Positions 1 through 64,000 of a stretch of 64,000 nucleotides of DNA are shown piece by piece (positions within the stretch are counted from its first letter, which is position 1; every line of letters starts with the position of its first letter). This stretch comes from a bacterium (GTDB lineage Bacteria; Patescibacteriota; Microgenomatia; UBA1406; GWC2-37-13). Location of the stretch: positions 186,001 through 250,000 of the forward strand of contig JAKBEU010000001.1 in the NCBI GenBank assembly GCA_021833625.1. Direction: 5' to 3'. The notes beneath the pieces are model-generated. The model searched no databases. It was not told the origin of the DNA and saw only the letters and a program-made list of their open reading frames with translations. A program made the translations under genes and the position numbers.

Positions 1-130
1 AATTTTCGTATAACGAATTACCGTATATTTCCTGATAGTGGCCTATAATATGGCCCTACGTTTGACCGCGTATTATTTCCCTAATACGCATGGGTTAGCT
101 TCGAATTTATATTGTATACTGTATATTCTT

Positions 131-1333
131 ATGTTTCCCTCGCTCCGCCACAAAAAATACCGCACCTATTGGATAGGGTCTATTTTCCTGCAGATCACGA
201 GCGAGATGTTAAACGTGGCTATTTCCTGGCAACTGTACCAATTGACGCATTCTCCGTTTTCCCTTGGCCTTGTCGGTCTTGCTCGTTTCCTTCCTGTCCT
301 TGTTTTTTCCCTTATTTCGGGGCATATTTCAGATAAGTACTCCCGTCGGCGGGTTGTGGTTATCTCCCAGATGTTCCAGTTGTTCGTCAGTCTTTTTGCG
401 GTCTTTGCCGTCTGGTCCGGTCTTGCGACGCCTTTGTTTCTTTATGCCCTGATATTTACTAACGCGACCTTAATGGTGTTTGGAAACCCGTCCCGTCAGG
501 CACTTCTTCCGGCCCTTGTCCCGAGAGAGGATTATCTGAACGCAATAAGCGTCGGTCAGCTTTCCTACCAAATAGCGGTTGTTCTCGGACCATCAATTGC
601 CGGATTTGTCATTGCGGCATACGGCATCGCACCCGTTTTTGTCGTTCATGCTGCAAGTATCTTTATCGGCCTTATTTGCCTTTACTTTGTAGGAGCCGTG
701 CCGCAGGAGATACAGACACAGTCACATAGCGGGTTGCAGTCCATCCGTGATGGTCTTCGCTTCGTCAAGCGCTCTCGCCTCATATGGAGCACCATGTTTA
801 TTGATTTTTTTGCCACCTTTTTTGCCTCCGCCATGACCCTCATGCCGGTTTTCGCAAGCGATATTCTTCACGTGGGACCGCAGGGCCTCGGATTTTTATA
901 TGCAGCTCCCTCGGTAGGAGCAGTCATCGCCGGCCTTCTGTTTAACACAAAAAGAAAAATAGCACTTAAAGGAAGAACGATAGTTATCGCAATCATTGTG
1001 TACGGGCTGATGACCTGCGTATTCGGGCTCTCCCGGAACTTTGCCCTGTCTCTCGTTGCCATGTCTCTTGTCGGGGCTGCCGATATGATAAGTTCCATTA
1101 TCCGCAGCACCCTGCGGCAGATTATTACGCCGGACCATATTCGGGGAAGAATGATTTCCATTAACATGATCTTTTATATGGGTGGGCCGCAGCTTGGGGA
1201 GGTGGAGTCGGGTCTCTCGGCCATTCTTATCGGGACGCCGGCAACGGTTGTCGTGGGTGGTGTTGCCACCATTATCGCAACGATATTTTTTGCCCTCCGT
1301 GTCCCCGAACTTATTACCTTTGAAGGAAGATAG
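131..1333 (+). CDS. MFS-type exporter (MFS_3/EntS-like)
   Basis: Predicted cytoplasmic-membrane major facilitator transporter of 400 aa with about twelve hydrophobic segments. The loop after the second segment carries the MFS signature (SGHISDKYSRRRVVV), which points to the MFS_3 / enterobactin-exporter-like group; the substrate cannot be read from sequence. The frame opens further upstream at a GTG (position 38), but homologous sequence starts at MFPSLRHKKYRTYW, so I place the start at the ATG at 131. A TATACT box at 115-120 lies 10 nt before it, the same close -10 spacing seen at many genes here. It stands alone upstream of rpmE on the same strand. Confidence 0.85.
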   Translation: MFPSLRHKKYRTYWIGSIFLQITSEMLNVAISWQLYQLTHSPFSLGLVGLARFLPVLVFSLISGHISDKYSRRRVVVISQMFQLFVSLFAVFAVWSGLATPLFLYALIFTNATLMVFGNPSRQALLPALVPREDYLNAISVGQLSYQIAVVLGPSIAGFVIAAYGIAPVFVVHAASIFIGLICLYFVGAVPQEIQTQSHSGLQSIRDGLRFVKRSRLIWSTMFIDFFATFFASAMTLMPVFASDILHVGPQGLGFLYAAPSVGAVIAGLLFNTKRKIALKGRTIVIAIIVYGLMTCVFGLSRNFALSLVAMSLVGAADMISSIIRSTLRQIITPDHIRGRMISINMIFYMGGPQLGEVESGLSAILIGTPATVVVGGVATIIATIFFALRVPELITFEGR

Positions 1334-1402
1334 GGAATTGTATTTGAATTTTCTGTATACTGCTTGTATAATGTTGTTTTGTCGTTAATTGTACTCACTC
1401 TT

Positions 1403-1702
1403 ATGAAAGCTAATATTCATCCGAAATATTTTACCGAAGCAAAAGTCGTCTGCATTTGTGGCAACACATTTACGACAGGCTCTACAAAAGAAATGATCCG
1501 TGTCGACGTCTGCAGCAAATGTCATCCTTTCTATACGGGAGAACATAGATTTGTTGATACAAAGGGAAAAGTAGAAAAGTTCCAGAAGAAACAGCAAGTT
1601 GCGGCCGAAATGAAGAAAAAACTCAGCGCATCAAAGAAAAAAACAGAAGAAAAGGGAGAACGAAAAGTAAAATCGCTCCGCGAATTGCTGAGTGAGTCAT
1701 AA
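1403..1702 (+). CDS. rpmE: 50S ribosomal protein L31
   Basis: Ribosomal protein L31 of the zinc-binding type, 99 aa. C17, C19, C37 and C40 form the metal site, and the N-terminus ([10 protein letters not shown]) is typical. The Lys/Glu-rich tail after residue 60 makes it longer than the usual 70 aa, a common extension. The ATG at 1403 is chosen over an upstream in-frame start because the family begins with MKxxIHP. A TATAAT at 1367-1372 would give a short leader; no Shine-Dalgarno is visible. It is followed directly by a heptamer repeat array and then by rplJ-rplL. Confidence 0.95.
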
Positions 1703-1703
1703 C

Positions 1704-1773
1704 TTCAATTTTTAATTTGAAAATTTGAAATTTTTAAAATTGAATAAAAATTAAGAATTAAGAATTTCAAATT
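1704..1773. repeat. Heptamer array without a gene
   Basis: Ten consecutive 7-bp units in perfect phase: TTCAATT, TTTAATT, TGAAAAT, TTGAAAT, TTTTAAA, ATTGAAT, AAAAATT, AAGAATT, AAGAATT, TCAAATT. The left half carries TTGAAAT-type units and the right half their complements, so the whole can fold on itself. It starts one base after the rpmE stop codon. The same unit types flank the S23 gene at 13256-13609 and lie inside lepA. Confidence 0.8.
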
Positions 1774-1799
1774 GAGTTTACGTGATTTTCTGCTATACT
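1772..1799 (+). promoter_or_regulatory. Probable rplJ-rplL promoter
   Basis: TTGAGT at 1772-1777, a 16-bp spacer and TATACT at 1794-1799. It lies just after the heptamer array and predicts a leader of about 90 nt before rplJ. Confidence 0.5.
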
Positions 1800-1805
1800 A
1801 TAGAA

Positions 1806-1896
1806 ATCATTACGACTCTAGGTTGACTTTTTAAGTCTATAAATTACATTATTAATTCCTAGAATATTTTGCCTTCAGGCAAGAAAGTGATACACA
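1806..1896 (+). promoter_or_regulatory. Structured rplJ leader, candidate L10 autoregulatory site
   Basis: The 90-nt stretch between promoter and rplJ can form nested hairpins: CTAGG (1818-1822) with CCTAG (1858-1862) enclosing GACTT/AAGTC (1825-1837), then TTGCC-TTCA-GGCAA (1869-1882) just before the start. In many bacteria L10-L12 binds such a leader to repress its own operon. The structure is seen in sequence; the function is inferred from position. It is one of the few long leaders in a window dominated by near-leaderless genes. Confidence 0.5.
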
Positions 1897-2439
1897 ATGA
1901 AAAACCAAAAGAAACTTTCTCAACAGACAGCCGTTTCTGATTTTTTGAAAAAATCAGAAAACTTCGCACTTATCAAATTTGACAAGACAACCCATATTGC
2001 ACTTGAAGGCCTACGTAAAGAGCTTTTAAAGGCAAATGGACGCGTCAAGGTCATCAAAAATACCATTTTCACAAAAGCCATCAATAAAATGGCAGCAGAG
2101 AAGGAATATAAGGATCTGCATACGTTCCAAAAACAGGCTCGTAGCCTTAAGGAAAATACGGCTATCCTTGGCCTTGGAAAAGACTGGTCAAACGGACTTA
2201 ACGCATTTGCCAAAGTTGCGAAGACAGATAAATCACTCTCATTTAAACTGGGATTTCTTGACAAGACAACCTATGACGGTGTCGCGCTTGATAAGATCTC
2301 ACGTCTTCCCAGCAAACTCGAACTCATGGGTAAGGTAATCGGCAGCATGAAGAGTCCTCTAAATAGATTTGTGTATGCAATAAAATTCCCGGCTCAGAAA
2401 TTTGCACTTGTCTTAAATGCAAAAGCAAAGAAGGCTTAA
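1897..2439 (+). CDS. rplJ: 50S ribosomal protein L10
   Basis: L10, 180 aa, the base of the ribosomal stalk that anchors L7/L12 dimers. The N-terminal RNA-binding domain includes the typical RVKVIKNTIFTKAI stretch near residue 48; the C-terminal helix ending at residue 180 is the L12-binding arm. It is the first gene of the two-gene rplJ-rplL operon, 53 nt ahead of rplL. The ATG is preceded by AAGAAAGTGA, only a weak Shine-Dalgarno match, after a structured leader likely used for autoregulation. Confidence 0.96.
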   Translation: MKNQKKLSQQTAVSDFLKKSENFALIKFDKTTHIALEGLRKELLKANGRVKVIKNTIFTKAINKMAAEKEYKDLHTFQKQARSLKENTAILGLGKDWSNGLNAFAKVAKTDKSLSFKLGFLDKTTYDGVALDKISRLPSKLELMGKVIGSMKSPLNRFVYAIKFPAQKFALVLNAKAKKA

Positions 2440-2476
2440 CTTACGGAGAGAATAATTATTAATTAACCATACTTTG

Positions 2477-2486
2477 AAGGAGGTGA
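2477..2486 (+). promoter_or_regulatory. Strong Shine-Dalgarno of rplL
   Basis: AAGGAGGTGA, a full anti-SD complement, lies 6 nt before the rplL ATG. Almost no other gene in this window has such a site; the exception is the DUF2680-like gene near 63.17 kb. It fits the need for several L7/L12 copies per L10. Confidence 0.9.
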
Positions 2487-2492
2487 AACACA

Positions 2493-2876
2493 ATGGCAGA
2501 ATTATCAGAAAAAATCCAAAAAATCGCAACAGAAATTGAAGGAATGACAGTACTTGAAATGGCAGAACTTGCAAAATACCTCGAAGACAAATTCGGCGTA
2601 TCAGCAGTCGCAGCAGTCCAAGCAGCAGCACCAGCAGCAGCTGGAGCACCGGCAGAAGAAAAAACTTCTTTCACCGTTGTGCTGACCGATGCAGGAGCAA
2701 CTAAATTAGCAGTCATTAAAGCAGTTCGAGAGATCAATCCAACTCTAGGACTTATGGATGCTAAAAAATTAGTAGAATCAGCCCCACAAGAACTTGTTAA
2801 AGACGCAAAGAAAGACGTCGCAGAAGAAGCAAAGAAAAAGATTGAAGCCGCAGGAGGAAAAGTCGAAATGAAATAA
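2493..2876 (+). CDS. rplL: 50S ribosomal protein L7/L12
   Basis: Stalk protein L7/L12, 127 aa, which recruits translation GTPases. Layout is classical: dimerisation domain (about 1-42), an Ala/Pro-rich flexible hinge (about 43-57) and a globular C-terminal domain with the factor-binding helix ([11 protein letters not shown], then [10 protein letters not shown]). Full length and intact. It is translated from a perfect Shine-Dalgarno and closed by a strong intrinsic terminator 30 nt downstream. Confidence 0.97.
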
Positions 2877-4938
<2,062 letters not shown>

Positions 4939-4941
4939 ACT

Positions 4942-5454
4942 ATGGATCTATCAAAACTTTCAGTCGGTAAGAACCCGCCCCAAGAAGTCAATGTTGTTAT
5001 CGAAATCCCGCAAGGCTCACCGATTAAATATGAAATGGACAAGGAGTCCGGATTTATGAAGGTTGACCGGTTTGCATTCACGACAATGGTCTATCCGTTC
5101 AATTACGGATTTATCCCCAACACGCATGCAGAAGACGGAGATCCGGTTGATGTCCTTGTCATCTCCACCTATCCGGTCCAGCCGGGCGCATATATTTCGG
5201 TCCGCCCCATCGGCATGCTTGAAATGGAAGATGAAGAAGGGATTGACACAAAAATCCTTGCTGTCCCAACGGTCAAAGTCGATCCTTTCTATTCCGATAT
5301 AGAGGATATTGACGATCTTAATGAAACAGCAAAGAAAAAAATCCAACACTTTTTCAATTATTACAAAGAACTTGAAGCAAACAAATGGGTAAAAACCCGA
5401 AACTTTTTAGGAAAAGAAAAAGCGTACGAATCAATTAAACAGGGAATGAAATAA
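4942..5454 (+). CDS. ppa: Inorganic pyrophosphatase
   Basis: Family I soluble pyrophosphatase, 170 aa, which hydrolyses PPi to pull biosynthetic reactions forward. Metal-binding aspartates fall at the same numbers as in E. coli: D65, D67 and D70 (EDGDPVD), D97 and D102. [11 protein letters not shown] (51-61) is the family signature. The ATG at 4942 is chosen over an upstream in-frame ATG that would overlap gyrB in another frame. Lying between gyrB and gyrA, it probably shares their transcript. Confidence 0.96.
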
Positions 5455-5478
5455 ATTTTCGCATAAACGGCACATACT

Positions 5479-8022
5479 ATGACAGAAACAAAAAAACCAG
5501 AAGAACACATTGAAATTGTTCCAGAAAAACAAAAGGGAATACGTAACGTAGAAATAGTTGCGACAATGAAACGCGCGTACCTAAACTACGCAATGTCTGT
5601 CATCGTATCGCGTGCCCTTCCTGATGTCCGTGACGGATTAAAGCCCGTACACAGACGCATCTTGTATGCCATGAATAAAATGGGTCTTACGTCAAGTGCC
5701 CGTTTTTCAAAGTCAGCAAAAGTTGTCGGAGAAGTGTTGGGTAAATATCATCCTCATGGTGATTCGTCCGTCTACGAAGCTCTTGCCCGTATGGCGCAGG
5801 ATTTTTCCATGCGTTATCCTCTCGTCAAAGGACAGGGAAACTTCGGATCAGTCGATGGAGACCCGCCGGCTGCCATGCGTTACACGGAAGTAAAACTTTC
5901 CAAAATCGCAGATGAACTGTTGTGCGACATTGAAAAAGAAACGGTCGATTGGACCGATAATTTTGATGCAACAATAAAAGAACCAGTGTTTCTTCCCGCA
6001 AAACTTCCTAATCTTCTCCTTATGGGAGCTGAGGGAATTGCGGTTGGTATGGCAACAAAGATTCCTCCGCATAATTTGTCGGAACTAGTCGACGCTATCT
6101 GTCTGATGATTGATAAATCAAAAAAAGCAATTACCCCCAAAGAAGAAAAGGGAATGAAGCCGACCGATGTTCCGCTTGAATTCAATGTTACGCTTGATGA
6201 ACTTCTCGAACACGTGAAAGGTCCCGACTTTCCGACACGCGGCATCATCTACGGATGGAACGAGATAAAACAGGCCTATGCAACGGGAAAAGGAAAGGTC
6301 TTAATCCGTGCAAAAATAGAAGAAGAAGACATGGGAAAAGGAAAAACGGCAATCATCATCAACGAAATTCCTTACCAGGTAAATAAAGCAAATCTTGTTG
6401 AAAAAATTGCTCATCTTGTCATCGATAAAAAAATCGTCGGCATTTCAGATCTCCGCGATGAATCGGACCGAGACGGAATCCGTATCGTTATCGAACTGAA
6501 ACGTGACGCACAATATAAAAAAGTCTTGAATAATCTGTTCAAATTCACCGAACTCCAGACCTCGTTCCCGATGAACATGGTTGCACTCGTTGATGGCGTC
6601 CCGCAGACGTTGGGGTTACAGACAATTCTTGAACACTATCTTCGCCACAGAATCACCATGGTGACTAAGCGCACCGAGTTTGAACTCAAACAGGCAAAAG
6701 CACGCGCACATATTCTGGAAGGATATATCATCGCACTCGACAACATTGACGAGGTGGTTGAAATAATCAAAAAAGCAAAAGACGAGCCCGATGCAAAATC
6801 AAAACTCATGAGAAAGTTCGGACTTTCCGATATCCAGTCACAGGCCATTCTTGACATGCAGCTTAAGCGTCTTACGGGACTTGAACGTTCAAAAATCGAG
6901 GAAGAACTTAAAGAACTGAAAAAACTCATCACCTATCTTCAGTCTCTTCTTGAAGACGTGTTGAAGATATTGGCCGTCATCAGAAAAGAACTTGTCGAAC
7001 TTAAAGAAAAATACGGCGATGACCGAAAAACAAAAGTAATAAAGTCACGTCCCGGTGAGATAACCGACGAGCAGCTTATCGAAAACAAAGAAGTCATTGT
7101 CGTTCTTACCAAAGAAGGATATATCAAACAAGTTGCCAGAGAAACCTTCCGCGTGCAGAATAGGGGAGGAAAAGGAGTGTCGGGCATTGAGACAAAAGAT
7201 ACCGACAACGTCTATTACATCACAACTGCCATGACGCACGACTACGTCCTGTTCTTTACGAATCAGGGACGTATGTTCCAGACGCGTGTATGGGAAATCC
7301 CGATAGGTTCCCGTACCTCAAAAGGGAAGGCTATTGTCAACCTTCTTAACCTGAGACCGGATGAAACCGTCACTTCAGCTCTCACTTACGGAACAGAGGA
7401 AAAAGACAAGGAAAAGAAGTTTGTCCTCATGTGCACAAAGCACGGTACGGTAAAAAAGACGACATTTGAAGAATTCAAGAATATCCGTTCAAACGGCATC
7501 ATTGCCATAAAATTGGAAGACAAAGACGAACTATTATGGGTAAAAATGACGGACAGCAAAATGAACGTCATTTTGACGACCAAACACGGAAAAGCCATTG
7601 TCTTCAAGGAAGAAGAAGTGCGCTCAACCGGCCGCTCGTCAATAGGGGTCCGTGGAATTGAGCTTGGGGATGACGATCAGGTAGCCTCATCCGACGTATT
7701 TGAAAACAGTGAATTCAAAAAGAACATTTTTGTTATCGGAGAACGGGGAATAGGTAAAAAAACCAACCTCCAGCTCTTCAAAGGTCAACACAGAGGAGGA
7801 AAAGGCGTCAAAGTAGCCTCAGTTGATACAAAAATGGGCAGCATTGCATTCGTCAAGATTATTAATCCGGAAGACACGACCGTCATCATGACGAGCCTGT
7901 CGGGCCAAATTGTCAAGATTCCCCTAAGCTCCATTCCGCCACGCTCACGCACGGCCAAAGGAGTCATTTTGATGAGATTCTCAGACAAAACGGACAAAAT
8001 AGTCAGTGCAGCTCTTATCTAA
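5479..8022 (+). CDS. gyrA: DNA gyrase subunit A
   Basis: Breakage-reunion subunit of gyrase, 847 aa. The catalytic pair is R134-Y135 in [11 protein letters not shown]. The quinolone-resistance region reads [10 protein letters not shown] (91-100), so the E. coli S83 position is Ser (S96) and D87 is Glu (E100). The C-terminal wheel has degenerate GyrA boxes at 560-566 (QNRGGKG) and 770-776 (QHRGGKG), supporting gyrase rather than topoisomerase IV. It follows ppa by 24 nt with no strong Shine-Dalgarno. Confidence 0.96.
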
Positions 8023-8028
8023 GGAGAA

Positions 8029-8057
8029 TGGACTTTTAGCCTTCGGAGTGATATAAT
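8029..8057 (+). promoter_or_regulatory. folD promoter, near-leaderless
   Basis: TGGACT (8029-8034), a 17-bp spacer and TATAAT (8052-8057); the folD ATG follows 7 nt later at 8065. Confidence 0.7.
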
Positions 8058-8064
8058 TGGATAA

Positions 8065-8937
8065 ATGCTTATTCCTGTAAAAAAAATACTAAAAGAACTG
8101 GAAATTGAGCTAAAAAACGAGGTTTCGAAGCTAAGCAAGAAGAACAAACTGAAACTCGTACTTTTTATGGTGGGTGACACTCCGGAACAGCTCGTCTTCG
8201 TCAAAGCAAAGCAGAAAATGGCAAAAAAATTAGGCGTCGCTTTTAAACTTGTCCAGTATAAAACCGTTCCGTCATTTGAACCCCTCCTTCGCAAAATAAA
8301 AGAAAAATCACTGGAGACGGACGTAACGGGAATTGCAGTCCAGCAGCCGCTTCCTCCTCAACTGTCTACCGAAAGCATGTTCGACTTTATTGCGCTTAAC
8401 AAAGAAATTGAAGGACACAGACGAAAGACTGAGTTCTATTCGCCGCTTGCGTTAGCGTTTTTAACGCTTCTTAAGTTCATCTATATTCATCCCGAAATCG
8501 ATAAAAAACTTTTCCTTGATAATAAGCGGGACTTTGAAAGTATCCGCCGCGTTTTGAAACACAAACAGATCGTCTATATCACCAACGAATCGGCACAGGG
8601 AAAACCGGTAACAAAAACCTTAAGTGAACTGAAAATTAATTTCATCGGTATCAACCCCTTTACGTCAAACCCGCAGGAGTATTACAAGGAAGCGGACATC
8701 ATCATTTCCTCTGTCGGAAAGAAAGTTCTGACTCCTGAAATGTTGAAGCAGGGAGTTGTCCTCTTTAACGTCGGGGTACGGGATGAAAACGGAAAGCTTA
8801 TCGGTGATTATGATGAAAAAGAAATTGACGACGTATCTGCCTACCACACGGGAATTTCCGAAAACATGGAAGACCTGGATATTCTCTACCTCTTCAAAAA
8901 CTTAGTCGACGCGGCAAAAATGCAGAAGCACAAATAA
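8065..8937 (+). CDS. folD: FolD-like methylene-THF dehydrogenase/cyclohydrolase, divergent
   Basis: FolD fold, 290 aa, normally bifunctional in one-carbon folate metabolism. The N-terminal catalytic lysine is kept (VFVKAKQK) but the usual neighbouring Tyr is Phe. GIAVQQPLPPQL matches the conserved GxxVQxPLP segment, and the NAD(P)-domain strand ADIIISSVGKK is clear. The usual DxDG and PxTPxG segments are degenerate, and the near-universal PGGVGPMT loop before the last helix is replaced by HTGISENMEDLD. It could be a specialised or inactive FolD. It is transcribed from its own promoter after gyrA. Confidence 0.75.
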   Translation: MLIPVKKILKELEIELKNEVSKLSKKNKLKLVLFMVGDTPEQLVFVKAKQKMAKKLGVAFKLVQYKTVPSFEPLLRKIKEKSLETDVTGIAVQQPLPPQLSTESMFDFIALNKEIEGHRRKTEFYSPLALAFLTLLKFIYIHPEIDKKLFLDNKRDFESIRRVLKHKQIVYITNESAQGKPVTKTLSELKINFIGINPFTSNPQEYYKEADIIISSVGKKVLTPEMLKQGVVLFNVGVRDENGKLIGDYDEKEIDDVSAYHTGISENMEDLDILYLFKNLVDAAKMQKHK

Positions 8938-8942
8938 GAATA

Positions 8943-9044
8943 AATAATATTGTTTTTTTCGCAGCGAGGACTGACTGAGCAAATGCGATTTAGTAATACA
9001 ATTATTCTGTGCGAGTTCCGCAGCAAGAAAAAAATAATATTATT
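8943..9044. repeat. Inverted-repeat element between folD and miaA
   Basis: An 18-bp arm at 8943-8960 (AATAATATT, G, TTTTTTT, C) is repeated inverted at 9027-9044 with one mismatch. The arms enclose 66 bp with further partial symmetry (CGCAGCGAG / CCGCAGC). It fills the gap between the genes and ends 10 nt before the miaA ATG. It could be a small non-autonomous repeat or an RNA hairpin affecting miaA. Confidence 0.6.
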
Positions 9045-9054
9045 GGTATTAACT

Positions 9055-9903
9055 ATGGATATCTACGTTCTCTTTGGCCAAACTGCAACGGGAAAAACCG
9101 CACGAGCCCTCGATCTTGTGAAAGAACAAGGAGGCGAGATTGTCAACTTCGACTCCCGACAGATATATAAAAAGCTTGACATTGTCACGGGGAAAGACAC
9201 GCCGCTTGACCCAACAATTAAAATCTGGCTGTATGATATCGTCGATCCGAAAGAATCATTCTCCTCGGCGGAGTATGTTGAAATGGCAAAAAAAATAATT
9301 GAAAATATTTTAAAAAGAGGTAAGACTCCCATACTCGTTGGGGGGACGGGATATTATCTCTCCCATCTTCTTTATGGAGTACCGGAAACGGGAGCAGGAG
9401 AGAATTGGGACTTACGGCAGAAATTAAACGGCAAGACGGTTTCCGAACTGCAATGTATGTTGAAGGAAAAAGATTCTCTCCAATTTGACAGCATGAACAA
9501 CAGCGACCGTAACAATCCCCGCCGCCTCACCCGCCGCATCGAACTGCTTGACGCCGGCGCCATTCTGTCTCCACCGCCAGTCCGCGACCTTAAAGGTCGC
9601 GCCTTCGGCGCGACACTTCACCTCATCCCCTTTTTCCATTCCTCAACCGAAAAGGTGAGGGAAGCTATCGAAAAACGGGTTGAAGCGAGAATACAGATCG
9701 GGGCAATTGAAGAGGTGAAAAAATTACTTGGCGAGGGATATACCGAAAAAGATCCCGGACTGAATGCGATAGGATATAAACAACTTATCTCATATGTTAA
9801 AGGGGAGAAATCACTTGATGATGCAAAGAAAGAATGGATAACGAAAGAGGTCCAATATGCTAAACGACAAAAAACCTATTTTAAAAAATTCTTTCCCGTT
9901 TAA
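9055..9903 (+). CDS. miaA: tRNA dimethylallyltransferase
   Basis: MiaA, 282 aa, adds a dimethylallyl group to A37 of tRNAs reading UNN codons. The P-loop GQTATGKTA starts at residue 7, DSRQIYK supplies the substrate-binding Asp, and VGGTGYYLSHLL and NPRRLTRRIELL are family motifs. Between RRIELL and the HLIPFF segment the protein reads VRDLKGRAFGATL, which is the in-frame translation of a palindromic interspersed repeat (9583-9601 plus flank). The ATG at 9055 is set by the family N-terminus. Its stop shares the TTAA tetranucleotide with the convergent lepA. Confidence 0.93.
   Translation: MDIYVLFGQTATGKTARALDLVKEQGGEIVNFDSRQIYKKLDIVTGKDTPLDPTIKIWLYDIVDPKESFSSAEYVEMAKKIIENILKRGKTPILVGGTGYYLSHLLYGVPETGAGENWDLRQKLNGKTVSELQCMLKEKDSLQFDSMNNSDRNNPRRLTRRIELLDAGAILSPPPVRDLKGRAFGATLHLIPFFHSSTEKVREAIEKRVEARIQIGAIEEVKKLLGEGYTEKDPGLNAIGYKQLISYVKGEKSLDDAKKEWITKEVQYAKRQKTYFKKFFPV
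9583..9613. repeat. CGCGACC palindromic repeat, copy 1 (inside miaA)
   Basis: CGCGACCTT-A-AAGGTCGCG (9583-9601) is a perfect 9-bp palindrome, followed by GCC-TTC-GGC as a second small hairpin. The identical 19-mer occurs at 28968 and 57603, with a variant at 29727. Here it is translated in frame within MiaA. Confidence 0.85.
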
Positions 9904-11696
9904 TTTTTTTTATTGAAGAGTTCCATGAATGCGGTTTTGGGAATCTCGACATGGCCGACAGCTTTCATCAATTTTTTTCCTTCTTTCTGTTTTTCAAGAA
10001 CCTTTCGTTTTCGTCCGAAATCTCCTCCACCAATAAGCTTTCCCTTATGCATCATGACATCCTTGCGGAAAGGAGAAATCCGTTCCGAGGAAATAATTTT
10101 TCCTTGAAACCTTGCCTGTATCTTTACTTCATACTGCTGGCGGGGAATAAGCTTATGCAATCTATGGGTCAGGAATTGGGCTTTTGACTGGGCACGTTCC
10201 GCAACGACAATTTCCGAGAATTCTTCAACCGGGTCGCCGTTAAGAAGAAGTTCCATTTTGTGTGCTTCGACTTTATCATGACGAATAAGTTCCCAATCAA
10301 GAGATGCATATCCACTCGTTACGCTCTTTAACCTATCAAAAAAGTCAGTAATAAGCTCTGAGAGGGGCATCTCATAGGTGAGCGCTATCTGATTCTTATT
10401 GTCCATCGTGATGAAGTGCGCGCGGTGTTCTTCGCACACTTTCATGACCGCACCGGTATAATCATTTGGCGTATAAATAAATACTTTTACAATTGGTTCA
10501 AGAAATTCCCCGTTTTTTTCAACGTATTCAACCTGCGGGGGAGTCAGGACAAGACTGAGTCCATATTCGCGTTCCAATCTTTCGCGTACGACGTCGGCAT
10601 GCAGTAGCCCCAAAAATCCGACACGAAACCCTGCGCCAAGTGCCGTACTATAAATACCGCTGAAGTCGAGAGCACTATCGGTCAGATACAATTTTTCCAA
10701 CGCTTTTTTCAAATTAAGATACTCGCTTGTCTCCGTCGGAAACATGCTCGCATACACCATCGGCTGTACTTTTTTATATCCGGCAAGGGGAGCGTCCATA
10801 TCTTTGGGCAACTGCATCGTATCACCGATTTGTATGGCATGAATGTCTTTTAAATTCGTTGCGACATATCCAATTTCTCCCGCTTTTATTTCGTCACACA
10901 CAGTAAGGTCGGGATGGAACATCCCAACCTCCGAGGCAATAAACGTGTTTCCTCCGTGAGCCATTTTAATTGACATGCCGGCAGAAAACGATCCGGAAAA
11001 AACGCGGACAAATGCAATTACTCCCTTATAGGTATCGTAATACGAATCAAAAATAAGTGCCTGTAATTTTTTTTCATTTTCCTGAAGTTTCGGGGGAGGA
11101 ATCTTTTCAATCACTGCCTGCAAAACCGCTTCGACTCCCTGACCCGTTTTTGCGGAAATGGAAAATATTTCGTCTTCGTTTACTCCGAGAAAATCGATAA
11201 GCTGTTTTTTTGTTTTGGGAACATCGGCGCCCGCCATGTCAATTTTATTGACGACAGGAATGATGACGAGATTTTTATCAAGTGCCTTATAGGCATTTGC
11301 AATGGTCTGCGCCTGCACTCCCTGCGTTGCGTCAACAAGCAAAATAACGCCCTCCACACAGGCAAGGGTTCTGTCCACTTCGTAGGAAAAATCCACGTGT
11401 CCCGGAGTATCAATAAGGTTCAAAATATACGTCGGCCCCGTGTTTGAACCTAAATTTGAAATTTGAAATTTAAAATTTGAAATCGTTTCGTTTTCTGCTG
11501 ACGTAGGAGAAACATAAGTCATCTTAACTGGCGCCAGCTTTATCGTAATCCCTCGTTCTCTTGAAACGGGATTCCGGTCCAGAAGTTGTTCTTCATGTTT
11601 TCCTGCCTTCACGACTCCCGTCAGCTCCAATAGACGGTCAGCAAGAGTACTCTTGCCGTGATCTACGTGAGCAATGATGGCAAAGTTACGAATCAT
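9900..11696 (-). CDS. lepA: Elongation factor 4 (LepA)
   Basis: Translational GTPase EF-4, 598 aa, which back-translocates or remodels stalled ribosomes. The P-loop region AHVDHGKST (9-17), RGITIKL (48-54), DTPGH (96-100) and the LepA C-terminal region are intact. Between switch I and DTPGH the protein carries extra residues, about 72-85 (ISNFKFQISNLGSN), encoded by a heptamer repeat array. Its start overlaps the pyk stop by 4 nt (ATGA), so lepA is probably translationally coupled to pyk. It converges with miaA. Confidence 0.95.
   Translation of the reverse strand: MIRNFAIIAHVDHGKSTLADRLLELTGVVKAGKHEEQLLDRNPVSRERGITIKLAPVKMTYVSPTSAENETISNFKFQISNLGSNTGPTYILNLIDTPGHVDFSYEVDRTLACVEGVILLVDATQGVQAQTIANAYKALDKNLVIIPVVNKIDMAGADVPKTKKQLIDFLGVNEDEIFSISAKTGQGVEAVLQAVIEKIPPPKLQENEKKLQALIFDSYYDTYKGVIAFVRVFSGSFSAGMSIKMAHGGNTFIASEVGMFHPDLTVCDEIKAGEIGYVATNLKDIHAIQIGDTMQLPKDMDAPLAGYKKVQPMVYASMFPTETSEYLNLKKALEKLYLTDSALDFSGIYSTALGAGFRVGFLGLLHADVVRERLEREYGLSLVLTPPQVEYVEKNGEFLEPIVKVFIYTPNDYTGAVMKVCEEHRAHFITMDNKNQIALTYEMPLSELITDFFDRLKSVTSGYASLDWELIRHDKVEAHKMELLLNGDPVEEFSEIVVAERAQSKAQFLTHRLHKLIPRQQYEVKIQARFQGKIISSERISPFRKDVMMHKGKLIGGGDFGRKRKVLEKQKEGKKLMKAVGHVEIPKTAFMELFNKKN
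11442..11483. repeat. Heptamer array read in frame inside lepA
   Basis: Six phased 7-bp units: GTTTGAA, CCTAAAT, TTGAAAT, TTGAAAT, TTAAAAT, TTGAAAT. TTGAAAT is also a unit of the intergenic array at 1704-1773 and, as TTTCAAA in another phase, of the S23 flank at 13715-13763. The 42 bp keep the lepA frame (14 codons). Confidence 0.8.
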
Positions 11697-13126
11697 ATCT
11701 GTATCAGTTTGAGTGTCGAAGTCCCCCCCTCAACAAGCCAGCAGTCGCCATGAAGGACAATAAACCATTCACCCGTTTTTGCTCCCTGTTCTTTTTTCAA
11801 AAATTCAACCGTTTTTGCAATTCCTTCTTTTGTCACTAATTCTTTTGCGGAGATGTCTTTTTTGACGATCGGTTCAACTCCATAATTGACGGTGAGCATC
11901 TGTGCGATTTTTGCGTTCGGGACAAATGCGAAAACGGGAAGGCTTGCACGGTAACGGGACAGCATTCGTGCCGTTTTTCCGGTTTGCGTAAAGACGACAA
12001 ATCCCGCAATTTTTTCACCTCTGCTTAAAAGCGTCTGATAAATATTGTATGCACCTTCACATAGCATACTTTCGTTGTTGGCGTCATTGAATTCAAATGT
12101 CCACCTGGTGTCTTCAATAAAACGAAGTTCGTTCGCTTCGACGATTTTTCTCATCATCGTTACGGTCTCGACAGGATATTTTCCTGATGCGGACTCTCCC
12201 GATAGCATCACTGCATCCGTCAGGTCGTACGTTGCATTCGCAACATCGGACACTTCGGCACGCGTTGGAAACGGATTGTCAATCATCGTTTGCAACATCT
12301 GTGTTGCAGTGATGACGGGAATCCCTCGCTCCATCGATTTCTTAATGATGACTTTCTGCCAATACGGAACTTCCTCAATGGGAAGTTCAATCCCGAGGTC
12401 TCCTCGTGCAACCATTATGCCGTCGCTTGCATCAATTATTTCGTCAAGATTATCTATTGCTGTTTTTGCTTCTATTTTCGAAATAATCTGGGCAACTATC
12501 TTATATTTCTTCATTTCTTCGCGCAACGTGTGAACATCCTTTGCGTTTCTCGCGTAGGAAAGAGCGATATAATCAAGTTCGCTTCTTTGTGCAAGTTTCA
12601 GTCCTTCAAAATCGCGGTCGACAAGAACGGGGAAGGGGAAGTTTGCGCCGGGGATACGAAGCGACTTTCTGTTTTTCAGAAGTCCCGCGCGATTACATTT
12701 CAATATCGCTTCTTTCCCGACTTCCATAACGGTGAAGGTAAATGCGCCGTCATCCGCAAGAAGGTGTTGTCCTACTTTCAGATATTCAAACAAGCTCGGA
12801 TGTGAGCAGGAAAATCCTTTTTTTGTTTTGTCGGTAAACACCGATTCGCCAAGGGTAACCATTTCTCCCACTTTGATATGAATTCCGTCTCCCGGCATAT
12901 TGATACGGATCTCAGGTCCCTGCAAATCAAGAAGGGTCCCGACGTGGACTCCCATTTTTTTTGCCACTTTATTCACTCTGTCAATGCGCTCCGCATGCCA
13001 CTCGACCGTGGAATGTTTGAAGTTAAATCGGAAGACATTCACTCCTGCTTCTATAAGCTTTTGAATCTGTTCTTCTGAGTCGGAAACCGGACCTATTGTT
13101 GCGACAATCTTTGTTAGTTTTTTCAT
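11693..13126 (-). CDS. pyk: Pyruvate kinase
   Basis: Pyruvate kinase, 477 aa, the last ATP-yielding step of glycolysis. The N-terminus MKKLTKIVATIGP is typical, the active-site region reads IISKIEAKTAIDNLDEI with MVARGDLGIELP after it, and the ATQML and SGESASGKYP motifs are intact. The C-terminal allosteric-type domain is present. The ATG at 13126 is chosen from the family; ATTATA at 13134-13139 (TATAAT on this strand) lies 7 nt upstream, so the mRNA is probably leaderless. It ends in TGA and overlaps lepA. Confidence 0.96.
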   Translation of the reverse strand: MKKLTKIVATIGPVSDSEEQIQKLIEAGVNVFRFNFKHSTVEWHAERIDRVNKVAKKMGVHVGTLLDLQGPEIRINMPGDGIHIKVGEMVTLGESVFTDKTKKGFSCSHPSLFEYLKVGQHLLADDGAFTFTVMEVGKEAILKCNRAGLLKNRKSLRIPGANFPFPVLVDRDFEGLKLAQRSELDYIALSYARNAKDVHTLREEMKKYKIVAQIISKIEAKTAIDNLDEIIDASDGIMVARGDLGIELPIEEVPYWQKVIIKKSMERGIPVITATQMLQTMIDNPFPTRAEVSDVANATYDLTDAVMLSGESASGKYPVETVTMMRKIVEANELRFIEDTRWTFEFNDANNESMLCEGAYNIYQTLLSRGEKIAGFVVFTQTGKTARMLSRYRASLPVFAFVPNAKIAQMLTVNYGVEPIVKKDISAKELVTKEGIAKTVEFLKKEQGAKTGEWFIVLHGDCWLVEGGTSTLKLIQI

Positions 13127-13177
13127 GGTGTTAATTATACAGGAAACCGGCCCCAATATGAGCCTCTTTGGCAGTCA

Positions 13178-13250
13178 ATTAATTTTTAATTTAAAGTTTT
13201 TAATTTTTATTCAAATCTCAATTTATAATTTAAAAATTGATTAAAAATTA
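13178..13250. repeat. AT-type heptamer array, 3' arm of S23 cassette 1
   Basis: About ten phased 7-bp units: ATTAATT, TTTAATT, TAAAGTT, TTTAATT, TTTATTC, AAATCTC, AATTTAT, AATTTAA, AAATTGA, TTAAAAA. It lies between the pyk promoter and the stop of the S23 gene and shares AAATTGA and TTAAAAA with the other arm. Confidence 0.7.
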
Positions 13251-13255
13251 AGAAG

Positions 13256-13609
13256 TCATTTTGTATTCGCAGCAATTGAAGAAAAAATGAGAGTCAATTC
13301 GTGCGCTTCTTTCCAAATAAGTCTACATTTTATCTTTATACTTTCCTCCTTAATTGTACTACCAAGCAGTCTCAGCCAATAGAGCGTTTCCTTTGCTTCT
13401 TTTTTACAAATATGAATTTTGTTCTTAAAGTCCTTTTTTGAAGCGGCTCCATTAGCCTCATAATAATTTGCTCCAATGCTTGTTCCACTTCTTACAAGCT
13501 GATCAATAATTGATTTGGTGACGACAGATATCTCAATTGTTTTTAAAAAACCAATTAGGCTTTCGCTAAACAAAGACACTCTTTCTTCAAGATTATATTG
13601 TTGATTCAT
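13256..13609 (-). CDS. S23/IVS four-helix-bundle protein 1
   Basis: Small protein of 117 aa in the 23S rRNA-intervening-sequence (S23, TIGR02436 / PF05635) four-helix-bundle family. Diagnostic: RSGTSIGANYYEANGAASKKDF, followed by KEAKETLYWLRLL. The family is known from insertions in rRNA genes, and related Avd proteins act in diversity-generating retroelements; its role here is unknown. The longer frame starts at TTG; the ATG at 13609 fits the family. It lies between pyk and prs and is flanked on both sides by AT-type heptamer arrays. Confidence 0.85.
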   Translation of the reverse strand: MNQQYNLEERVSLFSESLIGFLKTIEISVVTKSIIDQLVRSGTSIGANYYEANGAASKKDFKNKIHICKKEAKETLYWLRLLGSTIKEESIKIKCRLIWKEAHELTLIFSSIAANTK

Positions 13610-13714
13610 TGATATATTTTTATTCAATAAAATCACCAACTGTCAACTGTTTATAAACTACAAAAAAATCTTTTAGGCTGTTACAATGAAGGAAAAACAC
13701 TATTAGCAGTATAC

Positions 13715-13767
13715 GGATTAAGAATTAAAAATTGATTAAAAATTTCAAATTTCAAATTAAAAATTAC
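13715..13767. repeat. AT-type heptamer array, 5' arm of S23 cassette 1
   Basis: Seven phased units, GGATTAA, GAATTAA, AAATTGA, TTAAAAA, TTTCAAA, TTTCAAA and TTAAAAA, running straight into the prs stop codon (13764-13766). It is roughly the inverse of the array on the far side of the S23 gene. Confidence 0.75.
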
Positions 13768-14834
13768 TTCGCGTTATTCGGCAGCACCAGATCATGAATG
13801 GGTTTCCCCGTATGTACCGCAAGAATGGACCGTGCAAGAAGAGGAGCGACGCTTACTTCAACTACTTTGTCACTTGCCAGTATTTCCGGACGCAGTTTTA
13901 TCGTATTTGTCACAAATATTTTTCGTACCCCGGCGTTGAGTAATCTGTCAAGGCATGCTATTCCTTTTTTTTCCAAAAATAATCCGTGAGTGCATGCAAA
14001 AGATACGGAGTTCGCTCCTTTTTGATAGGCAAGCACTGCCGCGTTCTCCGCCGATTCGCCGCTTGCCAAGACATCGTCAATAATAAGGACATCACTCCCT
14101 TCAACACTTCCCAACAGATCATATGTCTCAACGGTTCCTCCCGGCATGCGCTCTTTAAACCCGACGGCAACTCCGCATGCCTCTAAAAATTGTTTGTATT
14201 TTTTTGCCCGTTTTGCTCCTCCGAAATCAGGAGACAACGTCACCAAATTCCCCATGGGAAGTTCTTTTTGTATCCGGGGAACAAGAACGCTGCTTGCATA
14301 CAAATTATCAAACGGGTAGGAAACAAATCCCGTCTCCTGGTCTGCATGCACATCAACCGTTTGCAACCGGTGCGCTCCTGCATTAAAAATCTGGTCGATG
14401 ACTACTTTCGAACTTATCGACTCGCGGGGAGCATCCTTGTTTTGCTGATCGGTCTGTCTGTCCTGACGCGAATACCCGAGCCACGGAGCAATTGCCGTTA
14501 TTTCATTTGCTGATGCCCGCGCAACAGCATCGATCATAAAACATAGCTCCATATGATAGGTGTTTGTACGGGGAGGGGAAGTCGGCTGAATAATAAACAC
14601 GTCGCGTTTCCGGACCGATACGGGAATTTGTGCAATCACTTCTTCACCGGGAAATTCCATTATCGATTGATAGGAAGGAATCCCTAAGAGTGCGGCGGTT
14701 TCCTCGGCAAGACCGGGATTGGAACGGCCCGTCAGAATGCGAAGTCTGTCTGAGTTATGCACGACTCTGATCCCCTTGTTAAGTGGGCTTTTCTCTGAAT
14801 GCACTCGTCCCCCGGTACCTTCAGCTTGTGACAT
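13764..14834 (-). CDS. prs: Ribose-phosphate pyrophosphokinase
   Basis: PRPP synthetase, 356 aa, which makes PRPP from ribose-5-phosphate and ATP for nucleotide synthesis. The flexible-loop and ATP region APWLGYSRQDRQ and the histidine-containing DVHADQETGF are clear; the PRPP-binding loop reads LIIDDVLASGES, a variant of the usual DDxxxTGGT. A hydrophilic N-terminal extension of about 25 aa precedes the first domain. The ATG at 14834 is chosen because AGTATA at 14842-14847 (TATACT on this strand) lies 7 nt upstream. Its stop abuts a heptamer array. Confidence 0.93.
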   Translation of the reverse strand: MSQAEGTGGRVHSEKSPLNKGIRVVHNSDRLRILTGRSNPGLAEETAALLGIPSYQSIMEFPGEEVIAQIPVSVRKRDVFIIQPTSPPRTNTYHMELCFMIDAVARASANEITAIAPWLGYSRQDRQTDQQNKDAPRESISSKVVIDQIFNAGAHRLQTVDVHADQETGFVSYPFDNLYASSVLVPRIQKELPMGNLVTLSPDFGGAKRAKKYKQFLEACGVAVGFKERMPGGTVETYDLLGSVEGSDVLIIDDVLASGESAENAAVLAYQKGANSVSFACTHGLFLEKKGIACLDRLLNAGVRKIFVTNTIKLRPEILASDKVVEVSVAPLLARSILAVHTGKPIHDLVLPNNAK

Positions 14835-14896
14835 ATACCGAAGTATAGTATCAGTTAATTTTCCCCACGTCAAATACGTTTTTTTTGAAACTTTCC

Positions 14897-14926
14897 TTGA
14901 CAGCACTATGCGTGGAGCCTTATAAT
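14897..14926 (+). promoter_or_regulatory. Promoter of the secreted-protein gene
   Basis: TTGACA (14897-14902), an 18-bp spacer and TATAAT (14921-14926), a near-consensus sigma-70 promoter. It predicts a leader of about 36 nt before the ATG at 14969. Confidence 0.8.
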
Positions 14927-14968
14927 GAATGCTAATTCAGAAAAAATTAAGAATCTGAAAATATATTT

Positions 14969-16483
14969 ATGTATACATTTCAACGAAAGGTATTTTCGGT
15001 AATAGTTTTATCTTTTTTCCTTTTTCTTCAGATACTGCCGTTTCTTCCGCCGACTGTCCGTACGCTTCCTTTAACAAAAAAACTAAGTCACTATTCTTTG
15101 TTTCATCCACAAGAGCTTGACGCTGCAGGACTTTCCTCAGCTTCAGCGACCCTTTCCAATCCACGACTTTCGTATGCTGCCGGAGTAAGTGCCACGATTA
15201 ACGCGGGCTTAACGGTCATCACCATTTCCGCCGCGGGAAATGCCGATAACGACACAAATCATTTGTTCCCGAACGACTATGTCGGCATAGGGAACAATCC
15301 CAATCTCCAGGTTGCCTCAGTTGCAAACGCAACAACATTCGTCCTAAAAACTGCATTAACGAACGGGATTACCAACGTGAATAAAGTGTATAGTACTCAG
15401 TCGGGCACTTTGTCCGTTAATTTCTATACTGCAAGTGCTATTCCCGTTGGGGGAAGCATCGAGATTGATATCCCATCAGCTGTCGGGACTGCCTCTACAA
15501 ACGATGGCACCCCGGACTATGCAGCGGTTGGCAGCAACGGGTTTGATCTTAATCTTATCGGAGCCGCGGACGTTACGTGTCCTGTCGGATTCACTGCCGC
15601 CACTCCGACAGTCGGAACAGGTGCAACCCCGCACAAAATATACTGTAATTTGAATGGTGCCTCTGCCTTAGCGGCCGGCGCAAATCTTACGACAACCATC
15701 GGTACTGCCACAAAAGGACTTGTGAATCCCGCCCCAAATCTGACGCATACGCAGGGAGTTGCCGACACATACCTCCTTCAAGCGTATACAAAAAGCGGAG
15801 CGGCAGGAGCCGGAACGGCGCTTGACAGCGTACCGATTAAGATAGCTCCCGTTGAAGGAGTTTTAGTCAGCGCATCCATTGACGAAACCCTTAACTTTAC
15901 GGTTGCCGCGGTCACCTCAGCCAATCTTCCGACAACCTGCGGTTTTACGCCTCTTGGAACTCTCGTCACAACAACCCCAATGAGCGTTCCTTTCGGATCA
16001 AGCATTGTTGCCAATACGTTTTATAACGGTGCCCAACAGCTGACCGTCACGACAAATGCACCGGGCGGCTACTCGGTAAAGATAGAAGCAAACGACCAGA
16101 TGGGAAAAGACGGTAAAGTATGTGCGGGTGCGACAGCGGATGAAACCGTCAACTGCATCAAAGACACGACCTGCAACGCCGGCGCTTGTACGTTTACGAC
16201 ATCAGCAGACTGGACAACCAATACCCTGAACGGACTTGGATACACCCTGAGCAACAATTCAGGAACCGATGCGTCGTTCACCTATAACGAATCGTCACGC
16301 ACCTTTTCAGCTAAACAATTGCCCGATCAGGAATCCGCTGAAGCAAAACAAAATATCATGTATGCAAGCACAGTACGCAATGCAAGTTCGGCATGTGTCG
16401 TCTATCGACTCAGTGTATCCCAGACACAACCAGCAGGATACTATTACAATAAAGTGAAGTACACGGCAAGCGCGATGTTCTAA
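14969..16483 (+). CDS. Secreted surface protein, unknown
   Basis: Exported protein of 504 aa. An N-terminal signal segment (residues about 5-30, SVIVLSFFLFLQILPFLPP) is followed by a long Thr/Ala/Ser/Gly-rich, probably all-beta region with four clustered cysteines near residues 387-411 (KVCAG, VNCIK, TCNAGACTF). No family is recognised. Size, low charge and composition resemble S-layer or pilin-like surface proteins of CPR bacteria. It has its own near-consensus promoter and no visible Shine-Dalgarno. Function is unknown. Confidence 0.75.
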   Translation: MYTFQRKVFSVIVLSFFLFLQILPFLPPTVRTLPLTKKLSHYSLFHPQELDAAGLSSASATLSNPRLSYAAGVSATINAGLTVITISAAGNADNDTNHLFPNDYVGIGNNPNLQVASVANATTFVLKTALTNGITNVNKVYSTQSGTLSVNFYTASAIPVGGSIEIDIPSAVGTASTNDGTPDYAAVGSNGFDLNLIGAADVTCPVGFTAATPTVGTGATPHKIYCNLNGASALAAGANLTTTIGTATKGLVNPAPNLTHTQGVADTYLLQAYTKSGAAGAGTALDSVPIKIAPVEGVLVSASIDETLNFTVAAVTSANLPTTCGFTPLGTLVTTTPMSVPFGSSIVANTFYNGAQQLTVTTNAPGGYSVKIEANDQMGKDGKVCAGATADETVNCIKDTTCNAGACTFTTSADWTTNTLNGLGYTLSNNSGTDASFTYNESSRTFSAKQLPDQESAEAKQNIMYASTVRNASSACVVYRLSVSQTQPAGYYYNKVKYTASAMF

Positions 16484-16521
16484 GATCTCTTTTATCTCTT
16501 CATGAAGGCCTATATTTGAAG

Positions 16522-16542
16522 AATGTGGTTTATAATCCCTTG
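16522..16542 (+). promoter_or_regulatory. Promoter-like 21-mer shared with the toxin gene
   Basis: A 21-bp segment ending GTTTATAATCCCTTG recurs with one mismatch at 29046-29066 upstream of the HigB-like gene. It holds a TATAAT (16531-16536) and is the probable promoter of S23 gene 2, giving a leader of about 60 nt that includes the 5' heptamer array. Confidence 0.6.
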
Positions 16543-16559
16543 TATCAACTCTCTGACTC

Positions 16560-16594
16560 CTTTAAACTCTAAATACTAAATCCTAAACTCTAAA
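16560..16594. repeat. NNCTAAA heptamer array, 5' arm of S23 cassette 2
   Basis: Five phased units, CTTTAAA, CTCTAAA, TACTAAA, TCCTAAA and CTCTAAA, ending 3 nt before the S23 ATG. They are the reverse complement of the TTTAGNN units after the gene. Confidence 0.85.
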
Positions 16595-16597
16595 CAA

Positions 16598-16978
16598 ATG
16601 GAGCAAAATTCTAAATTTCAAAAAAACAAATATGATCTTGAAGAACACGTTACAAAGTCTAGTGAAAATTTAATAACTTTCTGCAAAGTTCTCCCTCCAA
16701 TAACTGGAGCAAAACCGCTTATCGATCAAATTATAAGGAGTGGTACTAGTATTGGGGCAAATTTTATGGAAGCAAATGCATGTGAAAGCAGGAAAGATTT
16801 CATAAATAAAGTTTCCATTGCCCGAAAAGAAAGTAGGGAAACACTGTATTGGCTCCGTTTATTATCCGTTCAATTCCCGGAAAAGAAAACGGCCTTGAGG
16901 ATTTTATGGAAAGAAGTTCATGAACTGTCTCTCATCCTCGGCGGCATATTAAAATCCACAAAAAGCAAGATGCTTTAG
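16598..16978 (+). CDS. S23/IVS four-helix-bundle protein 2
   Basis: S23-family four-helix-bundle protein, 126 aa. IRSGTSIGANFMEANACESRK and KESRETLYWLRLL match the gene at 13256-13609 closely, so the two are near paralogues. Its TAG stop is part of the first TTTAGTG unit of a long 3' array, and the 5' array ends 3 nt before its ATG. Gene and arrays therefore form one compact unit of about 550 bp filling the space between a secreted-protein gene and wzt. Function is unknown; the family suggests RNA- or nucleoprotein-linked roles. Confidence 0.87.
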   Translation: MEQNSKFQKNKYDLEEHVTKSSENLITFCKVLPPITGAKPLIDQIIRSGTSIGANFMEANACESRKDFINKVSIARKESRETLYWLRLLSVQFPEKKTALRILWKEVHELSLILGGILKSTKSKML

Positions 16979-17107
16979 TGTTTAGCATTTAGGGTTTAGG
17001 ATTTAGAGTTTAGTGTTTAGGATTTGGTATTTTGATATTCTTTAGTTTTTAGGATTTAGCACTTTGAGTTTGTTTAGTATTTAGAGTTTAAGATTTAGGA
17101 TTTTATC
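16974..17107. repeat. TTTAGNN heptamer array, 3' arm of S23 cassette 2
   Basis: Eighteen 7-bp units of consensus TTTAGNN (TTTAGTG, TTTAGCA, TTTAGGG, TTTAGGA, TTTAGAG and so on) with two 4-bp interruptions (17037-17040, 17069-17072). It begins with the S23 stop codon and ends exactly at the wzt stop codon. The first five bases are constant and the last two vary. There are no unique spacers, so it is not a CRISPR array. Confidence 0.92.
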
Positions 17108-17875
17108 TTAGCCTTCCATCATTTTTTCGTACATATCGGCAGCTTCTTTTATGTCGCCGAAGTAGAGTTGCTTTCCATTTTGAAGTACAAGTCCTTTCGT
17201 ACAATATTTCCGTACCATGTCGGGACTATGACTCACCATAACCATGGTACTTCCACGCGTTTTAAATTCCGCCATGCGGTTTAAACATTTTTTCTGAAAC
17301 TTTTGATCGCCAACAGCCAATATCTCATCAACAAGAAGAATGTCAGGAGTCTCGGCAACTGCAACGGCAAATGCAAGACGCATATACATGCCGGACGAAT
17401 AAAATTTGATTGGCTGATCCATAAATTCTTCAAGCTCTGAAAACGTTACGATTGACGGATACAGTTTTTCCATCTCTTTGCGTTTTATTCCCAAAATCGA
17501 TCCGTTGAGATAGACGTTTTCCCGACCCGTCAACTCCGGGTGAAATCCTGCACCAAGCTCGATAAGAGGAGCGATCCGTCCTTCAACTGTAATACGTCCG
17601 TCTGAAGGCTTTGTGACCCCTGCAATGACCTTCAGAAGGGTAGATTTGCCGCTTCCATTCTTACCTAATATCCCCAAGGACTCTCCTTTTTCCAGTTCAA
17701 AATCAAGATGAGATAATGCGTCAAATTGGACTCTCGTTTCTTTCCGTCCAATGAGGGCAGGCAAGAATTCTTTAAACGTCTTTTGTTTCTGTAAGCTATA
17801 TCGTTTGCTTATATTCTCAGCTCTAATAGCTACTAGTCGATGGTCATTGGTAGTTGGTAGTTGGTTAGGCGTCAT
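17108..17875 (-). CDS. wzt: Polysaccharide ABC exporter ATPase (Wzt/TagH-like)
   Basis: ATPase of an ABC-2 glycan exporter, 255 aa. Walker A GILGKNGSGKSTLLK, signature YSSGMYMRLAFA, Walker B DILLVDEILAVGD and the switch His (VSHSPD) are intact. It lacks the C-terminal carbohydrate-binding domain of O-antigen Wzt, so it resembles TagH or short Wzt. Residues 3-17 (PNQLPTTNDHRLVA) are encoded by a heptamer array, so the native N-terminus seems replaced; no other start is visible. It pairs with the permease at 18305-19105 but is separated from it by an S23 gene. Confidence 0.92.
   Translation of the reverse strand: MTPNQLPTTNDHRLVAIRAENISKRYSLQKQKTFKEFLPALIGRKETRVQFDALSHLDFELEKGESLGILGKNGSGKSTLLKVIAGVTKPSDGRITVEGRIAPLIELGAGFHPELTGRENVYLNGSILGIKRKEMEKLYPSIVTFSELEEFMDQPIKFYSSGMYMRLAFAVAVAETPDILLVDEILAVGDQKFQKKCLNRMAEFKTRGSTMVMVSHSPDMVRKYCTKGLVLQNGKQLYFGDIKEAADMYEKMMEG
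17830..17864. repeat. TAGTTGG heptamer array, 3' arm of S23 cassette 3
   Basis: Five phased units, CTACTAG, TCGATGG, TCATTGG, TAGTTGG, TAGTTGG, abutting the S23 stop codon. On the minus strand they read CCAACTA-type and encode the first residues of Wzt. Confidence 0.85.
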
Positions 17876-18233
17876 AGTTTTTCTTTATTGATAAAACCAA
17901 AGAACTTATTTGTTTATTTAATACGACATATCTTTCTTCTAAAGACAAATACTCCTCTTCATTTACATACCCTAAATCTTTTGCCAATAATAAATGGTTT
18001 ATTGTTTCAGTCAACGAACCTTTTGCTATGTACAAAAACTGCGTAAACTCTTTTTTACTTCCTCTTGAGAATCCCTCTGCTATATTTGCCCCAACCGACG
18101 AAGATGACCTTCGCAGCTGGCTCACAATCCCATACATTTCTTCCTTCGGAAACATGCCTGATGTCTTATATATTTGGACAGTAAGCTCATGAGCTAACTG
18201 CCAAACTCTCAAATCCCTAAACTCTCTAATCAT
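17865..18233 (-). CDS. S23/IVS four-helix-bundle protein 3
   Basis: Four-helix-bundle protein of the S23 family, 122 aa. FRDLRVWQLAHELTVQIY is the family N-terminus, then RRSSSSVGANIAEGFSRGSKKE. It is more distant from the other two S23 proteins here and belongs to the common stand-alone branch. It sits between wzm and wzt, which normally adjoin, and overlaps the wzt start by 11 nt. Arrays of inverted CCAACTA/TAGTTGG heptamers bound it, so it looks inserted into the exporter operon. Function is unknown. Confidence 0.88.
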   Translation of the reverse strand: MIREFRDLRVWQLAHELTVQIYKTSGMFPKEEMYGIVSQLRRSSSSVGANIAEGFSRGSKKEFTQFLYIAKGSLTETINHLLLAKDLGYVNEEEYLSLEERYVVLNKQISSLVLSIKKNYDA

Positions 18234-18242
18234 TGTTTTCTT

Positions 18243-18307
18243 CCAACTACTAACTACCAGCTCCTTGCCTTACCAACGACCAACTACTATCCACCAACTA
18301 CTAACTA
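18243..18307. repeat. CCAACTA heptamer array, 5' arm of S23 cassette 3
   Basis: Nine 7-bp units (CCAACTA, CTAACTA, CCAGCTC, CTTGCCT, then after two bases CCAACGA, CCAACTA, CTATCCA, CCAACTA, CTAACTA). The last unit contains the wzm stop codon (18305-18307). Orientation is opposite to the arm at 17830-17864. Confidence 0.88.
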
Positions 18308-19105
18308 CACATAATCTGCAAACTGTCCTTCCAACTTCTTAAAGGTGATAAATCCTAATATAAAAATCAGTGTCGAAACGAGCGCTGCAATCGTGAGACT
18401 GTAAAAGTTTGGATTATTGTTGGAGAGAATAACTTGTCGATATGCATTCACAATAACTGCCATTGGGTTGAGAGACATCACAAACCGATATTGGGGAGGA
18501 ATTATTTCAATCGGATACATGATAGGTGTCATATACATCCACAATAGAATGATAAGATTCAACAAATATTGAATATCCCGATAAAACAGATTGAATGCCG
18601 CAACAAAAAGAGCGATGCCCCCGGTAAGAAGGAGTTGTATCACTAAAATAACGGGGATCCATAAATAATAAATGGTAAGCGGGATGCGAAAAATAATGAG
18701 GAATGCAATAAGGACCAGACACGAATACCCGAAATCAACCATCTTTGCAATGATGGTAGAGAATACTAATATTTCTCTCGGGAAATATATTTTCGTAATG
18801 AGATTGCTATTGCCCACCAATGACATTGACGAAGATCCAAGACTTTGAGTAAAAAAATTCCAAGGAAGAAGAGCAACCGAAAGAAAGATGATAAAAGGTA
18901 CTCCGAGGGAGGCAACATGTAATATCTTATCAAATACGAAGCTCATCACGATAAGCTGGAACAGGGGATTGAGGATAACCCATGCATACCCCAAAGCAGA
19001 CTGCTTGTATCGTTGCGTAATCTCACGATTTGCAAGATTCCACAGCAACTCACGATAGTCCCAAAAAAGACGGGAATTCGTGACCAACTTTTTGATCTTG
19101 CTCAT
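18305..19105 (-). CDS. wzm: Polysaccharide ABC exporter permease (Wzm-like)
   Basis: ABC-2 type permease, 266 aa, six predicted membrane helices; partner of the Wzt-like ATPase for exporting undecaprenyl-linked glycan. The N-terminal stretch LLWNLANREITQRYKQSALGYAWVILNPL is the family hallmark. ATTGTA at 19112-19117 (TACAAT on this strand) lies 6 nt before the ATG, so the mRNA is likely near-leaderless. Its last codon and stop run into the S23-3 heptamer array, which separates it from wzt. Confidence 0.93.
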   Translation of the reverse strand: MSKIKKLVTNSRLFWDYRELLWNLANREITQRYKQSALGYAWVILNPLFQLIVMSFVFDKILHVASLGVPFIIFLSVALLPWNFFTQSLGSSSMSLVGNSNLITKIYFPREILVFSTIIAKMVDFGYSCLVLIAFLIIFRIPLTIYYLWIPVILVIQLLLTGGIALFVAAFNLFYRDIQYLLNLIILLWMYMTPIMYPIEIIPPQYRFVMSLNPMAVIVNAYRQVILSNNNPNFYSLTIAALVSTLIFILGFITFKKLEGQFADYV

Positions 19106-19132
19106 TAGATTATTGTACCAAATATATCCGCA

Positions 19133-21136
19133 TCATTTTACCTCGAGTATTTTACCTCTATACTTCTCAAAAATACTGACCCAACTATATTTCTTAAGTT
19201 GGTTCTTTAATCCCTCAAAAGAATTCATATCTGTCCCCATACGTTTTTTTTGATTTTGTATTGCCGTTGCCCAATCCTCACTGCTTGCATTTTCGTTTTG
19301 TATAGTGAGAAGAGGGGAGGTAATAGCAATCCCTTCTGCTCCGACTTTTGTCGTGACAACTGGGCGTCCAAAGCTGAGACTCTCCAGTATCTTGATTCTT
19401 GTCCCCGAACCGGACCAAAGAGGGCAAATCAGCATATCTATCTTTTTATAAAATTCTTCCTTATCGTTGATATATCCCATATTAATAATCGAGGTCTTGT
19501 TTTTTATTGAAGAGTTCTGAATGAGAATATTAATTTCTGCTTTATCATTTTCTCCAGCCAAATAGTACCGATACGCAATTTTGTTTTTTTCAAGTACCGG
19601 CGCAATGCTACTTAAAAAAAAATTAAACGCCTTCTTATTCGGTGAATGCTCAAAAGAACCGATATATCCAAGATTAATACATTCATCGTTTTTATCGAGA
19701 GGAAGAAAACTAATTTTTTCTATTCCGTTTGGAAGGACTTCCACCTTTTTTACGTTAAATTTTTCCACCAATATTTTTTTATCCTCTTCAGATACGGCTA
19801 TAACCAAGTCAAAATAGCGAAGATTGTCCTTTTCATATAAGAATATTTCCCACCAGCGCAAATATTTGACAACAAATTTTAGAGGATTTTTCTCCTCAAG
19901 CAATCGTCTCCAAAACGAAACAGTAGAAATATCATACGCGACGAACACCTTTTTTACTCCTCTCGGCAAATATTTTCCTAGATACAAAAGCTGCGTTGTT
20001 TCAACCTGAACGATTTTAACATTGACGACCTGTTTGCATTTGTCTATTAATGTTTCGTTCCAAAAATCAGAAAGCCAATAGGGAATGCCATGTTTCAAAA
20101 AAGAAAACACATTCCGATTGCTCGTCAAAAAAAACTCATAAGCAGTTCCGCTCTCCTTAAACCAATTTTCATTTTTCGAAACGTCGTCGTTTTTATTAAT
20201 AAATCCAAAAAAAGAAAGTGGACGATATTTCCCAAGCTCTTTCACGGTATTAAGCAAGCGAACCTGTCCTCCGCTTTTTGTAGGAAAGGGGAGAAAGGGA
20301 GAGACGACAAGAGTATCGTTTAATTGATGCCCATTATGACCGCTAAAAGTTGGCGGGAAAGATGCTTTTAAAAAAACTTTCCTTATTTTGTTCCGTATCC
20401 TATCAACCAACCGTATTCTATAGCGGTAATTCTTGTCTAGATACTTGTTCTTATATATCTCAAGTGTCTTTCCAGAAAAATTTTCTTCAAGAACTTCTTT
20501 CCTTTCTTTTGCAACTTCAGCCTCGTTCTTGCTACTATACCCACTAAAATCATAAACAGATAGGACGGATTTAATGTGCCTCGTACTACATTTCTTTATT
20601 AGTAAAGCCTTAAGAAAAAATTCCCAGTCTGAGGCGATTCTATAATTTTCGCTGTAGTTTCCGATTGTGGAAAACAGTTTTGTTTTGATAAAAGTAGCCT
20701 GGTGACAAAGACTGTCGTTAAGCAAAAAATATTCATCAATTGAATCCGGATATTGAATCACATAAAAATCCTCTTGATCGCTAATAAATTTTGCATCACA
20801 ATACACAATATCTTCTTTGACATCTGGAGAGAGAGTTTTTCCGAGCGCCGAAGAATTGATGAGATAATCGCCTGAGTTCAGAAAAAGGCAATATTCTCCA
20901 CGAGTTTGTTTTATACCCTTATTCATTCCTTGATAGATGCCTTTATCTTTTTCAGATATGAAATATGTTATCTTTCCACGATATTTTTCAATTACCTCTA
21001 AAGACCCATCGGTGCTCCCTCCATCTATCACAATGTATTCGTAGTCAAGAAAGTTTTGAGCGATGACGCTTTGGATGGTTTTTTCCAATCCAACTCTATT
21101 ATTGAGGTTAACCGTTATGATCGATAGCCTTGACAC
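19133..21136 (-). CDS. GT2-GT4 fused glycosyltransferase
   Basis: Two glycosyltransferases in one chain, about 667 aa. The N-terminal GT2 (GT-A fold) domain, about 1-250, starts SIITVNLNNRVGLEKTIQSV and has the donor-site IDGGSTDGS and LNSGD. The second half is a GT4-type GT-B enzyme: N-terminal VVSPFLPFPTKSGGQVRLL and C-terminal IDMLICPLWSGSGTRIKILE. I prefer the GTG start at 21136, 4 nt after the fcl stop; the frame also opens at 21172 inside fcl. It probably adds two successive sugars to the glycan built with fcl. Confidence 0.88.
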   Translation of the reverse strand: MSRLSIITVNLNNRVGLEKTIQSVIAQNFLDYEYIVIDGGSTDGSLEVIEKYRGKITYFISEKDKGIYQGMNKGIKQTRGEYCLFLNSGDYLINSSALGKTLSPDVKEDIVYCDAKFISDQEDFYVIQYPDSIDEYFLLNDSLCHQATFIKTKLFSTIGNYSENYRIASDWEFFLKALLIKKCSTRHIKSVLSVYDFSGYSSKNEAEVAKERKEVLEENFSGKTLEIYKNKYLDKNYRYRIRLVDRIRNKIRKVFLKASFPPTFSGHNGHQLNDTLVVSPFLPFPTKSGGQVRLLNTVKELGKYRPLSFFGFINKNDDVSKNENWFKESGTAYEFFLTSNRNVFSFLKHGIPYWLSDFWNETLIDKCKQVVNVKIVQVETTQLLYLGKYLPRGVKKVFVAYDISTVSFWRRLLEEKNPLKFVVKYLRWWEIFLYEKDNLRYFDLVIAVSEEDKKILVEKFNVKKVEVLPNGIEKISFLPLDKNDECINLGYIGSFEHSPNKKAFNFFLSSIAPVLEKNKIAYRYYLAGENDKAEINILIQNSSIKNKTSIINMGYINDKEEFYKKIDMLICPLWSGSGTRIKILESLSFGRPVVTTKVGAEGIAITSPLLTIQNENASSEDWATAIQNQKKRMGTDMNSFEGLKNQLKKYSWVSIFEKYRGKILEVK

Positions 21137-21140
21137 AAAG

Positions 21141-22082
21141 TTATTTTCTGATATGTTGATAATTCTGTACAAACCAATTAAACGTAGTCGTTAAACCTTC
21201 TTTAAGGTCAATTCGATGCTTCCAACCCAAAGAGTGAAGGTAGGTGACATCGAGCAGTTTTTGATGAGTTCCGTCCGGCTTTGAAGTATCCCAAGATAAC
21301 TCTCCCTTATACCCGACAATTTCTTTTATCAACAAAGCCAATTCTTTGATTGTTGAGTCTTTGCCTGTTCCTATATTTACGATTTTAGAGTCATTGTAAT
21401 GGTTCATCAGATAAACACAGGCATCTGCCATATCATCGACACATAGGAATTCCCGTTTTACCGTTCCCGTTCCCCAAACAACAACCTGTTTTTGATTATT
21501 TATTTTCGCCTCATAGAACTTTCTCATGAGGGCGGGCAACACATGAGCACTTTCTAAATTAAAGTTGTCGTTTATCCCATACAGGTTGGTCGGCATAACG
21601 CTAATATAGTTTGTCCCGTATTGAGAATTAAAACTTTGACACATCTTAATTCCGGCAATTTTTGCAACCGCATACGCGTCATTCGTTTCCTCCAAAGGAC
21701 CGGTTAGCAAATATTCTTCCTTAATCGGTTGTGGGCAAGAACCCGGATAAATGCAAGAAGAACCCAAGAACAATAACTTTTTTACGCCATACTTATAAGA
21801 AAAATGAATTATATTGTTCTGCACCTCTAAATTCTGATAAATGAAATCAGCTTTTTCTGTTTTGTTTGCCCAAATACCGCCAACTTTTGCGGCAGCACAA
21901 AAAACATATTCCGGTTTTTCCTTCGCAAAAAAACTCTCAACGGCGCTTTGATTGAGCAAGTCCAATTCTGCCCGTGTTTTTTTAATTAAATTTGTGAAGC
22001 CAAGATCAGTAAGCCTACGTGTTATTGCGCTTCCAACCAAACCGTTATGGCCAGCGACATAGATTTTTGAAGTTTTATTCAT
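21141..22082 (-). CDS. fcl: GDP-L-fucose synthase
   Basis: Epimerase/reductase, 313 aa, converting GDP-4-keto-6-deoxymannose to GDP-L-fucose with NADPH. An extended SDR: IYVAGHNGLVGSAI nucleotide loop, SSCIYP with the catalytic Ser, and YAVAK with the Tyr and Lys. VVVWGTGTVKREFLCVDDMADA is the family substrate region. Its partner gmd lies 16 kb away at 37691-38665, so the pathway is complete but split. Start by family; the 145-nt gap upstream holds only AT-rich sequence. Confidence 0.94.
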   Translation of the reverse strand: MNKTSKIYVAGHNGLVGSAITRRLTDLGFTNLIKKTRAELDLLNQSAVESFFAKEKPEYVFCAAAKVGGIWANKTEKADFIYQNLEVQNNIIHFSYKYGVKKLLFLGSSCIYPGSCPQPIKEEYLLTGPLEETNDAYAVAKIAGIKMCQSFNSQYGTNYISVMPTNLYGINDNFNLESAHVLPALMRKFYEAKINNQKQVVVWGTGTVKREFLCVDDMADACVYLMNHYNDSKIVNIGTGKDSTIKELALLIKEIVGYKGELSWDTSKPDGTHQKLLDVTYLHSLGWKHRIDLKEGLTTTFNWFVQNYQHIRK

Positions 22083-22227
22083 ATCAAATCATGTAATTTA
22101 CAACTACAGTGATATAGGAATTATAACAAAATACATATACAAATCGAAAATAAACAATAATATAAAATGACAAAAAGTAACGAATGTTATGATTCTTCTT
22201 TATGTTCCATTGGAACTGAAGACTTGA

Positions 22228-23751
22228 TTACCTATTCGGCACTAGCGGAATAGGCTTCCAAAACTCAACATTGCCAAGATTAATAGGAAGATCAATTGTC
22301 ATATCGATGGCATAGTTTTTTTTCAGGTATTCGTCTTTGATAAGTGGATGGTAATCTTTTGATACCGTTATAAAAGAAAACTCTCTATTGGCAATTTTTT
22401 TATTTAAATTATCCGTCCAATTCTTAAACATTGGAGCAACTAACTTAGTTTGCGGAATTAGATATTTGAGCGCTTTGGGAGTAGTTTCGAAGATATCTCC
22501 AGCGAAAAAATACTCCGTTTGTCCGTTATCGTAAATAGGCCAAGAATTTTCAACTGCTATGGTAGTAAAATGAGGAGAAAGGTATGATTTTTGTGGATCA
22601 CTATGGCTTATATAATTGATTGCCTTTGCCCAATTTTTGATTTTGTCTTTATTATTAGCTAATACTGGCAACGTAAATTGACCATAGTTAATAACTACCG
22701 CAACAATAAATAAATATTTTATTGCTTTCCACCATAAAGTTGTTTTTTTCCTATCATATGGCGTACCACAGATAAAGAGAACAATTGAAATGGGGAGGAG
22801 CTGATTGAAATATGTAAGATATGTCCCCAGATGTTGCCCAAGAGATACAACAAGGCATAAGACAGATATTGATGTGTACAAAAAATATACGTTATTTAAT
22901 GTTTGTCGTCTTCGATAGACCAATCCATATATCGACAATGCTATGAATGCAATAAAGATGGACCAATTTTTTGAGAAAAAATCAAAAAATTGTTTTGTCA
23001 TCCAACTAAGTTGGTGCGTGTTATATAAATTTATATGACTAACGAATGCTTGCGGAAAATACATTGGAAATAAATAATTAACGATTAGACATGACAGCAA
23101 AACAGTAATAGCAATTGAAGCCAATAGTCGAATAATGTATGGCTTCGGATTATTGAATTGCAAATATCGAAAGAATAGAACAGCAGAAAGCAATATAAAA
23201 TATGGCTTAATATAGTACAGCAACATTGAAGTTGCTCCTAGTAAATATACTGTGGCATCTTTTGGTTTATTTTTACTTGAGATTATTAAAACAAATGTCG
23301 TCACAAAAATAGCATAGATTTCTGGACGAAATCCAATTTCAACAAAAATCAAGGTAACAAGACCGCTAATAACAGATAGAAATACATTTTTTGAATTTTT
23401 CCACGTTTCACGAGCAACAATAACCACTGTTAAGATGCTTAAGATAAGAGATAAAGTGAGCTGAATTTGAGTAAGACCTATTCCTGTTAATTTCCCGATT
23501 GTTCCAATTATAAGAGGGGGGATAAATCCATATGCATAATTATGAGGAAGTATTTTTTTTATAGAAAAAGGGTTTACTTGTTGTTTGAACTGGTTGGCAA
23601 TATCGATGATCGCTCCGTCTCTATATTCTCGCGGAAAGGGGTATTGATAATCAAACAACACGCTAACGGTTCTGTTCACTATTGTGATTAATAACAACGC
23701 CAGTATCACAATCTTTACCACGTGATTTAGATATTTTATTTTTAATGCCAT
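22228..23751 (-). CDS. GT-C type membrane glycosyltransferase (PMT-like)
   Basis: Polytopic protein of 507 aa with about 11-12 hydrophobic segments and a soluble C-terminal tail, the plan of polyprenyl-phosphate-sugar dependent GT-C enzymes. The acidic motif REYRDGAIIDIA in the first outer loop is a candidate catalytic site. The exact family is not recognised. ATTATA at 23763-23768 (TATAAT on this strand) lies 11 nt before the ATG. The gene is AT-richer than the housekeeping block and begins the AT-rich part of the cluster. Confidence 0.72.
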   Translation of the reverse strand: MALKIKYLNHVVKIVILALLLITIVNRTVSVLFDYQYPFPREYRDGAIIDIANQFKQQVNPFSIKKILPHNYAYGFIPPLIIGTIGKLTGIGLTQIQLTLSLILSILTVVIVARETWKNSKNVFLSVISGLVTLIFVEIGFRPEIYAIFVTTFVLIISSKNKPKDATVYLLGATSMLLYYIKPYFILLSAVLFFRYLQFNNPKPYIIRLLASIAITVLLSCLIVNYLFPMYFPQAFVSHINLYNTHQLSWMTKQFFDFFSKNWSIFIAFIALSIYGLVYRRRQTLNNVYFLYTSISVLCLVVSLGQHLGTYLTYFNQLLPISIVLFICGTPYDRKKTTLWWKAIKYLFIVAVVINYGQFTLPVLANNKDKIKNWAKAINYISHSDPQKSYLSPHFTTIAVENSWPIYDNGQTEYFFAGDIFETTPKALKYLIPQTKLVAPMFKNWTDNLNKKIANREFSFITVSKDYHPLIKDEYLKKNYAIDMTIDLPINLGNVEFWKPIPLVPNR

Positions 23752-23840
23752 ATTAAAATTAAATTATAATGGACAAGATAAACTAAAGGGACTGCTCTTT
23801 GTCGTTAAATATGTAGTAAAAATACGGCATGTCAAAAAAA

Positions 23841-24671
23841 TCAAGTTTTACTCATTAAAATCGAAAGTCCTCTCGTCATAAGCTCATTATCTGTATAGGG
23901 CAAAATCATGCTTAGATATTTTGATATTGCTTTTTTATCACCTAGGTCGTCATCGAATAATGGAATCATCCATTCTATTTTAAACTTGCTTTTTTCAAAG
24001 TACGATCTAAGCTTTTTTATATCATATCTGTTTATACTCTTATCTTTGTAAATCCAATTTATCACTTCAAGTATCGACATATCTAGGTTTTTTGGAAAGT
24101 TGCTTTTCTTTAAACAATTTGCCATCTGTCTTCTACTAAGAAGTAAATGGCTCCATTTTGGAATATATCTCGCAATCTCAGGATATTGATGAAGATGAAA
24201 TCCACTTGCCGAAGTCCAAATTGGACCAAATGTCACAAGGGCACATCCTCCTTTTTTTAGAACGCGGAACATTTCATTCAATACTTTTTTGGGATTAAGA
24301 AAGTGTTCAAATGTTGATACGGAAATTATCAAATCAAAAAAACCTTTATTAAATTTCAGCTTTTCAGCGTTCATCCTTAGCAATCTACCTTTCGATACTC
24401 CGTTATCGACTTGAATTTCTTCATCAATGTCAAGATCGATCCCAACATATTCTTTTGTTCCCATCAACAATGATTGTGTCATTGCATATCCATATTTTGA
24501 AGCACCTAAATCTAGTAATACTTTATTCCTTATTGGACTCATCTTATTTAATTCATTAATTATGTATTGATTAAACTCCATAATATCAACCATATGAGGC
24601 TTAGATTGAATATTCTTGTTTATCGACAATAAATAATCTTTTATTTTGATTCGCCTAAGCGTTTTACTCAT
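23841..24671 (-). CDS. SAM-dependent class I methyltransferase
   Basis: Rossmann-fold methyltransferase, 276 aa. Motif I VLLDLGASKYGYA, acidic strand end VGIDLD, motif IV FDLIISVSTFEHFLNP and the following FRVLKKGGCALVTFGP identify the fold (Methyltransf_11-like). The substrate is probably a sugar or glycan end, inferred only from its neighbours. It overlaps the upstream GT4 gene by 8 nt, so the two are co-translated. Confidence 0.85.
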   Translation of the reverse strand: MSKTLRRIKIKDYLLSINKNIQSKPHMVDIMEFNQYIINELNKMSPIRNKVLLDLGASKYGYAMTQSLLMGTKEYVGIDLDIDEEIQVDNGVSKGRLLRMNAEKLKFNKGFFDLIISVSTFEHFLNPKKVLNEMFRVLKKGGCALVTFGPIWTSASGFHLHQYPEIARYIPKWSHLLLSRRQMANCLKKSNFPKNLDMSILEVINWIYKDKSINRYDIKKLRSYFEKSKFKIEWMIPLFDDDLGDKKAISKYLSMILPYTDNELMTRGLSILMSKT

Positions 24672-25851
24672 AAAAAATTTCTCTTAATTTTGCATCAACC
24701 GATGCTTCGCTAAAATACTTATCAAAATATTTTTTTGCATTAGTAGACATTTTTTTAAGTAAAGACTCATTTGAAGTAAAAGATAATATCTTGTTAGCAA
24801 ATTGTATCGGATCATCCTCAATAGCCATACCATTCTCTACATCATATGGAAAACCAGCCACACTTTTTGTTGTACAGATTATCGGAACCCCAAACGATAG
24901 TGCTTCAATCACTTTAACCTTCAGTCCTGTCCCTCCAAATAGCGGACAAATAGCTAATTTTGTATTTTTATATACATCACTTAAATCGTCCACATGCTCA
25001 ATTTGAGTAATGTTTTTGCTTTTTAATTCTCCGATTTCTTTATTAACGCTTCCAACAATCAATAGTCTTATTTTAGGCAAAAGTGGTAATACATTTTTAA
25101 CAAACCATTCTACTCCTTCAATATTATAAATATTCTTATGAGCTATGAAAACAATATCATATTTTGGTTTTTTGCTTTTGACAATTCTTGTTGAATTAAG
25201 AAAAATTGGAACTAGGTAGTGTTTAGGATTTATTGCTAATTGCGAAAATAAAGAATATTCAAACGTTGATATTTCAATCGCAATATCGAACATATTAACC
25301 CTATTGATTTCTTCTACTAAAAGATTATTCACATCAACTTTATTATGATAATAGTCCTTCATTTGAACTGTAAGCCAATCGTTTATCGAGATTATTTTTT
25401 TTATTTTCCCCACATCAACCCCTTTCAATAGGTTGGCCCAATATGCGTATCCAACTATTATATGTGAATACTCATTTTCTTTTAAAATGTTTAACAATTG
25501 CAGCTTCATTTTTGGAGTTGCAAAATCGGGCAAATTTTTTAAAACATTGCGTTCTTGATTTGCCGCTCTTCGATTAATAGCCTTATGAATTTTTTCAATA
25601 ATCACCCTTATAAAATCAACCCCTGGTTTTTGTGCAAAGTCGTAAAAGAACAAATTGTCAACTATTTTTTTATCAAATGGATATCCACTTTCCCATTTGC
25701 TCTCAAAATTTTTTAAAGTGAATAGATCTATACTAAATCCTATATTTTTTAAATATTTAGAAAAATGATAAAACATTCTATTAATACCATTTGTCTTTTC
25801 AAAAAAATTATGTGGATAAACGATTAATATTCTCCTTGTTTTATTATTCAT
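24664..25851 (-). CDS. GT4-family glycosyltransferase
   Basis: GT-B glycosyltransferase, 395 aa. The N-terminal acceptor domain starts ILIVYPHNFFEKTNGINRMF; the donor-site signature is FGGTGLKVKVIEALSFGVPII, the usual glycine loop and EX7E-like region of GT4/GT1 enzymes. It overlaps the genes on both sides by 8 nt, forming a tight GT2-GT4-methyltransferase operon. Sugar specificity is unknown. Confidence 0.88.
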   Translation of the reverse strand: MNNKTRRILIVYPHNFFEKTNGINRMFYHFSKYLKNIGFSIDLFTLKNFESKWESGYPFDKKIVDNLFFYDFAQKPGVDFIRVIIEKIHKAINRRAANQERNVLKNLPDFATPKMKLQLLNILKENEYSHIIVGYAYWANLLKGVDVGKIKKIISINDWLTVQMKDYYHNKVDVNNLLVEEINRVNMFDIAIEISTFEYSLFSQLAINPKHYLVPIFLNSTRIVKSKKPKYDIVFIAHKNIYNIEGVEWFVKNVLPLLPKIRLLIVGSVNKEIGELKSKNITQIEHVDDLSDVYKNTKLAICPLFGGTGLKVKVIEALSFGVPIICTTKSVAGFPYDVENGMAIEDDPIQFANKILSFTSNESLLKKMSTNAKKYFDKYFSEASVDAKLREIFYE

Positions 25852-26782
25852 AAATCCTATCGGACTGTCCAGTAACTACTAAATAGCTAAACTTTTTAAA
25901 AAAATTAAAAAATGATTGAAAATATCTGTTTTGTATTTTCGGCTTCAACACAATTTCAAGATATCTATAAATGCCGCTTAATAAAATTAAGAACGGATTT
26001 AGAGAAACGCTTAATGTAATCTTCATCTGCTCTTTATATCGCGTGTCTGACAATGAAAGCGTTTTTATTTCTGGATAAAACCTATAGCAGGATAAAATTT
26101 TTTTTAATTTTACATATTGTGTTTTGCTTTTAAAGATGTGTGTATAAAATAAGGCATCAAAAGCACATTTCATATTTTTATCAAGATACTTTTTATTATT
26201 TTGATATAAATATCGAGTAATAAAAGTGGACGGTTGGAGAACGTGATAATCAAGATATATTAATTCATTTAAATTAATTTTTGGAATAATCATCTGACCA
26301 ATAATTTTATCGTTTTTGTCAATCAGATTACCATCAGCAGTAATCAGATCTAACTTCGAATTTTTATTAAACAATGTAATGATTGTTTCGAAAACTCTCT
26401 CATTAAAGAAAACATCGTCACTATTTAACCAATTAAAAATATTTCCTTGACTTTTATCGAAGCCTTTTAATAGCGCATCGACTTGACCATCGTCCTTTTT
26501 ACTTGACCATCTATAACTAATGCCCAAACATTTATTATATTTAAATTTGTCATGCTTACTAACAAAGTAGGTCAAATTTTTTATTTTGACTTGATCACAG
26601 TTTTCTTTGAGTAAGTTCTGGTATTTGTTTATTATGCGAAGTGTTCCATCTTTTGAACCTCCATCCTGGATTATATAATCAATATAGAAATCTCCTTCTT
26701 GAACTAAAATCGACTGAATTGTCCGTTCAATATATTGACCCTGATTGTAGGACGGAGTAACTATTGTAATAATTGGTTTCAT
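25844..26782 (-). CDS. GT2-family glycosyltransferase
   Basis: GT-A glycosyltransferase, about 312 aa. ITIVTPSYNQGQYIERTIQS is the family N-terminus, DGGSKDGT the nucleotide-binding turn and FNWLNSDDVFF the DxD-type metal site. I take the ATG at 26782 (MKPIITI) over one 42 nt upstream because the family begins there. A TATAAT-like element lies about 19 nt upstream on this strand, in the short divergent promoter region shared with the acetyltransferase gene. Confidence 0.87.
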   Translation of the reverse strand: MKPIITIVTPSYNQGQYIERTIQSILVQEGDFYIDYIIQDGGSKDGTLRIINKYQNLLKENCDQVKIKNLTYFVSKHDKFKYNKCLGISYRWSSKKDDGQVDALLKGFDKSQGNIFNWLNSDDVFFNERVFETIITLFNKNSKLDLITADGNLIDKNDKIIGQMIIPKINLNELIYLDYHVLQPSTFITRYLYQNNKKYLDKNMKCAFDALFYTHIFKSKTQYVKLKKILSCYRFYPEIKTLSLSDTRYKEQMKITLSVSLNPFLILLSGIYRYLEIVLKPKIQNRYFQSFFNFFKKFSYLVVTGQSDRIYE

Positions 26783-26816
26783 ATACTTGCTTGCTGTGTT
26801 TACATTATATATCATT

Positions 26817-27380
26817 ATGTTCATGAAACATTATTTTACATGTAGCCTAATACCTGCTTTAAAAATATATATATGCAATGCCATAATCATGAATATTCCA
26901 TTTTATTTTATAAGACGTTGGTATCTGAGAAATGTGATGAAAATTAAAATTGGCAAAGACACCTATATCGGGATGGGGTGCTATATTGTGGGTACTTTTA
27001 TTGAAATTGGTGACAATACTGTAATAAATCGCGGCACCTATCTCGATGGGAGAGTCCCTCTTAAGATCGGCAACAACGTTAGCATCTCAAATTATTGCTA
27101 TATCCAGACAAATTCACACGATCCACAAAGTCCTGATTTTAAAGGGATATGGGAACCAGTTATTATTGGAAATAATGTTTGGGTGGGTGCTAAAGCAATT
27201 ATTCTAACTGGAGTAACTTTAGAAGATGGATGCGTGGTTGGAGCAGGAGCTGTTGTGACAAAAAATATTCCTGCTTACACTATTGCTGTTGGTTGTCCAG
27301 CAAAGGTCATTAAAAAAAGAAACCCCAAGCTAACGTATAAAATTAAATTCTTTCCAATATTCGATAGCGACATTCAATAG
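26817..27380 (+). CDS. Left-handed beta-helix acyltransferase
   Basis: Hexapeptide-repeat O-acetyltransferase of the WbbJ/LacA type, about 187 aa. Repeats such as IEIGDNTVINRGTY, KIGNNVSISNYCYI and IIGNNVWVGAKAIILTGVTL build the beta-helix; the catalytic His is likely in QTNSHDPQ. The N-terminus has a hydrophobic stretch (about residues 5-30). It probably acetylates a glycan sugar. It is divergent from the GT2 gene and convergent with the next GT gene, 7 nt apart. ATG at 26817 or 26823. Confidence 0.87.
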   Translation: MFMKHYFTCSLIPALKIYICNAIIMNIPFYFIRRWYLRNVMKIKIGKDTYIGMGCYIVGTFIEIGDNTVINRGTYLDGRVPLKIGNNVSISNYCYIQTNSHDPQSPDFKGIWEPVIIGNNVWVGAKAIILTGVTLEDGCVVGAGAVVTKNIPAYTIAVGCPAKVIKKRNPKLTYKIKFFPIFDSDIQ

Positions 27381-27387
27381 CTGCCCG

Positions 27388-28605
27388 TTAGGGTCTATGA
27401 ATAAATTCAATAATTTGTTGCTTTTCCTTTTGCCATTTTCCCCAACCCCTTTTCATGTATAGGTATGTATTCCTTCTCACCTGTTCCAAATTAGAAAAAC
27501 ATATAGGGAGTGGGTTTTCAAGATTATATAGATAACCTGTTTCGCAATCATTAATATACTCATTCATCGTGGGATTGTTTACTGCAACAACCGCTTTACC
27601 CATTGCCATTGCCTCAAGAAACGACAGACCAATTCCTTCATAGTCTCTTGGAGCAACGTAAATGTCACATTCTTGGACTTTTTCTTGCATTTCTTCGCGA
27701 GTACTAAACCAACTAGAATAGGTTATTCCAAATTTCTTTTCCTGTATCTTTGTTGGTGGAACAAATATGTGCTCTGGATCAATTAATTGATGCATATGAA
27801 TCTTTGTTTTGAAATTACTTAGTAATTGCTCAAGTAGATTAATGTTTATTTTATTTATCCTTTGCCAAAAAAACACTTTATGGGTCTTGTTTTTTTTGTA
27901 GGGCAAAGGCTTTGGAAAATACTGAATATAAATTGAATCGAACCCCCATGCAGTCATTTTCTTATGAAGAGTTTTAGAAAAATTAATAATTTTTAAATTG
28001 GGATAATTTCTCCAAAATTTTAGAGGAGTATTACCATAACCGTCATACATTGGGAAAAAAATTATGTTTTGATTTTGTATTTGTTTCATTACCTTTTGAT
28101 TTGGTAAAGATTGTAAAAATATCACTGCATGGTACGAACTATCAATATGAGAGAGATCCGAATACTTCTCACCTTGCCAGCTATCATCAAAAATGATTTC
28201 AATTTCAAAATATTTTTTTAAATAATCCAAAATAAAATCAGTTGAAGCAGTTTTAGTATGGTATGAGTGATCTATAAAAACAACTTTCTTAGATTTTGTG
28301 TTTATTTTTCGCACAATTCTCTTTGGAGGTTGGAGATTTATAAATCTTATAGCCACTATAATTTTTTTTAATAAATTTCTTAATAAGCTGTTTTTTGGGA
28401 TTAATAGATCGCGTATACGGTATATGAATCCCAAAAAAATCCACCCTTGTGATGAATATATTTTGTCAATTTTTTCATTGGCAACACGTAGCTGCGCAGT
28501 TGCCACATCCAACCTATGACGTAATAATTGATTTTCTTGGCTTTTTTCTATATAAACTTCGTTAAGTTTATATCCCTTTTTTAATTTAGAAGAAATGAGT
28601 TCCAT
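27388..28605 (-). CDS. GT4-like glycosyltransferase with N-terminal coiled coil
   Basis: Protein of 405 aa. Residues about 15-50 (SQENQLLRHRLDVATAQLRV) form a coiled coil, followed by a Lys-rich hydrophobic stretch (IFLGFIYRIRDLL), then a GT-B domain ending with YVAPRDYEGIGLSFLEAMAM, the GT4 donor loop. Such N-terminal parts often tether the enzyme to membrane or partner. ATTATA at 28611-28616 (TATAAT on this strand) is 5 nt before the ATG. It is the right-hand member of the AT-rich block. Confidence 0.8.
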   Translation of the reverse strand: MELISSKLKKGYKLNEVYIEKSQENQLLRHRLDVATAQLRVANEKIDKIYSSQGWIFLGFIYRIRDLLIPKNSLLRNLLKKIIVAIRFINLQPPKRIVRKINTKSKKVVFIDHSYHTKTASTDFILDYLKKYFEIEIIFDDSWQGEKYSDLSHIDSSYHAVIFLQSLPNQKVMKQIQNQNIIFFPMYDGYGNTPLKFWRNYPNLKIINFSKTLHKKMTAWGFDSIYIQYFPKPLPYKKNKTHKVFFWQRINKININLLEQLLSNFKTKIHMHQLIDPEHIFVPPTKIQEKKFGITYSSWFSTREEMQEKVQECDIYVAPRDYEGIGLSFLEAMAMGKAVVAVNNPTMNEYINDCETGYLYNLENPLPICFSNLEQVRRNTYLYMKRGWGKWQKEKQQIIEFIHRP

Positions 28606-28638
28606 GTTATATTATATAAGTTTAGAGCAAATATTTTG

Positions 28639-28938
28639 TCAAACTCTTTGCGCGACTCTTTCTTTATACGCTTTCTCTCCTTCGGTACCCGTCCATTGAC
28701 GTACCAATCCCGCAATTGAGTCGGGGTTACGCGCAGCAAAGGGCAGGGCAAGAGTAACTACAAAAAGGAGAAGTGGGATCTCGTCTCCGAGAGTCATATA
28801 TTTCATTTCCGCGCTTTTTTTCGGCCGTCCGTCCCGGTGGTAGGAATCAAGGTCACGTCCTGAAAGAGGGAAGGGTTTATGAGTGCTTAAGCTGTCTATT
28901 GCGCTTACTGACGCTCTCAAGTTCTCAATAGTACGCAT
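28639..28938 (-). CDS. Small membrane protein, unknown
   Basis: Predicted 99-aa protein with one clear hydrophobic segment (DEIPLLLFVVTLALPFAA, about 52-69) between charged ends. No family is recognised. Support is modest: ATTATA at 28945-28950 (TATAAT on this strand) lies 6 nt before the ATG, the same spacing as known genes here, and base composition returns to the local norm. It may be a small membrane-anchored peptide or a chance frame. Confidence 0.5.
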   Translation of the reverse strand: MRTIENLRASVSAIDSLSTHKPFPLSGRDLDSYHRDGRPKKSAEMKYMTLGDEIPLLLFVVTLALPFAARNPDSIAGLVRQWTGTEGEKAYKERVAQRV

Positions 28939-28967
28939 GGCCCCATTATACCACCATGGCCAAGACC

Positions 28968-28998
28968 CGCGACCTTAAAGGTCGCGCCATTCGGCACA
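28968..28998. repeat. CGCGACC palindromic repeat, copy 2
   Basis: The same perfect 19-mer as in miaA at 28968-28986, followed by GCCATTCGGC. It is intergenic, about 110 bp before the toxin gene. Confidence 0.85.
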
Positions 28999-29039
28999 AC
29001 TACTAATTACATCATCGTCACCTTATGACAACCTAAGTC

Positions 29040-29060
29040 ATAAACAATGTTGTTTATAAT
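29040..29060 (+). promoter_or_regulatory. Operator-like inverted repeat and promoter before the toxin gene
   Basis: ATAAACAA-TG-TTGTTTAT (29040-29057) overlaps a TATAAT (29055-29060). A second box TATAAC at 29084-29089 lies 10 nt before the toxin ATG. The inverted repeat is a plausible site for the XRE antitoxin. Confidence 0.55.
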
Positions 29061-29099
29061 CCCTTGCGTTAATCCGGAAAATGTATAACATTTGTTTCT

Positions 29100-29426
29100 A
29101 TGCCCACTTACCAAGTCGAATTCTATGGAAATAAAATAGATAATGAAATCGAGCACTTCATCAAATCACTCCAGAAGCCAACTATTGCTAAGTCTCTCCG
29201 TATTATCGATTTATTGCAAAAATATGGTCTCTCTATTGGAATGCCTTATGTAAAGAAGATCGAAGATAATTTATACGAACTGAGAGTGCGAGGAGGTGAA
29301 GAGGTGCGCTATTTATTCACTATGAAGAAAGCTACTTTCTATATTATATTTGCTTTCAAGAAAAAAACAGAAAAGACACCAAAAAATCATTTGACAATTG
29401 CAAGAAAACGTATATACAATATATAA
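29100..29426 (+). CDS. higB: HigB/RelE-like toxin (Gp49 family)
   Basis: Type II toxin of the RelE/HigB fold, 108 aa, normally a ribosome-dependent mRNA endonuclease. KKIEDNLYELRVRGGEEVRYLF and FAFKKKTEKTPKNHL are hallmarks of the phage-derived Gp49-like branch, with the usual basic residues in the active groove. The toxin precedes the antitoxin, the HigBA order. It is 21 nt ahead of the antitoxin, and its stop lies inside a second inverted repeat. Activity is inferred from family only. Confidence 0.9.
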   Translation: MPTYQVEFYGNKIDNEIEHFIKSLQKPTIAKSLRIIDLLQKYGLSIGMPYVKKIEDNLYELRVRGGEEVRYLFTMKKATFYIIFAFKKKTEKTPKNHLTIARKRIYNI

Positions 29427-29441
29427 CGCATACGTTATAAT
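29422..29441 (+). promoter_or_regulatory. Antitoxin promoter and operator
   Basis: TATAACG-CATA-CGTTATA (29422-29439) is a 7-bp inverted repeat overlapping the -10 box TATAAT (29436-29441), 6 nt before the antitoxin ATG. It allows antitoxin expression from its own leaderless message with self-repression, a known theme in HigBA systems. Confidence 0.65.
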
Positions 29442-29447
29442 ATACTT

Positions 29448-29720
29448 ATGAAAAAATACAACTCTATCAAACGGAATTTGCTCAAGGATAAAAGTGTAAA
29501 AAGGGAATATGACAATCTTAAGATATCGACTGCTATCATTGGGAAAATTATTGAACTAAGACTTAAAAATAATTTGTCACAGGACGAGCTCGCAAAAAAA
29601 CTGGGAACAAAACAGCCAAGTATTGCAAGACTTGAGTCTGGAACGATAAACCCAACAATCTCCTATCTTGCGCAGGTAGCAAAGGCACTTAACAGACGTC
29701 TCATCGTCGAATTCAAATAA
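29448..29720 (+). CDS. higA: HigA-like XRE antitoxin
   Basis: Helix-turn-helix antitoxin, 90 aa. The XRE domain is in the C-terminal two thirds: IIELRLKNNLSQDELAKKLG, then TKQPSIARLESGTINPTISY as recognition helix and following turn. The basic N-terminal 30 residues probably contact the toxin. It should bind the inverted repeats at 29422-29439 and perhaps 29040-29057. The TATAAT 6 nt upstream makes a separate leaderless transcript likely. Confidence 0.9.
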   Translation: MKKYNSIKRNLLKDKSVKREYDNLKISTAIIGKIIELRLKNNLSQDELAKKLGTKQPSIARLESGTINPTISYLAQVAKALNRRLIVEFK

Positions 29721-29726
29721 TTCACA

Positions 29727-29753
29727 CCGCGATCCTTACGGTCGCGGCTTTTT
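29727..29753 (+). terminator. CGCGA repeat copy 4 acting as terminator
   Basis: CCGCGA (29727-29732) pairs with TCGCGG (29742-29747) and is followed by CTTTTT. It resembles a diverged copy of the CGCGACC repeat, shares its TTTGGCCAG flank with copy 3, and would end the higBA transcript. The riboflavin-kinase-like gene on the other strand uses it as its last codons. Confidence 0.65.
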
Positions 29754-30113
29754 GGCCAGGCGGCGGGTTTTTTCTACATCCTTAGTTATCTGTACGATGA
29801 GCTCTTCTTTTGAGGCAAACTTAATGACCGGGCGAAGATAACTGATTGTCTCAACGGTTATTTTTTCCGTAGCGGAAACCGCTATTTCGGGCGTATCAAG
29901 AAGAAAGAGTTCTACTGTTTTTTCCGTTTCGCCAAACGTAATGACTGCTCCGCAGTGCATTGCCGAGATATATTCCTTACCGCGGATGGTGACTCTGGCC
30001 GCATACACGCCATCCTTAATATTCTTTTCGGAAAGAGCACGAAGATTTATCGTCGGGAACCCGAGAGTCTTTCCTCTTCCTTTGCCGTGTGTCGGTACCC
30101 CGGTGAATTTCAT
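29736..30113 (-). CDS. Stand-alone riboflavin kinase-like protein
   Basis: Protein of 125 aa matching the riboflavin kinase domain that normally forms the C-terminal half of RibF and makes FMN from riboflavin. GKGRGKTLGFPTINL is the flavin/ATP loop and DGVYAARV the following strand. No FAD-synthetase domain is attached. The C-terminal residues (KKPRP) are encoded by the adjacent palindromic repeat. Its start overlaps the EamA transporter stop by 4 nt, which could suggest a riboflavin or precursor transporter, an inference from coupling only. Confidence 0.8.
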   Translation of the reverse strand: MKFTGVPTHGKGRGKTLGFPTINLRALSEKNIKDGVYAARVTIRGKEYISAMHCGAVITFGETEKTVELFLLDTPEIAVSATEKITVETISYLRPVIKFASKEELIVQITKDVEKTRRLAKKPRP

Positions 30114-31000
30114 AGGTTTTTTTTCGCGACGTTATAAAGCGAAAACAGCAGCACGACTGCCGCAATAATCTGTACGGGAACAAGGTATGTTTTATAGAGG
30201 AACATATCTATCCCAACAGCAAGAACGGGAAATACAAGCTCAAGCAACGTTGAGATATGAACGGGAGTCGTTTTTAGTCCTTTGTAGTAAAGAATTATTG
30301 CAACCATTCCCGTTGAAATGGCAATGAATGCGAATTGTCCCAACTGGAAAGGAGTCACCCTGGCAAAAGCGGGAAACAGACCGTAGATGACAACTGCCAA
30401 AAGCGAAATAACGGAAGTGATAAAAAATCGCATACCGGTCACGACTTTTTCATTATGCTTGAGCAGTGAAAAACGGGAAAGGGCAGTTGACGCTCCCCAT
30501 ACGACCGCAGCCCCCAATGCAAAAAGAGCTGCCTGGAGCGTTTTGTCTCCCGTGTTAAGGTTTACCCTTCCTGTCGGAAAGGTGACAAAATATGCGGCAA
30601 TAAGGGCAAGTACTGCCCAGACAAGATAATTTTTTGAAAGTTTTTCCTTAAGCAGAATCCGGGCGGCCAGAAGAGCAAAGATGGGCTGCAGTTTCTGGAG
30701 AAGAAATACGACACTGAAAGAAATATAGTTCGTCATAAGAAGCGCAGTCGTAAACCAGAGGGTTCCCAAAAGTCCGCTGAAAAGCGAGATGAGGACAAGC
30801 GCAATCCATTCCGTTTTTTTGAATTGTTCCTTGAATACTTGTTTTGCAATAAAAGGAAAAAGAAGGAGAGATCCCACGATATGTTCCAGACTCACAATGA
30901 CAAGGGGAGGGAGAGAATAGAGACTTCGCCTTACGACTCCGTCAAGTGCCCATAATGATGCGGCTATAACGATAAAAATATATCCTTTTTGTTTTTTCAT
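30110..31000 (-). CDS. EamA/DMT-family transporter
   Basis: Drug/metabolite transporter superfamily protein, 296 aa, ten predicted helices in two EamA repeats (about 8-135 and 155-290), with the repeat-end signature such as VFLLQKLQPIFALLAARILL. The substrate is unknown. It is coupled by a 4-nt overlap to the riboflavin kinase-like gene downstream. A paralogue is at 45919-46842. Confidence 0.88.
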   Translation of the reverse strand: MKKQKGYIFIVIAASLWALDGVVRRSLYSLPPLVIVSLEHIVGSLLLFPFIAKQVFKEQFKKTEWIALVLISLFSGLLGTLWFTTALLMTNYISFSVVFLLQKLQPIFALLAARILLKEKLSKNYLVWAVLALIAAYFVTFPTGRVNLNTGDKTLQAALFALGAAVVWGASTALSRFSLLKHNEKVVTGMRFFITSVISLLAVVIYGLFPAFARVTPFQLGQFAFIAISTGMVAIILYYKGLKTTPVHISTLLELVFPVLAVGIDMFLYKTYLVPVQIIAAVVLLFSLYNVAKKNL

Positions 31001-31050
31001 ATTGGTGTAAAAAAACTATACACGCTGCGCACACAAAATAATATCGAATT

Positions 31051-32556
31051 TTATAACTCCCGAAATCTTCCCCTTTGGTCATACAGAAGAATTATATGTT
31101 TGTCACCATTTGTCGTTTTGGGGGGTTGAATCACAAAATGAATACGGGTCTTTACGTTTTTTTGGTTAAATTGGGTGAAGTACAAATAAAGATCTCCATA
31201 ATCACCACACCCCATCATGCGGGGGGACGAATTTTCTGCACAAAGGATATAGGTATCATAGTCCCAAAAGGTGTCGCCATATTTCTTAACAGTTGCTTCG
31301 TAAAGTGCGTTTCCAAAAGTTTGGATACCTGAAAAATATATGTTTTTAAAATATTTTCTATAAAATAATTCTCTCGGAATGCTTACTCCCGCCCATAGCA
31401 GGAGTAGCAATATGAAAACTGTTTGTGCATTCCTTTTTTTTGGGATGACACTATACATATAAGAGAGGAGAAAGAGAAGCCCGACATAGGGTACGGTGAG
31501 CCACCTCACTTCTACCCTTACCGTGACGGATGCCACAACAAGGTTCAAAAAAATAAACAAAAAAAATAAGGTGAAATTTTGCATATATTTTCCGATACGC
31601 TCTTTTTTATCTTTAAAAACCGTCACCAAAAATAGCATGCATAAAGCAAGAAGACACAGAATACTGATTCCGATTAATATATTGACAAACAGGGGAACAT
31701 CACGTGCAGTTATCCCGTTCAGTTCCGTAGGCCCCGCATTAAATCCCGCAATATAAAGCCATGCAGAAAGAAAATAATCGAGAAAACCCTTCACTGTGAA
31801 CGTATTAAAAATGGAGGTTCCTCCCGTTCCTTCCAAAATAAGTTTTTTAAATAAAACACCCTTTATGGCGAAGTTGATAATAACGGGGAAGAGTGAAGCC
31901 GCAAATAATAAAACACTTTTCCTATTTAACCCAAAAGTCAGAAAAATCACTAAGTATAAAAGAACAACCGGCACAAACCGTTCATGGTCGAATATCAGCA
32001 AGAAAAAAACACCGACACTTGCCCAAAAATAGATTTCCTTTTTTGTGTTGATAAAACGCCACACTAAATACAAAAAAACAATTGCGAAGAGAAGACTGGT
32101 AGCTTCCATAATGCCGTATACCTGTGCAATATCATAGTAAGTAAACCGGCACACAAGAAAAACAACGCTTAATAAAAAAGCAACAACACTGCTTCCTGAA
32201 ACCCTTCGCAATATAAAAAACAGAATCACTGCAATGAGAAAACTCAGAAGAACGCTAAACACTCCGAACATCCACGGTCTGTATTGGAAAAGGGAAAATA
32301 AGCCTAAAAAAAAAGCATTAGAAACCGGCCTGTATTTTTTCGCATAGGTACTGAAGATGTAACCGAGCGGGTTATTGCGGATGACATTAAAGAAATTCCA
32401 TAAGATAAGATCATCCAGCGTGCTTATAGCCTTCAAGCGCAATGGGGCATTCACGATAAGATTTATCACAAATAAAATACATATTCCTGCACCCGTTCCT
32501 ATTTTTTGTATCGTTTTTGATTTTTTTGCGTCTCTTATCAGCTTCGGAATAACCAT
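31051..32556 (-). CDS. GT-C type polytopic membrane protein
   Basis: Membrane protein of 501 aa with about 11 hydrophobic segments. The early STLDDLILWNFF motif supplies an acidic pair like the catalytic Asp of GT-C enzymes, and a soluble tail follows the last helix near residue 390. Probably a polyprenyl-phosphate-sugar dependent glycosyltransferase; the family is not certain. It diverges from the transketolase-like pair with overlapping -10 boxes, the ATG lying 7 nt from its own box. Confidence 0.65.
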   Translation of the reverse strand: MVIPKLIRDAKKSKTIQKIGTGAGICILFVINLIVNAPLRLKAISTLDDLILWNFFNVIRNNPLGYIFSTYAKKYRPVSNAFFLGLFSLFQYRPWMFGVFSVLLSFLIAVILFFILRRVSGSSVVAFLLSVVFLVCRFTYYDIAQVYGIMEATSLLFAIVFLYLVWRFINTKKEIYFWASVGVFFLLIFDHERFVPVVLLYLVIFLTFGLNRKSVLLFAASLFPVIINFAIKGVLFKKLILEGTGGTSIFNTFTVKGFLDYFLSAWLYIAGFNAGPTELNGITARDVPLFVNILIGISILCLLALCMLFLVTVFKDKKERIGKYMQNFTLFFLFIFLNLVVASVTVRVEVRWLTVPYVGLLFLLSYMYSVIPKKRNAQTVFILLLLLWAGVSIPRELFYRKYFKNIYFSGIQTFGNALYEATVKKYGDTFWDYDTYILCAENSSPRMMGCGDYGDLYLYFTQFNQKNVKTRIHFVIQPPKTTNGDKHIILLYDQRGRFREL

Positions 32557-32563
32557 ATGGATT

Positions 32564-32573
32564 AATATATAAT
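32564..32573. promoter_or_regulatory. Overlapping divergent -10 boxes
   Basis: TATAAT at 32568-32573 points right (ATG at 32583, 9 nt on) and TATATT on the minus strand at 32564-32569 points left (ATG at 32556, 7 nt on). Two near-leaderless genes share one AT core, so their transcription may exclude each other. Confidence 0.6.
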
Positions 32574-32582
32574 ATCAAAGAT

Positions 32583-33293
32583 ATGCAGTTCACAAAAACC
32601 CAAACGGCTCTTCGTCAAAGACTCCTGACGCTTCTTCACACGTTTCATGCTACGCATATCGGCTCCTGTTTGAGCACCATCGATATTATTGATGCGGTGT
32701 ACACCGTAAAAAAAAGGCATGAAAAATTCATTTTATCTAGCGGCCATGCCGCGGTAGCATTATATGTCGTTCTTGAAAAATACGGATATCTGAAAAATGC
32801 AGATTTAAATAAGCTTCACATCCATCCTGACAGGGATGAAAAAAGGGGGATAGATCTCTCAACGGGCAGTTTGGGTCAGGGATTGCCGATTGCAACGGGG
32901 ATGGCGCTTGCTGATAGTAAAAAAAACGTGTATTGCCTTATGTCCGACGGGGAGTGCGCTGAGGGAAGTATTTGGGAAACCTTGCGGGTTATTTCCGAAC
33001 AAAAAATTCTCAACATAAAAATAATTGTCTCAGTAAACGGATGGGGAGCATACGACCCGATTGATGCAAAAAATCTTGAAAAAAGATTTAAGGGGTTTGG
33101 TTTTACGGTGCTAAAAATTGATGGACATAATGAAGAAAAGATCGTGAGTGCTCTTAGAATGAAATATGCTAAGCCGACTATATTGTTTGCAAAAACCATA
33201 TCGGACCAGTTCCCGTTTCTTGTCGGACAAGATGCTCATTACCATACGATGAATGATAACGATTATCAGTCGGCAAACAAAAAATTAAAATGA
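32583..33293 (+). CDS. Transketolase-like protein, N-terminal (TPP) subunit
   Basis: Protein of 236 aa equivalent to the first domain of transketolase. HIGSCLSTIDIIDAVY, STGSLGQGLPIATGMA and the TPP-binding motif SDGECAEGS with a later N (VSVNGWGAY) are visible. The catalytic cycle would need the pyrimidine-binding domain, encoded by the next gene with a 4-nt overlap. Usual split transketolases have an N-subunit near 270 aa, so this is short. Position next to GT2 and GT-C genes suggests a role in sugar precursor supply. Confidence 0.85.
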   Translation: MQFTKTQTALRQRLLTLLHTFHATHIGSCLSTIDIIDAVYTVKKRHEKFILSSGHAAVALYVVLEKYGYLKNADLNKLHIHPDRDEKRGIDLSTGSLGQGLPIATGMALADSKKNVYCLMSDGECAEGSIWETLRVISEQKILNIKIIVSVNGWGAYDPIDAKNLEKRFKGFGFTVLKIDGHNEEKIVSALRMKYAKPTILFAKTISDQFPFLVGQDAHYHTMNDNDYQSANKKLK

Positions 33294-33787
33294 CGGATTT
33301 TAATAATAATTTACGAAGACGCTTTGCAGATGAAGTTTATGTTGCCATGAAAAAGAACGACAGAATTGTTATCGTCGTTGCCGACTTCGGGTATAAGATA
33401 TGGGATAGGGTGCGTAAAGATTTTCCCAAACGGTTTATCAATGTCGGAGCCGCCGAGCAAAGCATGATGGGAATAGGAATAGGGCTTGCGCTTGGGGGGA
33501 AAATCCCTCTTGTCTATTCCATTACTTCATTTCTTCTCTACAGACCCTTTGAAACAATCCGGAATTATATTGACCGTGAAAAAATTCCCGTTATTCTCGT
33601 CGGGTCCGGACGGGGGAATGATTACGCCCGGGACGGATTTTCCCATTGGGCGCAGGAAGACCGAGAGGTAATGAAACTGTTTAAGAATATCCGCGCTTCG
33701 TGGCCAAACTCCGCCGAAGAAGTCTCGCGCCTTGTGCCTACAGTACTCAAAAGCCATGTCCCGTGGTATATTAATCTCAAAAGATAA
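33290..33787 (+). CDS. Transketolase-like protein, PYR-domain subunit only
   Basis: Protein of 165 aa matching the transketolase pyrimidine-binding domain: FINVGAAEQSMMGIGIGLAL includes the catalytic Glu, and YSITSFLLYRPFETIRNYI follows. It ends where the third (C-terminal) transketolase domain would begin, so it is about half the length of a normal C-subunit (about 310 aa). The frame is clean to its stop and the next gene starts 4 nt later, so truncation by frameshift is unlikely. It may form a minimal two-domain enzyme with the upstream gene. Confidence 0.85.
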   Translation: MTDFNNNLRRRFADEVYVAMKKNDRIVIVVADFGYKIWDRVRKDFPKRFINVGAAEQSMMGIGIGLALGGKIPLVYSITSFLLYRPFETIRNYIDREKIPVILVGSGRGNDYARDGFSHWAQEDREVMKLFKNIRASWPNSAEEVSRLVPTVLKSHVPWYINLKR

Positions 33788-33790
33788 GGT

Positions 33791-34729
33791 ATGAAAAAGA
33801 AAATAGTATCCGCAATCATCGCATGCTACAAAGACGAGAAGGCAATCCCCATTATGTATAAACGACTTGTAGCAGTGTTCAAAAAAATAAACGTTAATTA
33901 TGAAATTATATTCGTAAATGACGGAAGTCCGGACAGAAGTGAAGATGTCCTCAAAAAAATCGTTAAAGAAGATTCGCACATAGTCGCCATACATCATTCC
34001 CGAAATTTCGGTTCACAGATGGCGTTCGCAAGCGGCATGGATAGTGCAACGGGAGACGCGCTTGTTTTTTTGGATGGAGACTTGCAGGACCCTCCTGAAA
34101 TGATTGAAAAGTTTTACGAGCAGTGGTTGAAAGGATATGACGTCGTATACGGAATACGGACAAAAAGGGAGGCTCCGCTTTTCATGCAATTCATGTATAA
34201 ACTTTTCTATCGTATTTTGAAAAAAATGTCCTACATTTCGATACCGCTTGATGCGGGTGATTTTTCGCTCATTGACCGAAAAGTCGTCAAAGTCCTAAAA
34301 ACTTTTCCTGAAAGGGATTATTTCCTACGGGGACTGCGAGCCTGGGTCGGATTTAAACAGGTAGGAGTACCGTATATTCGTCCGGAAAGACAATTCGGCA
34401 AAACTACCAACAGTTTGTATGCAAACTTTAATTGGGCCACAAAAGGAATTTTTTCTTTTTCTTATGTTCCGCTTCAAATAACGACCCTTGTTTCCTTAGT
34501 GGTTTTTTGTCTGACAACGATTGCGATTATTTACCAAATCTGTCTTCGCATTTTTTTTCCTGATGCAACACCAAAGGGTATAACGACGATTCTTATCGTT
34601 GTTCTATTCATTGGTTCTGTTCAACTTCTCGCAATTGCCATATTGGGAGAATATATCGGTAAAATCTTTGAAGAAGTCAAAAGGCGCCCAAGGTATGTTG
34701 TTAAAAATATCACCAAAAAAAATAAGTAA
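33791..34729 (+). CDS. Polyprenyl-phosphate glycosyltransferase (GT2, GtrB/ArnC-like)
   Basis: GT2 enzyme of 312 aa with two C-terminal membrane helices (about 225-290), the layout of GtrB, ArnC and DPM1-like enzymes that load a sugar on undecaprenyl phosphate. SAIIACYKDEKAIPIMYKRL, FVNDGSPDRSED and FLDGDLQDPPEM are the nucleotide and metal sites. It directly follows the transketolase-like pair (4 nt) and probably shares their transcript. It would supply donors for the GT-C enzymes nearby. Confidence 0.92.
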   Translation: MKKKIVSAIIACYKDEKAIPIMYKRLVAVFKKINVNYEIIFVNDGSPDRSEDVLKKIVKEDSHIVAIHHSRNFGSQMAFASGMDSATGDALVFLDGDLQDPPEMIEKFYEQWLKGYDVVYGIRTKREAPLFMQFMYKLFYRILKKMSYISIPLDAGDFSLIDRKVVKVLKTFPERDYFLRGLRAWVGFKQVGVPYIRPERQFGKTTNSLYANFNWATKGIFSFSYVPLQITTLVSLVVFCLTTIAIIYQICLRIFFPDATPKGITTILIVVLFIGSVQLLAIAILGEYIGKIFEEVKRRPRYVVKNITKKNK

Positions 34730-35393
34730 TATAGCGGAACGGACACTGTTTACGCCTCCTCATATTCTTGCTGCACTTGTTGCTCCCCATCCTCTTGATT
34801 TTCGCAACTCTGCCCAGTGGATATACCGGTATGAAAGTGCCAACAGGCCCCGTTGGGAGAAACAGGCAGATAAGCTACGAGCGGTGTATAACGACCAGGT
34901 GCGAAACGCAAATAGTCTTTTTTTATCAACTTCTCCGGACGAAAAAAGAAAACTCATTGAACTGATGAGTATTTTCGGAAAACCGGAAGACGGCGTGATA
35001 GCAGGTGAAATGATAGCGGGAGCAATGCAGCTTTACAGTGACCCCTGTGGAGGAACAAACCCAAGCGATCAACAGGATTTCTACGGACACGAGCTGACAA
35101 CAAAGCCGCCCATATTTTTGCATGCTCTTGATATTTTTTTCGAAAAAACCCGGCAAAATTCGCAAAGGCAAGAATATTTGGATATTGCAATAACAATACG
35201 GGCTGAACATAATCCGCATGTGGCCGACCCCTATTTTGAGCAGGAATTCATCAAAAAACAAATAGGGGGAATAGGAAGTATTACATCAGAGCAGTGGGCA
35301 GAACATTACGAGAAGAACCACGATATGTATGCTTTTTTTGGTCTTGCGTTTGATGAAGAGACAAGACACCTGATAAAATTACCCCGGCATTAA
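34695..35393 (+). CDS. Unknown soluble protein
   Basis: Predicted soluble protein of about 232 aa, no recognised family. Features: an acidic, helix-rich N-terminal half (ANRPRWEKQADKLRAVYNDQ), a central AGEMIAGAMQLY segment, and an aromatic C-terminal third. It overlaps the GT2 gene by 35 nt because no later start codon is available. It converges with the next unknown gene, sharing the tetranucleotide TTAA for both stops. Codon usage looks like the neighbours, so it is probably real. Confidence 0.6.
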   Translation: MLLKISPKKISNIAERTLFTPPHILAALVAPHPLDFRNSAQWIYRYESANRPRWEKQADKLRAVYNDQVRNANSLFLSTSPDEKRKLIELMSIFGKPEDGVIAGEMIAGAMQLYSDPCGGTNPSDQQDFYGHELTTKPPIFLHALDIFFEKTRQNSQRQEYLDIAITIRAEHNPHVADPYFEQEFIKKQIGGIGSITSEQWAEHYEKNHDMYAFFGLAFDEETRHLIKLPRH

Positions 35394-36166
35394 ACATAGT
35401 TGACAATTATTGCAGGATCGATAATTGTATGCAGTCTTCTCCCGTCATAGGTTTTGGGACTAGTCATTTCCTGAACCAGGTTGAAGTAGGGAATAGTATG
35501 GGTCATCTTGACGGGGTAATTCACTACATAATATGCAGCCACATTCTGTGCACTAGCGTATTTGTCGTATTGCACTCCTTCCCATAAGCATAATTTAAAT
35601 ACGTTTCGCGCAGCGGTCTTTGTTGCCTCATGCACCCAGGCGGTTGAGAACATTTCCGGGTCGGTTTGCGATACCTGGAGCGTCTCCGAACCAAGAGTTG
35701 GCCACGTTATTCCTTGACCGCTTGTATGGTCGATTTCAAATTGTCTCTTCTTTTCCCGAAATAGTTTCTTTTCAAGCAAAAGTCCGTCCGTCGTTAAAGA
35801 AAGATCAAGAGAGGAGGCGGTTTGCAAAATATGTAAAAAATCATCCTCTTCAATGAGGGGAACAATGTCGGGATGAACAAATAAGCGCGGCCGCATGTGG
35901 AGCGAAACTTCCTTTATTTTTCCATTTTGTGTGATTACTATAGAGTCCTGAACCGGCATACGGGATCTTTGTGGGGACATTTCAACCGGGGGAAGGGCAA
36001 TTGTTTCGCGAAGCGGCCCGCTGATGCGCATTTCAGGCATGCCAAACCAAGGCATATTTCTTCTCAAATCAGCCTCAGGAAATGAAAGGCTGACAGGATA
36101 AGACAAGTTGTGAGGATGGGCTGAGTCGGGAGAGACACGAATTGAAGCCGGATGACCTTCTTTCAT
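35390..36166 (-). CDS. Unknown soluble protein
   Basis: Predicted soluble protein of 258 aa, no recognised family and no signal peptide. Pro-rich N-terminal third, then VSLHMRPRLFVHPDIVPLIEEDDF and, later, WVHEATKTAARNVFKLCLWEGV. ATTATA at 36175-36180 (TATAAT on this strand) is 8 nt upstream of the ATG, as for other genes here. It converges on the unknown gene at 34695-35393 with overlapping stops; the pair may be linked in function, but nothing in sequence proves it. Confidence 0.65.
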   Translation of the reverse strand: MKEGHPASIRVSPDSAHPHNLSYPVSLSFPEADLRRNMPWFGMPEMRISGPLRETIALPPVEMSPQRSRMPVQDSIVITQNGKIKEVSLHMRPRLFVHPDIVPLIEEDDFLHILQTASSLDLSLTTDGLLLEKKLFREKKRQFEIDHTSGQGITWPTLGSETLQVSQTDPEMFSTAWVHEATKTAARNVFKLCLWEGVQYDKYASAQNVAAYYVVNYPVKMTHTIPYFNLVQEMTSPKTYDGRRLHTIIDPAIIVNYV

Positions 36167-36237
36167 AGGGGATGATTATAACATACTATAGGACTATATT
36201 CAAGAGACAAGATTATTGTTCTGCTATAATTTACTAC

Positions 36238-37674
36238 ATGAAAAAGGTAAAACCATTTATTCTTCCTTTTCTCGTGTGTGCTGCCTTTTTCTGTGCCTAC
36301 CAATACAAGATATTGTCTTCTATTCCCTTCGTAGGTGACCTAGGACGGGATGCCTATGAAATCGCAAAAATATCATTTGGAAAGTTGACACTGCTTGGCC
36401 CTAAGGCGAGCTTCGGAGGAATGTATACTGCCCCCTACTTTTTTTATCTATTTGTACCGGCATTTTTAATTACAGGACGAAGCATACTGGGAATACTCCT
36501 TTTTAATGCGTTTCTGTTTGCGCTTTCTCTCGGGGTCGGCGTCTATTTCATACAAAAAAAATACGGCTCACTTTGTGCGGTTGCGGTAAGTATTATTTTA
36601 GGATGTGTGCCTTTTTTTGTTTTGTCTGCCCGTAACCCCGGAAATGGGTTTTCGCATATCCCATTTTTTATCCTATTCTTACTCATTACCTATTTCACAA
36701 ACTTTAATAAAATTTCATCACTCAACGTTTTTATTCTTGGTCTTTTTTTGGGAATTATTTTCTCTACCCAGTTTGCATATGGGGTTGTCGCACTGCCGCT
36801 TCTATTGCTTGTTTTTCTTCTCCTGAAAAATAAAAAACAGTTTTTTATTTTTCTTACCGGGATTGCCTCGGCTTTTTTACCTCTTCTTTTTTTTGAAATA
36901 AAAAATCACTTCGTCATGTTAAAAAATACATTCATCGACAAGTCCTATCTCTCCTTTGTCAATAATACGAATCTTCCCAACTCCGTCTCCCTGAATAAAA
37001 ATATTTTTTTGAATGCGCTGTTTCTCGATACCCAGATGAAAAGTTATCTGCTCCTCAGCCCTCTTTTTATACTCGGAATAATTCTATTTATGTCCTTACG
37101 GCTTCCGAAAAAAAGAGAAAGATATTTTATTCTTACAGCTTTCCTCAGCTATCTGTTTCTCATCATCGCTTTACGGTTCCAGTATTCCCCTCATTATTTT
37201 CTGCCGTTCCTCACGCTCCTTTCGTTCGTTTTTTTACTTTCGCTTCTTAATGACCGGCTGGGACATTATATTCTGTTTGCTCTTGCTATTGTCATCCTTT
37301 TCTTTTTCCCCAAACAGTATTACGCACCTGCAACCCCTTCTTACCAGACCGTTGAAAAAAGGGTAGAAGAGACGGTCACTAAAGACTGGATAAATAAAAG
37401 TGACCGCTTCAATGTGTTGCTTATCCGCTTGGACGATGCTCCCACTCCGGCAGGAAATGAATACCGCTATTTTCTTCTTAAAAAAGGATTAAAAACAGAT
37501 AGCGAATTTCTCTATAGCAGTTCGCAAAAATTACTTGTATTCAGTGAGAAAAAGAGTGTAGACTTTGAAACACTGAAGGGATGGGAGATAGAGCAGTTTG
37601 ATTATAAAAAGGTTCAGCAGATATATAGTTTCCACCCTGATGCAGGGATGACCGTGTATCTTCTTCAAAAATAG
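36238..37674 (+). CDS. GT-C type membrane glycosyltransferase
   Basis: Polytopic protein of 478 aa, about 10-11 helices, with a periplasm-facing C-terminal tail. FVGDLGRDAYEIAKI in the first external loop carries the acidic pair typical of GT39-like enzymes; GGMYTAPYFFYLFVPAF follows. The ATG at 36238 is chosen because TATAAT (36225-36230) lies 7 nt before it; the open frame extends upstream into the promoter. It probably transfers a sugar from a polyprenyl phosphate on the outer membrane face. Confidence 0.75.
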   Translation: MKKVKPFILPFLVCAAFFCAYQYKILSSIPFVGDLGRDAYEIAKISFGKLTLLGPKASFGGMYTAPYFFYLFVPAFLITGRSILGILLFNAFLFALSLGVGVYFIQKKYGSLCAVAVSIILGCVPFFVLSARNPGNGFSHIPFFILFLLITYFTNFNKISSLNVFILGLFLGIIFSTQFAYGVVALPLLLLVFLLLKNKKQFFIFLTGIASAFLPLLFFEIKNHFVMLKNTFIDKSYLSFVNNTNLPNSVSLNKNIFLNALFLDTQMKSYLLLSPLFILGIILFMSLRLPKKRERYFILTAFLSYLFLIIALRFQYSPHYFLPFLTLLSFVFLLSLLNDRLGHYILFALAIVILFFFPKQYYAPATPSYQTVEKRVEETVTKDWINKSDRFNVLLIRLDDAPTPAGNEYRYFLLKKGLKTDSEFLYSSSQKLLVFSEKKSVDFETLKGWEIEQFDYKKVQQIYSFHPDAGMTVYLLQK

Positions 37675-37690
37675 ATTGTCCTAAAAAAAA

Positions 37691-38665
37691 TTACTTCTGT
37701 AATCTTTTCATGTCTGCCTCAACCATGACTTTGACAAGCTCTTCAAAGCTCACCTTCGGTTTCCACCCAAGCTTTTCAAATGCCTTATTGGCACGTGCCT
37801 GAAGATGGGGAACTTCAGCAGGTCTTTTAAATCGTGCGTCAATTGTTACATATTTTTCCCAGTCAGAGATTCCGACCTGCTTGAAAGCAAGCTCGACAAA
37901 CTCACGAACTGAGTGGCAGTGTCCGCTTCCGATGACATAGTCATCCGGTTTCTCAGCCTGCATCATCAGATACATTGCCTCCACATAATCACCTGCAAAT
38001 CCCCAGTCCCGTTTTGCTTCTAGATTACCAAGAGAAAGTGTTTCTGCAAGTCCCAATTTTATTTTTACGACTCCATCCGTAATTTTTCGCGTGACAAATT
38101 GGATTCCTCGAAGCGGGGATTCATGATTGAATAAAATCCCGTTTGTCGTGAAAAGACCATATGACTCACGGAAATTGACGGTCATCCAATAGGCATACAC
38201 TTTTGAAATGCCATACGGGCTTCGGGGATGAAAGTTTGTATTCTCATCTTGATATCCATCGTCGTTACTCAGTCCAAACATTTCGCTTGTTGATGCCTGA
38301 TAAAATTTGGTTGTCGGAGAGAAAAACTTTATGGAGTTAAGAAGATACAAGACGCCGAGCGAATTTACCTCCGTTGTCAACTTTGCCTGATCCCATGAGG
38401 AGCCGACAAATGATTGGGCTGCAAGATTATAAACTTCGTTAGGACGAATGTTTTTTATGATATTGATAAGGGACGCTTCATCGGAGAGATCTCCTTCGAT
38501 AAAGTCAACGCTGTGTTCAATGCCAAGGAACTTAAGATTGTCCATGTGGGGAGTCGAATAGCGGCGCATCAGTCCATATACTTTATATCCCTTTTCAACA
38601 AGATATTTTGCCAAGTACGGACCATCTTGACCTAAAATTCCGGTGATAAGTGCGGTATTTGCCAT
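37691..38665 (-). CDS. gmd: GDP-mannose 4,6-dehydratase
   Basis: First enzyme of GDP-fucose synthesis, 324 aa, SDR fold, NADP-dependent. TGILGQDGPYLAKYL is the cofactor loop, STSEMFG supplies the catalytic Thr/Glu region and SPYGISKVYAYW the Tyr and Lys; NHESPLRG and WGFAGDYVEAM are substrate motifs. Its product goes to the fcl product (21141-22082). The ATG at 38665 follows the family (MANTALITG); the open frame runs upstream into the flippase gene. Confidence 0.95.
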   Translation of the reverse strand: MANTALITGILGQDGPYLAKYLVEKGYKVYGLMRRYSTPHMDNLKFLGIEHSVDFIEGDLSDEASLINIIKNIRPNEVYNLAAQSFVGSSWDQAKLTTEVNSLGVLYLLNSIKFFSPTTKFYQASTSEMFGLSNDDGYQDENTNFHPRSPYGISKVYAYWMTVNFRESYGLFTTNGILFNHESPLRGIQFVTRKITDGVVKIKLGLAETLSLGNLEAKRDWGFAGDYVEAMYLMMQAEKPDDYVIGSGHCHSVREFVELAFKQVGISDWEKYVTIDARFKRPAEVPHLQARANKAFEKLGWKPKVSFEELVKVMVEADMKRLQK

Positions 38666-38696
38666 AAAAAAACAGTTGAATTTACAATATCGTTCA

Positions 38697-39974
38697 TTAT
38701 ACCAGTTTCTTATATTCGGATAGGGAGAAATAGGCAAGAAGAACGGTCGAAAGGACAAAAGCGGAAGCAATGGATACTGCGGCTGCGCGGATTCCGTAGT
38801 GGGGGATAAAGAAGTAGCATCCTCCCGTCACAATGATAAATATGAGTGCATTGGCATAGAGATTGTATTTCGGTTTTTTGGCACTATAGAGCAAAAAGAG
38901 CTGGAAAAGGCTGATTGCAGGATAAAGCAGATATGCAAGACCAAGAAGATGCGCAATTTGGGCGGTTTCTCCGAATGAATGGGTGAATACGATATTGAAC
39001 ACCCAGTTCGGAGTGACGGTGAGTAGGGCAAAAATTGCCGTTGGAATGAGCATATAGAGGACTCCGGACTTCACGTGGGGGAAGACATCTTTTTTTGATT
39101 TGATGCGTGCAAAAGCGGGTGAAATAACCTGTGTAATACTGACTGCTGTTGTCATGATGGTAAGAATGATTTTTTGTGCCAGTCCGTAGTATCCGACTTC
39201 GTTTTTTGGGCGGAAAAATGCAATAAGGAACAGATCCATGCGAAGGCCTACGTTCAGCAGTTGATATCCGATAAAATTCGTGAACGTATAGCGGATACGG
39301 AATTCGCTCGTGTCAATGGGAGCTGCAAGCACAGACGCCATATGATTTTTTTTGGAACGGTACACAAAGAAAAAGAATATCATCGGTCCTACAATACCGA
39401 ACATAAAAAGGATTACTCCAACAGATATGAGATGGAGGGAGATGAGTATGAAAATCAAGACCATCTTTATGACATTGGCAATAAGCGAATAGAGATTGAC
39501 CTCCATTACCCGCTTTGCCGCATACAGACAGTTGCCCAAATAGTTCTGCCACACATAAAAAAGGACGGAAAAAGCCGTAACAAGAAGCGTTGAATAAGGA
39601 GCATTGGTTTTAAAAAAGACACTGTCCGCCCACGGAAAAAGAACGATTAATAAAACAACGCAAATACTGGAAAGTAATGTCTGATAAAAAAACGTGCTCT
39701 TTATCAGTTTGTATGCACGCTTCATATCTCCCTCCAAATGAAGGGGGAGATATGAATAGAGAGATGCAGTTACCCCGAAGTCAAGAATGTTGGCAAGGAC
39801 GTAGGATATGCTGGAAAGAACGCTAAATACGCCGTACTGGGCGGGACTTATTATCCGCACCAAGAGATAAACAAAAAACACCGAAAAAACAACGTTCAAA
39901 TAATTACCCAAAGTGTTTATGATGACAGCAGTACTTGTTGGATGTCTGAGAAACGTAAAAAGACGCTTGAGCAT
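38697..39974 (-). CDS. Polysaccharide flippase (Wzx/MOP superfamily)
   Basis: Twelve-plus helix membrane protein, 425 aa, of the MOP (Polysacc_synt) superfamily that flips polyprenyl-linked oligosaccharides. NTLGNYLNVVFSVFFVYLLV and SPAQYGVFSVLSSISYVLANILDFG are the family N-terminus. ATTATA at 39980-39985 (TATAAT on this strand) sits 5 nt before the ATG. With Wzm/Wzt at 17-19 kb, the organism has two glycan export routes. It lies just upstream of gmd. Confidence 0.9.
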   Translation of the reverse strand: MLKRLFTFLRHPTSTAVIINTLGNYLNVVFSVFFVYLLVRIISPAQYGVFSVLSSISYVLANILDFGVTASLYSYLPLHLEGDMKRAYKLIKSTFFYQTLLSSICVVLLIVLFPWADSVFFKTNAPYSTLLVTAFSVLFYVWQNYLGNCLYAAKRVMEVNLYSLIANVIKMVLIFILISLHLISVGVILFMFGIVGPMIFFFFVYRSKKNHMASVLAAPIDTSEFRIRYTFTNFIGYQLLNVGLRMDLFLIAFFRPKNEVGYYGLAQKIILTIMTTAVSITQVISPAFARIKSKKDVFPHVKSGVLYMLIPTAIFALLTVTPNWVFNIVFTHSFGETAQIAHLLGLAYLLYPAISLFQLFLLYSAKKPKYNLYANALIFIIVTGGCYFFIPHYGIRAAAVSIASAFVLSTVLLAYFSLSEYKKLV

Positions 39975-39995
39975 ATCTCATTATAACGCATATAC

Positions 39996-41375
39996 CTAGC
40001 TATTCTTAAGGCAGCGCCATTTTTCAAGAAGAAGCGGACCCCGAAAGGTAGTGCTCTCTATTTTCAGACATCCCATTTTACTCAAAGTTTCTGTGTGATT
40101 TATTCCGTAAATCTCCTCCACATACGGAATTACCTGAATTATTTCAGGAACGTTTGTTACTCCCAGTTTTCTTAATTCAAACAGGGAAACAGTGGGGTTG
40201 TAATACGTGACGGGGTCGCCTGAGGGTAGAATCATGAAAACGGGCTCTTTAGGGTTTAACTGTTTGGCGAGACTCTTCCAATCCTCCCGATGAAACTGCG
40301 GGAGAAGTAAATAGGTGAGAGAAAATATACAAAAAAGGAAAGCGACAAAGATGGTGAGAGTATTTCTTTTTTTTATTTCAACCGTCATCCCCAATGCTAT
40401 GCTCATTATTGGGATAAGATACAAAAACCGGAAATACTGCACCATCGGCGCCCAGAACGAAACAACAAACGCCAACACAAGTGGAATGAAAAACAGGGGA
40501 ATAAGTATCTTGTTTTTTCTGGCGCCTAGTGTAATACCCGTCCAGGTAATTACTGTCGCAACACCGGCAACCACATAATAGTTCCATTTGGGAAGCCAAC
40601 TAAGACGTCCTATTACAAACTTTAGGAAAATCATCGCAACATTTTTTATTTCCGCTTTCCCGAGCACCATACTCCAGTTTTTTACATCAACCAGACCGAC
40701 GCGCGCCGTATGCAGTTGCGAAAGAAGAAGTGGGGAGAGGAGGATGAGAGATAGAACCACTCCAATACATAACAATGGTGTCATCTCGAGCAAAGCCGAG
40801 AGATCTCTCCATGCACTTCGTTTAGTCGAGATGACATAAGTAATAATTATTCCCGCAATAAAAAAGAGGGTTCCGTAGAAAGTAAAAATGCTAAGAGCGC
40901 AAAAGACATTGAAAAATACAATGTCCGTAGCGCTTTGCTTTTTTTCTTTTATCAAGCGGAGGAAAAAATAGAAAGCGGTCGTTGTAAATAATGTCGCCAT
41001 CATATACATGCGCGCTTCCTGACTGTAATACACGATAAGGGGATTAAAGAGAAAGAATAGCGTGCTCCACAATGCTTTTTTTCTATCGCCCAAAAGTAAA
41101 CCAATTTTATAAACGACCCATCCCGTAAGAAGAGAGGCGATAACAGAGGGAAAACGTAATGCTATTTCGCTTGTACCGAGTAACTTGCTCCATACAGAAA
41201 TAAACAGGTAATAAAGAGGTGGATGAAAATCGGAAGGAGAGAACTGGAATGGAATAAGATGAAAGGGAACCGTTCTCACTACTTTCGCAACGATTGCTTC
41301 ATCCAGCCACAACGACTGATTAAGACCAATAAGACGAATGAGGAAGGCAAATAGAAAAACCAAATAAAGATACAT
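39996..41375 (-). CDS. GT-C glycosyltransferase (PMT/ArnT-like, GT39-type)
   Basis: Membrane glycosyltransferase, 459 aa. LNQSLWLDEAIVAK gives the catalytic Asp-Glu of the first loop, and SDFHPPLYYLFISVWSKLLG and YYSQEARMYMM are hallmark GT39-type motifs. Mid-protein it reads ISTKRSAWRDLSALLEMT, the in-frame translation of a 56-bp element with perfect 10-bp inverted ends (40780-40835), in a loop between helices. The remaining sequence is intact. Its stop is 3 nt from the LCP gene start region, suggesting an operon. Confidence 0.87.
   Translation of the reverse strand: MYLYLVFLFAFLIRLIGLNQSLWLDEAIVAKVVRTVPFHLIPFQFSPSDFHPPLYYLFISVWSKLLGTSEIALRFPSVIASLLTGWVVYKIGLLLGDRKKALWSTLFFLFNPLIVYYSQEARMYMMATLFTTTAFYFFLRLIKEKKQSATDIVFFNVFCALSIFTFYGTLFFIAGIIITYVISTKRSAWRDLSALLEMTPLLCIGVVLSLILLSPLLLSQLHTARVGLVDVKNWSMVLGKAEIKNVAMIFLKFVIGRLSWLPKWNYYVVAGVATVITWTGITLGARKNKILIPLFFIPLVLAFVVSFWAPMVQYFRFLYLIPIMSIALGMTVEIKKRNTLTIFVAFLFCIFSLTYLLLPQFHREDWKSLAKQLNPKEPVFMILPSGDPVTYYNPTVSLFELRKLGVTNVPEIIQVIPYVEEIYGINHTETLSKMGCLKIESTTFRGPLLLEKWRCLKNS
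40780..40835. repeat. 56-bp element with 10-bp terminal inverted repeats inside a GT-C gene
   Basis: GTCATCTCGA (40780-40789) and TCGAGATGAC (40826-40835) are perfect inverted ends; the interior has further symmetry (GCCGAGAGATCTCTC). It is translated without breaking the host frame. Only one copy lies in this window. I know this type of sequence as a recurrent intergenic repeat in bacterial genomes, but cannot confirm it here. Confidence 0.8.
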
Positions 41376-41378
41376 ATT

Positions 41379-42518
41379 TTATTTTTTCACTGTCGGCGTT
41401 ATTTTCCCTGTTGGGACCGGCGTTGGCGTTGCGGTTGGCTTTATCTCATTGATACCGTTTTGTATCATCGTGTGTATCTCCGTCCAATTGTCTTCGCCGC
41501 TTCGCGGAATAAGAATATACCCACCGTAATCGGAATATGAACTTTTGAGATAATCCGTGTCGCTCATCCGTATCGTGATAATTTTATAGGAAACAATATC
41601 CTTTGCCTCTGCTATAAATTTTTTCAATTCATCGGAAGATACGTCCACACTAATATGGTCCTTCAGCTGGTCCATAAGGGGAAACACGTTTGCAAGAATA
41701 GAGACATTCAGAAGTTTCTCTTTTACTGCCTTTACGAACTGCTGTTGCCGTGCTGCACGACCGAAATCGCTGCCGTCCTGGAGTGAATGTCTGCTTCTTA
41801 CATATTTAAGTGCCGTAGCCCCGTCCATATGAACTTTTCCTGCATCAAAGTGCAGATGTTCAAACCGGCAAGGGAAAGCGGTTGGAGCAACGCCTATCGC
41901 AGCTGAAGTTGCAAGCTTTAGTGCATCGTCAAGCGCCTGATCTACTTTTCCACAATCATTCTTTTCCTGCCCGTCTATCGGATATTCATAATCATCAAAG
42001 GTCTTTTGGACCTGAACATCAATTCCGCCGAGCGCATCAACGGCCTTTTCAAACCCCGCAAAATCAACCGTCACTATATTGTCTATCGTGAGCCCCGTGA
42101 TGGTTTTTATTGATGCCTTAAGAACGTCTGTTGATCCTGCCTTTTTTACGTTAACATCAGGAAATGTGCTGGGGAACAGTCCTATCTGATATACCGCATT
42201 TATTTTTGAATGAAAGTCTTCTCCTGACTTTGTCGGAAGACCGACCCATAAATCACGGGGAAGGGAAATGAGTGCTACTTTGTTTGTCTTTAAATCAAGA
42301 TGGGCAATCATTATGGAGTCGGTAAGATAGGGGCCGTCATGACCCTCTCCTCCATATCCCATGAGAAGAATGTTATATTGCATCTTTTCAACAGGTGCGG
42401 GCGTATTCTTTTCGCCGCCTTTTGCGATATATTTGTAGAAACTGACGCCCCGAAAGAGAAAATAGGCAAGATAGATAACAAGCATGACACCGACAATCGT
42501 GAGCGCTTTTTTAACCAT
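41379..42518 (-). CDS. LytR-CpsA-Psr (LCP) family phosphotransferase
   Basis: Membrane-anchored LCP enzyme, 379 aa, which attaches polyprenyl-linked glycans to the cell wall or surface proteins. One TM segment (6-26) is followed by the LCP domain: ILLMGYGGEG, SLPRDLWVGLP with the catalytic Arg, and ALKYVRSRH plus DFGRAARQQQFV with the second Arg cluster. The C-terminus is Pro/Thr-rich (TATPTPVPTGK), likely wall-spanning. It lies in the glycan section directly upstream of the GT39-type gene. Confidence 0.93.
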   Translation of the reverse strand: MVKKALTIVGVMLVIYLAYFLFRGVSFYKYIAKGGEKNTPAPVEKMQYNILLMGYGGEGHDGPYLTDSIMIAHLDLKTNKVALISLPRDLWVGLPTKSGEDFHSKINAVYQIGLFPSTFPDVNVKKAGSTDVLKASIKTITGLTIDNIVTVDFAGFEKAVDALGGIDVQVQKTFDDYEYPIDGQEKNDCGKVDQALDDALKLATSAAIGVAPTAFPCRFEHLHFDAGKVHMDGATALKYVRSRHSLQDGSDFGRAARQQQFVKAVKEKLLNVSILANVFPLMDQLKDHISVDVSSDELKKFIAEAKDIVSYKIITIRMSDTDYLKSSYSDYGGYILIPRSGEDNWTEIHTMIQNGINEIKPTATPTPVPTGKITPTVKK

Positions 42519-42553
42519 ATGACGATTAATTATAAACGAATTTATAGCTTTTG

Positions 42554-42582
42554 TTGAGATAAAATCATTTGTTTGGTATACT
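42554..42582 (+). promoter_or_regulatory. tRNA-Gly promoter
   Basis: TTGAGA (42554-42559), a 17-bp spacer and TATACT (42577-42582), 17 nt before the mature tRNA 5' end. Confidence 0.7.
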
Positions 42583-42599
42583 TCAAAAGTACCTTTTTT

Positions 42600-42673
42600 G
42601 CGGGATTAGTTTAATGGCAGAACGAGAGATTTCCAATCTTTCGGCAGGGGTTCGATTCCCCTATCCCGCTCCA
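42600..42673 (+). tRNA. tRNA-Gly (anticodon TCC), CCA encoded
   Basis: Perfect 7-bp acceptor stem (GCGGGAT / ATCCCGC), D arm, anticodon stem AGAGA/TCTTT with loop TTTCCAA giving anticodon TCC, T arm AGGGG-TTCGATT-CCCCT, discriminator T (normal for bacterial tRNA-Gly), and CCA encoded in the DNA. It reads GGA and probably all GGN codons by wobble. Confidence 0.97.
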
Positions 42674-42695
42674 AAATATTGCCTTGATCCCTCCT

Positions 42696-43427
42696 TTAGC
42701 GTAAATTATTGAAGTATAATATTTCCCCGATCGCTTTTATTCCATCGATCAACTTTATTTTTTTCCCTTCCAGATATGTTCGACCAGCATAAGAAATACC
42801 CACTTCATAGATTTTAATTGCTGCTATTTTAGAAATACGTGCAGTTATTTCTGGTTCAAAACCAAAACGTTTTGATAAGAGTTGGGGAGCAATTGATCGA
42901 ATAAGATTTCCCTTAAATACTTTTGCACCTGTTTCCATGTCCGTTAAATTCAAGTTAGTAAATATATTAGAAAAACATGTTAGAAATTTATTACCTACCG
43001 AGTGCCAAAAGTAGAGGACGCGATGAGGCCGGTCGGAGATGAAGCGGGACCCAAAAACCACATCCGCACCATAATGAAAAAAAGGCTGCAGTAAAACGGG
43101 ATAGTCTTCTGGGGAGTATTCAAGATCTGCGTCTTGCACAAGAACAATATCACCCTTTGTCTGAAGGAACGCCTGTTTGACAACTGCTCCTTTTCCTTTA
43201 TTGATTTTATTTTCTATTAAACGCACGATGTACTTCGTGTCTCTTTTTATTTCCCTTAAAAAGTCCTTTACCTGTTTGACCGTACCATCTTTACTCCCGT
43301 CATCGATAATGATTATTTCTTTTGTGAGTTCAAGAGAGTTTGCTGCAATAACCTGACGGATAGTTTGCACAATTCTTTTTTCTTCGTTATATACGGGAAT
43401 GACGATAGAAAGTGTTTTTACGGCCAT
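42696..43427 (-). CDS. Dolichyl-phosphate-mannose-synthase-like GT2
   Basis: GT2 enzyme of 243 aa, short DPM1-like form without C-terminal helices. LSIVIPVYNEEKRIVQTI, IDDGSKDGTV, VQDADLEYSPEDYP and a GSRFISDRP segment match bacterial polyprenyl-phosphate mannose/glucose synthases. ATTATA at 43435-43440 (TATAAT on this strand) is 7 nt before the ATG. It would supply polyprenyl-phosphate-sugar donors for the GT-C enzymes. Confidence 0.9.
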   Translation of the reverse strand: MAVKTLSIVIPVYNEEKRIVQTIRQVIAANSLELTKEIIIIDDGSKDGTVKQVKDFLREIKRDTKYIVRLIENKINKGKGAVVKQAFLQTKGDIVLVQDADLEYSPEDYPVLLQPFFHYGADVVFGSRFISDRPHRVLYFWHSVGNKFLTCFSNIFTNLNLTDMETGAKVFKGNLIRSIAPQLLSKRFGFEPEITARISKIAAIKIYEVGISYAGRTYLEGKKIKLIDGIKAIGEILYFNNLR

Positions 43428-43473
43428 GTAAATGATTATACAATACCCTGCCTGCGGACCTTCTTATTTATTC

Positions 43474-43917
43474 TTATCCCGGTATTTCTTTCAGAATCTC
43501 TTTTGCATGGGAAAACACGTCAACATTATTATATGTTTTTGCGATGTTTCCCTCAGGATTAATCAAGAATGATTTCCGCAATATACCTTCAAATGTCTTT
43601 CCCATAAACTTCTTGTTCCCCCATGCGCCGTACTCTTTTATGGTCTTGGCTTCTTCGTCGCTTAACAGGGGGAATGTGAGGTGATATTTGTCCGCAAATT
43701 TTTTGTGTGACGCTTCCGTATCTTTTGATACACCAAGAATTGCGACATCCTTCATCTTATATTCTCCGGCCATATCGCGGAACCCACATGCTTCCTTCGT
43801 ACAGCCGGGAGTGTCATCTTTCGGATAAAAATAGAGGACAACCCATTTTCCCTCATAATCTGAGAGAGTGCGGATTGTCCCGTTTTGATCTGTTAAAGAG
43901 AAGGGGAATGCTTTCAT
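43474..43917 (-). CDS. bcp: Thioredoxin-dependent peroxiredoxin (Bcp)
   Basis: Bcp/PrxQ peroxiredoxin, 147 aa, reducing peroxides with thioredoxin. YPKDDTPGCTKEACGF holds the peroxidatic and resolving cysteines five residues apart. The N-terminus (FSLTDQNGTIRTLSDYEGKWVV) is typical. The ATG at 43917 is chosen from the family; upstream in-frame codons are non-homologous. A possible electron donor is the thioredoxin-glutaredoxin fusion at 60157-60732. Confidence 0.94.
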   Translation of the reverse strand: MKAFPFSLTDQNGTIRTLSDYEGKWVVLYFYPKDDTPGCTKEACGFRDMAGEYKMKDVAILGVSKDTEASHKKFADKYHLTFPLLSDEEAKTIKEYGAWGNKKFMGKTFEGILRKSFLINPEGNIAKTYNNVDVFSHAKEILKEIPG

Positions 43918-43987
43918 AAAATCTAGTATTAAAATAGTAATAGTTAGAGGATACACCCGCGGGAAAATGTTTGCAAGGGGGAAAATT

Positions 43988-44899
43988 TTACTTTTGAAAT
44001 GATTCAATAACAGAGATCATCGTGCGGGGAGTAAAAAGCCCCGGACGGATACGCGATAAATAGAATAAGTTGTCATACGACTGCATCACTCCCGGAATCA
44101 CCGAGACGGCACAGGTGTATCCTGCCGCCTCAACTGTCTTTACATTGTCCGCATTGAATGCACCATAGGGATAGGCGAAGGTCTTTATCTTTATATTGAA
44201 GATGTCTTCAAATTTCTTTTTGCTGTCTATTATTTGCCGGTCAGCAAACTCTTTTGGCGCCAGTTTCAAATAGGTGTGGTCAAGGGTGTGGGACCCTATC
44301 TCGACAAGGTCGCTGTCTATTAATTCTTGTATTTCCTTTTCCGTGAGAAACCCGGGTCGGCCGATATAATCAAAAATAACATATGCCGTTGCACGTGCAT
44401 GATATTTCTTAAGAAGGGGGAAGACGTCCGTATAAAAATCTTCATATCCGTCATCAAAAGACAAAACGGCGCTTTTCGTCGAATAACGGATTGTTCCGTT
44501 CATTATATCGGGAATATCTTTGACAAAATATGTTTCATATCCTGCGTTTCTTAAGGTTGAAAGATGACTTTCCAGTATGGCGGGACTCGTATCAAGTCGC
44601 ATCCTGATTATGTCTTTCAGGTCTTTCGTATACTCAACATAGTGATACATGATGATAGGTATCTTTATCTGCTTATCATGCTGTTTGACAGCAGAGGTGG
44701 GAATATTTTTCGGTTTTATGAACGCTTGTTTGTCATAATAAGGAGGCACAACATCCACCTGTTTTTTCAGTTTTGCAAGCTCCAAGCTTAGTTGCTTTGA
44801 GTTTTGCCTTTCATGAACAATGAGCCCCAACAAAAGGAGAGAAAGGAAAATAAAAACAATCGCCACTCGACGGAATAATGATTTTTTTTGATGCGTCAT
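43988..44899 (-). CDS. Membrane-anchored polysaccharide deacetylase
   Basis: NodB-domain deacetylase, about 303 aa, likely removing N-acetyl groups from surface glycan or peptidoglycan outside the cell. One N-terminal TM segment (about 10-30), then YHYVEY, catalytic SFDDGYEDFY with the DD pair, and the metal-binding SHTLDHTYL. The start at 44899 (MTHQKK), two nt after the galE stop, is chosen over one overlapping galE. It is co-transcribed with galE. Confidence 0.9.
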   Translation of the reverse strand: MTHQKKSLFRRVAIVFIFLSLLLLGLIVHERQNSKQLSLELAKLKKQVDVVPPYYDKQAFIKPKNIPTSAVKQHDKQIKIPIIMYHYVEYTKDLKDIIRMRLDTSPAILESHLSTLRNAGYETYFVKDIPDIMNGTIRYSTKSAVLSFDDGYEDFYTDVFPLLKKYHARATAYVIFDYIGRPGFLTEKEIQELIDSDLVEIGSHTLDHTYLKLAPKEFADRQIIDSKKKFEDIFNIKIKTFAYPYGAFNADNVKTVEAAGYTCAVSVIPGVMQSYDNLFYLSRIRPGLFTPRTMISVIESFQK

Positions 44900-44901
44900 A
44901 G

Positions 44902-45912
44902 TTATCTCTCCCATCCATTGGGGTGGGCGTTATACCATTTAATAAGCGACTCAACGCTGTCTTTAACCGACCGCTTTGGTTCCCAGTTAAGGAGTTGCTT
45001 TGCTTTTGTAATATTTGCAATTTTTTTTGCGTCATCTCCCTCGCGGGGGGTCGTTTTGCTAAGCGGAAAGGTGGCTCCCGTTATCTCTTTTACTTTGTTT
45101 ACTATTTCGAGAACCGAGTTACCCGTTCCCGTTCCCAGATTGATAATCTCACTTGGTTTATTCTGGAACAGATATTCCAGTGCTGCCAAATGTGCTTCGT
45201 TCAAATCGGCAACGTTTACATAGTCGCGGATAGGCGTCTTGTCGGGAGTTTCAACTTCAGGACAGGTAAGGTGGAACGGTTCAATGCCAAGAGCACCACG
45301 GACGACATTCTGCATAAGAAGGGTTGAAGGTTTTTTTGAGTCTCCGATAAGGCCGTCATCCGACGCGCCACACACGTTGAAATAACGCAAGATGACATAT
45401 TCGAGTCCCTTCAGTTTTGCAAACCACTGGATAAGTTCTTCAACCATTTTTTTTGAAGCGCCGTATGGCTGTGAAGGGTTAAGCGGATGTTTTTCATCTA
45501 TCGGCATATACTGTGCTTCGCCGTATATCGCACAGGTTGAAGAAAAAACGATTTTTTTAACGTTTGCATCCACCATCGCTTTAAGGAGCGCGTTTGTCCC
45601 TCCGACGTTATTTTCAAAATACTTTGCCGGATTTTTTACCGATTCATCAACCAGACAAGAGGCCGCATAATGGACGACAGCTTCAATGTCTTTTTCGTTT
45701 TCAAAAAGAAGGGGCAGGTCGGTGTGCAAATCTCCTTCAACAAAACGGAATTGTGCCTCTCCGAACTGCTTACTCAAAAGCTCGAGCGGAGCTTTATAGC
45801 CTGTCGTGAAGTTGTCAAAAGCCACGACTTCATACCCGTTTTTTAAGAATGTATAGGCGGCAACCGAACCGATATATCCGCCGGCACCCGTCACTAAAAT
45901 TTTATGTTTCAT
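44902..45912 (-). CDS. galE: UDP-glucose 4-epimerase
   Basis: SDR-fold epimerase, 336 aa, interconverting UDP-glucose and UDP-galactose (or the N-acetyl forms). VTGAGGYIGSVAAY is the NAD loop, FSSTCAIYGEA has the catalytic Ser/Thr and PYGASKKM the Tyr and Lys; RYFNVCGAS completes the family pattern. It supplies galactose-type donors to the glycan genes around it. A TAAAAT-like box lies 8 nt upstream on this strand. Confidence 0.94.
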   Translation of the reverse strand: MKHKILVTGAGGYIGSVAAYTFLKNGYEVVAFDNFTTGYKAPLELLSKQFGEAQFRFVEGDLHTDLPLLFENEKDIEAVVHYAASCLVDESVKNPAKYFENNVGGTNALLKAMVDANVKKIVFSSTCAIYGEAQYMPIDEKHPLNPSQPYGASKKMVEELIQWFAKLKGLEYVILRYFNVCGASDDGLIGDSKKPSTLLMQNVVRGALGIEPFHLTCPEVETPDKTPIRDYVNVADLNEAHLAALEYLFQNKPSEIINLGTGTGNSVLEIVNKVKEITGATFPLSKTTPREGDDAKKIANITKAKQLLNWEPKRSVKDSVESLIKWYNAHPNGWER

Positions 45913-45918
45913 AGACTC

Positions 45919-46842
45919 TTATTTTACCACTTTCCATCTCCAGATTCTGTGGAGCGGATGATAGTGCACCCTTCCTTCGGCAATGAAAATTCCCAAAAAA
46001 ACAAAAAAAGTGCCGATGTAAAATGCGGGGGTCGGATACTCGTGGATGAGGGGGATTGCGACAGCTACCGCAACAACAGGATCGATGTATGCAAAAATCC
46101 CCACCTCCTGTGCCGTTATTTTTGAAATCCCATAATTAAAAAGACCATAGGCAATGGCTGAAGAGAATACGACTCCATATATAATTCCTACCCATCCATT
46201 ACTATTTAAGTCAGCAAACGACCACGTCGCAAATTCGGGCAGCATAACCGGAATGAAAAGAAGCGCACCAAATACAAAGCTTATGAACGTTACCTGCCAC
46301 ATATTTACCCTTCGCAATACTTTTTTGAAAATAAGCGCATTAATGACTGCGCCGAGTGTAGCAATCACCAGATAGAGATTCCCCTCAAGAGCTCCTTCTT
46401 TAGCTCCAAGAGAGATGCCTCCATCCAAAAGGAGTGGAGAGACGATGATGATAATTACCCCGATAAGCGCAATAAGAAGGCCATGAAATACTTTTTTGTG
46501 CATTTTTTCCTTCAAAAAAATGATGGCAAAGATATAAAGAAAAATGGGTTGGGAAGAGGCGATAATGGGTGCATTAATACTTGTCGTTTTCTGTAATCCA
46601 AGAAAAAAAAATCCGATGTTGATGTTTATGGCAAAAAAAGAACCTAATAGAATGAGGCCAAAATCCGGGAGGGACATTTTCTTCCAGTTTTTAACTGCAA
46701 AGGGAAGAAGAAGGAAAGACGCACCGAAAAACCGTAAAAACCCAAGGATGAAGGGAGGGATATTGGTGAGGGCGAACTTGAACACGGGAGAGGCAGCTCC
46801 CCAAATGACGTTTGTGATGATAAGAGCCAAAATTGGGTTCAT
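45919..46842 (-). CDS. EamA/DMT-family transporter
   Basis: Ten-helix DMT superfamily transporter, 307 aa, two EamA repeats. ITNVIWGAASPVFKFALTNI is the typical N-terminus and ASSQPIFLYIFAIIFLKEK the end of the first repeat. It is about as long as the paralogue at 30110-31000 but clearly distinct. Substrate unknown. It lies 6 nt upstream of galE on the same strand. Confidence 0.9.
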   Translation of the reverse strand: MNPILALIITNVIWGAASPVFKFALTNIPPFILGFLRFFGASFLLLPFAVKNWKKMSLPDFGLILLGSFFAININIGFFFLGLQKTTSINAPIIASSQPIFLYIFAIIFLKEKMHKKVFHGLLIALIGVIIIIVSPLLLDGGISLGAKEGALEGNLYLVIATLGAVINALIFKKVLRRVNMWQVTFISFVFGALLFIPVMLPEFATWSFADLNSNGWVGIIYGVVFSSAIAYGLFNYGISKITAQEVGIFAYIDPVVAVAVAIPLIHEYPTPAFYIGTFFVFLGIFIAEGRVHYHPLHRIWRWKVVK

Positions 46843-46878
46843 ATCTATCTTTCATTTAACCACATGGGGCATGGTTTG

Positions 46879-47772
46879 TCACTTTGCCGATTTTTTCTTT
46901 CCCTGATAGACGATAAGTTCGCCCATGAGTCCCGTCATCCCTATCTGTATTCCGATAACAATAAGAAGAATACCGAACTGCAAGAGCGGACGCCGATACA
47001 ACAACTGATTGAAAAATACCCGTTCAATGGTGAGATAAAGGGAAATAAAAAATCCGACTGAAAATAATACTCCGCCTATTACTCCAAAAAACTGCAAGGG
47101 GCGCTCCGCAAATTGAAAAATAAAATATGCAGACAACATATCAAGAAGTCCTACGAATATCTTTCCCGGTCCGAATTTTGACACTCCGTGTATTCTTTTT
47201 CTATTGTTGACCGGTACTTCAGACACGCTATATCCCCGATAATATCCGGCAAGAGGGAGGAAGCGGAAATTATTTCCATAGAGAGGAATTTCTTCCAACA
47301 CTTCTCTTTTGAATAGTTTAAATCCGCAATTTATATCGGTAAAAGGAGAATGAAGGAATTGATGCAAAACAAAGTTTGCAATCTTTGAATAGAGCTTGAG
47401 GAGAAAATGTTCTTTTCGCTTTCCCCTTACGCCGTTTACGATATCATACCCTTCTTCCATTTTAGCAAGGAACACTGGGATATCGTGAGGATCATCCTGC
47501 AAATCTCCGTCCATAAAAAATACGGCGTCTCCCTTTACATTTGCAACTCCCGTGCGAAGCGCTTCTCCTTTACCCAGTCTTTTTTTGTGGCGGAATAACC
47601 GTACGTTTTTAAGCTGTGCAGTTGAGATATCCGAAACCTGTTCGGATCCGTCATTAATAAGAATGACTTCATACTCTTTATGATTACTTTCCATCACCTT
47701 ATGCAGTTCATTTAAAAGGAGAGGAATATTTTTTGATTCATTATAGAAGGGGATAATTATTGAGATGCTCAT
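46879..47772 (-). CDS. Membrane GT2 glycosyltransferase (GtrB/DPM-like)
   Basis: GT2 enzyme, 297 aa, with two C-terminal helices (about 220-285). ISIIIPFYNESKNIPLLLNE, LINDGSEQVSD and FFMDGDLQDDPHDIP are the catalytic-domain motifs. It overlaps the DUF2079 membrane gene by 4 nt, suggesting that it makes the polyprenyl-linked donor for that partner. This is the third polyprenyl-phosphate-type GT2 in the window. Confidence 0.91.
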   Translation of the reverse strand: MSISIIIPFYNESKNIPLLLNELHKVMESNHKEYEVILINDGSEQVSDISTAQLKNVRLFRHKKRLGKGEALRTGVANVKGDAVFFMDGDLQDDPHDIPVFLAKMEEGYDIVNGVRGKRKEHFLLKLYSKIANFVLHQFLHSPFTDINCGFKLFKREVLEEIPLYGNNFRFLPLAGYYRGYSVSEVPVNNRKRIHGVSKFGPGKIFVGLLDMLSAYFIFQFAERPLQFFGVIGGVLFSVGFFISLYLTIERVFFNQLLYRRPLLQFGILLIVIGIQIGMTGLMGELIVYQGKKKSAK

Positions 47773-49232
47773 ATTTTTTTCCGATAAACTTCGACGTTCT
47801 CGTTTTTATAAATGCGCATATAACTCGGATCTTTTATTAATTTTTCATACACGGGAATGAGAATATCCCTGTCGGGATAATTATATATTTCATTGAGGGA
47901 AAGCACAACATAGTTGGCTAAATCGTACCGGGCGGAGAAAAGATAGACATATCTGCGGGAGGCAAAAACAGGGGCAATTTGTCCCGTTGCCATTATTTTT
48001 AATTTTTTATTCGAAAGAATTTGATTCCATGTCTGTACGTCCTTCGCCTCTTTCTGCGGCCAAAGGAAGGGGTGGACATTACGTTCAAGAGAATAAGGAA
48101 GCGGAGATTTGAGATAGGAAAAAAGAATCGTGCACACGACTAACGAAAAGAGGGCAATCCTGCCCCCGTCTATTTTAAATGACCGTATCCGTATTATCCG
48201 TTTTTCAATTTCGGCAAACCCATAAACTGCCGAAATGAAAACAAACGGTGTTATGACCGATGTGTAGTGATAGATAATGTTGCGCATATTCCAATCGTTG
48301 GAAAGCAGATTGATGGCAAACTCCGGAATAACGATAAAAAGCTGAAGCGGAGACAGGAGGGATAGAAAGCCTGCGGGTCCGAGAAGCACCAAAAAATACC
48401 CGAGCGTATCGCTTCGCCACATGTATTTGAATATGTTTGTAGGATGGCTGAGGATTCCAAAAATAACGCTTACCGGCGAGTCTCCGAAGTCCGAATAGTA
48501 GGTGAGTGCAAAATGCATAGAACTGCGGAATGCCGGAATGATGATTAACATCGATACAAAAAACCAGATGATACTGCTTATCAAAACAGAAAGTCCGAAT
48601 TTCCAGGATTTTCGTTCCCTAAAAAGAATATATACTCCAAAAAAAGCAGTGGAAAGTGCGACCTCTTCTTTCGAAAGAACGCTCAACACAAAAAACAGAT
48701 AGGACCACCCGTATTTCTTTTTGAGAAAAAAATAAAACATGAAAAGAAGCAGTGAAGTCGCCAATGTTACCGCGTGAAAATCAAACACATTAGCCCGTTG
48801 CATTGCGGGAAACAGAAGATAGGAAAGGGAAATAAGGAGGGAAAACAGATCTTTTTTTTTCGATTTTGCAAGAACATGCTCTGCTATTCCAAAAAGAGCA
48901 AATGCCCCAAGCCCCAGTACGACCGACTGCAAGACAAGAAGAGTCTCGGGCCCGCTGTAGATAAAATAAAACAACGATACGACAACAAGAAGAATATCAT
49001 TATGGATCGCCATCCTTTTTATCTGATCGTACCCGTGGGGGTTTGTCAGTTCCAGGAAACGGGAATAATCTCCCGTCTTAATTGCATGAAACGTGTTGTA
49101 CACCGTCTGATGCATTATCCCCAAATCAAAATAGGAAGAGTAGAGAGTCTTGTACCGCAGCACCGTCAGGTACGAAAAATAGGCCACATACAAAACGACA
49201 AACATTGTTAGAAGAAGCCAGTATTTTTTCAT
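47769..49232 (-). CDS. DUF2079 membrane protein (GT-C like)
   Basis: Polytopic protein of 487 aa of the DUF2079 family, related to GT-C glycosyltransferases. Family marks: YFDLGIMHQTVYN in the first loop (candidate catalytic Asp), LSYLLFPAMQRANVFDFHAVTL, and VLSKEEVALSTAFFG. Coupled by an ATGA overlap to a GT2 downstream. Its biochemical role has not been established for the family to my knowledge; a lipid-linked sugar transferase is the likely guess. Confidence 0.87.
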   Translation of the reverse strand: MKKYWLLLTMFVVLYVAYFSYLTVLRYKTLYSSYFDLGIMHQTVYNTFHAIKTGDYSRFLELTNPHGYDQIKRMAIHNDILLVVVSLFYFIYSGPETLLVLQSVVLGLGAFALFGIAEHVLAKSKKKDLFSLLISLSYLLFPAMQRANVFDFHAVTLATSLLLFMFYFFLKKKYGWSYLFFVLSVLSKEEVALSTAFFGVYILFRERKSWKFGLSVLISSIIWFFVSMLIIIPAFRSSMHFALTYYSDFGDSPVSVIFGILSHPTNIFKYMWRSDTLGYFLVLLGPAGFLSLLSPLQLFIVIPEFAINLLSNDWNMRNIIYHYTSVITPFVFISAVYGFAEIEKRIIRIRSFKIDGGRIALFSLVVCTILFSYLKSPLPYSLERNVHPFLWPQKEAKDVQTWNQILSNKKLKIMATGQIAPVFASRRYVYLFSARYDLANYVVLSLNEIYNYPDRDILIPVYEKLIKDPSYMRIYKNENVEVYRKKI

Positions 49233-49283
49233 GAATTGTTTTTAATTATAGCTTTCGAAAATGAAAAATTGCTTAAAAAAAGC

Positions 49284-50219
49284 TTATTTGTTTCCGGAAT
49301 GGAATTTCTTGTGTATCTCCCGCAATTGCGGATTGGTAACGTGAGTATAGACCTGTGTCGTTGCCACATTTTTATGCCCGAGCATTTCCTGAACGCTTCG
49401 AAGGTCCGCTCCCGCCCCCAGTAAGTCCGTTGCAAAACTGTGACGAAGGGCATGCGGTCCGAACCGTTTGATGATACCTGCCTTCAACCGATATTTGTCA
49501 ACAAGCCGTTCGACAGACCGCACCGAAAGGCGCATTTTCTCAGGAGTTAATCCTTCCTGTGGCTTGGGTCCCGAATAACGGATAAAAAGGGCGCTATAGG
49601 GGTCCGACCGTTTCTGAAGATAGGTTTTGAGTCGTTCTTTCGCATCATCTGACAGGAAGACCACTCTCACTTTTCGCCCTTTCCCTAAGACGCTGAACTC
49701 TCCTCGGTCGATATTGATATCGTCCTTGTTCAGAGCAACAAGCTCGGATACACGAAGGCCGGTTGAAAAAAGTACTTCCAAAATGGCACGATCGCGTTCG
49801 CCTGATTCGTCAATTACGTCAACCGCATTGAACATGCGCTGCAACTCTTCGGGTGAGAGAAATTTTATTTCCCGTTCTTTTTGCTTGCCCAGTTCTATCA
49901 TGTCGGGGGTAAGAACCTTCATTTTTTGTTTTATAAGGTATTTGAAAAATGAGCGAAGCGCTATTAGAAAATAGTTCTGGGTCTGACGGGAAAGATTTCC
50001 CTTATAGGGATTCTTATATTCATGTGAAAGATAGAGACGGAAACTGCGGATAGTGTCATCGGTAATACTTTCTATCGGTTCATCATTCTTTTTCTGCAGC
50101 GTCAACCATCCTTCAAAAAATTCGAGGTAATATCCGTACATCCTGACGGTGCGGATGGAAAGGTTTCGGTCAAGCTCGCAATACTCAAGAAAACGAAGTT
50201 TTGCTTGGGAAAAGTTCAT
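49284..50219 (-). CDS. Tyrosine recombinase (Xer-like)
   Basis: Tyrosine recombinase, 311 aa. SAM-like N-terminal domain (about 1-95) and catalytic domain with Arg in STGLRVSELVAL, HALRHSFATDLLGAG (His, Arg), LGHKNVATTQ (His) and nucleophile Tyr in VYTHV. No prophage or integron genes adjoin it, and it is the only recombinase in the window, so it is likely the chromosome-dimer XerC/D-type enzyme. TATCAT lies 6 nt before the ATG on this strand. Confidence 0.92.
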   Translation of the reverse strand: MNFSQAKLRFLEYCELDRNLSIRTVRMYGYYLEFFEGWLTLQKKNDEPIESITDDTIRSFRLYLSHEYKNPYKGNLSRQTQNYFLIALRSFFKYLIKQKMKVLTPDMIELGKQKEREIKFLSPEELQRMFNAVDVIDESGERDRAILEVLFSTGLRVSELVALNKDDINIDRGEFSVLGKGRKVRVVFLSDDAKERLKTYLQKRSDPYSALFIRYSGPKPQEGLTPEKMRLSVRSVERLVDKYRLKAGIIKRFGPHALRHSFATDLLGAGADLRSVQEMLGHKNVATTQVYTHVTNPQLREIHKKFHSGNK

Positions 50220-50267
50220 CTGTTAATGATAGCAGATACAAAAAAATTAAACGACGTTTATCATTCT

Positions 50268-50975
50268 TTATCCCTTCTGTGTTCCACGAAGATAGAGATT
50301 TTTGTATATGTCGAAATTGACTCCTTGCCGGGCAAGTCCGTTTCTTACCTCAACTAATTGCTGCTCTTCAGGCAAAATAAGTGACGGATTATATTGCTCC
50401 AAAAAGTCAAACTTCACCCATCTTCCCACCAACTCAAAAAAGTCGAGAGGTGATATGCTCATTTGCGGAAACATTCGCTGCACAGCTTTCAGAAACGTCG
50501 CCTGGGGAGCTGCGGCATGAATCATCTCCTCGGATAGAATATTCAGAAACACTGCCGTTGTAATACTTCCCTCCGGTTTCCGGATTATTGCTGCCGTTGC
50601 ACGGTCAGCGCCCACAGGGAAAATAGTCAGCCCCGTGCTTTCTTTTATATTTTCTTCCGCGAGATAAAGGGAGCCTTTCGATAGTGCCGTATCAAGCACG
50701 CTGTCAATGGGAAGCGATTTCTTTTCCGCTTCCAGAAGAAACTTTTGGACCATTCCTCCATATTCCTCCCCACTGGCGAAATGGACAATACTGTGGACTC
50801 GCTTTATTCGGGCGACATCTTCGGAAGTTGGAGAAAGAGAAGGGGACTGTAGTACAAACCGGGAAAGCGCAATGGAAAGACCGCTTGCCGCAGTCCGCAG
50901 TTCACGTGATATGCCAGCTCCTTCTTTCAGGAAGTTGGTAAGTAAAAAGCCGGTTGGGCTAAAGCGTTCTGCCAT
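50268..50975 (-). CDS. Unknown soluble protein
   Basis: Predicted soluble, mostly helical protein of 235 aa, no recognised family. It contains ILSEEMIHAAAP, which superficially resembles a metal-binding helix but is not a complete HExxH. ATTATA at 50982-50987 (TATAAT on this strand) is 6 nt before the ATG, supporting a real gene. It is upstream of the Xer-like gene on the same strand. Confidence 0.65.
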   Translation of the reverse strand: MAERFSPTGFLLTNFLKEGAGISRELRTAASGLSIALSRFVLQSPSLSPTSEDVARIKRVHSIVHFASGEEYGGMVQKFLLEAEKKSLPIDSVLDTALSKGSLYLAEENIKESTGLTIFPVGADRATAAIIRKPEGSITTAVFLNILSEEMIHAAAPQATFLKAVQRMFPQMSISPLDFFELVGRWVKFDFLEQYNPSLILPEEQQLVEVRNGLARQGVNFDIYKNLYLRGTQKG

Positions 50976-51088
50976 GACGTTATTATATCAAACCATATCA
51001 TTTTAGCTACGTTGATTCCAAGCATTTTAAATGCGGTATAATAAATACACCTTTTTATCATGTTTTTTATCAATTATTTTTTTCTCAT

Positions 51089-52375
51089 ATGAAAATCTCT
51101 TCCGTTCACGCTCAAGAAGTGTTAGACAGTCGAGGCAATCCGACAGTCGAATGCGTTACTACTCTTGAAAACGGGGTAACCGGGTGGGCAGCTGTCCCCT
51201 CAGGCGCATCAACCGGCAAATATGAAGCGGTTGAACTTCGCGACAACGATCCGAAACGATATTTGGGAACGGGTGTCCTGAAAGCTGTTGAAAACGTGAA
51301 TTCAAAAATCAGCGCTATTGTAAAGGGAGTTGAAGCAGCAGATCAATCAACGCTTGATAAAAAAATGATCGAAGCTGATGCGACCGAAAACAAGGCGAAC
51401 TTCGGAGCAAATGCCATTCTTTCCGTTTCGCTTAGCGCTGCCCGCGCAGAAGCGGCAAGCGAAAAAACGCCTTTATATGCATATCTTTCAAAATTTAATC
51501 CCGATTTTAAGGGAACCTACACTATGCCTATTCCCGAGATGAATGTCATGAACGGAGGAAAACATGCAAACTGGGCAACCGATATCCAGGAATATATGTT
51601 ATTTCCAATCGGTGCTCCATCAGTCGTAGAAGCAATCCGCATGAATGCCGAGATATATCAAAACTTAAAGAAGATTTTAAAGAAAAAAGGATATGCGATT
51701 TCAGTCGGAGACGAAGGAGGATTTGCGCCTAGCGTAAAAAGTAACGAGGAACCGTTTCAACTGATGAGCGAGGCGATTGTACAGGCGGGATACGTTCTGG
51801 GAAAAGATGTCAGCTTTGGAATCGATGCGGCGGCAACCGAATTTTATAAAGACGGAAAATATACGCTGAACAAAGAAGGAAAAACAATAACAAGTGACGA
51901 GATGTCTACGTTTATTATGGATTTGGCATCGCGGTATCCAATGATATCGTTTGAAGACGTGTTTGCGGAGGATGATTGGGAGGGATTTCGAAAATTTACA
52001 GAGCAGGGAGCGGGAAAGATACAGGTTGTGGGAGACGATTTGTACGTGACAAACACCAAACGGTTAAAGAGGGGAATTGAGGAAAAAACAACCAATTCCA
52101 TTCTTATTAAATTGAATCAGATAGGTTCAATCACCGAAACGGTGGATGCGATTCTCTCTGCACGAAAGTCGGGCATGTCGGCCGTCGTATCACACAGATC
52201 AGGTGAAACGGAAGACGCGTTCATTGCCGATTTCGTCGTTGCGATGGGAACGGGACAGATAAAAACCGGAGCTCCTGCGAGAAGTGAACGGCTTGCAAAA
52301 TACAACCAACTGATGAGAATTGAACGTGAGTTGGGAGAAAAAGCAGTATATGCAACGTTTCCTTTCAACAAGTAA
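51089..52375 (+). CDS. eno: Enolase
   Basis: Phosphopyruvate hydratase, 428 aa, glycolysis. SRGNPTVE near residue 14, GANAILSVSLSAARA, VGDEGGFAP (catalytic Glu), VGDDLYVTN, KLNQIGSITET and VSHRSGETEDAFIADF are all intact. The leader is about 45 nt from a TTGATT/TATAAT promoter (51012-51042) and is U-rich without a Shine-Dalgarno, unlike the near-leaderless genes. A strong terminator follows the stop. Confidence 0.97.
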   Translation: MKISSVHAQEVLDSRGNPTVECVTTLENGVTGWAAVPSGASTGKYEAVELRDNDPKRYLGTGVLKAVENVNSKISAIVKGVEAADQSTLDKKMIEADATENKANFGANAILSVSLSAARAEAASEKTPLYAYLSKFNPDFKGTYTMPIPEMNVMNGGKHANWATDIQEYMLFPIGAPSVVEAIRMNAEIYQNLKKILKKKGYAISVGDEGGFAPSVKSNEEPFQLMSEAIVQAGYVLGKDVSFGIDAAATEFYKDGKYTLNKEGKTITSDEMSTFIMDLASRYPMISFEDVFAEDDWEGFRKFTEQGAGKIQVVGDDLYVTNTKRLKRGIEEKTTNSILIKLNQIGSITETVDAILSARKSGMSAVVSHRSGETEDAFIADFVVAMGTGQIKTGAPARSERLAKYNQLMRIERELGEKAVYATFPFNK

Positions 52376-52391
52376 AGTCTGTTATAAAAAT

Positions 52392-52419
52392 AAAACCCCG
52401 CTTAAAAGGCGGGGTTTTT
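52392..52419. terminator. Terminator after eno
   Basis: CCCCGC (52396-52401) and GCGGGG (52409-52414), with A-run upstream and five T downstream; it can act on both strands, serving eno and the gene at 52438-52863. Confidence 0.9.
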
Positions 52420-52437
52420 GTTGTCTGAAAAACAACG

Positions 52438-52863
52438 TTATTTCTTTCCGAAAAACGAGTTCCACAGGTTTATCCAGCTTGTTCGGATAGTCGCTCTTAG
52501 AGTGTTCCAACTTGTCCAATTGAGTTTTCGAAGCGTTTGGCTTTTGCTTGCGATTTCCTGGTTCATTGCTTTTCGTTCCGCTTTAATCGTCGGAAGAATA
52601 TTCTTTCTTTGCCCGGGAGTTGTGCTAAGCAACATCTCTTTTGTCTCGTTTCGGAATTCCTTTCTGGTTTCCTTGTTTTCTTCTCTCTGCGCTTCACCAG
52701 ACGCCTTGTTTTTTTCACGCAGATTTTCCCTTAATTGCCGGTTTGTTTCTTCCTGTTTTTTTACCTGTTGCCCGAAATTAGTGGAAGGAGTTGTTTCGGC
52801 AAGCGTCGAGCGAACCATTATTAAAGCTGCGGCTGCAGCAAGCACAAACATTGTTTTTTTCAT
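52438..52863 (-). CDS. Small secreted charged protein
   Basis: Predicted exported protein, 141 aa. Signal peptide MKKTMFVLAAAAALIMVRS with likely cleavage after LAE, then a highly charged helical or coiled-coil region (KKQEETNRQLRENLREKNKA) to about residue 110 and a Trp-rich tail. No family is recognised. It could be a small envelope or cell-surface helical protein. It converges on eno with a shared terminator. Confidence 0.7.
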   Translation of the reverse strand: MKKTMFVLAAAAALIMVRSTLAETTPSTNFGQQVKKQEETNRQLRENLREKNKASGEAQREENKETRKEFRNETKEMLLSTTPGQRKNILPTIKAERKAMNQEIASKSQTLRKLNWTSWNTLRATIRTSWINLWNSFFGKK

Positions 52864-52954
52864 AGAATAGTGAAAGAAATGATAACTGCACTTTTGATAT
52901 TACTCCATTGTTCAGAAGAATGCAATAACCCCTAGTTTTTGTGTGAAGGATGTA

Positions 52955-53242
52955 TCATTTTTTTGCCAGGAGGGGAAGTGGGTTCAAAAAATATTTTCTC
53001 TCCCATTGGGCAATTGCTGCAATTCCGTTTTGTGGAGTAGGAGCATGGACGAGAGTTCCGTTCCAACGCGCAAGAATTGATTTCACGGTTGTAATGCCCA
53101 TCTGGCCTTTCGAAACACGCGCTGCGGTTTTTCCTTGTCTGTCCGCAACCCGTTTGTGCAGATTTTTAAGAATCTTTTGAAGCTCCGCGGGAGAATAGGT
53201 CACATTGTCTTCAACGATAAGTCTAGAGGTCGCTCGCTTCAT
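52955..53242 (-). CDS. HATPase-like C-terminal fragment (second half of split gene)
   Basis: About 95 aa resembling the C-terminal half of a GHKL/HATPase domain: LIVEDNVTYSPAELQKI in the place of the G1 box (normally DNGxG), a VSKGQMGITTVKSIL stretch like the G2 box and following helix, and a final strand (GIAAIAQW). It overlaps the upstream frame by about 20 nt in the +1 frame. Together the two make one HATPase-sized domain of about 155 aa. Split gene, frameshift, or sequencing error are all possible. Confidence 0.55.
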   Translation of the reverse strand: MKRATSRLIVEDNVTYSPAELQKILKNLHKRVADRQGKTAARVSKGQMGITTVKSILARWNGTLVHAPTPQNGIAAIAQWERKYFLNPLPLLAKK

Positions 53243-53462
53243 CAAAGGTGATGCCGACTCCTATTTCAATTTGCGCGACATTTTTTTCCGCGCAGTTTGC
53301 AACCAGTTCATTAACCATCAATTCAAACCCTCCATTTTCGGGAAGATCTTCACACCCCGGTCCAAATGTTGCAACAAGTTTAGAACAATCTCCGATTGCA
53401 ATGTTTTCTTTCAATGTTTGCGAATACGCCTCAGCGTCAAAGATTTTTTGCTCGACACCCAT
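53223..53462 (-). CDS. HATPase-like N-terminal fragment (first half of split gene)
   Basis: Protein of 79 aa. GGFELMVNELVANCAEKNVAQI resembles the N-box helix of histidine-kinase-type ATPases (NELxxNAxKx). It stops at TAG just where the domain would continue; the continuation is in the +1 frame of the next gene. ATTATA at 53473-53478 (TATAAT on this strand) is 10 nt before its ATG. There is no sensor or HisKA part, so a stand-alone or anti-sigma-type ATPase is possible. Confidence 0.55.
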   Translation of the reverse strand: MGVEQKIFDAEAYSQTLKENIAIGDCSKLVATFGPGCEDLPENGGFELMVNELVANCAEKNVAQIEIGVGITFDEASDL

Positions 53463-53483
53463 ATAGGAGAGTATTATACCAAT

Positions 53484-53966
53484 CTAGAAAAGATTTCTCG
53501 TTATTCTCTTTCCTTCAATAAAAAGAAAAAAAGCGGCCGGCACGTAGAAAAAAAGCATCGTCCCTAAAAATGATTTCAGAAAAATATACACTCCTCCCAA
53601 TAGAGGAATATTAAAAACAACCTTTCCGACAATTTGTGAGACGTGGACGTACTCTTTATCGGTTGCGTTGTTGTTGTCACCCTTGGTAATAAATGACGTT
53701 TTGTTGTCATGCAAAATACGGTGCGTCGTAAGGAGGGACGGATTATTATGTGAAGTAAAAATTATTGCATCTCCTACATGATAATTGTTTTGCGGAACGA
53801 CACACATGAAGAATCCTTCTTTTATGGACGGATCCATTGAATTTCCCTGTGCGCTAAAAAACCGTACCCCCATGACTCCGGAACCCGCAACAATAAAAAG
53901 GATAAGAAGGGCATAGAATATAATTGCCCCATAATAGAATTTGTCTGCTGTCTTTCGGTTTACCAT
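53484..53966 (-). CDS. SipW-like signal peptidase I (copy 2)
   Basis: Signal peptidase, 160 aa, of the ER/SipW type that uses a Ser-His pair rather than Ser-Lys. Ser is in AQGNSMDPSIKEG, His in LLTTHRIL, and FITKGDNNNATDKEYVH is the box-E region. N-terminal TM segment (about 14-36) and a C-terminal hydrophobic segment. It overlaps the secreted-protein gene upstream by 7 nt and ends the tasA-like/sipW locus. Confidence 0.9.
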   Translation of the reverse strand: MVNRKTADKFYYGAIIFYALLILFIVAGSGVMGVRFFSAQGNSMDPSIKEGFFMCVVPQNNYHVGDAIIFTSHNNPSLLTTHRILHDNKTSFITKGDNNNATDKEYVHVSQIVGKVVFNIPLLGGVYIFLKSFLGTMLFFYVPAAFFLFIEGKRITRNLF

Positions 53967-54532
53967 ATTCCCGTTTTAATGCTGTTTTGCAATTCCTGAC
54001 GTGCATAAAGTCCCTTTTCCGGTTCATCAGGCGAATTTTTATACGTATGCATCTCAAAAGAAAAATCACATTGTTTTTGACGGAGAGACACATCATTTTT
54101 TGTAAGCTTTATTACAAAAACAAGGTCATCCGATCCGCCACCGGCAAGAGAACGTTTAATGTTCGGTGTAAATAAGTTTCCTTTATATACTTCCTGCCAG
54201 TCCTTCATTACGGTAAGCTCGAGCGCGTTGCAAAGTGCGTCATCTCCGCTTTTTTTCTGCGCCTGAATAGTATAGTTAAAGTCCATTTTTCCGTCACGTT
54301 GTACTTTGAGGGCACGCACATCGTAGCCGTCCGGTTTTAAATGATCGGTCGTAAAAAACCACGTTACCGCGTCAAAATTTGCCGTATTTCTATTTGAAAA
54401 CGAAAGGGTTGTCGCCGCAAACGAATTATTCTGTTGTCGGCGCTCCGCAATAAGATCGGCATCTGTCCTTCCCGTTTTCAAAAGGACAAATCCCGTCAAA
54501 AGGACAATCATTAATACTAATTTAAATCGCAT
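53960..54532 (-). CDS. Secreted protein, likely SipW substrate
   Basis: Exported protein of 190 aa. Signal segment (about 3-22) followed by NSFAATTLSFS, similar in position to the mature N-terminus of camelysin/TasA-like proteins, and a beta-rich region with cysteines near 103 and 158. It lies between two SipW-type peptidase genes and overlaps the second by 7 nt. The substrate role is inferred from this sandwich and from the domain pattern, not from a clear family match. Confidence 0.65.
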   Translation of the reverse strand: MRFKLVLMIVLLTGFVLLKTGRTDADLIAERRQQNNSFAATTLSFSNRNTANFDAVTWFFTTDHLKPDGYDVRALKVQRDGKMDFNYTIQAQKKSGDDALCNALELTVMKDWQEVYKGNLFTPNIKRSLAGGGSDDLVFVIKLTKNDVSLRQKQCDFSFEMHTYKNSPDEPEKGLYARQELQNSIKTGIW

Positions 54533-54545
54533 AGCGCATGTTGTT

Positions 54546-54998
54546 TTAGAACGAGAAAACTTGGGTGATAATCAAAAGAAGGGAAGGCACCGCAATAAGG
54601 ATAATAAATCCGGGAAGCGTTCTGCTGAATGAAACAAGATATCCTAATTTCGGAACGATAAAAAAAACTTTCCCGATAATATTTTGCGGAGATACGCTTC
54701 CGTTGTCTTCCGTCCTGTTTGCATCTCCCTTGGTAGTAAAAGATCCGGATTGAGTGCCAACTATCCTGTGGGTAACGACTCTTCCGTCATTTTCCTTGAA
54801 TGTGACCACATCATTTTTCACGTAACTCTCCTTAGCTAAGACAAAGATAACGTCTCCCGTCATAATGGTCGGTTCCATGGAACCCGACTGGACGAGATAT
54901 GAATGATATGTACCGGACAACGCCCCGTTTGATAACAGGGCGTATCCGATAATGACGATGACAACAATACCAATAACACTCATCAAAAACTGTTTCAT
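54546..54998 (-). CDS. SipW-like signal peptidase I (copy 1)
   Basis: Signal peptidase, 150 aa, ER/SipW type: Ser in VQSGSMEPTIMTGD, His in VVTHRIVG, and FTTKGDANRTEDNGSV as the box-E region. TM segments at about 5-25 and 128-148. It is 12 nt after the TasA-like gene, so it probably cleaves that protein. Clearly paralogous to the peptidase at 53484-53966. Confidence 0.93.
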   Translation of the reverse strand: MKQFLMSVIGIVVIVIIGYALLSNGALSGTYHSYLVQSGSMEPTIMTGDVIFVLAKESYVKNDVVTFKENDGRVVTHRIVGTQSGSFTTKGDANRTEDNGSVSPQNIIGKVFFIVPKLGYLVSFSRTLPGFIILIAVPSLLLIITQVFSF

Positions 54999-55010
54999 TT
55001 TTTTGACTAA

Positions 55011-55634
55011 TTAAATTGACGTCGAAGAAGTCTGTTGGACAAGTCTGAAGTCCATATCAAAATTGACACTGTCGCTTTGTACTTCGTTCCCGTAGTTGTT
55101 TTCAGAGGCGCTCCACGCGGCACCAAGCGCTACCTCCTGACCCGGTTGTAGGATAATCGGAGACAAAGCTGCCCAATCAGTGCCTATTTTTGCACTTTGA
55201 TCCGTTGCGAGGGTAGAAGATGCTTTTAGCTCACCGTTTAACGTGATGTTCAGCGTAATTGCTTTTCCCAGATCACCTTCCGTTTTTGTTTCGCAGTCGG
55301 GTTCCACCATTTTTTCCTGGTCGTTACATCCGTTTTCCTTATTTGCTACATTCTGGAGTTGGACCATAAGTCGCCCGGGAAGAGTTCCCGTATTTTTTAC
55401 CTGCCATATTTTGTCTCCGTTCATGTCGGCACTCGCTCCGACATTGTCGATAACAAAAGGCTGCAAGGACTGTCCGTTTGACTCAACATTAAGATCCAAT
55501 GTTCCGGCTGCAAAACGGCTCGCCGAAATAGTCCTGCGTGCAGTGAAATATGCAAAGGTTCCCGCCACCAATCCGCCAACGGCAAGAAGAATAATTAACA
55601 CACTGAGGAAAAGACTCTGCTTCTTTTTTTTCAT
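55011..55634 (-). CDS. TasA/CalY-like secreted matrix protein
   Basis: Exported protein of 207 aa of the camelysin/TasA (SipW-dependent) family. The signal is hydrophobic (LFLSVLIILLAVGGLVAG) followed by TFAYFTARRTISASRFAAGTLDL, the diagnostic SipW-type motif. The mature part is beta-rich with two cysteines near 106 and 116. In Bacillus such proteins form matrix fibres. The ATG at 55634 is chosen over a TTG three codons upstream. First gene of the locus, with its own promoter. Confidence 0.88.
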   Translation of the reverse strand: MKKKKQSLFLSVLIILLAVGGLVAGTFAYFTARRTISASRFAAGTLDLNVESNGQSLQPFVIDNVGASADMNGDKIWQVKNTGTLPGRLMVQLQNVANKENGCNDQEKMVEPDCETKTEGDLGKAITLNITLNGELKASSTLATDQSAKIGTDWAALSPIILQPGQEVALGAAWSASENNYGNEVQSDSVNFDMDFRLVQQTSSTSI

Positions 55635-55668
55635 TTCGTTCAATAAAAAAATAATAATAGGGATATTG

Positions 55669-55698
55669 AGTATACGCAGTCGAGAGATAGGATGTCAA
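55669..55698 (-). promoter_or_regulatory. Promoter of the TasA-like/SipW locus
   Basis: On the minus strand TTGACA (55693-55698), an 18-bp spacer and TATACT (55669-55674). The leader is about 28 nt without a Shine-Dalgarno. Confidence 0.75.
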
Positions 55699-55737
55699 GC
55701 CTATTTATACATATAGAATATGTATTATTTTGACGGT

Positions 55738-56607
55738 CTAAACCACTTTCTCACGCTTCATTCCAAGAACAACGAGTAGCATCCAAACGAGGAAAACGAG
55801 TGAATACATCCCTCCAAAAGGTTGCTGCAACAGCCCAAAAATAAATGAAAGCAGGAGGGGCCATGTCAGTGCGTGCATTCCGAACCGGTATATCGTCCAG
55901 AAGGGCTTTCTTCGTTTGCAAAGAAGAGCGATAAGCCAAACAACAAACGTCATCGGGAGAAGAAAAAGAAGCTGCCCATTCGCCCAGAAAAATGCCCCGA
56001 AGATGACAAACAAAACAAGCCCGACAATAACATATATGTCAATAAACCGTGCAAAAATATTGACGGTCGGAAGGAATTTTGAAAGAAATACATTGTACAT
56101 TGCGCGGTCAAAACGAAACGGTTGAGTCACTTCACTGAAATAAAAAATCTGTGGCGTGACCTTATTTCTTTCGCTGTTGGGGTAAATGAGCATTTTTTCC
56201 GTTGCCAAGGCAATCGTATTATAGCTCGGATAGTCTTCAGCTAAACCTTGAGTATCAACAACAAGCAGATGAGTTCCGTGAAGATTCCCAAGCTGTGTCG
56301 GCAAGTCAATTGCAAAAGGCTCATATGTATTCGTCGACAATTTTCCATTTGCTATATTAATTATCAAACCATCGGGGTAAAGTCCGGATACAGCCCGTTC
56401 AAATGTCTGCACTTTTGAAGGTATCGCCGCCCTATTTCCCAAATATCCGGCTCCTATCTGAAAAGAACGAAAGAGGAGAAGAAGCATCAGGAGAAAAAAT
56501 AAGTATTTATAGGAAAACCAAAAGGATGTTTTTTCTAAGTCCTTGTAATAGCGCGAATCAAGGAGAGATTTTTTAAAAGAATAAAGAAAAGTCTTTAGTT
56601 TTGTCAT
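55738..56607 (-). CDS. DUF1189-like membrane protein
   Basis: Membrane protein, 289 aa: one TM near residue 33-50, a soluble outer domain (about 60-180), then four C-terminal helices. This matches the plan of DUF1189 proteins (YvdJ-like), of unknown function. NTYEPFAIDLPTQLGN and HLLVVDTQG lie in the soluble part. It is 95 nt upstream of the TasA-like gene on the same strand; a link with matrix export is possible but unproven. Confidence 0.7.
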   Translation of the reverse strand: MTKLKTFLYSFKKSLLDSRYYKDLEKTSFWFSYKYLFFLLMLLLLFRSFQIGAGYLGNRAAIPSKVQTFERAVSGLYPDGLIINIANGKLSTNTYEPFAIDLPTQLGNLHGTHLLVVDTQGLAEDYPSYNTIALATEKMLIYPNSERNKVTPQIFYFSEVTQPFRFDRAMYNVFLSKFLPTVNIFARFIDIYVIVGLVLFVIFGAFFWANGQLLFLLPMTFVVWLIALLCKRRKPFWTIYRFGMHALTWPLLLSFIFGLLQQPFGGMYSLVFLVWMLLVVLGMKREKVV

Positions 56608-56665
56608 AGTAGTTGTAAATAACTAATAGGCGTAAACAGTTATGATTATACCTGAGAATTGATTG

Positions 56666-57331
56666 TCAATGCCAGTCAATTGGGGACTGTCCGTGCTTTT
56701 CAAGATATTCATTACATTTGCTGAAGTGATGGTTTCCGAAAAATAAAGTAGCAGAAAAAGGGGAGGGATGACCTGAGGTGAGGACCATATTTTTTTCGCG
56801 GTTTATGACGAGCCCCTTGTTTTGTGCATACCTTCCCCACAGAAAATAGACGATGTTCTGGCGATTTCGGTTAAGCGCTGCAATTGCTTCATCGGTGAAC
56901 TGTTCCCACCCGCGTTTGCTGTGTGATGCGGGTAGGTTTGCACAGACAGTCAGTACACTATTTAAAAGCAGCACTCCCTGAGATGCCCATCGGGATAAAT
57001 CCCCGCTTTTGAGTGGGGCATACCCCAAATCGTTCTGGATCTCTTTATAAATGTTTTTTAAGGAAGGAGGGAGGCCGATGCCGTCATTCACGGCAAATGA
57101 AAGACCGTTCGCCTGACCTGTACCATGGTACGGATCCTGACCCACGATAACGACCTTTACTTTATCAATAGGGCACATATCAAACGCACGAAATATTTTC
57201 TTAGGAGGCGGGAAGATTGTCTTTGATAGATATTCCTGTCGTACAAACTCCGTAAGACTATTCCAATACGGCTTTGAAAACTCCGGCAACAAGGCCTGCT
57301 TCCAGCTATCTTCGATATGAACATCTTTCAT
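56666..57331 (-). CDS. ung: Uracil-DNA glycosylase
   Basis: Family 1 UDG, 221 aa, which excises uracil from DNA. VVIVGQDPYHGTGQANGLSF carries the catalytic Asp, GVLLLNSVLTV follows, and SGHPSPFS is the minor-groove loop with the catalytic His (HPSPLS in most). The ATG at 57331 is chosen because AGTATA at 57339-57344 (TATACT on this strand) lies 7 nt upstream and the family begins there; the longer frame is not homologous. Confidence 0.95.
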   Translation of the reverse strand: MKDVHIEDSWKQALLPEFSKPYWNSLTEFVRQEYLSKTIFPPPKKIFRAFDMCPIDKVKVVIVGQDPYHGTGQANGLSFAVNDGIGLPPSLKNIYKEIQNDLGYAPLKSGDLSRWASQGVLLLNSVLTVCANLPASHSKRGWEQFTDEAIAALNRNRQNIVYFLWGRYAQNKGLVINREKNMVLTSGHPSPFSATLFFGNHHFSKCNEYLEKHGQSPIDWH

Positions 57332-57558
57332 AGCTACCAGTATATCATCGCATCTTATTTGCGGGAAATACTTCAGTGTACTTTCAGAAACGGGTATTAC
57401 TATTTGCACTAGATGTGGCAAATCATTCCACATCAAATGAAACAGCTAGACATAAGGTCATGCAGAACAGGGGATGCACGACACTTATGAAAAAAAGTAT
57501 TTCTACAAACAATCAACATCTATACGATTAATTTGTTGAAGAGATACACCTTTTTTCC

Positions 57559-57592
57559 CACTCAGAGAACAAAAAACTCTGAGTGTTTTTTG
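57559..57592 (+). terminator. Orphan intrinsic terminator
   Basis: CACTCAGAG (57559-57567) pairs with CTCTGAGTG (57577-57585), followed by TTTTTT. It points along the plus strand, where no gene is recognised upstream. Confidence 0.85.
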
Positions 57593-57602
57593 TTGTGCCA
57601 CT

Positions 57603-57633
57603 CGCGACCTTAAAGGTCGCGCCCTTTGGCCAG
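57603..57633. repeat. CGCGACC palindromic repeat, copy 3
   Basis: The exact 19-mer at 57603-57621, followed by CCCTTTGGCCAG, similar to the flank of copy 4. Intergenic, just after the orphan terminator. Confidence 0.85.
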
Positions 57634-57705
57634 AGCAAGGTGCAAATGGACGCCTTCTTCCGTGTTATAATAAGAAGCTGAAATCAAGGGACCGCCATAG
57701 ATACT

Positions 57706-57793
57706 GGAGAAGTCGCATAGTTGGTCTAGTGCGTACGCCTGGAAAGCGTATATAGTCGCAAGACTATCGAGGGTTCGAATCCCTCCTTCTCCG
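57706..57793 (+). tRNA. tRNA-Ser (anticodon GGA), CCA not encoded
   Basis: Acceptor stem GGAGAAG / CTTCTCC, anticodon arm TACGC-CTGGAAA-GCGTA giving anticodon GGA, a long class II variable arm (TATAGTCGCAAGACTATC) and T arm GAGGG-TTCGAAT-CCCTC. Discriminator G, as expected for serine. The 3' end continues GCCT, so CCA must be added. It reads UCC and UCU. Confidence 0.96.
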
Positions 57794-57795
57794 CC

Positions 57796-57895
57796 TTCGT
57801 CCGACGAAGCTTTAAGCGAAGTCGGATTCTACAAAGTTAATCGGCCACTTAATGACTATTTTACTTTAATGGGGACTACGGCGGACAAAGTCCGC
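57796..57895. repeat. Palindromes downstream of tRNA-Ser
   Basis: TTCGTCCGACGAA and the larger TCCGAC (57800-57805) / GTCGGA (57821-57826) pair, then GCGGAC-AAA-GTCCGC at 57881-57895. No T-tracts follow, so they are not terminators. They look like small interspersed palindromes of a family other than CGCGACC. Confidence 0.6.
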
Positions 57896-57968
57896 TTAAG
57901 TAGACCACAAAGGAGATGTTTATAACATTAAGACGCTCTGTTTAATTGTTTTTGTGGTATATAATCCA

Positions 57969-57997
57969 TTGACAGATGGTATTTATTGTCCTAGTGT
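57969..57997 (+). promoter_or_regulatory. Promoter of the GIY-YIG gene
   Basis: TTGACA (57969-57974), a 17-bp spacer and TAGTGT (57992-57997), with the ATG 6 nt later at 58004. Confidence 0.55.
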
Positions 57998-58003
57998 CAG
58001 GGG

Positions 58004-58240
58004 ATGTATTATGTTTATATTCTTAAATGCAAAAATAATAAACCTTATACCGGTTGTACAGATAACCTTAAAGACAGAATGGAAAGACACAATAATGGGC
58101 ATGTTCCTGCAACAAAGCAACTTCTTCCAGTAGCTCTTATCTCTTACTTTGCTTTCTCGAATAAATATATTGCATTCAATTTTGAAAAATATCTCAAATC
58201 CGGCTCAGGAAGAGCTTTCATGAAAAAGCATTTTGTATAA
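58004..58240 (+). CDS. GIY-YIG domain protein (UPF0213-like)
   Basis: Single-domain GIY-YIG protein, 78 aa. YYVYILKCKNNKPYTGCTDN has the GIY and YIG strands (here YVY and YTG), followed by the conserved LKDRMERHNNG with catalytic Arg and His, and FNFEKYLKSGSGRAF with the Glu and its surrounding. Such small proteins may be structure-specific nucleases; their role is mostly unknown. Its last bases hold the TATAAT of the next gene. Confidence 0.88.
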   Translation: MYYVYILKCKNNKPYTGCTDNLKDRMERHNNGHVPATKQLLPVALISYFAFSNKYIAFNFEKYLKSGSGRAFMKKHFV

Positions 58241-58250
58241 TAATGCTATT

Positions 58251-59120
58251 ATGATAAAAGGGCTTATCCTTGATGTGGATGGAGTACTTGTTGGTGGGAA
58301 AAAGGGATATAACTGGCCACTTCCAAATATACAAATAATGGATGTTCTTAAGCAACTTCGGCATAGAGGAATAGTTGTGAGTCTATGTACAGGAAAAGGG
58401 ACATTTGCGATTAATAAGATTGTACGTCTTGCACATTTAGACAATATCCATATTGGAGACGGCGGCGCTATTGTTGTGGATATTCTCAATAACAAAATTA
58501 TTGAACAGCACACGATAGCTATGAATAAAACAATAGAAGTACTTAAAATACTCCTTGATCATAATATTTATACAGAGCTTTATACACAAGATGGATATTA
58601 TATCCAGAAAAACCAGATAAGCGATAAGACGGAAAAGCATAAAGCCATATTGTATAGAGAACCAGTAATCATTGAGTCATTAATCAAGAAAGTGCAACAA
58701 TTAAACATTGTAAAAATAATGCCCGTAGCGAACGACGAAAATCAAAAGCAGGAAATAATTGATCTATTCAAACAATTTAATAATGAATTGTCACTTCAGT
58801 GGGGGACACACCAAACAGCGCTACCTTACCAATTTGGGATAATCACTATTAAAGGAATTTCAAAAAAACAAGCTGCCCAAACAATTTCAAAACAAACAGG
58901 TGTCCCACTTGGAGAAATGCTAGGTGTTGGGGATGGGTTGACTGACTGGAACTTTATTGAGATTTGTGGTTATGCTGGAGCGATGGGAAATGCATCTCAG
59001 GACTTGAAGGATAAAGTTATAATAAGAGGAGAACAAGGATATGTGGGGAAATCAATTGATGAAAATGGAGTACTTGATATCTTAAAACACTTTGGATTAA
59101 TCGAAAGCTATAAGGACTAA
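58251..59120 (+). CDS. HAD-superfamily hydrolase (Cof-like)
   Basis: HAD phosphatase with a large C2-type cap, 289 aa. Motif I LILDVDGVL near residue 5 (nucleophile Asp), motif II SLCTGKG, motif III Lys in the KGISKKQAAQ segment and motif IV GVGDGLTDWNFIE. Cof-type enzymes act on sugar phosphates or nucleotides. TATAAT at 58236-58241 lies 9 nt before the ATG at 58251, which is preferred to an upstream in-frame start. Confidence 0.88.
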   Translation: MIKGLILDVDGVLVGGKKGYNWPLPNIQIMDVLKQLRHRGIVVSLCTGKGTFAINKIVRLAHLDNIHIGDGGAIVVDILNNKIIEQHTIAMNKTIEVLKILLDHNIYTELYTQDGYYIQKNQISDKTEKHKAILYREPVIIESLIKKVQQLNIVKIMPVANDENQKQEIIDLFKQFNNELSLQWGTHQTALPYQFGIITIKGISKKQAAQTISKQTGVPLGEMLGVGDGLTDWNFIEICGYAGAMGNASQDLKDKVIIRGEQGYVGKSIDENGVLDILKHFGLIESYKD

Positions 59121-59188
59121 GTTGTTCCAGACCCGAGTGCCCCGCATGATTCGGCAAGCTCGCTGGCATAGAATGATATAATCAAAAT

Positions 59189-59827
59189 ATGGATTTTTCA
59201 GAATCAACAATAAGAAAAGATTGTCCTCATTGTGATCCGAATTCGTTCGCTTTAAAATTCCCCCTAAAAGAAACTTCAAACTTCTGGGTCGTATGCGATG
59301 TTCATCCGTTAACAAGAGGTCATATACTCATCATCCCGAAAAAACACCTTTCCTGTATAGGAGAGTATCCCGAGGATGTATTTAATGAATTTGTCGAACT
59401 CAACGATTTGTTTTCAAATTTTATAAAGAAAACATACGGATCGGTAAGTTCGTTTGAACATGGAAAAATAGGACAGACGGTATTCCATTCTCATGTCCAA
59501 ATGTTCCCCTACATAGGCTCACCAGAAACAATCGTCCCTGAGAGCAATTCCTTTCTCACTGCCGTTCATAACCTCAATGATTTGAAAACGATTTTTCAAA
59601 AAGACGGTGCTTATCTCTTTTTTTCAATTGGAAATGATAAATGGATTGTCGATATAAAAATCGGAAAGCCGCGTTTCTTCAGAGATAGATTTGCTGTTGC
59701 ACTGCATAATCCCCGTAGGGGAAACTGGAAAGAAATGCACAGCGACACAGTCACTATGGAAGAGGCAAATAGAGAAATTCACGAACTTACCGCTAATTGG
59801 AAAAAATATTCTAATAAGTCAATATGA
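59189..59827 (+). CDS. HIT-superfamily nucleotide hydrolase/transferase
   Basis: HIT-like protein, 212 aa. HPLTRGHILIIPKKHLSC is the typical N-terminal segment and VFHSHVQMFP the HIT motif with Gln in the third position, as in GalT or Ap4A-phosphorylase-type members. CPHC near residue 12 could bind zinc. The substrate is unknown. TATAAT (59177-59182) is 6 nt before the ATG. It overlaps the rhodanese gene by 4 nt. Confidence 0.83.
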   Translation: MDFSESTIRKDCPHCDPNSFALKFPLKETSNFWVVCDVHPLTRGHILIIPKKHLSCIGEYPEDVFNEFVELNDLFSNFIKKTYGSVSSFEHGKIGQTVFHSHVQMFPYIGSPETIVPESNSFLTAVHNLNDLKTIFQKDGAYLFFSIGNDKWIVDIKIGKPRFFRDRFAVALHNPRRGNWKEMHSDTVTMEEANREIHELTANWKKYSNKSI

Positions 59828-60153
59828 ACCCAACCATTCCACAAATAACCGCTGAAGAAGTGTATACGGCGTTACAAAACAAAAAAGATTGTATTCTTCT
59901 GGATGTGCGCACCCCCGGAGAATATAGTAGGGGGAAGATAGAGGGAAGTCTTAATATTCCTGTTGATACAGTTTCGACTGGAATAATAACAGCACTCCCT
60001 GATAAAAACAAAACAATATATGTCTATTGTCTCAGTGGATCAAGGAGTATTGTCGCAGTCGATACCATGAAACAACTTGGTTACACAAACGTCTATAGTA
60101 TGACAAGTGGACTTCTGATGTGGCGATCAAAGAAATACCCCATGGTTCCGTAA
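59824..60153 (+). CDS. Rhodanese-domain protein
   Basis: Single rhodanese domain, 109 aa. LLDVRTPGEYSRGKIEGSLNIP is the conserved first half and YCLSGSRS the active loop with the persulfide Cys near residue 72. A sulfur carrier or sulfurtransferase; the acceptor is unknown. Coupled by 4 nt to the HIT gene and convergent with the thioredoxin-glutaredoxin gene, 3 nt apart. Confidence 0.92.
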   Translation: MNPTIPQITAEEVYTALQNKKDCILLDVRTPGEYSRGKIEGSLNIPVDTVSTGIITALPDKNKTIYVYCLSGSRSIVAVDTMKQLGYTNVYSMTSGLLMWRSKKYPMVP

Positions 60154-60156
60154 TTC

Positions 60157-60732
60157 TTACAGTCCAAGAAGTTCGTCTATTACCGGTTTATTGAATCCGA
60201 TAACTATCTGATCTCCAATCCAGAGTTGGGGCACTCCCATTTCTCCTGACCTTTCCACCATTGCCCGTGCTTGAGTTTGGTCTTGTGAAACATCAATATC
60301 TTCAAATTCAATTTTTTTATCTTTCAAATAGGTTTTTGCCATATGACAATACGGGCATGTGGGAGTACTGAACACTTTCACCTTCCCAACCGCTCCCTTT
60401 GCTGGAGGAACGAAAGATAATGTTTTCTTTATCGTATCTTCATATTCGCTCTTCTGAGATACTCCTATTTTTTGTGTGGCCTTCTTACCGTCCTTGAAGA
60501 AGATGACCGTAGGAATGCTCATAACTCCATATTTTCCTGCAAGCTCCTGCTCCTGATCGACATTAATCTTTATGAATTTAACGTTGGGGTCCTTGTTGTT
60601 TTTGCTCATCTCTTCCATAAGGGGAGAGAGCATTTTACATGGGCTACACCAGTCAGCATAGAAGTCGGCGACAACCACTCCTTTGAAATTGGTAACCTCA
60701 TCCGTAAAGTTTTTATTATTTACCTGAATCAT
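60157..60732 (-). CDS. Thioredoxin-glutaredoxin fusion
   Basis: Two redox domains in one chain, 191 aa. The N-terminal thioredoxin (about 1-108) has the active site FYADWCSPCKM, WCSPC instead of the usual WCGPC, and a cis-Pro in SIPTVIFFKDGK. The C-terminal glutaredoxin (about 114-191) has STPTCPYCHMAK and GVPQLWIG. It may be an internally coupled disulfide reductase. Its start overlaps the PadR gene, so both are transcribed together and probably regulated by it. Confidence 0.93.
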   Translation of the reverse strand: MIQVNNKNFTDEVTNFKGVVVADFYADWCSPCKMLSPLMEEMSKNNKDPNVKFIKINVDQEQELAGKYGVMSIPTVIFFKDGKKATQKIGVSQKSEYEDTIKKTLSFVPPAKGAVGKVKVFSTPTCPYCHMAKTYLKDKKIEFEDIDVSQDQTQARAMVERSGEMGVPQLWIGDQIVIGFNKPVIDELLGL

Positions 60733-61069
60733 ATTTGTTTTTATAATTTTTAATTAATTTTGAAATTGTTTTATTCTGCACGTCAAGACCTTTCATCCAC
60801 TCCTTCAAAAGAATTTTCCCTTTCGCCGTTATGTTGTACATAACTCTATTTGGTCCTAATTCACTTTTTACGTTCATTTTTTCAATATCCTTGCTTTTTA
60901 CAAGTCTTCCTAGGCCTCTGTACAAATTGCCGACATTTACCTGACATCCGCATCGTTCTTTTAGATTTTTGGACAGCTCATATCCATAATTTGATTTCTC
61001 CATCAACAAAAAGAGAATACAGGGTTCAAAAAAATTTTCTAAAACTACTTGTGAGCAATTTGTTCTCAT
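60716..61069 (-). CDS. PadR-family transcriptional regulator
   Basis: Winged-helix PadR regulator, 117 aa. ILFLLMEKSNYGYELSKNLKER and VGNLYRGLGRLVKSKDIEK form the DNA-binding wing, followed by YNITAKGKILLKEWMKG. Cysteines at 5, 17, 40 and 42 could make it redox or metal sensitive. A palindrome at 61103-61116 upstream is its likely operator, also covering the divergent promoter. Confidence 0.87.
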   Translation of the reverse strand: MRTNCSQVVLENFFEPCILFLLMEKSNYGYELSKNLKERCGCQVNVGNLYRGLGRLVKSKDIEKMNVKSELGPNRVMYNITAKGKILLKEWMKGLDVQNKTISKLIKNYKNKYDSGK

Positions 61070-61081
61070 ATTGTTTATTCA

Positions 61082-61125
61082 CTTGACTATATGTAAGTTT
61101 AATATAGTATACTATAAATGTCAAG
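61082..61125. promoter_or_regulatory. Divergent promoter region with palindromic operator
   Basis: TATAGTATACTATA (61103-61116) is a perfect 14-bp palindrome nested in an outer inverted repeat CTTGAC (61082-61087) / GTCAAG (61120-61125). On the minus strand TTGACA (61119-61124), a 17-bp spacer and TAAACT (61096-61101) make the padR promoter. The palindrome sits in its spacer, a usual place for repression. Confidence 0.7.
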
Positions 61126-61160
61126 AGATGTTGTTAAAAATTCTCTATACTAAAATCGTT

Positions 61161-61382
61161 ATGAATTCATGTCCACTTATGCCCAAACCAAATGAAGGAA
61201 AACTAGATCGTGTTGTCCGAATGATTGTGGGAGTTGTTTTGTTAGGATTTGCCTTCTTCAGCCTCACTGGGTTGACACAGACAATTGCGGGTGTTGTAGG
61301 AGCGGTAGCTCTTATCACCGGAGTAGTGGGATTTTGCGGAATATACAAAATTCTTGGGATCTCAACGGTGGAAAAGAAATAA
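61161..61382 (+). CDS. DUF2892 membrane protein
   Basis: Small membrane protein, 73 aa, DUF2892 (YgaP C-terminal-like): KLDRVVRMIVGVVLLGFAF and GVVGFCGIYKILGIST give two helices and the conserved Cys and LGIST end. The family often accompanies rhodanese, as here (gene at 59824). TATACT (61146-61151) is 9 nt before the ATG; starts upstream are possible but less likely. Confidence 0.87.
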   Translation: MNSCPLMPKPNEGKLDRVVRMIVGVVLLGFAFFSLTGLTQTIAGVVGAVALITGVVGFCGIYKILGISTVEKK

Positions 61383-61383
61383 G

Positions 61384-62118
61384 TCAGCGGTTCCACATCA
61401 TTCCGCGTCCTTGTCCCTGGTTTTGACCCCGCATCATGCCGGGACCGAGGGTTGACGGATTTGTTTCGTCAAATACGCGAATTCCGAGCGCAGTAAAAAC
61501 ATTATTTTCCCAAGTCCCTATAGCCCGAATTTGATCACCTACTTTGACAGGTCCGAAAGGGAAGTGGGTTGTAGAGTTTGTTTCGATGACCGCTATCTTA
61601 TTATCTTCGTTTTCTACTGAAATCTTGCCTTTGTCTATCTCAACGACCGTACCCGTTACCGCATTGCCATTATTCATCATTCCCATTCGCAGTATTCTTC
61701 CTTCTTGCTGGTAGAGACGCTGACCTGCCGGTTGTTTGATAGAAAACCATCCCAAGAGGACAATTCCTACAACAACGGATAAGAGGATGAAAACAAGCGG
61801 CTTTTTATAAGAAAAATCAAATGTCCGAAAAAGAAGGGTTAAAAAAATTAGGAGGATAATAAAAACAGCTACAAAGAGATAGGGAAATGATTGGAGAAAA
61901 GAGGAAAGTCCCGCTCCTCCATATCCGCCCAATAATAAATCGTTATTGCTGTTTATCCAATAGAGGATAAATCCCAACGTGAAGATGAGAAAACAAAAAA
62001 CAACAAACATGCTGCCATTTATTCCCAACTTTTCTGCCCATATTGAAAAGCGGGATTTCATTTTTATTTCTCCCTTTGCAATTTTATTGGTTACCGTATC
62101 AGCGATTGTTTTTTTCAT
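61384..62118 (-). CDS. Membrane protein with DUF5666-like domain, candidate anti-sigma factor
   Basis: Membrane protein, 244 aa. A cytoplasmic N-terminus (about 1-35, NKIAKGEIKMKSRFSIW), three hydrophobic segments, and an outer domain VTGTVVEIDKGKISVENEDNK resembling DUF5666; the C-terminus is Gly/Met/Gln-rich (GPGMMRGQNQGQGRGMMWNR). It overlaps the ECF sigma gene by 20 nt, the usual arrangement for an anti-sigma factor, but the anti-sigma role is inferred. Confidence 0.65.
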   Translation of the reverse strand: MKKTIADTVTNKIAKGEIKMKSRFSIWAEKLGINGSMFVVFCFLIFTLGFILYWINSNNDLLLGGYGGAGLSSFLQSFPYLFVAVFIILLIFLTLLFRTFDFSYKKPLVFILLSVVVGIVLLGWFSIKQPAGQRLYQQEGRILRMGMMNNGNAVTGTVVEIDKGKISVENEDNKIAVIETNSTTHFPFGPVKVGDQIRAIGTWENNVFTALGIRVFDETNPSTLGPGMMRGQNQGQGRGMMWNR

Positions 62119-62656
62119 AGCACATTTTTTTAACTTGCAACCTTCCCCGATGAATTAATACTCCGACATTTCGTACGGGAATGCGCAAAATATCACTTAT
62201 TTCCCCGTATGCCTTCTCTTCATAGTAAAAAAGCACAAGAGGTTCTTTGTATTTTACCTCTAACCGTTCAACACACTCCTTTAGTTTCCTTTTCATCTGT
62301 TCGTCGTCTATTCTTTCTTCAACATTGTCACTGCTTCCCATATCAAACCATTCCGGCAGAGAAACAAATCTTTGGATAAAACTGCTTCCGATAATGTTCA
62401 CGCTTTCGTTGTGTGCGATACGATACACCCAACTGGAAAACTTTAAGTTGTCGTTGAATGTCGGCAAATTTTTATATGCCTTAAGGAACACGTTTTGTAA
62501 AATATCCTCTACTTCCCCATGTCTATTGGTTATCCTTAAAATGTACCTCTTCAACTTCGCCTCGTAGCGGGTTATCAGGTGATAAAACAACTCCTTTTGT
62601 CCTGAGAGCACTTTTTTTACTAACTCCTCATCTGTTGTTCTATCCATTGAGTCCAT
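62099..62656 (-). CDS. ECF-type sigma factor
   Basis: RNA polymerase sigma factor of the ECF group, 185 aa. Region 2: YEAKLKRYILRITNRHGEVEDILQNVFLKAY with the conserved core- and -10-contact residues; region 4: YGEISDILRIPVRNVGVLIHRGRLQVKK as helix-turn-helix. The intervening linker is short. It overlaps the membrane protein gene and follows a DUF2680-like gene, forming a sensing module, perhaps for metal or redox stress; the signal is unknown. Confidence 0.93.
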   Translation of the reverse strand: MDSMDRTTDEELVKKVLSGQKELFYHLITRYEAKLKRYILRITNRHGEVEDILQNVFLKAYKNLPTFNDNLKFSSWVYRIAHNESVNIIGSSFIQRFVSLPEWFDMGSSDNVEERIDDEQMKRKLKECVERLEVKYKEPLVLFYYEEKAYGEISDILRIPVRNVGVLIHRGRLQVKKMCYEKNNR

Positions 62657-62741
62657 AGTAATAATACAAATTGCTTTTCTTTTTATTACAAAACACCTCC
62701 TCTATTGTATCAACTACAAGTTGAGGAGGCGCTCTGTTATT

Positions 62742-63167
62742 TCATCTGTGCATTCCCATTCCCCGGCCTCCCTGGCCACTGAATGGAATGTTACTTCCAC
62801 AGTTTGCCTGTCTTTGTTCCATAAAATCAAGTCGTTCCTGCATCTGTGCCTGAGTTATTACTCCTTGGTCAACTAATGCTTGAAGACGAGTTTTTTGAAA
62901 TGCTTCCATCTGGTCATGCATCGAATTTAAATCGACACCTTTCTCAGTTGCGATTTGATAAAAGGTTTTACCTTTATTCAATTCACTCTGGAGATCGGTT
63001 TCACTCATCTTAAAAATCTTTGCTTTCTCAGTTAACATTTGTTGGCGGCCAATTCCTTGTCCGTTGCCTCTTTGTACTGTTGCGGCATAAGCTGTTGGTT
63101 TGTTTAAGCTGAAATAAACTACTCCAGCAATTACCAAAATTCCACTTATTGCTATTAGTTTGTTCAT
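62742..63167 (-). CDS. DUF2680-like secreted protein
   Basis: Exported protein, 141 aa. Signal peptide MNKLIAISGILVIAGVVYFS, then helical DUF2680-like repeats (IFKMSETDLQSELNKGKTFY; VDQGVITQAQMQERLDFM) and a Gly/Met-rich tail with one Cys and a His (GGRGMGMHR), possibly metal-binding. The ATG at 63167 is chosen because AAGGAGG lies just upstream, one of the only two strong Shine-Dalgarno sites in the window; the longer frame starts inside that site. Confidence 0.78.
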   Translation of the reverse strand: MNKLIAISGILVIAGVVYFSLNKPTAYAATVQRGNGQGIGRQQMLTEKAKIFKMSETDLQSELNKGKTFYQIATEKGVDLNSMHDQMEAFQKTRLQALVDQGVITQAQMQERLDFMEQRQANCGSNIPFSGQGGRGMGMHR

Positions 63168-63218
63168 GTGTGTTTTTCCTCCTTTCATACCTAGTAATAC
63201 AAAGTAGGTGGTGATATA

Positions 63219-63995
63219 TTACAAAACAGCATTGAAGATCCATCCCATTATCATTATTCCTACGATTGTTATCCCAAAAAACGCAGCCAATAATTGCCAT
63301 TTCATGACTTTCTTTAATATCATCGACTCAGGAACTGAAACGGTAACGATGGCTGTCATAAATGCAAGAGCAGTCCCCAAGGGAACTCCTTTTTGGACCA
63401 ACGCTTCCATGACAGGAATGACACTCACTGAGTTTGCATAAAGAGGAGCTCCAAGAAGTGTGGCAACTGGTACTGCCCACCACGATTTGCTTGATAAATA
63501 CTTGGCCACCAAAGAAGCGGGGACAAATCCATGGATAAGGGCGCCGATACTTACTCCCAATATGACGTATGGAAAGACAGTTTTAGTTATGTTCATCCCA
63601 TCTGTCCAAAAATATTTGAGTAATTCTATTATTGGAAGCGGTGTTCCTCCATTTTCTTGTTCTACTTGGACTCTGGACTTGAATTTAAGAAGCTCTGGTT
63701 TTATATATCTCTCCATGCCAAGCTTTTGGATAAAAAATCCCCCAATCATCGCAATAAGTATCCCTAAAACATTATAGATAATTGTCACCTTCATTCCAAA
63801 CATTGCAGGGAAAAGATAAAGAGAAGATTCATTTACCAAAGGAGAACTAATAAGAAATGCAAAAGTAACTCCTAAAGGGATTCCTGCACCAACAAATCCA
63901 ATAAAAAGTGGAATAGAGGAACAAGAACAAAAGGGAGTGACTACACCAAGAAAGGCTGCAAATAAATAATCAAGTCCAAACCATCTTCTCTTCAA
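63219..63995 (-). CDS. UPF0718/DUF318 permease, truncated by the window edge
   Basis: Permease of the UPF0718 (DUF318, ArsP-like) family, at least 258 aa; the frame stays open to the window end and the usual first 60-80 residues are missing. VTPFCSCSSIPLFIGFVGAGIPLGV is the diagnostic Cys motif with the following helix, repeated in weaker form later (GAPLYANSVSVIPVME). Homologues export or handle arsenicals or other thiophilic compounds, and redox proteins often neighbour them, as here. The substrate is not certain. Confidence 0.9.
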   Translation of the reverse strand: MKRRWFGLDYLFAAFLGVVTPFCSCSSIPLFIGFVGAGIPLGVTFAFLISSPLVNESSLYLFPAMFGMKVTIIYNVLGILIAMIGGFFIQKLGMERYIKPELLKFKSRVQVEQENGGTPLPIIELLKYFWTDGMNITKTVFPYVILGVSIGALIHGFVPASLVAKYLSSKSWWAVPVATLLGAPLYANSVSVIPVMEALVQKGVPLGTALAFMTAIVTVSVPESMILKKVMKWQLLAAFFGITIVGIMIMGWIFNAVL

Positions 63996-64000
63996 AAGCA

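Follow-up and report, generated by a model that had tools for sequence, protein, structure and literature searches.

Three S23 genes between inverted heptamer arrays are probable copies of a family of mobile elements

The window analysed in this study, a stretch of 64,000 nucleotides from a patescibacterial genome, contains three units that are likely to be copies of a family of mobile elements, each composed of an S23 gene with inverted arrays as its ends. Inverted arms, empty sites, varied S23 lineages at a single site, miniature copies, and arms that track the protein were all demonstrated, at the level of sequence comparison. In an earlier note, the units had been proposed to be mobile cassettes resembling the intervening sequences (IVS) of 23S rRNA genes; this proposal was supported, and neither of the results named there as refuting it was found. 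No transposition was observed. All three cassettes lie between protein-coding genes, and none is inside an rRNA gene. Their features, with positions in the window, are as follows.

13715..13767, minus strand: cassette 1 5′ arm (S23 sense), AT-rich heptamer array with a unit of about AATTTGA/AATTTTT
13717-13759: best inverted segment of the cassette 1 5′ arm; genome-wide array call at 13730; inverted match in 2/1000 shuffles
13256..13609, minus strand: S23 gene 1, PF05635 class II subfamily, 117 aa, E 9.4e-14
13178..13250, plus strand: 3′ arm of cassette 1, an AT-rich array in inverted orientation (best segment 13187-13229)
16560..16597, plus strand: cassette 2 5′ arm, (CTAAANN) array; 0/1000 shuffles, genome array scan
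16598..16978, plus strand: S23 gene 2, PF05635 class II subfamily, 126 aa, by profile match
16979..17107, minus strand: cassette 2 3′ arm, (TTTAGNN) array, the inverse of its 5′ arm; shuffles, array scan
17108..17875, minus strand: wzt (ABC-2 ATPase), downstream neighbour of cassette 3
17830..17864, plus strand: cassette 3 3′ arm, inverse of TAGTTGG; codes for an extra Wzt N-terminus (MTPNQLPTTNDH...)
17865..18233, minus strand: S23 gene 3, PF05635 class I, 122 aa, E 1.4e-39, predicted four-helix bundle
18243..18307, minus strand: cassette 3 5′ arm, (TAGTTGG) array in S23 sense; starts at the wzm stop codon
18305..19105, minus strand: wzm (ABC-2 permease), upstream neighbour of cassette 3

The three genes matched PF05635 with 52, 56.3, and 135 bits, all above the profile cut-off, and were the only matches in the genome at E<=0.001. 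The arms were compared with dinucleotide shuffles (1000 for each test). The inverted-arm match was equalled in 2/1000, 0/1000, and 1/1000 shuffles for genes 1, 2, and 3, respectively. Period-7 scores were equalled in 7/1000 shuffles upstream and 34/1000 downstream of gene 1 (the weakest of the three), in 0/1000 upstream and 2/1000 downstream of gene 2, and in 0/1000 on either side of gene 3; in each of the six flanks, the score for period 7 exceeded that of every other period from 5 to 10. The complete genome (1,095,652 bases), scanned in stretches, contained 10 period-7 arrays over threshold, and 4 of these were arms of the present cassettes, clustered within 5.1 kb (binomial P 9.9e-8). Arrays of other periods numbered 0 for period 5, 4 for 6, 1 for 8, 3 for 9, 0 for 10, 1 for 11, and 1 for 13. 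The shuffles and the genome-wide scan confirmed that each S23 gene is flanked by inverted 7-bp arrays, as first described, and the unit does differ from one cassette to the next. That the arms always touch a start or stop codon was not upheld: the stop codon of gene 2 already falls inside a 3′ arm unit, but the 5′ arm of cassette 1 lies about 105 bp from the ATG.

PF05635 proteins are common in the phylum and beyond, and their function is unknown. The profile was found in 111 of 192 sampled genomes of the phylum, with 101 of them exceeding the cut-off, and also in numerous further phyla (at least 554 confirmed stretches). For 255 S23 genes, the upstream arm was compared with the reverse complement of the gene's own downstream arm, and a match was scored above the 95th percentile of mismatched pairs; genes with short flanks, duplicate proteins, and proteins of <85 aa were left out. 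Inverted arms matched in 196/255 genes, compared with an expected 5%, and direct-orientation arms matched in 32/255; no significant inverted arms were found in 59/255, about a quarter. In the first set, inverted arms flanked 110/147 S23 genes versus 10/214 control ORFs, and period-7 arrays also occurred near some control ORFs (16/214). Moreover, among 30 loci from Gammaproteobacteria, 19 of the 26 with usable flanks had arms at a score of >=11. A lack of excess periodicity around S23 genes elsewhere, which would have refuted the mobile cassettes, was thus not met in any of these sets. The period itself is usually, not universally, 7 bp: among 129 armed cassettes, the best period was 7 in 83, 8 in 30, 9 in 10, 10 in 4, and 6 in 2. 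Read in S23 sense, TAG was repeated in 62/129 cassettes versus CTA in 11/129, and this strand bias differed among S23 protein subfamilies. At locus L398, the arms (score 9.5) were judged mainly by eye. The samples include close relatives (e.g., a Prevotella clade), so that cassettes and pairs are not independent. Carriage of S23 by phages was not borne out: one class I query matched 0/50,697 phage records at E<=1e-5, and two scans of IMG/VR viral contigs yielded 11 loci each, from partly overlapping contigs.

As far as can be read from the DNA of relatives, the cassettes are inserted DNA. The wzm/wzt junction occupied by cassette 3 is empty in two relatives (G009, G022) and filled in two others (G000, G007). 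At the Prevotella sdhA/sdhB junction, sdhB was found in 50/60 genomes; the best-scoring 30 of these 50 loci comprised 10 filled with S23, 16 empty, 1 with another insert, and 3 unresolved. States were read by eye, because the automated sdhB pattern missed some starts. The ten filled sites carried at least 5 different units, and their S23 proteins fell in separate parts of a FastTree phylogeny, whose leaf order was read by eye without a formal test of monophyly. In cyanobacterial plasmid pairs of 97.7-97.9% identity, filled and empty states were found with GTAAT at both junctions; a second plasmid case (91-92% identity) had the 5-bp repeat TTCTA. Such a 5-bp junction repeat was seen at these two plasmid sites only. 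No clean repeat was present in the other filled/empty pairs (wzm/wzt, nrd, Calothrix integrase, cmr, TraM, and Aulosira), and a general search for target-site duplications at the arm boundaries of 188 cassettes was not significant (shared words of >=5 in 36/188, or 0.191, versus 0.172 on average and 0.241 at most for cross-pairs). Because the prs genes of relatives are just 32-37% identical to the neighbour of cassette 1, that site could not be compared for empty alleles. Empty alleles in relatives, whose absence was the other refuting result named in advance, were found at wzm/wzt, sdhA/sdhB, the plasmid sites, and dnaX/ybaB.

The genome also contains two S23-less miniature copies, which have the arms and inner border of cassette 2 and amount to little more than two arms; the inner motif of cassette 2 occurs three times in the genome, in cassette 2 and in these two copies. 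The miniature copy at dnaX/ybaB is absent from both same-genus genomes. At one plasmid site, the array extends to within a few bases of the empty-site junction. This boundary and the make-up of the miniature copies agree with the suggestion that the arms are the ends of the element. A homologue of gene 2 in a same-genus genome (L029), 74% identical, carries the unit of cassette 2 at an unrelated site. When S23 pairs without shared flanking genes were compared, arms scored >=12 in the same sense in 8/13 pairs of >=70% identity and flipped in 0/13; for pairs of 60-70% identity, the values were 20/202 and 0. Although the pairs are not independent, these comparisons established that arm sequence and strand track the S23 protein, even at unrelated sites. 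The idea that the arms are its binding site stands to that extent, and binding itself remains an inference.

One alternative is that the cassette acts in RNA, the arms pairing in the polycistronic transcript for a cut by RNase III or a similar enzyme, with S23 acting on the hairpin or protected by it and any mobility incidental. According to the available parts of PMC4990558, the Coxiella burnetii IVS has two or three heptamers (GACAGAT), depending on strain, directly upstream of the S23p start, and RNase III cuts the stem formed by its terminal inverted repeats; mobility is also suggested there. Moreover, most cassettes point in the direction of the operon: of 244, 175 have both neighbours on the same strand as S23, and 10 have both on the opposite strand. 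However, the order of units is not mirrored between arms: only 10/125 cassettes beat unit-order shuffles at p<=0.05, despite choice of the best segment, and mirrored arms as a selected RNA stem were therefore not borne out. Variable positions (e.g., of CTAAANN) were often mismatched between arms, as judged by eye, Rfam gave no match between positions 12000 and 20000 of the window, and pairing alone leaves the subfamily-dependent strand bias unexplained. The RNA-folding cassette raised in the earlier note is thus not favoured by arm structure; it is unlikely, yet not excluded. As for the mobile element, the likeness to IVS is that a PF05635-type protein lies between terminal inverted repeats; an IVS is located in an rRNA gene, and what defines it is the excision of a stem by RNase III, whereas the present cassettes lie between protein genes, have tandem arrays as both arms, form S23-less miniatures, and have arms that track the protein. 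The 23S rRNA IVS with an S23 ORF is probably the same element in rRNA genes.

In REP/RAYT (REPIN) systems, a dispersed family of genes is paired with its cognate short inverted repeats, and numerous copies that lack the gene are mobilised in trans; RAYT is a Y1 (HUH) transposase. The present cassettes differ in that they encode S23 alone, without a Y1 transposase; S23, a four-helix bundle, matches PF05635 only, and each end consists of heptamers in tandem. It could still be argued that the arms are a generic microsatellite hot spot, or repeats moved by a Y1/RAYT-type transposase, with S23 as a passenger. Arrays without S23 do exist (16 in 100 kb of G018, and six outside cassettes here), a published survey, in the parts available, describes heptamer arrays without mention of S23 (PMC4692102), and among 37 relatives, Y1 transposases were found in 23/28 with PF05635 versus 3/9 without (Fisher p 0.011). 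However, entry into a pre-existing array predicts direct arms, and the arms are inverted; the empty sites seen (wzm/wzt, sdhA/sdhB, plasmid) carry no array, and insertion into pre-existing arrays was rejected on this ground. Five S23-bearing genomes (G000, G002, G004, G023, and G024) have no Y1 match, both CTAAA/TTTAG arrays outside cassettes here are miniature derivatives of the S23 element, and arms track the protein at unrelated sites. We consider this explanation improbable. At loci not chosen for S23, S23-free genomes had 0 arrays (8 loci, 28.5 kb), genomes with 1-3 S23 genes had 6 (19 loci, 73.4 kb), and genomes with >=4 had 5 (9 loci, 33.3 kb); the S23-bearing locus L149 was excluded, and the loci are too few for a claim. 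In a larger comparison, biased in that the G018 and G008 contigs were S23-bearing, there was 1 array in 200 kb of G006 and G016 combined, compared with the 16 of G018 and 3 in 100 kb of G008.

The fold was predicted for gene 3 only, as a four-helix bundle (mean pLDDT 97.6). After its own family, the nearest fold was that of Avd from diversity-generating retroelements (DGR) (8ub7, Z 15.5; 4dwl, Z 15.4, rmsd 1.6 over 109 residues); the PDB fold list cannot exclude other families. Avd is a pentamer, and the deposited structures 2gsc and 2rld have five chains each. No recognised catalytic domain was found in S23; Q39, R42, N50, E53, and E76 were conserved in 81-87 of 87 S23 proteins. Four Avd-type homologues, each <1 kb from an RVT_1 match, had neither arms (scores 6-8) nor these residues, unlike S23; a fifth (L451) was not recovered by the profile and is not among the four. 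That S23 acts like Avd and the cassette moves via RNA with a reverse transcriptase in trans, as the fold and the predominantly transcript-sense orientation might suggest, is very improbable, since these Avd-type homologues lack arms and RVT_1 is missing from 20/28 PF05635-bearing relatives, including this genome, with uncorrelated counts (rho -0.01), and dependence on a reverse transcriptase was rejected. DGR Avd genes are counted among the PF05635 matches of relatives; without G013, whose sole match is an Avd, the fraction is 20/27.

With respect to mechanism, the element would comprise one S23 gene between two inverted tandem arrays of a short unit, usually 7 bp, and would insert between genes, often just past a stop codon in an operon and along the operon's reading direction. 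We infer, without binding data, that S23 is the arm-recognition protein: it may recognise multiple units within its own arms simultaneously and bring the ends together. Its solved relative 2gsc is built from five four-helix bundles. The unit would drift along with the protein, so that each lineage would have its own unit while both arms still match; gene-less miniatures would move in trans. DNA could be cut and joined by S23 itself, through the conserved Q39, R42, N50, E53, and E76, or by a host enzyme. Because neither RVT_1 nor Y1_Tnp had a match in this genome, any trans-acting enzyme remains unnamed, and because PF05635 goes with Y1 transposases, another transposon could be the motor. A bolder and still doubtful possibility is that S23 is a new transposase or strand-transfer protein, in which a five-bundle ring would wrap its own tandem units and the five conserved residues would be catalytic; on this view, its miniatures would account for the dispersed heptamer repeats seen in Xanthomonas, Nostoc, and elsewhere, IVS would be rRNA-gene copies, and DGR Avd would be domesticated. 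If S23 itself is the transposase, these elements, at about 0.5 kb, would rank with the smallest autonomous transposons of bacteria.

These results suggest that gene-plus-repeat units are a widespread, overlooked class of mobile DNA in which the repeats correspond to the protein encoded between them. If so, a very large set of genes annotated "four helix bundle protein" would be mobile elements with self-tuned ends, a protein without a known catalytic fold would be at the centre of DNA mobility, and the origin of IVS would become testable. Coupling of protein and unit also provides a naturally occurring set of protein/repeat pairs in which the evolution of binding specificity could be studied.

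The elements would also be a candidate source for several unexplained heptamer repeat families. No published description of S23/heptamer-array elements was found in an open-access library (preprints not covered). In the accessible parts of PMC4679880, the intergenic TAACTGA heptamers of Beggiatoaceae are of unknown origin, and a mobile repeat-binding protein is raised; these are direct repeats, unlike the inverted arms, and "S23" is absent from what was available of the main text. Arrays of GGGAATC in Xanthomonas and GGGGATT/C in Nostoc are described, in the sections available, as lying shortly after stop codons when in sense or ahead of ORFs when in antisense, often as inverted pairs in Xanthomonas (PMC4692102); "S23" is likewise absent from the main text to that extent. 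Among the gammaproteobacterial loci, relatives of Xcc0516 were found to have arms of GGGAATA or GTGAGGG (L403, L401).

Throughout the window genome, which is CPR-type and 1.10 Mb in size, PF05635 (the S23 family) matched only the three S23 genes of the window (G000:C2:186001-250000), all of which lie within 5 kb. The arms, which are arrays of a short tandem unit on both sides of each S23 gene, were in opposite orientation in all cases, and were composed of an AT-rich unit in cassette 1 (S23 gene at 13256-13609), CTAAANN/NNTTTAG in cassette 2 (16598-16978), and TAGTTGG/CCAACTA in cassette 3 (17865-18233). The earlier note had claimed that the arms were inverted, had a period of 7, and differed in unit from cassette to cassette; shuffle tests upheld the inverted match in three of three cassettes, together with the period of 7, with cassette 1 being the weakest. 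Across the complete genome, 4 of the 10 period-7 arrays detected were at these S23 cassettes (P 9.9e-8); this association is therefore not due to chance. Two other features were observed close to cassette 1. An in-frame heptamer array (AAATTTG) at 11444-11490, about 1.7 kb away, encodes NFKFQISNL-like residues in the GTPase domain of lepA, and a divergent ribose-phosphate pyrophosphokinase-like gene at 13764-14906 showed 32-37% identity to relatives' genes and to the genome's other copy (C2:171716).

PF05635 was detected in 28 of 37 relatives (27 above cut-off) and in 111 of 192 sampled genomes of the phylum (101 above cut-off), with up to 13 copies per genome. To score arms, the best upstream arm was compared with the reverse complement of the downstream arm, using the 95th percentile of mismatched pairs as the threshold. 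Inverted arms were found at 110/147 S23 genes, compared with 16/147 in direct orientation and 10/214 for control ORFs. In an enlarged set, 196/255 S23 genes had inverted arms and 32/255 direct ones, and significant arms were missing from about a quarter of the genes. An arm score of at least 11 was reached by 77 of 110 S23 genes from 17 multi-copy genomes, and 19 of the 26 gammaproteobacterial S23 genes with usable flanks had inverted arms. Among the listed loci, the same architecture was found in some cases from Bacteroidetes, Firmicutes, Planctomycetes, Acidobacteria, Nitrospirae, Spirochaetes, Gammaproteobacteria, and Cyanobacteria. The array period was mostly 7, with 8, 9, and others also present; period-7 arrays also occurred beside some control ORFs (16/214). 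Both neighbouring genes were on the S23 strand at 175 of 244 loci, both were opposite at 10, and 59 were mixed, which is compatible with either insertion behind stop codons or selection for expression. At one locus (L257), the S23 frame continued into its own 3′ array, yielding a C-terminal QQNNKTTKQQNN tail.

The relationship between arms and S23 proteins was then measured in 220 armed cassettes, using pairs without shared flanking genes and a score of at least 12 (the pairs are not independent). Same-sense arm matches were found in 8/13 pairs of S23 proteins at least 70% identical, 20/202 at 60-70%, 57/2046 at 50-60%, and 101/6873 at 40-50% identity; flipped matches numbered 0/13, 0/202, 7/2046, and 13/6873, respectively. 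An earlier set of 136 cassettes, in which shared-site pairs were included, gave a like trend (Mantel rho 0.24, with 0/300 permutations as high). Moreover, the units were biased on the S23-sense strand: among 129 cassettes, TAG recurred in 62 and CTA in 11, and AGT recurred in 55 and ACT in 10. The subfamily that includes window genes 1 and 2 carries different units, CTAAANN and ATCAAAT among them. Window gene 2 was 74% identical to the S23 protein of another locus (L029) that has the same unit; the ORFs flanking the two genes showed no similarity at E<0.01. Separately, a cyanobacterial plasmid S23 protein (L372) and a gammaproteobacterial one (L428) were 68% identical, with TCAGAAT/TCAGGAG-type arrays recognized by eye; whole-cassette transfer between phyla is a possible reading of this likeness.

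Empty sites, a comparison that the earlier note had named as a check, were found at wzm/wzt, at Prevotella sdhA/sdhB, and in cyanobacterial plasmids. Cassette 3 lies between the permease gene wzm and the ATPase gene wzt. Relatives G009 and G022 (Wzt 76% and 73% identical) have no insert here, and the stop codon of wzm overlaps or directly abuts the start of wzt; G007 (Wzt 77%, Wzm 76%) also has an S23 cassette at this junction, with a different unit. In the window, a new Wzt N-terminus is encoded by the 3′ arm of cassette 3. For Prevotella, 60 genomes were searched and 50 had sdhB; the best 30 loci of these 50 comprised 16 empty junctions (2-46 bp), 10 filled by S23, 1 with another insert, and 3 unresolved. 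The 10 filled sites carried at least 5 different units, and their S23 proteins fell in different parts of the tree; different cassettes therefore entered one position. A filled Trichormus plasmid site had empty counterparts in Microchaete and Nostoc linckia (97.9% and 97.7% identical in the aligned segments), and in this comparison GTAAT was present at both cassette junctions. Scytonema carried the Trichormus-type insertion with a 5′ array two units shorter, and in a second Nostoc filled/empty pair TTCTA was common to both junctions. A clean junction repeat was not seen in most filled/empty pairs, and a general test for target-site duplication at arm boundaries was negative. S23 cassettes were also found within cas operons, between cmr2 (cas10) and cmr3 in Picosynechococcus PCC 7003, being absent from PCC 7002, and between cas6 and cas4 in Anabaena sp. 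90 (loci L385 and L388).

Two miniature elements with the cassette 2 unit, both outside the window, were found in the same genome (gene names such as dnaX and ybaB were assigned from sequence, without a family search):

C2 about 171323-171410, dnaX/ybaB spacer: miniature element without S23
C2 about 494550-494660: miniature element without S23

In each, one arm has CTAAA units and the opposite arm TTTAG units. Cassette 2 and both miniatures have the inner border [AT]CAAATnnnnCAAAATT in common, a motif that occurred at exactly these three places when both strands of the genome were searched. The dnaX/ybaB copy was absent from both same-genus genomes. An S23-less inverted-array element was also found in Brasilonema (L383), at a plasmid site homologous to a filled one, and a similar element, identified mainly by eye, was found at a homologous plasmid site in Nostoc ATCC 53789 (L398). 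By eye, the dnaX/ybaB spacers of relatives G009, G012, and G030 (L490, L494, L511) appear to contain further miniature inverted-array elements, built from different units, and this spacer is possibly a hot spot for them.

The AlphaFold2 model of gene 3 was a four-helix bundle (pLDDT 97.6). Its nearest structural neighbours were 2gsc (Z 21.1, rmsd 1.0 over 115 residues) and 2rld (Z 17.6, rmsd 1.5 over 106 residues), each deposited with five chains; next nearest was Avd in diversity-generating retroelement (DGR) complexes (8ub7: Z 15.5, rmsd 1.6, 108 residues). Across 87 S23 proteins, Q39 was conserved in 85, R42 in 81, N50 in 84, E53 in 86, and E76 in 87. These residues were found in 0/4 Avd-type homologues, and arms were absent from all four too; the gene of a fifth Avd-type locus (L451) was not recovered by the profile and was left out of this comparison. 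A few weak PF05635 matches in the relatives and phylum sample were assigned to Avd genes. Four weak matches (L030, L450, L452, L453) each lay <1 kb from a reverse transcriptase match and are probably DGR Avd genes.

The open-access literature searched (preprints excluded) yielded no published account of S23 genes flanked by heptamer arms. To our knowledge, no mobile-element class combines protein-matched tandem-repeat ends with a four-helix-bundle protein, and for this reason we rate the cassettes as new in kind. If the 23S rRNA intervening sequence (IVS) is counted as the kind, they would be a variant of the IVS rather than a new class. One report describes a Coxiella 23S IVS with terminal inverted repeats and heptamers directly upstream of the S23p start (PMC4990558), and a CPR survey places the IVP domain in rRNA insertions. 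Because of these likenesses, IVSs with S23 are, by analogy, probably the same element sited in rRNA genes. By position, the window cassettes are not IVSs. The heptamer repeats described for Xanthomonas and Nostoc are placed relative to stop and start codons much as the cassette arms are (PMC4692102); they may be gene-less copies of the S23 element.

The simplest account is that S23 cassettes are a small mobile element, the tandem-array ends of which are read by its own S23 protein; no movement was observed. The arrays would be the element's ends, and their recognition by S23 is an inference that rests on co-dispersal and on strand bias. The five-fold assembly points to simultaneous binding of several units; this would account for the retention of arrays in place of single sites and for the tolerance of spacings of 7-9 nt. 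The putative cutting step would rest with an enzyme as yet unidentified. Reverse transcriptase was absent from 20 of the 28 PF05635-bearing relatives and from the window genome, where Y1 transposase was not found either. Y1 transposases were commoner in PF05635-bearing relatives (23/28 vs 3/9, p 0.011). Across the family genomes (G000-G036), Y1 transposase-like proteins were common, and many had open frames some 215-245 aa long.

Follow-up and report, generated by a model that had tools for sequence, protein, structure and literature searches.

The TTTAGNN array at positions 16974-17107 (forward strand) of the window, i.e., the whole stretch of 64,000 nucleotides analysed here, is probably the 3' arm of a mobile S23 element whose ends undergo sequence-specific recognition, with the S23 protein as the likeliest binder. 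This element (S23 element 2; about 546 bp, 16562-17107) is built of an arm, an S23 gene and an inverted arm. The other two S23 genes of the genome are both located in the window as well, each between inverted arrays of its own, different unit:

13179-13255, forward strand: 3' arm of S23 element 3, TTAATTT units
13256-13609, reverse strand: gene of S23 element 3, 117 aa, PF05635 E=2.6e-13
13717-13766, reverse strand: 5' arm of S23 element 3, TTAATTT heptamer, inverted
16562-16597, reverse strand: left (5') arm of S23 element 2, CTAAANN on the forward and TTTAGNN on the reverse strand
16595-16609, forward strand: inner terminal box CAAATGGAGCAAAAT with the S23 start codon inside
16598-16978, forward strand: S23 / 23S_rRNA_IVP gene of element 2, 126 aa, four-helix-bundle protein, PF05635 E=4e-15, TIGR02436 E=2e-20
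16974-17107, forward strand: right (3') arm of S23 element 2, an array of TTTAGNR with 13 exact units and several degenerate ones
17843-17875, forward strand: 3' arm of S23 element 1, TAGTTGG units on the forward strand
17865-18233, reverse strand: gene of S23 element 1, 122 aa, PF05635 E=1e-39, inserted between wzm and wzt
18240-18311, reverse strand: 5' arm of S23 element 1, TAGTTGG units on the reverse strand

The scores of two of the window genes lie well within the S23 / 23S_rRNA_IVP family, with 56.3 and 135 bits for PF05635 (curated cut-off 33.8) and 73 and 125 bits for TIGR02436 (cut-off 24). In S23 element 2, the TAG stop of the S23 gene (16976-16978) falls within the first unit of the array, and the far edge of the array is the stop codon of wzt (ORF 17108-17875, reverse strand). 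The sequence-only reading, according to which the array exactly fills the gap between these two stop codons, had the borders right; what it described is, however, an element end, one of two mirror-image ends, and the upstream CTAAANN partner at 16562-16597 had been missed. This left arm has about 4.5 units with a CAAAT box at its end, which was also found in gene-less copies of the element (see below), whereas the distal end of the right arm, GTTTGTTTAGTATTTAGAGTTTAAGATTTAGGATTTT, is the conserved terminus. The element is flanked by a surface-protein-like gene on one side and by wzt on the other, outside any rRNA gene. The start of the wzt ORF (MTPNQLPTTNDHRLV...) is itself encoded by the 17843-17875 arm of S23 element 1, from which its N-terminal residues come, and the native start probably lies more internally, close to the VAIRAENISKRY stretch.

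Three consecutive units written as the pattern TTTAGNNTTTAGNNTTTAG with up to 2 mismatches were matched 14 times in the window against 0.37 expected, a count reached in 0 of 100 shuffles, which excludes a chance origin of the array. The array is therefore real, albeit its description needed correction. Instead of eighteen units with a constant TTTAG, only 13 are exact; the remaining ones are degenerate (TTTGG, TTTTG, TTTAA) or lie off the register, which breaks near 17035, 17063 and 17069. Neither are the last two bases almost free: in the TTTAG-family elements of the window genome (G000) and two genomes of the same genus (G001 and G002), 177 of 185 units have a purine as their 7th base, and C hardly ever occurs as the 6th. 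The true unit is TTTAG-N-R, with an inherited degeneracy of the 6th and 7th bases, and TTTAG is a constrained core, as the sequence-only reading had it. An artefact of assembly is unlikely, since the same family recurs in complete plasmids and in genomes that were assembled independently.

The combination of a constant core with a variable remainder in the window had been attributed to templated, error-prone growth as in telomeres, or to TTTAG being selected at 7-bp intervals as a signal in its own right. Both are now very improbable. In orthologous arrays of G001 and G002 (six pairs), where the count of core differences is biased downwards because a core had to be recognizable by sequence in one or both arrays, the indel-free ones (right arm of S23, loci E and E2) differed at 0 of 26 NN and 4 of 50 core positions, and all six pairs pooled at 14 of 72 NN against 13 of 139 core positions (p=0.05). 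The pooled excess of NN changes is driven by loci C and F, with unit gain and loss or realignment; at locus C, the arm of L183 has acquired units and is homogenized to (TTTAGTG)5, and that of L174 has AA, AG, TG and GA. The alignment of strains thus confirmed that the unit number changes, but not that the NN positions evolve faster where no indel occurred. Moreover, the left-arm NN string TC-TA-CA-TC is identical in three elements at different loci (L006, L172 and L184), which means that the NN bases are inherited; the units are passed on and occasionally duplicated. A PF00078-type reverse transcriptase was sought in the genome and not found, so that neither templated growth nor a diversity-generating retroelement / Avd system, defined by a reverse transcriptase in the genome or nearby, has its enzyme here. 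The array is, in addition, internal (G000:C2, about 203 kb into a 528-kb contig), with degenerate units and an inverted partner, unlike telomere repeats, whose identical templated units run in a single orientation at the end of a replicon. The core and period vary between elements, and the inverted partner is always present.

Ordinary slippage repeats, standing beside S23 genes by coincidence, are hardly a more credible explanation. Slippage would account for the unit gain and homogenization seen in L183 compared to L174 and for the 2-3 heptamer copies among Coxiella strains (PMC4990558). However, it cannot give an inverted partner of equal unit and period across the gene in several phyla, nor precise empty sites (see below); that plain slippage is insufficient had been rightly recognized from the sequence, and the statistics of inverted pairing contradict it as the explanation.

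S23 genes are common among related bacteria: PF05635 was found in 44 of 57 genomes of relatives, with up to 13 copies per genome, and a sample of 116 genomes from across the phylum had it in 70. From about 40 related draft genomes, 93 S23 loci were cut out and the flanks examined within 120 bp of the gene. The top autocorrelation lag was 7 in 47% of the upstream and 52% of the downstream flanks, against 10% of control stretches, and other elements have units of 8, 9 or 10 bp. Inverted 6-mer sharing between the two flanks of the same gene amounted to 18.2, compared with 5.6 (sd 0.46) for shuffled partners and with 7.6 for the direct orientation; the own partner ranked in the top 5% at 62 of the 93 loci. 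An identical best period at both ends was found at 55 loci, where 26 were expected and the maximum of 2000 shuffles was 37. At about one third of the loci, the arrays are weak or not detectable. The unit type follows the S23 clade, for example with an 8-bp ATTGTTNN in one and a 9-bp AAAGTNNNN in another, and both the sharing of end 6-mers and the identity of period rise with S23 protein identity (Mantel r 0.18, permutation maximum 0.098), although co-inheritance could account for part of this co-variation. The different units of other clades make the constant core with a variable remainder a general property, specific neither to TTTAG nor to 7 bp.

The same arrangement extends to other phyla. 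At 24 S23 loci from plasmids of Cyanobacteria and Bacteroidota, from Margulisbacteria and from one Azospirillum replicon, own-partner sharing was 17.3 against 5.3 (sd 1.1, maximum 9.9 of 2000). The Azospirillum element (L168) is located inside a 23S rRNA gene, on its sense strand, with heptamer arms GGACAGA/GGACGGA at both ends; by its location, it is a classical intervening sequence (IVS). S23 was also sought in phage records and viral contigs, where none was found. On cyanobacterial plasmids, some S23 elements (L158, L159 and L169) are located inside CRISPR-cas operons: two genera have them between cas6 and cas4 of type I-D, and in type III-B the neighbours are cas10 and a cmr3-family gene.

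Apart from complete elements, the TTTAG family includes gene-less copies of 75-190 bp in which both ends are retained. The window genome has three of them, in the dnaX-ybaB, hisS-prfA and thyA-dcd intervals (genes named by ORF resemblance), and G001 and G002 have many more. Their plan is (NNCTAAA)3-5-CAAAT-N4-6-CAAAAT ... (TTTAGNN)3-5, partly degenerate, and the two ends can be distinguished from each other. Because the inner box CAAAT-N4-6-CAAAAT corresponds to the start-codon sequence CAAATGGAGCAAAAT of the S23 gene, the gene-less copies are, judging from this sequence, most simply taken as deletion derivatives of S23 elements. Being short, non-coding and furnished with the ends of an autonomous element, they conform to what is called a MITE. 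A copy of an S23 element that retains both ends and has lost the middle was likewise found on the Nostoc plasmid pC052_A. In the genome array searches, the reversed-pattern control was not neutral because other heptamer families match the reversed pattern. Among further arrays, those of one relative at G014:C49:2219-2286 and C22:10501-10568 are long, near-pure and strongly homogenized TTTAGGA arrays. Within the window, AT-rich inverted 7-bp stretches at 1700-1770 (AATTTTTAATTTGAAA...) and 4905-4945 (ATTTAAAATTATCAATTTTAAAT) resemble, by their letters, gene-less copies of the TTAATTT family. An AAATTTG heptamer stretch at 11440-11486, in frame within a lepA-like ORF (9900-11696, reverse strand), encodes ISNFKFQISNL in the G domain region and has the look of an array that entered a coding gene and left the frame unbroken.

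Movement is recorded in orthologous sites that are occupied in one genome and empty in another. The dnaX-ybaB interval carries an element in G000 and none in G001 and G002; downstream of ybaB, there is one in G001 and none in G000. The hisS-prfA element is present in G000 and G002 and absent from G001. Between wzm and wzt, S23 elements are present in G000 and G007, in comparison with a direct junction in G009 (L202). A further case is a locus common to the Nostoc plasmids pC052_D and pNsp_c, with 93-99.7% identity of the flanks: an AGTCAGG-type S23 element on one plasmid faces an empty site on the other, and a few hundred bases along, the presence and absence of an AAAGGGG-type S23 element are reversed. 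Each of the two elements has a stop codon on one side and a start codon on the other. Between copies at different loci, homology stops at the arrays. An orthologue comparison of G002:C44 was set aside, as the flank match stopped short of the array. Presence and absence at orthologous sites, together with homology ending at the element ends, are what marks a mobile element. No clear target duplication was visible at the junctions of these sites, and the element encodes S23 only, with no transposase identified in a non-exhaustive search. The wzm-wzt elements of two genera (L203 of G007 and 17865-18233 of the window) have different units, which suggests a hot spot or turnover of units in place. 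After ybaB, at the site occupied by a TTTAG element in G001 and empty in G000, G002 contains another kind of insertion, about 119 bp long, whose inverted ends resemble GGAATATTTTCC (L188, 1381-1499).

These observations point to arrays that would serve as element ends made of iterated sites, with TTTAG as the constant core in this family and a core of 5-6 bp at 7-10 bp spacing in other clades. The S23 proteins are basic (median pI 9.5) and related to the solved structures 2gsc and 2rld, with five chains per entry; the Xanthomonas campestris S23p is reported to form a toroidal homopentamer (PMC4990558). With the ends iterated, clade-specific and inverted and the protein basic and pentameric, we infer binding of the units by S23, which would keep the two ends together. 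The sequences thus make S23 the most likely, if putative, binder of the end sites, and a pentamer would be able to gather both inverted arrays. The gene-less derivatives would then be moved in trans. To our knowledge, S23 has no catalytic site, and cutting and joining would be performed by a host enzyme or one acting in trans. The arrays would lengthen, shorten and homogenize through unit duplication with the core retained, and the same element inside a 23S rRNA gene is the classical IVS.

Alternatively, the arms might act in RNA: the inverted arrays would pair into a long stem cut by RNase III as in the IVS of 23S rRNA, so that the element is removed from polycistronic messages and becomes harmless at its landing site, and repetition would offer many pairing registers. 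We regard this as rather unlikely to be the explanation of the arrays, but as a serious companion hypothesis. It is favored by the folding of the S23 element and gene-less copies, which is better than that of shuffles (z -2.6 to -6.6; the stem predicted for the whole of S23 element 2 has z -2.6), by the array-bearing Azospirillum element on the sense strand of 23S rRNA and by the Coxiella IVS, where heptamers coincide with the RNase III site and a 28-bp stem is present (PMC4990558). Moreover, S23 genes are co-oriented with the flanking operons on the same strand 46:4, which indicates that S23 expression or RNA-level processing also matters. On the other hand, the gene-less copies have no orientation preference (6:5), and the movement of the elements is left unexplained by processing of RNA. 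The match of variable bases was also lower between the arms of one element than between elements (19.4 vs. 22.2), mostly as a consequence of the two ends differing in sequence. Arm-to-arm covariation of the NN bases, which could have proven a hairpin, was accordingly not found, and selection against perfect palindromes was rejected as a cause of the low match, which is explained by two distinct ends occurring in both orientations. Insertion into RNA targets, considered because of the S23 co-orientation, was discarded as well, since the gene-less copies lack the bias; selection on S23 expression is the more likely reason for it.

Recognition of the DNA ends by S23, if true, would mean that the specificity is written in clade-specific iterated end arrays of 7-10 bp. 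We know of no function assigned to the S23/IVP family since the 1990s, when the work on IVSs was done, and the intergenic heptamers of Cyanobacteria, Xanthomonas and Beggiatoaceae have so far been ascribed to slippage or to some unknown regulatory role. Should S23 genes and arrays form one mobile element, the function of the former and the origin of the latter become testable at once, in particular whether S23 binds its own array and moves gene-less copies. For annotation, this suggests that such arrays should be called element ends and that some start codons, as here in wzt, are misplaced inside them. The S23 gene family, the IVSs, the idea that these were once mobile, and isolated heptamer repeats are already known. 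In the literature searched, which excluded bioRxiv and most subscription journals, S23 with repeats appeared in isolated cases only, such as the Coxiella IVS heptamers; a general rule of inverted short-period arrays bounding free-standing S23 genes, clade-specific units, gene-less copies and orthologous presence/absence of whole S23 elements were not found there.

Among known systems, the closest are the 23S rRNA IVSs of Coxiella, Leptospira and Azospirillum, which have the S23p/IVP family and terminal inverted repeats in common with the window elements. The Coxiella IVS carries three tandem GACAGAT and one GACAGAA directly 5' of the S23p start codon, with two or three heptamer copies among strains and a 28-bp terminal stem; RNase III cuts at the first repeat, and the repeats were presented as a local feature (PMC4990558). 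S23 element 2 shares the terminal inverted repeats of tandem heptamers, but not the location inside an rRNA gene: the window elements are free-standing between protein genes, several per genome; the units of such elements, 7-10 bp long, are specific to the clade, and derivatives without the gene exist. Heptanucleotide repeats of Cyanobacteria, Xanthomonas, Nostoc and Beggiatoaceae (STRR; GGGAATC; TAACTGA) are likewise intergenic tandem heptamers of variable copy number with an unexplained distribution; in contrast to the S23 arrays, no link to S23 or to inverted pairs was found in these reports (PMC4692102, PMC4679880), and the link between heptamers and S23 was examined here for S23-flanking arrays on cyanobacterial plasmids only. 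Tentatively, and with less confidence than for the array itself, S23 could be the end-recognition module of widespread transposase-less elements that underlie the rRNA IVSs and many of the intergenic heptamers. The gene-less copies behave like MITEs in their size of 75-190 bp, their retained ends and lost coding part, their dispersal and their empty orthologous sites, but differ from them in having degenerate short-period arrays as ends, no known transposase partner and no clear target duplication. Transposons of the Tn7/Mu type have iterated transposase sites at both ends, inverted. Their several inverted binding-site copies per end are matched by the S23 arrays, likewise iterated and inverted; S23 elements are, however, devoid of a DDE transposase, repeat every 7-10 bp and have a four-helix bundle protein as their sole gene product.
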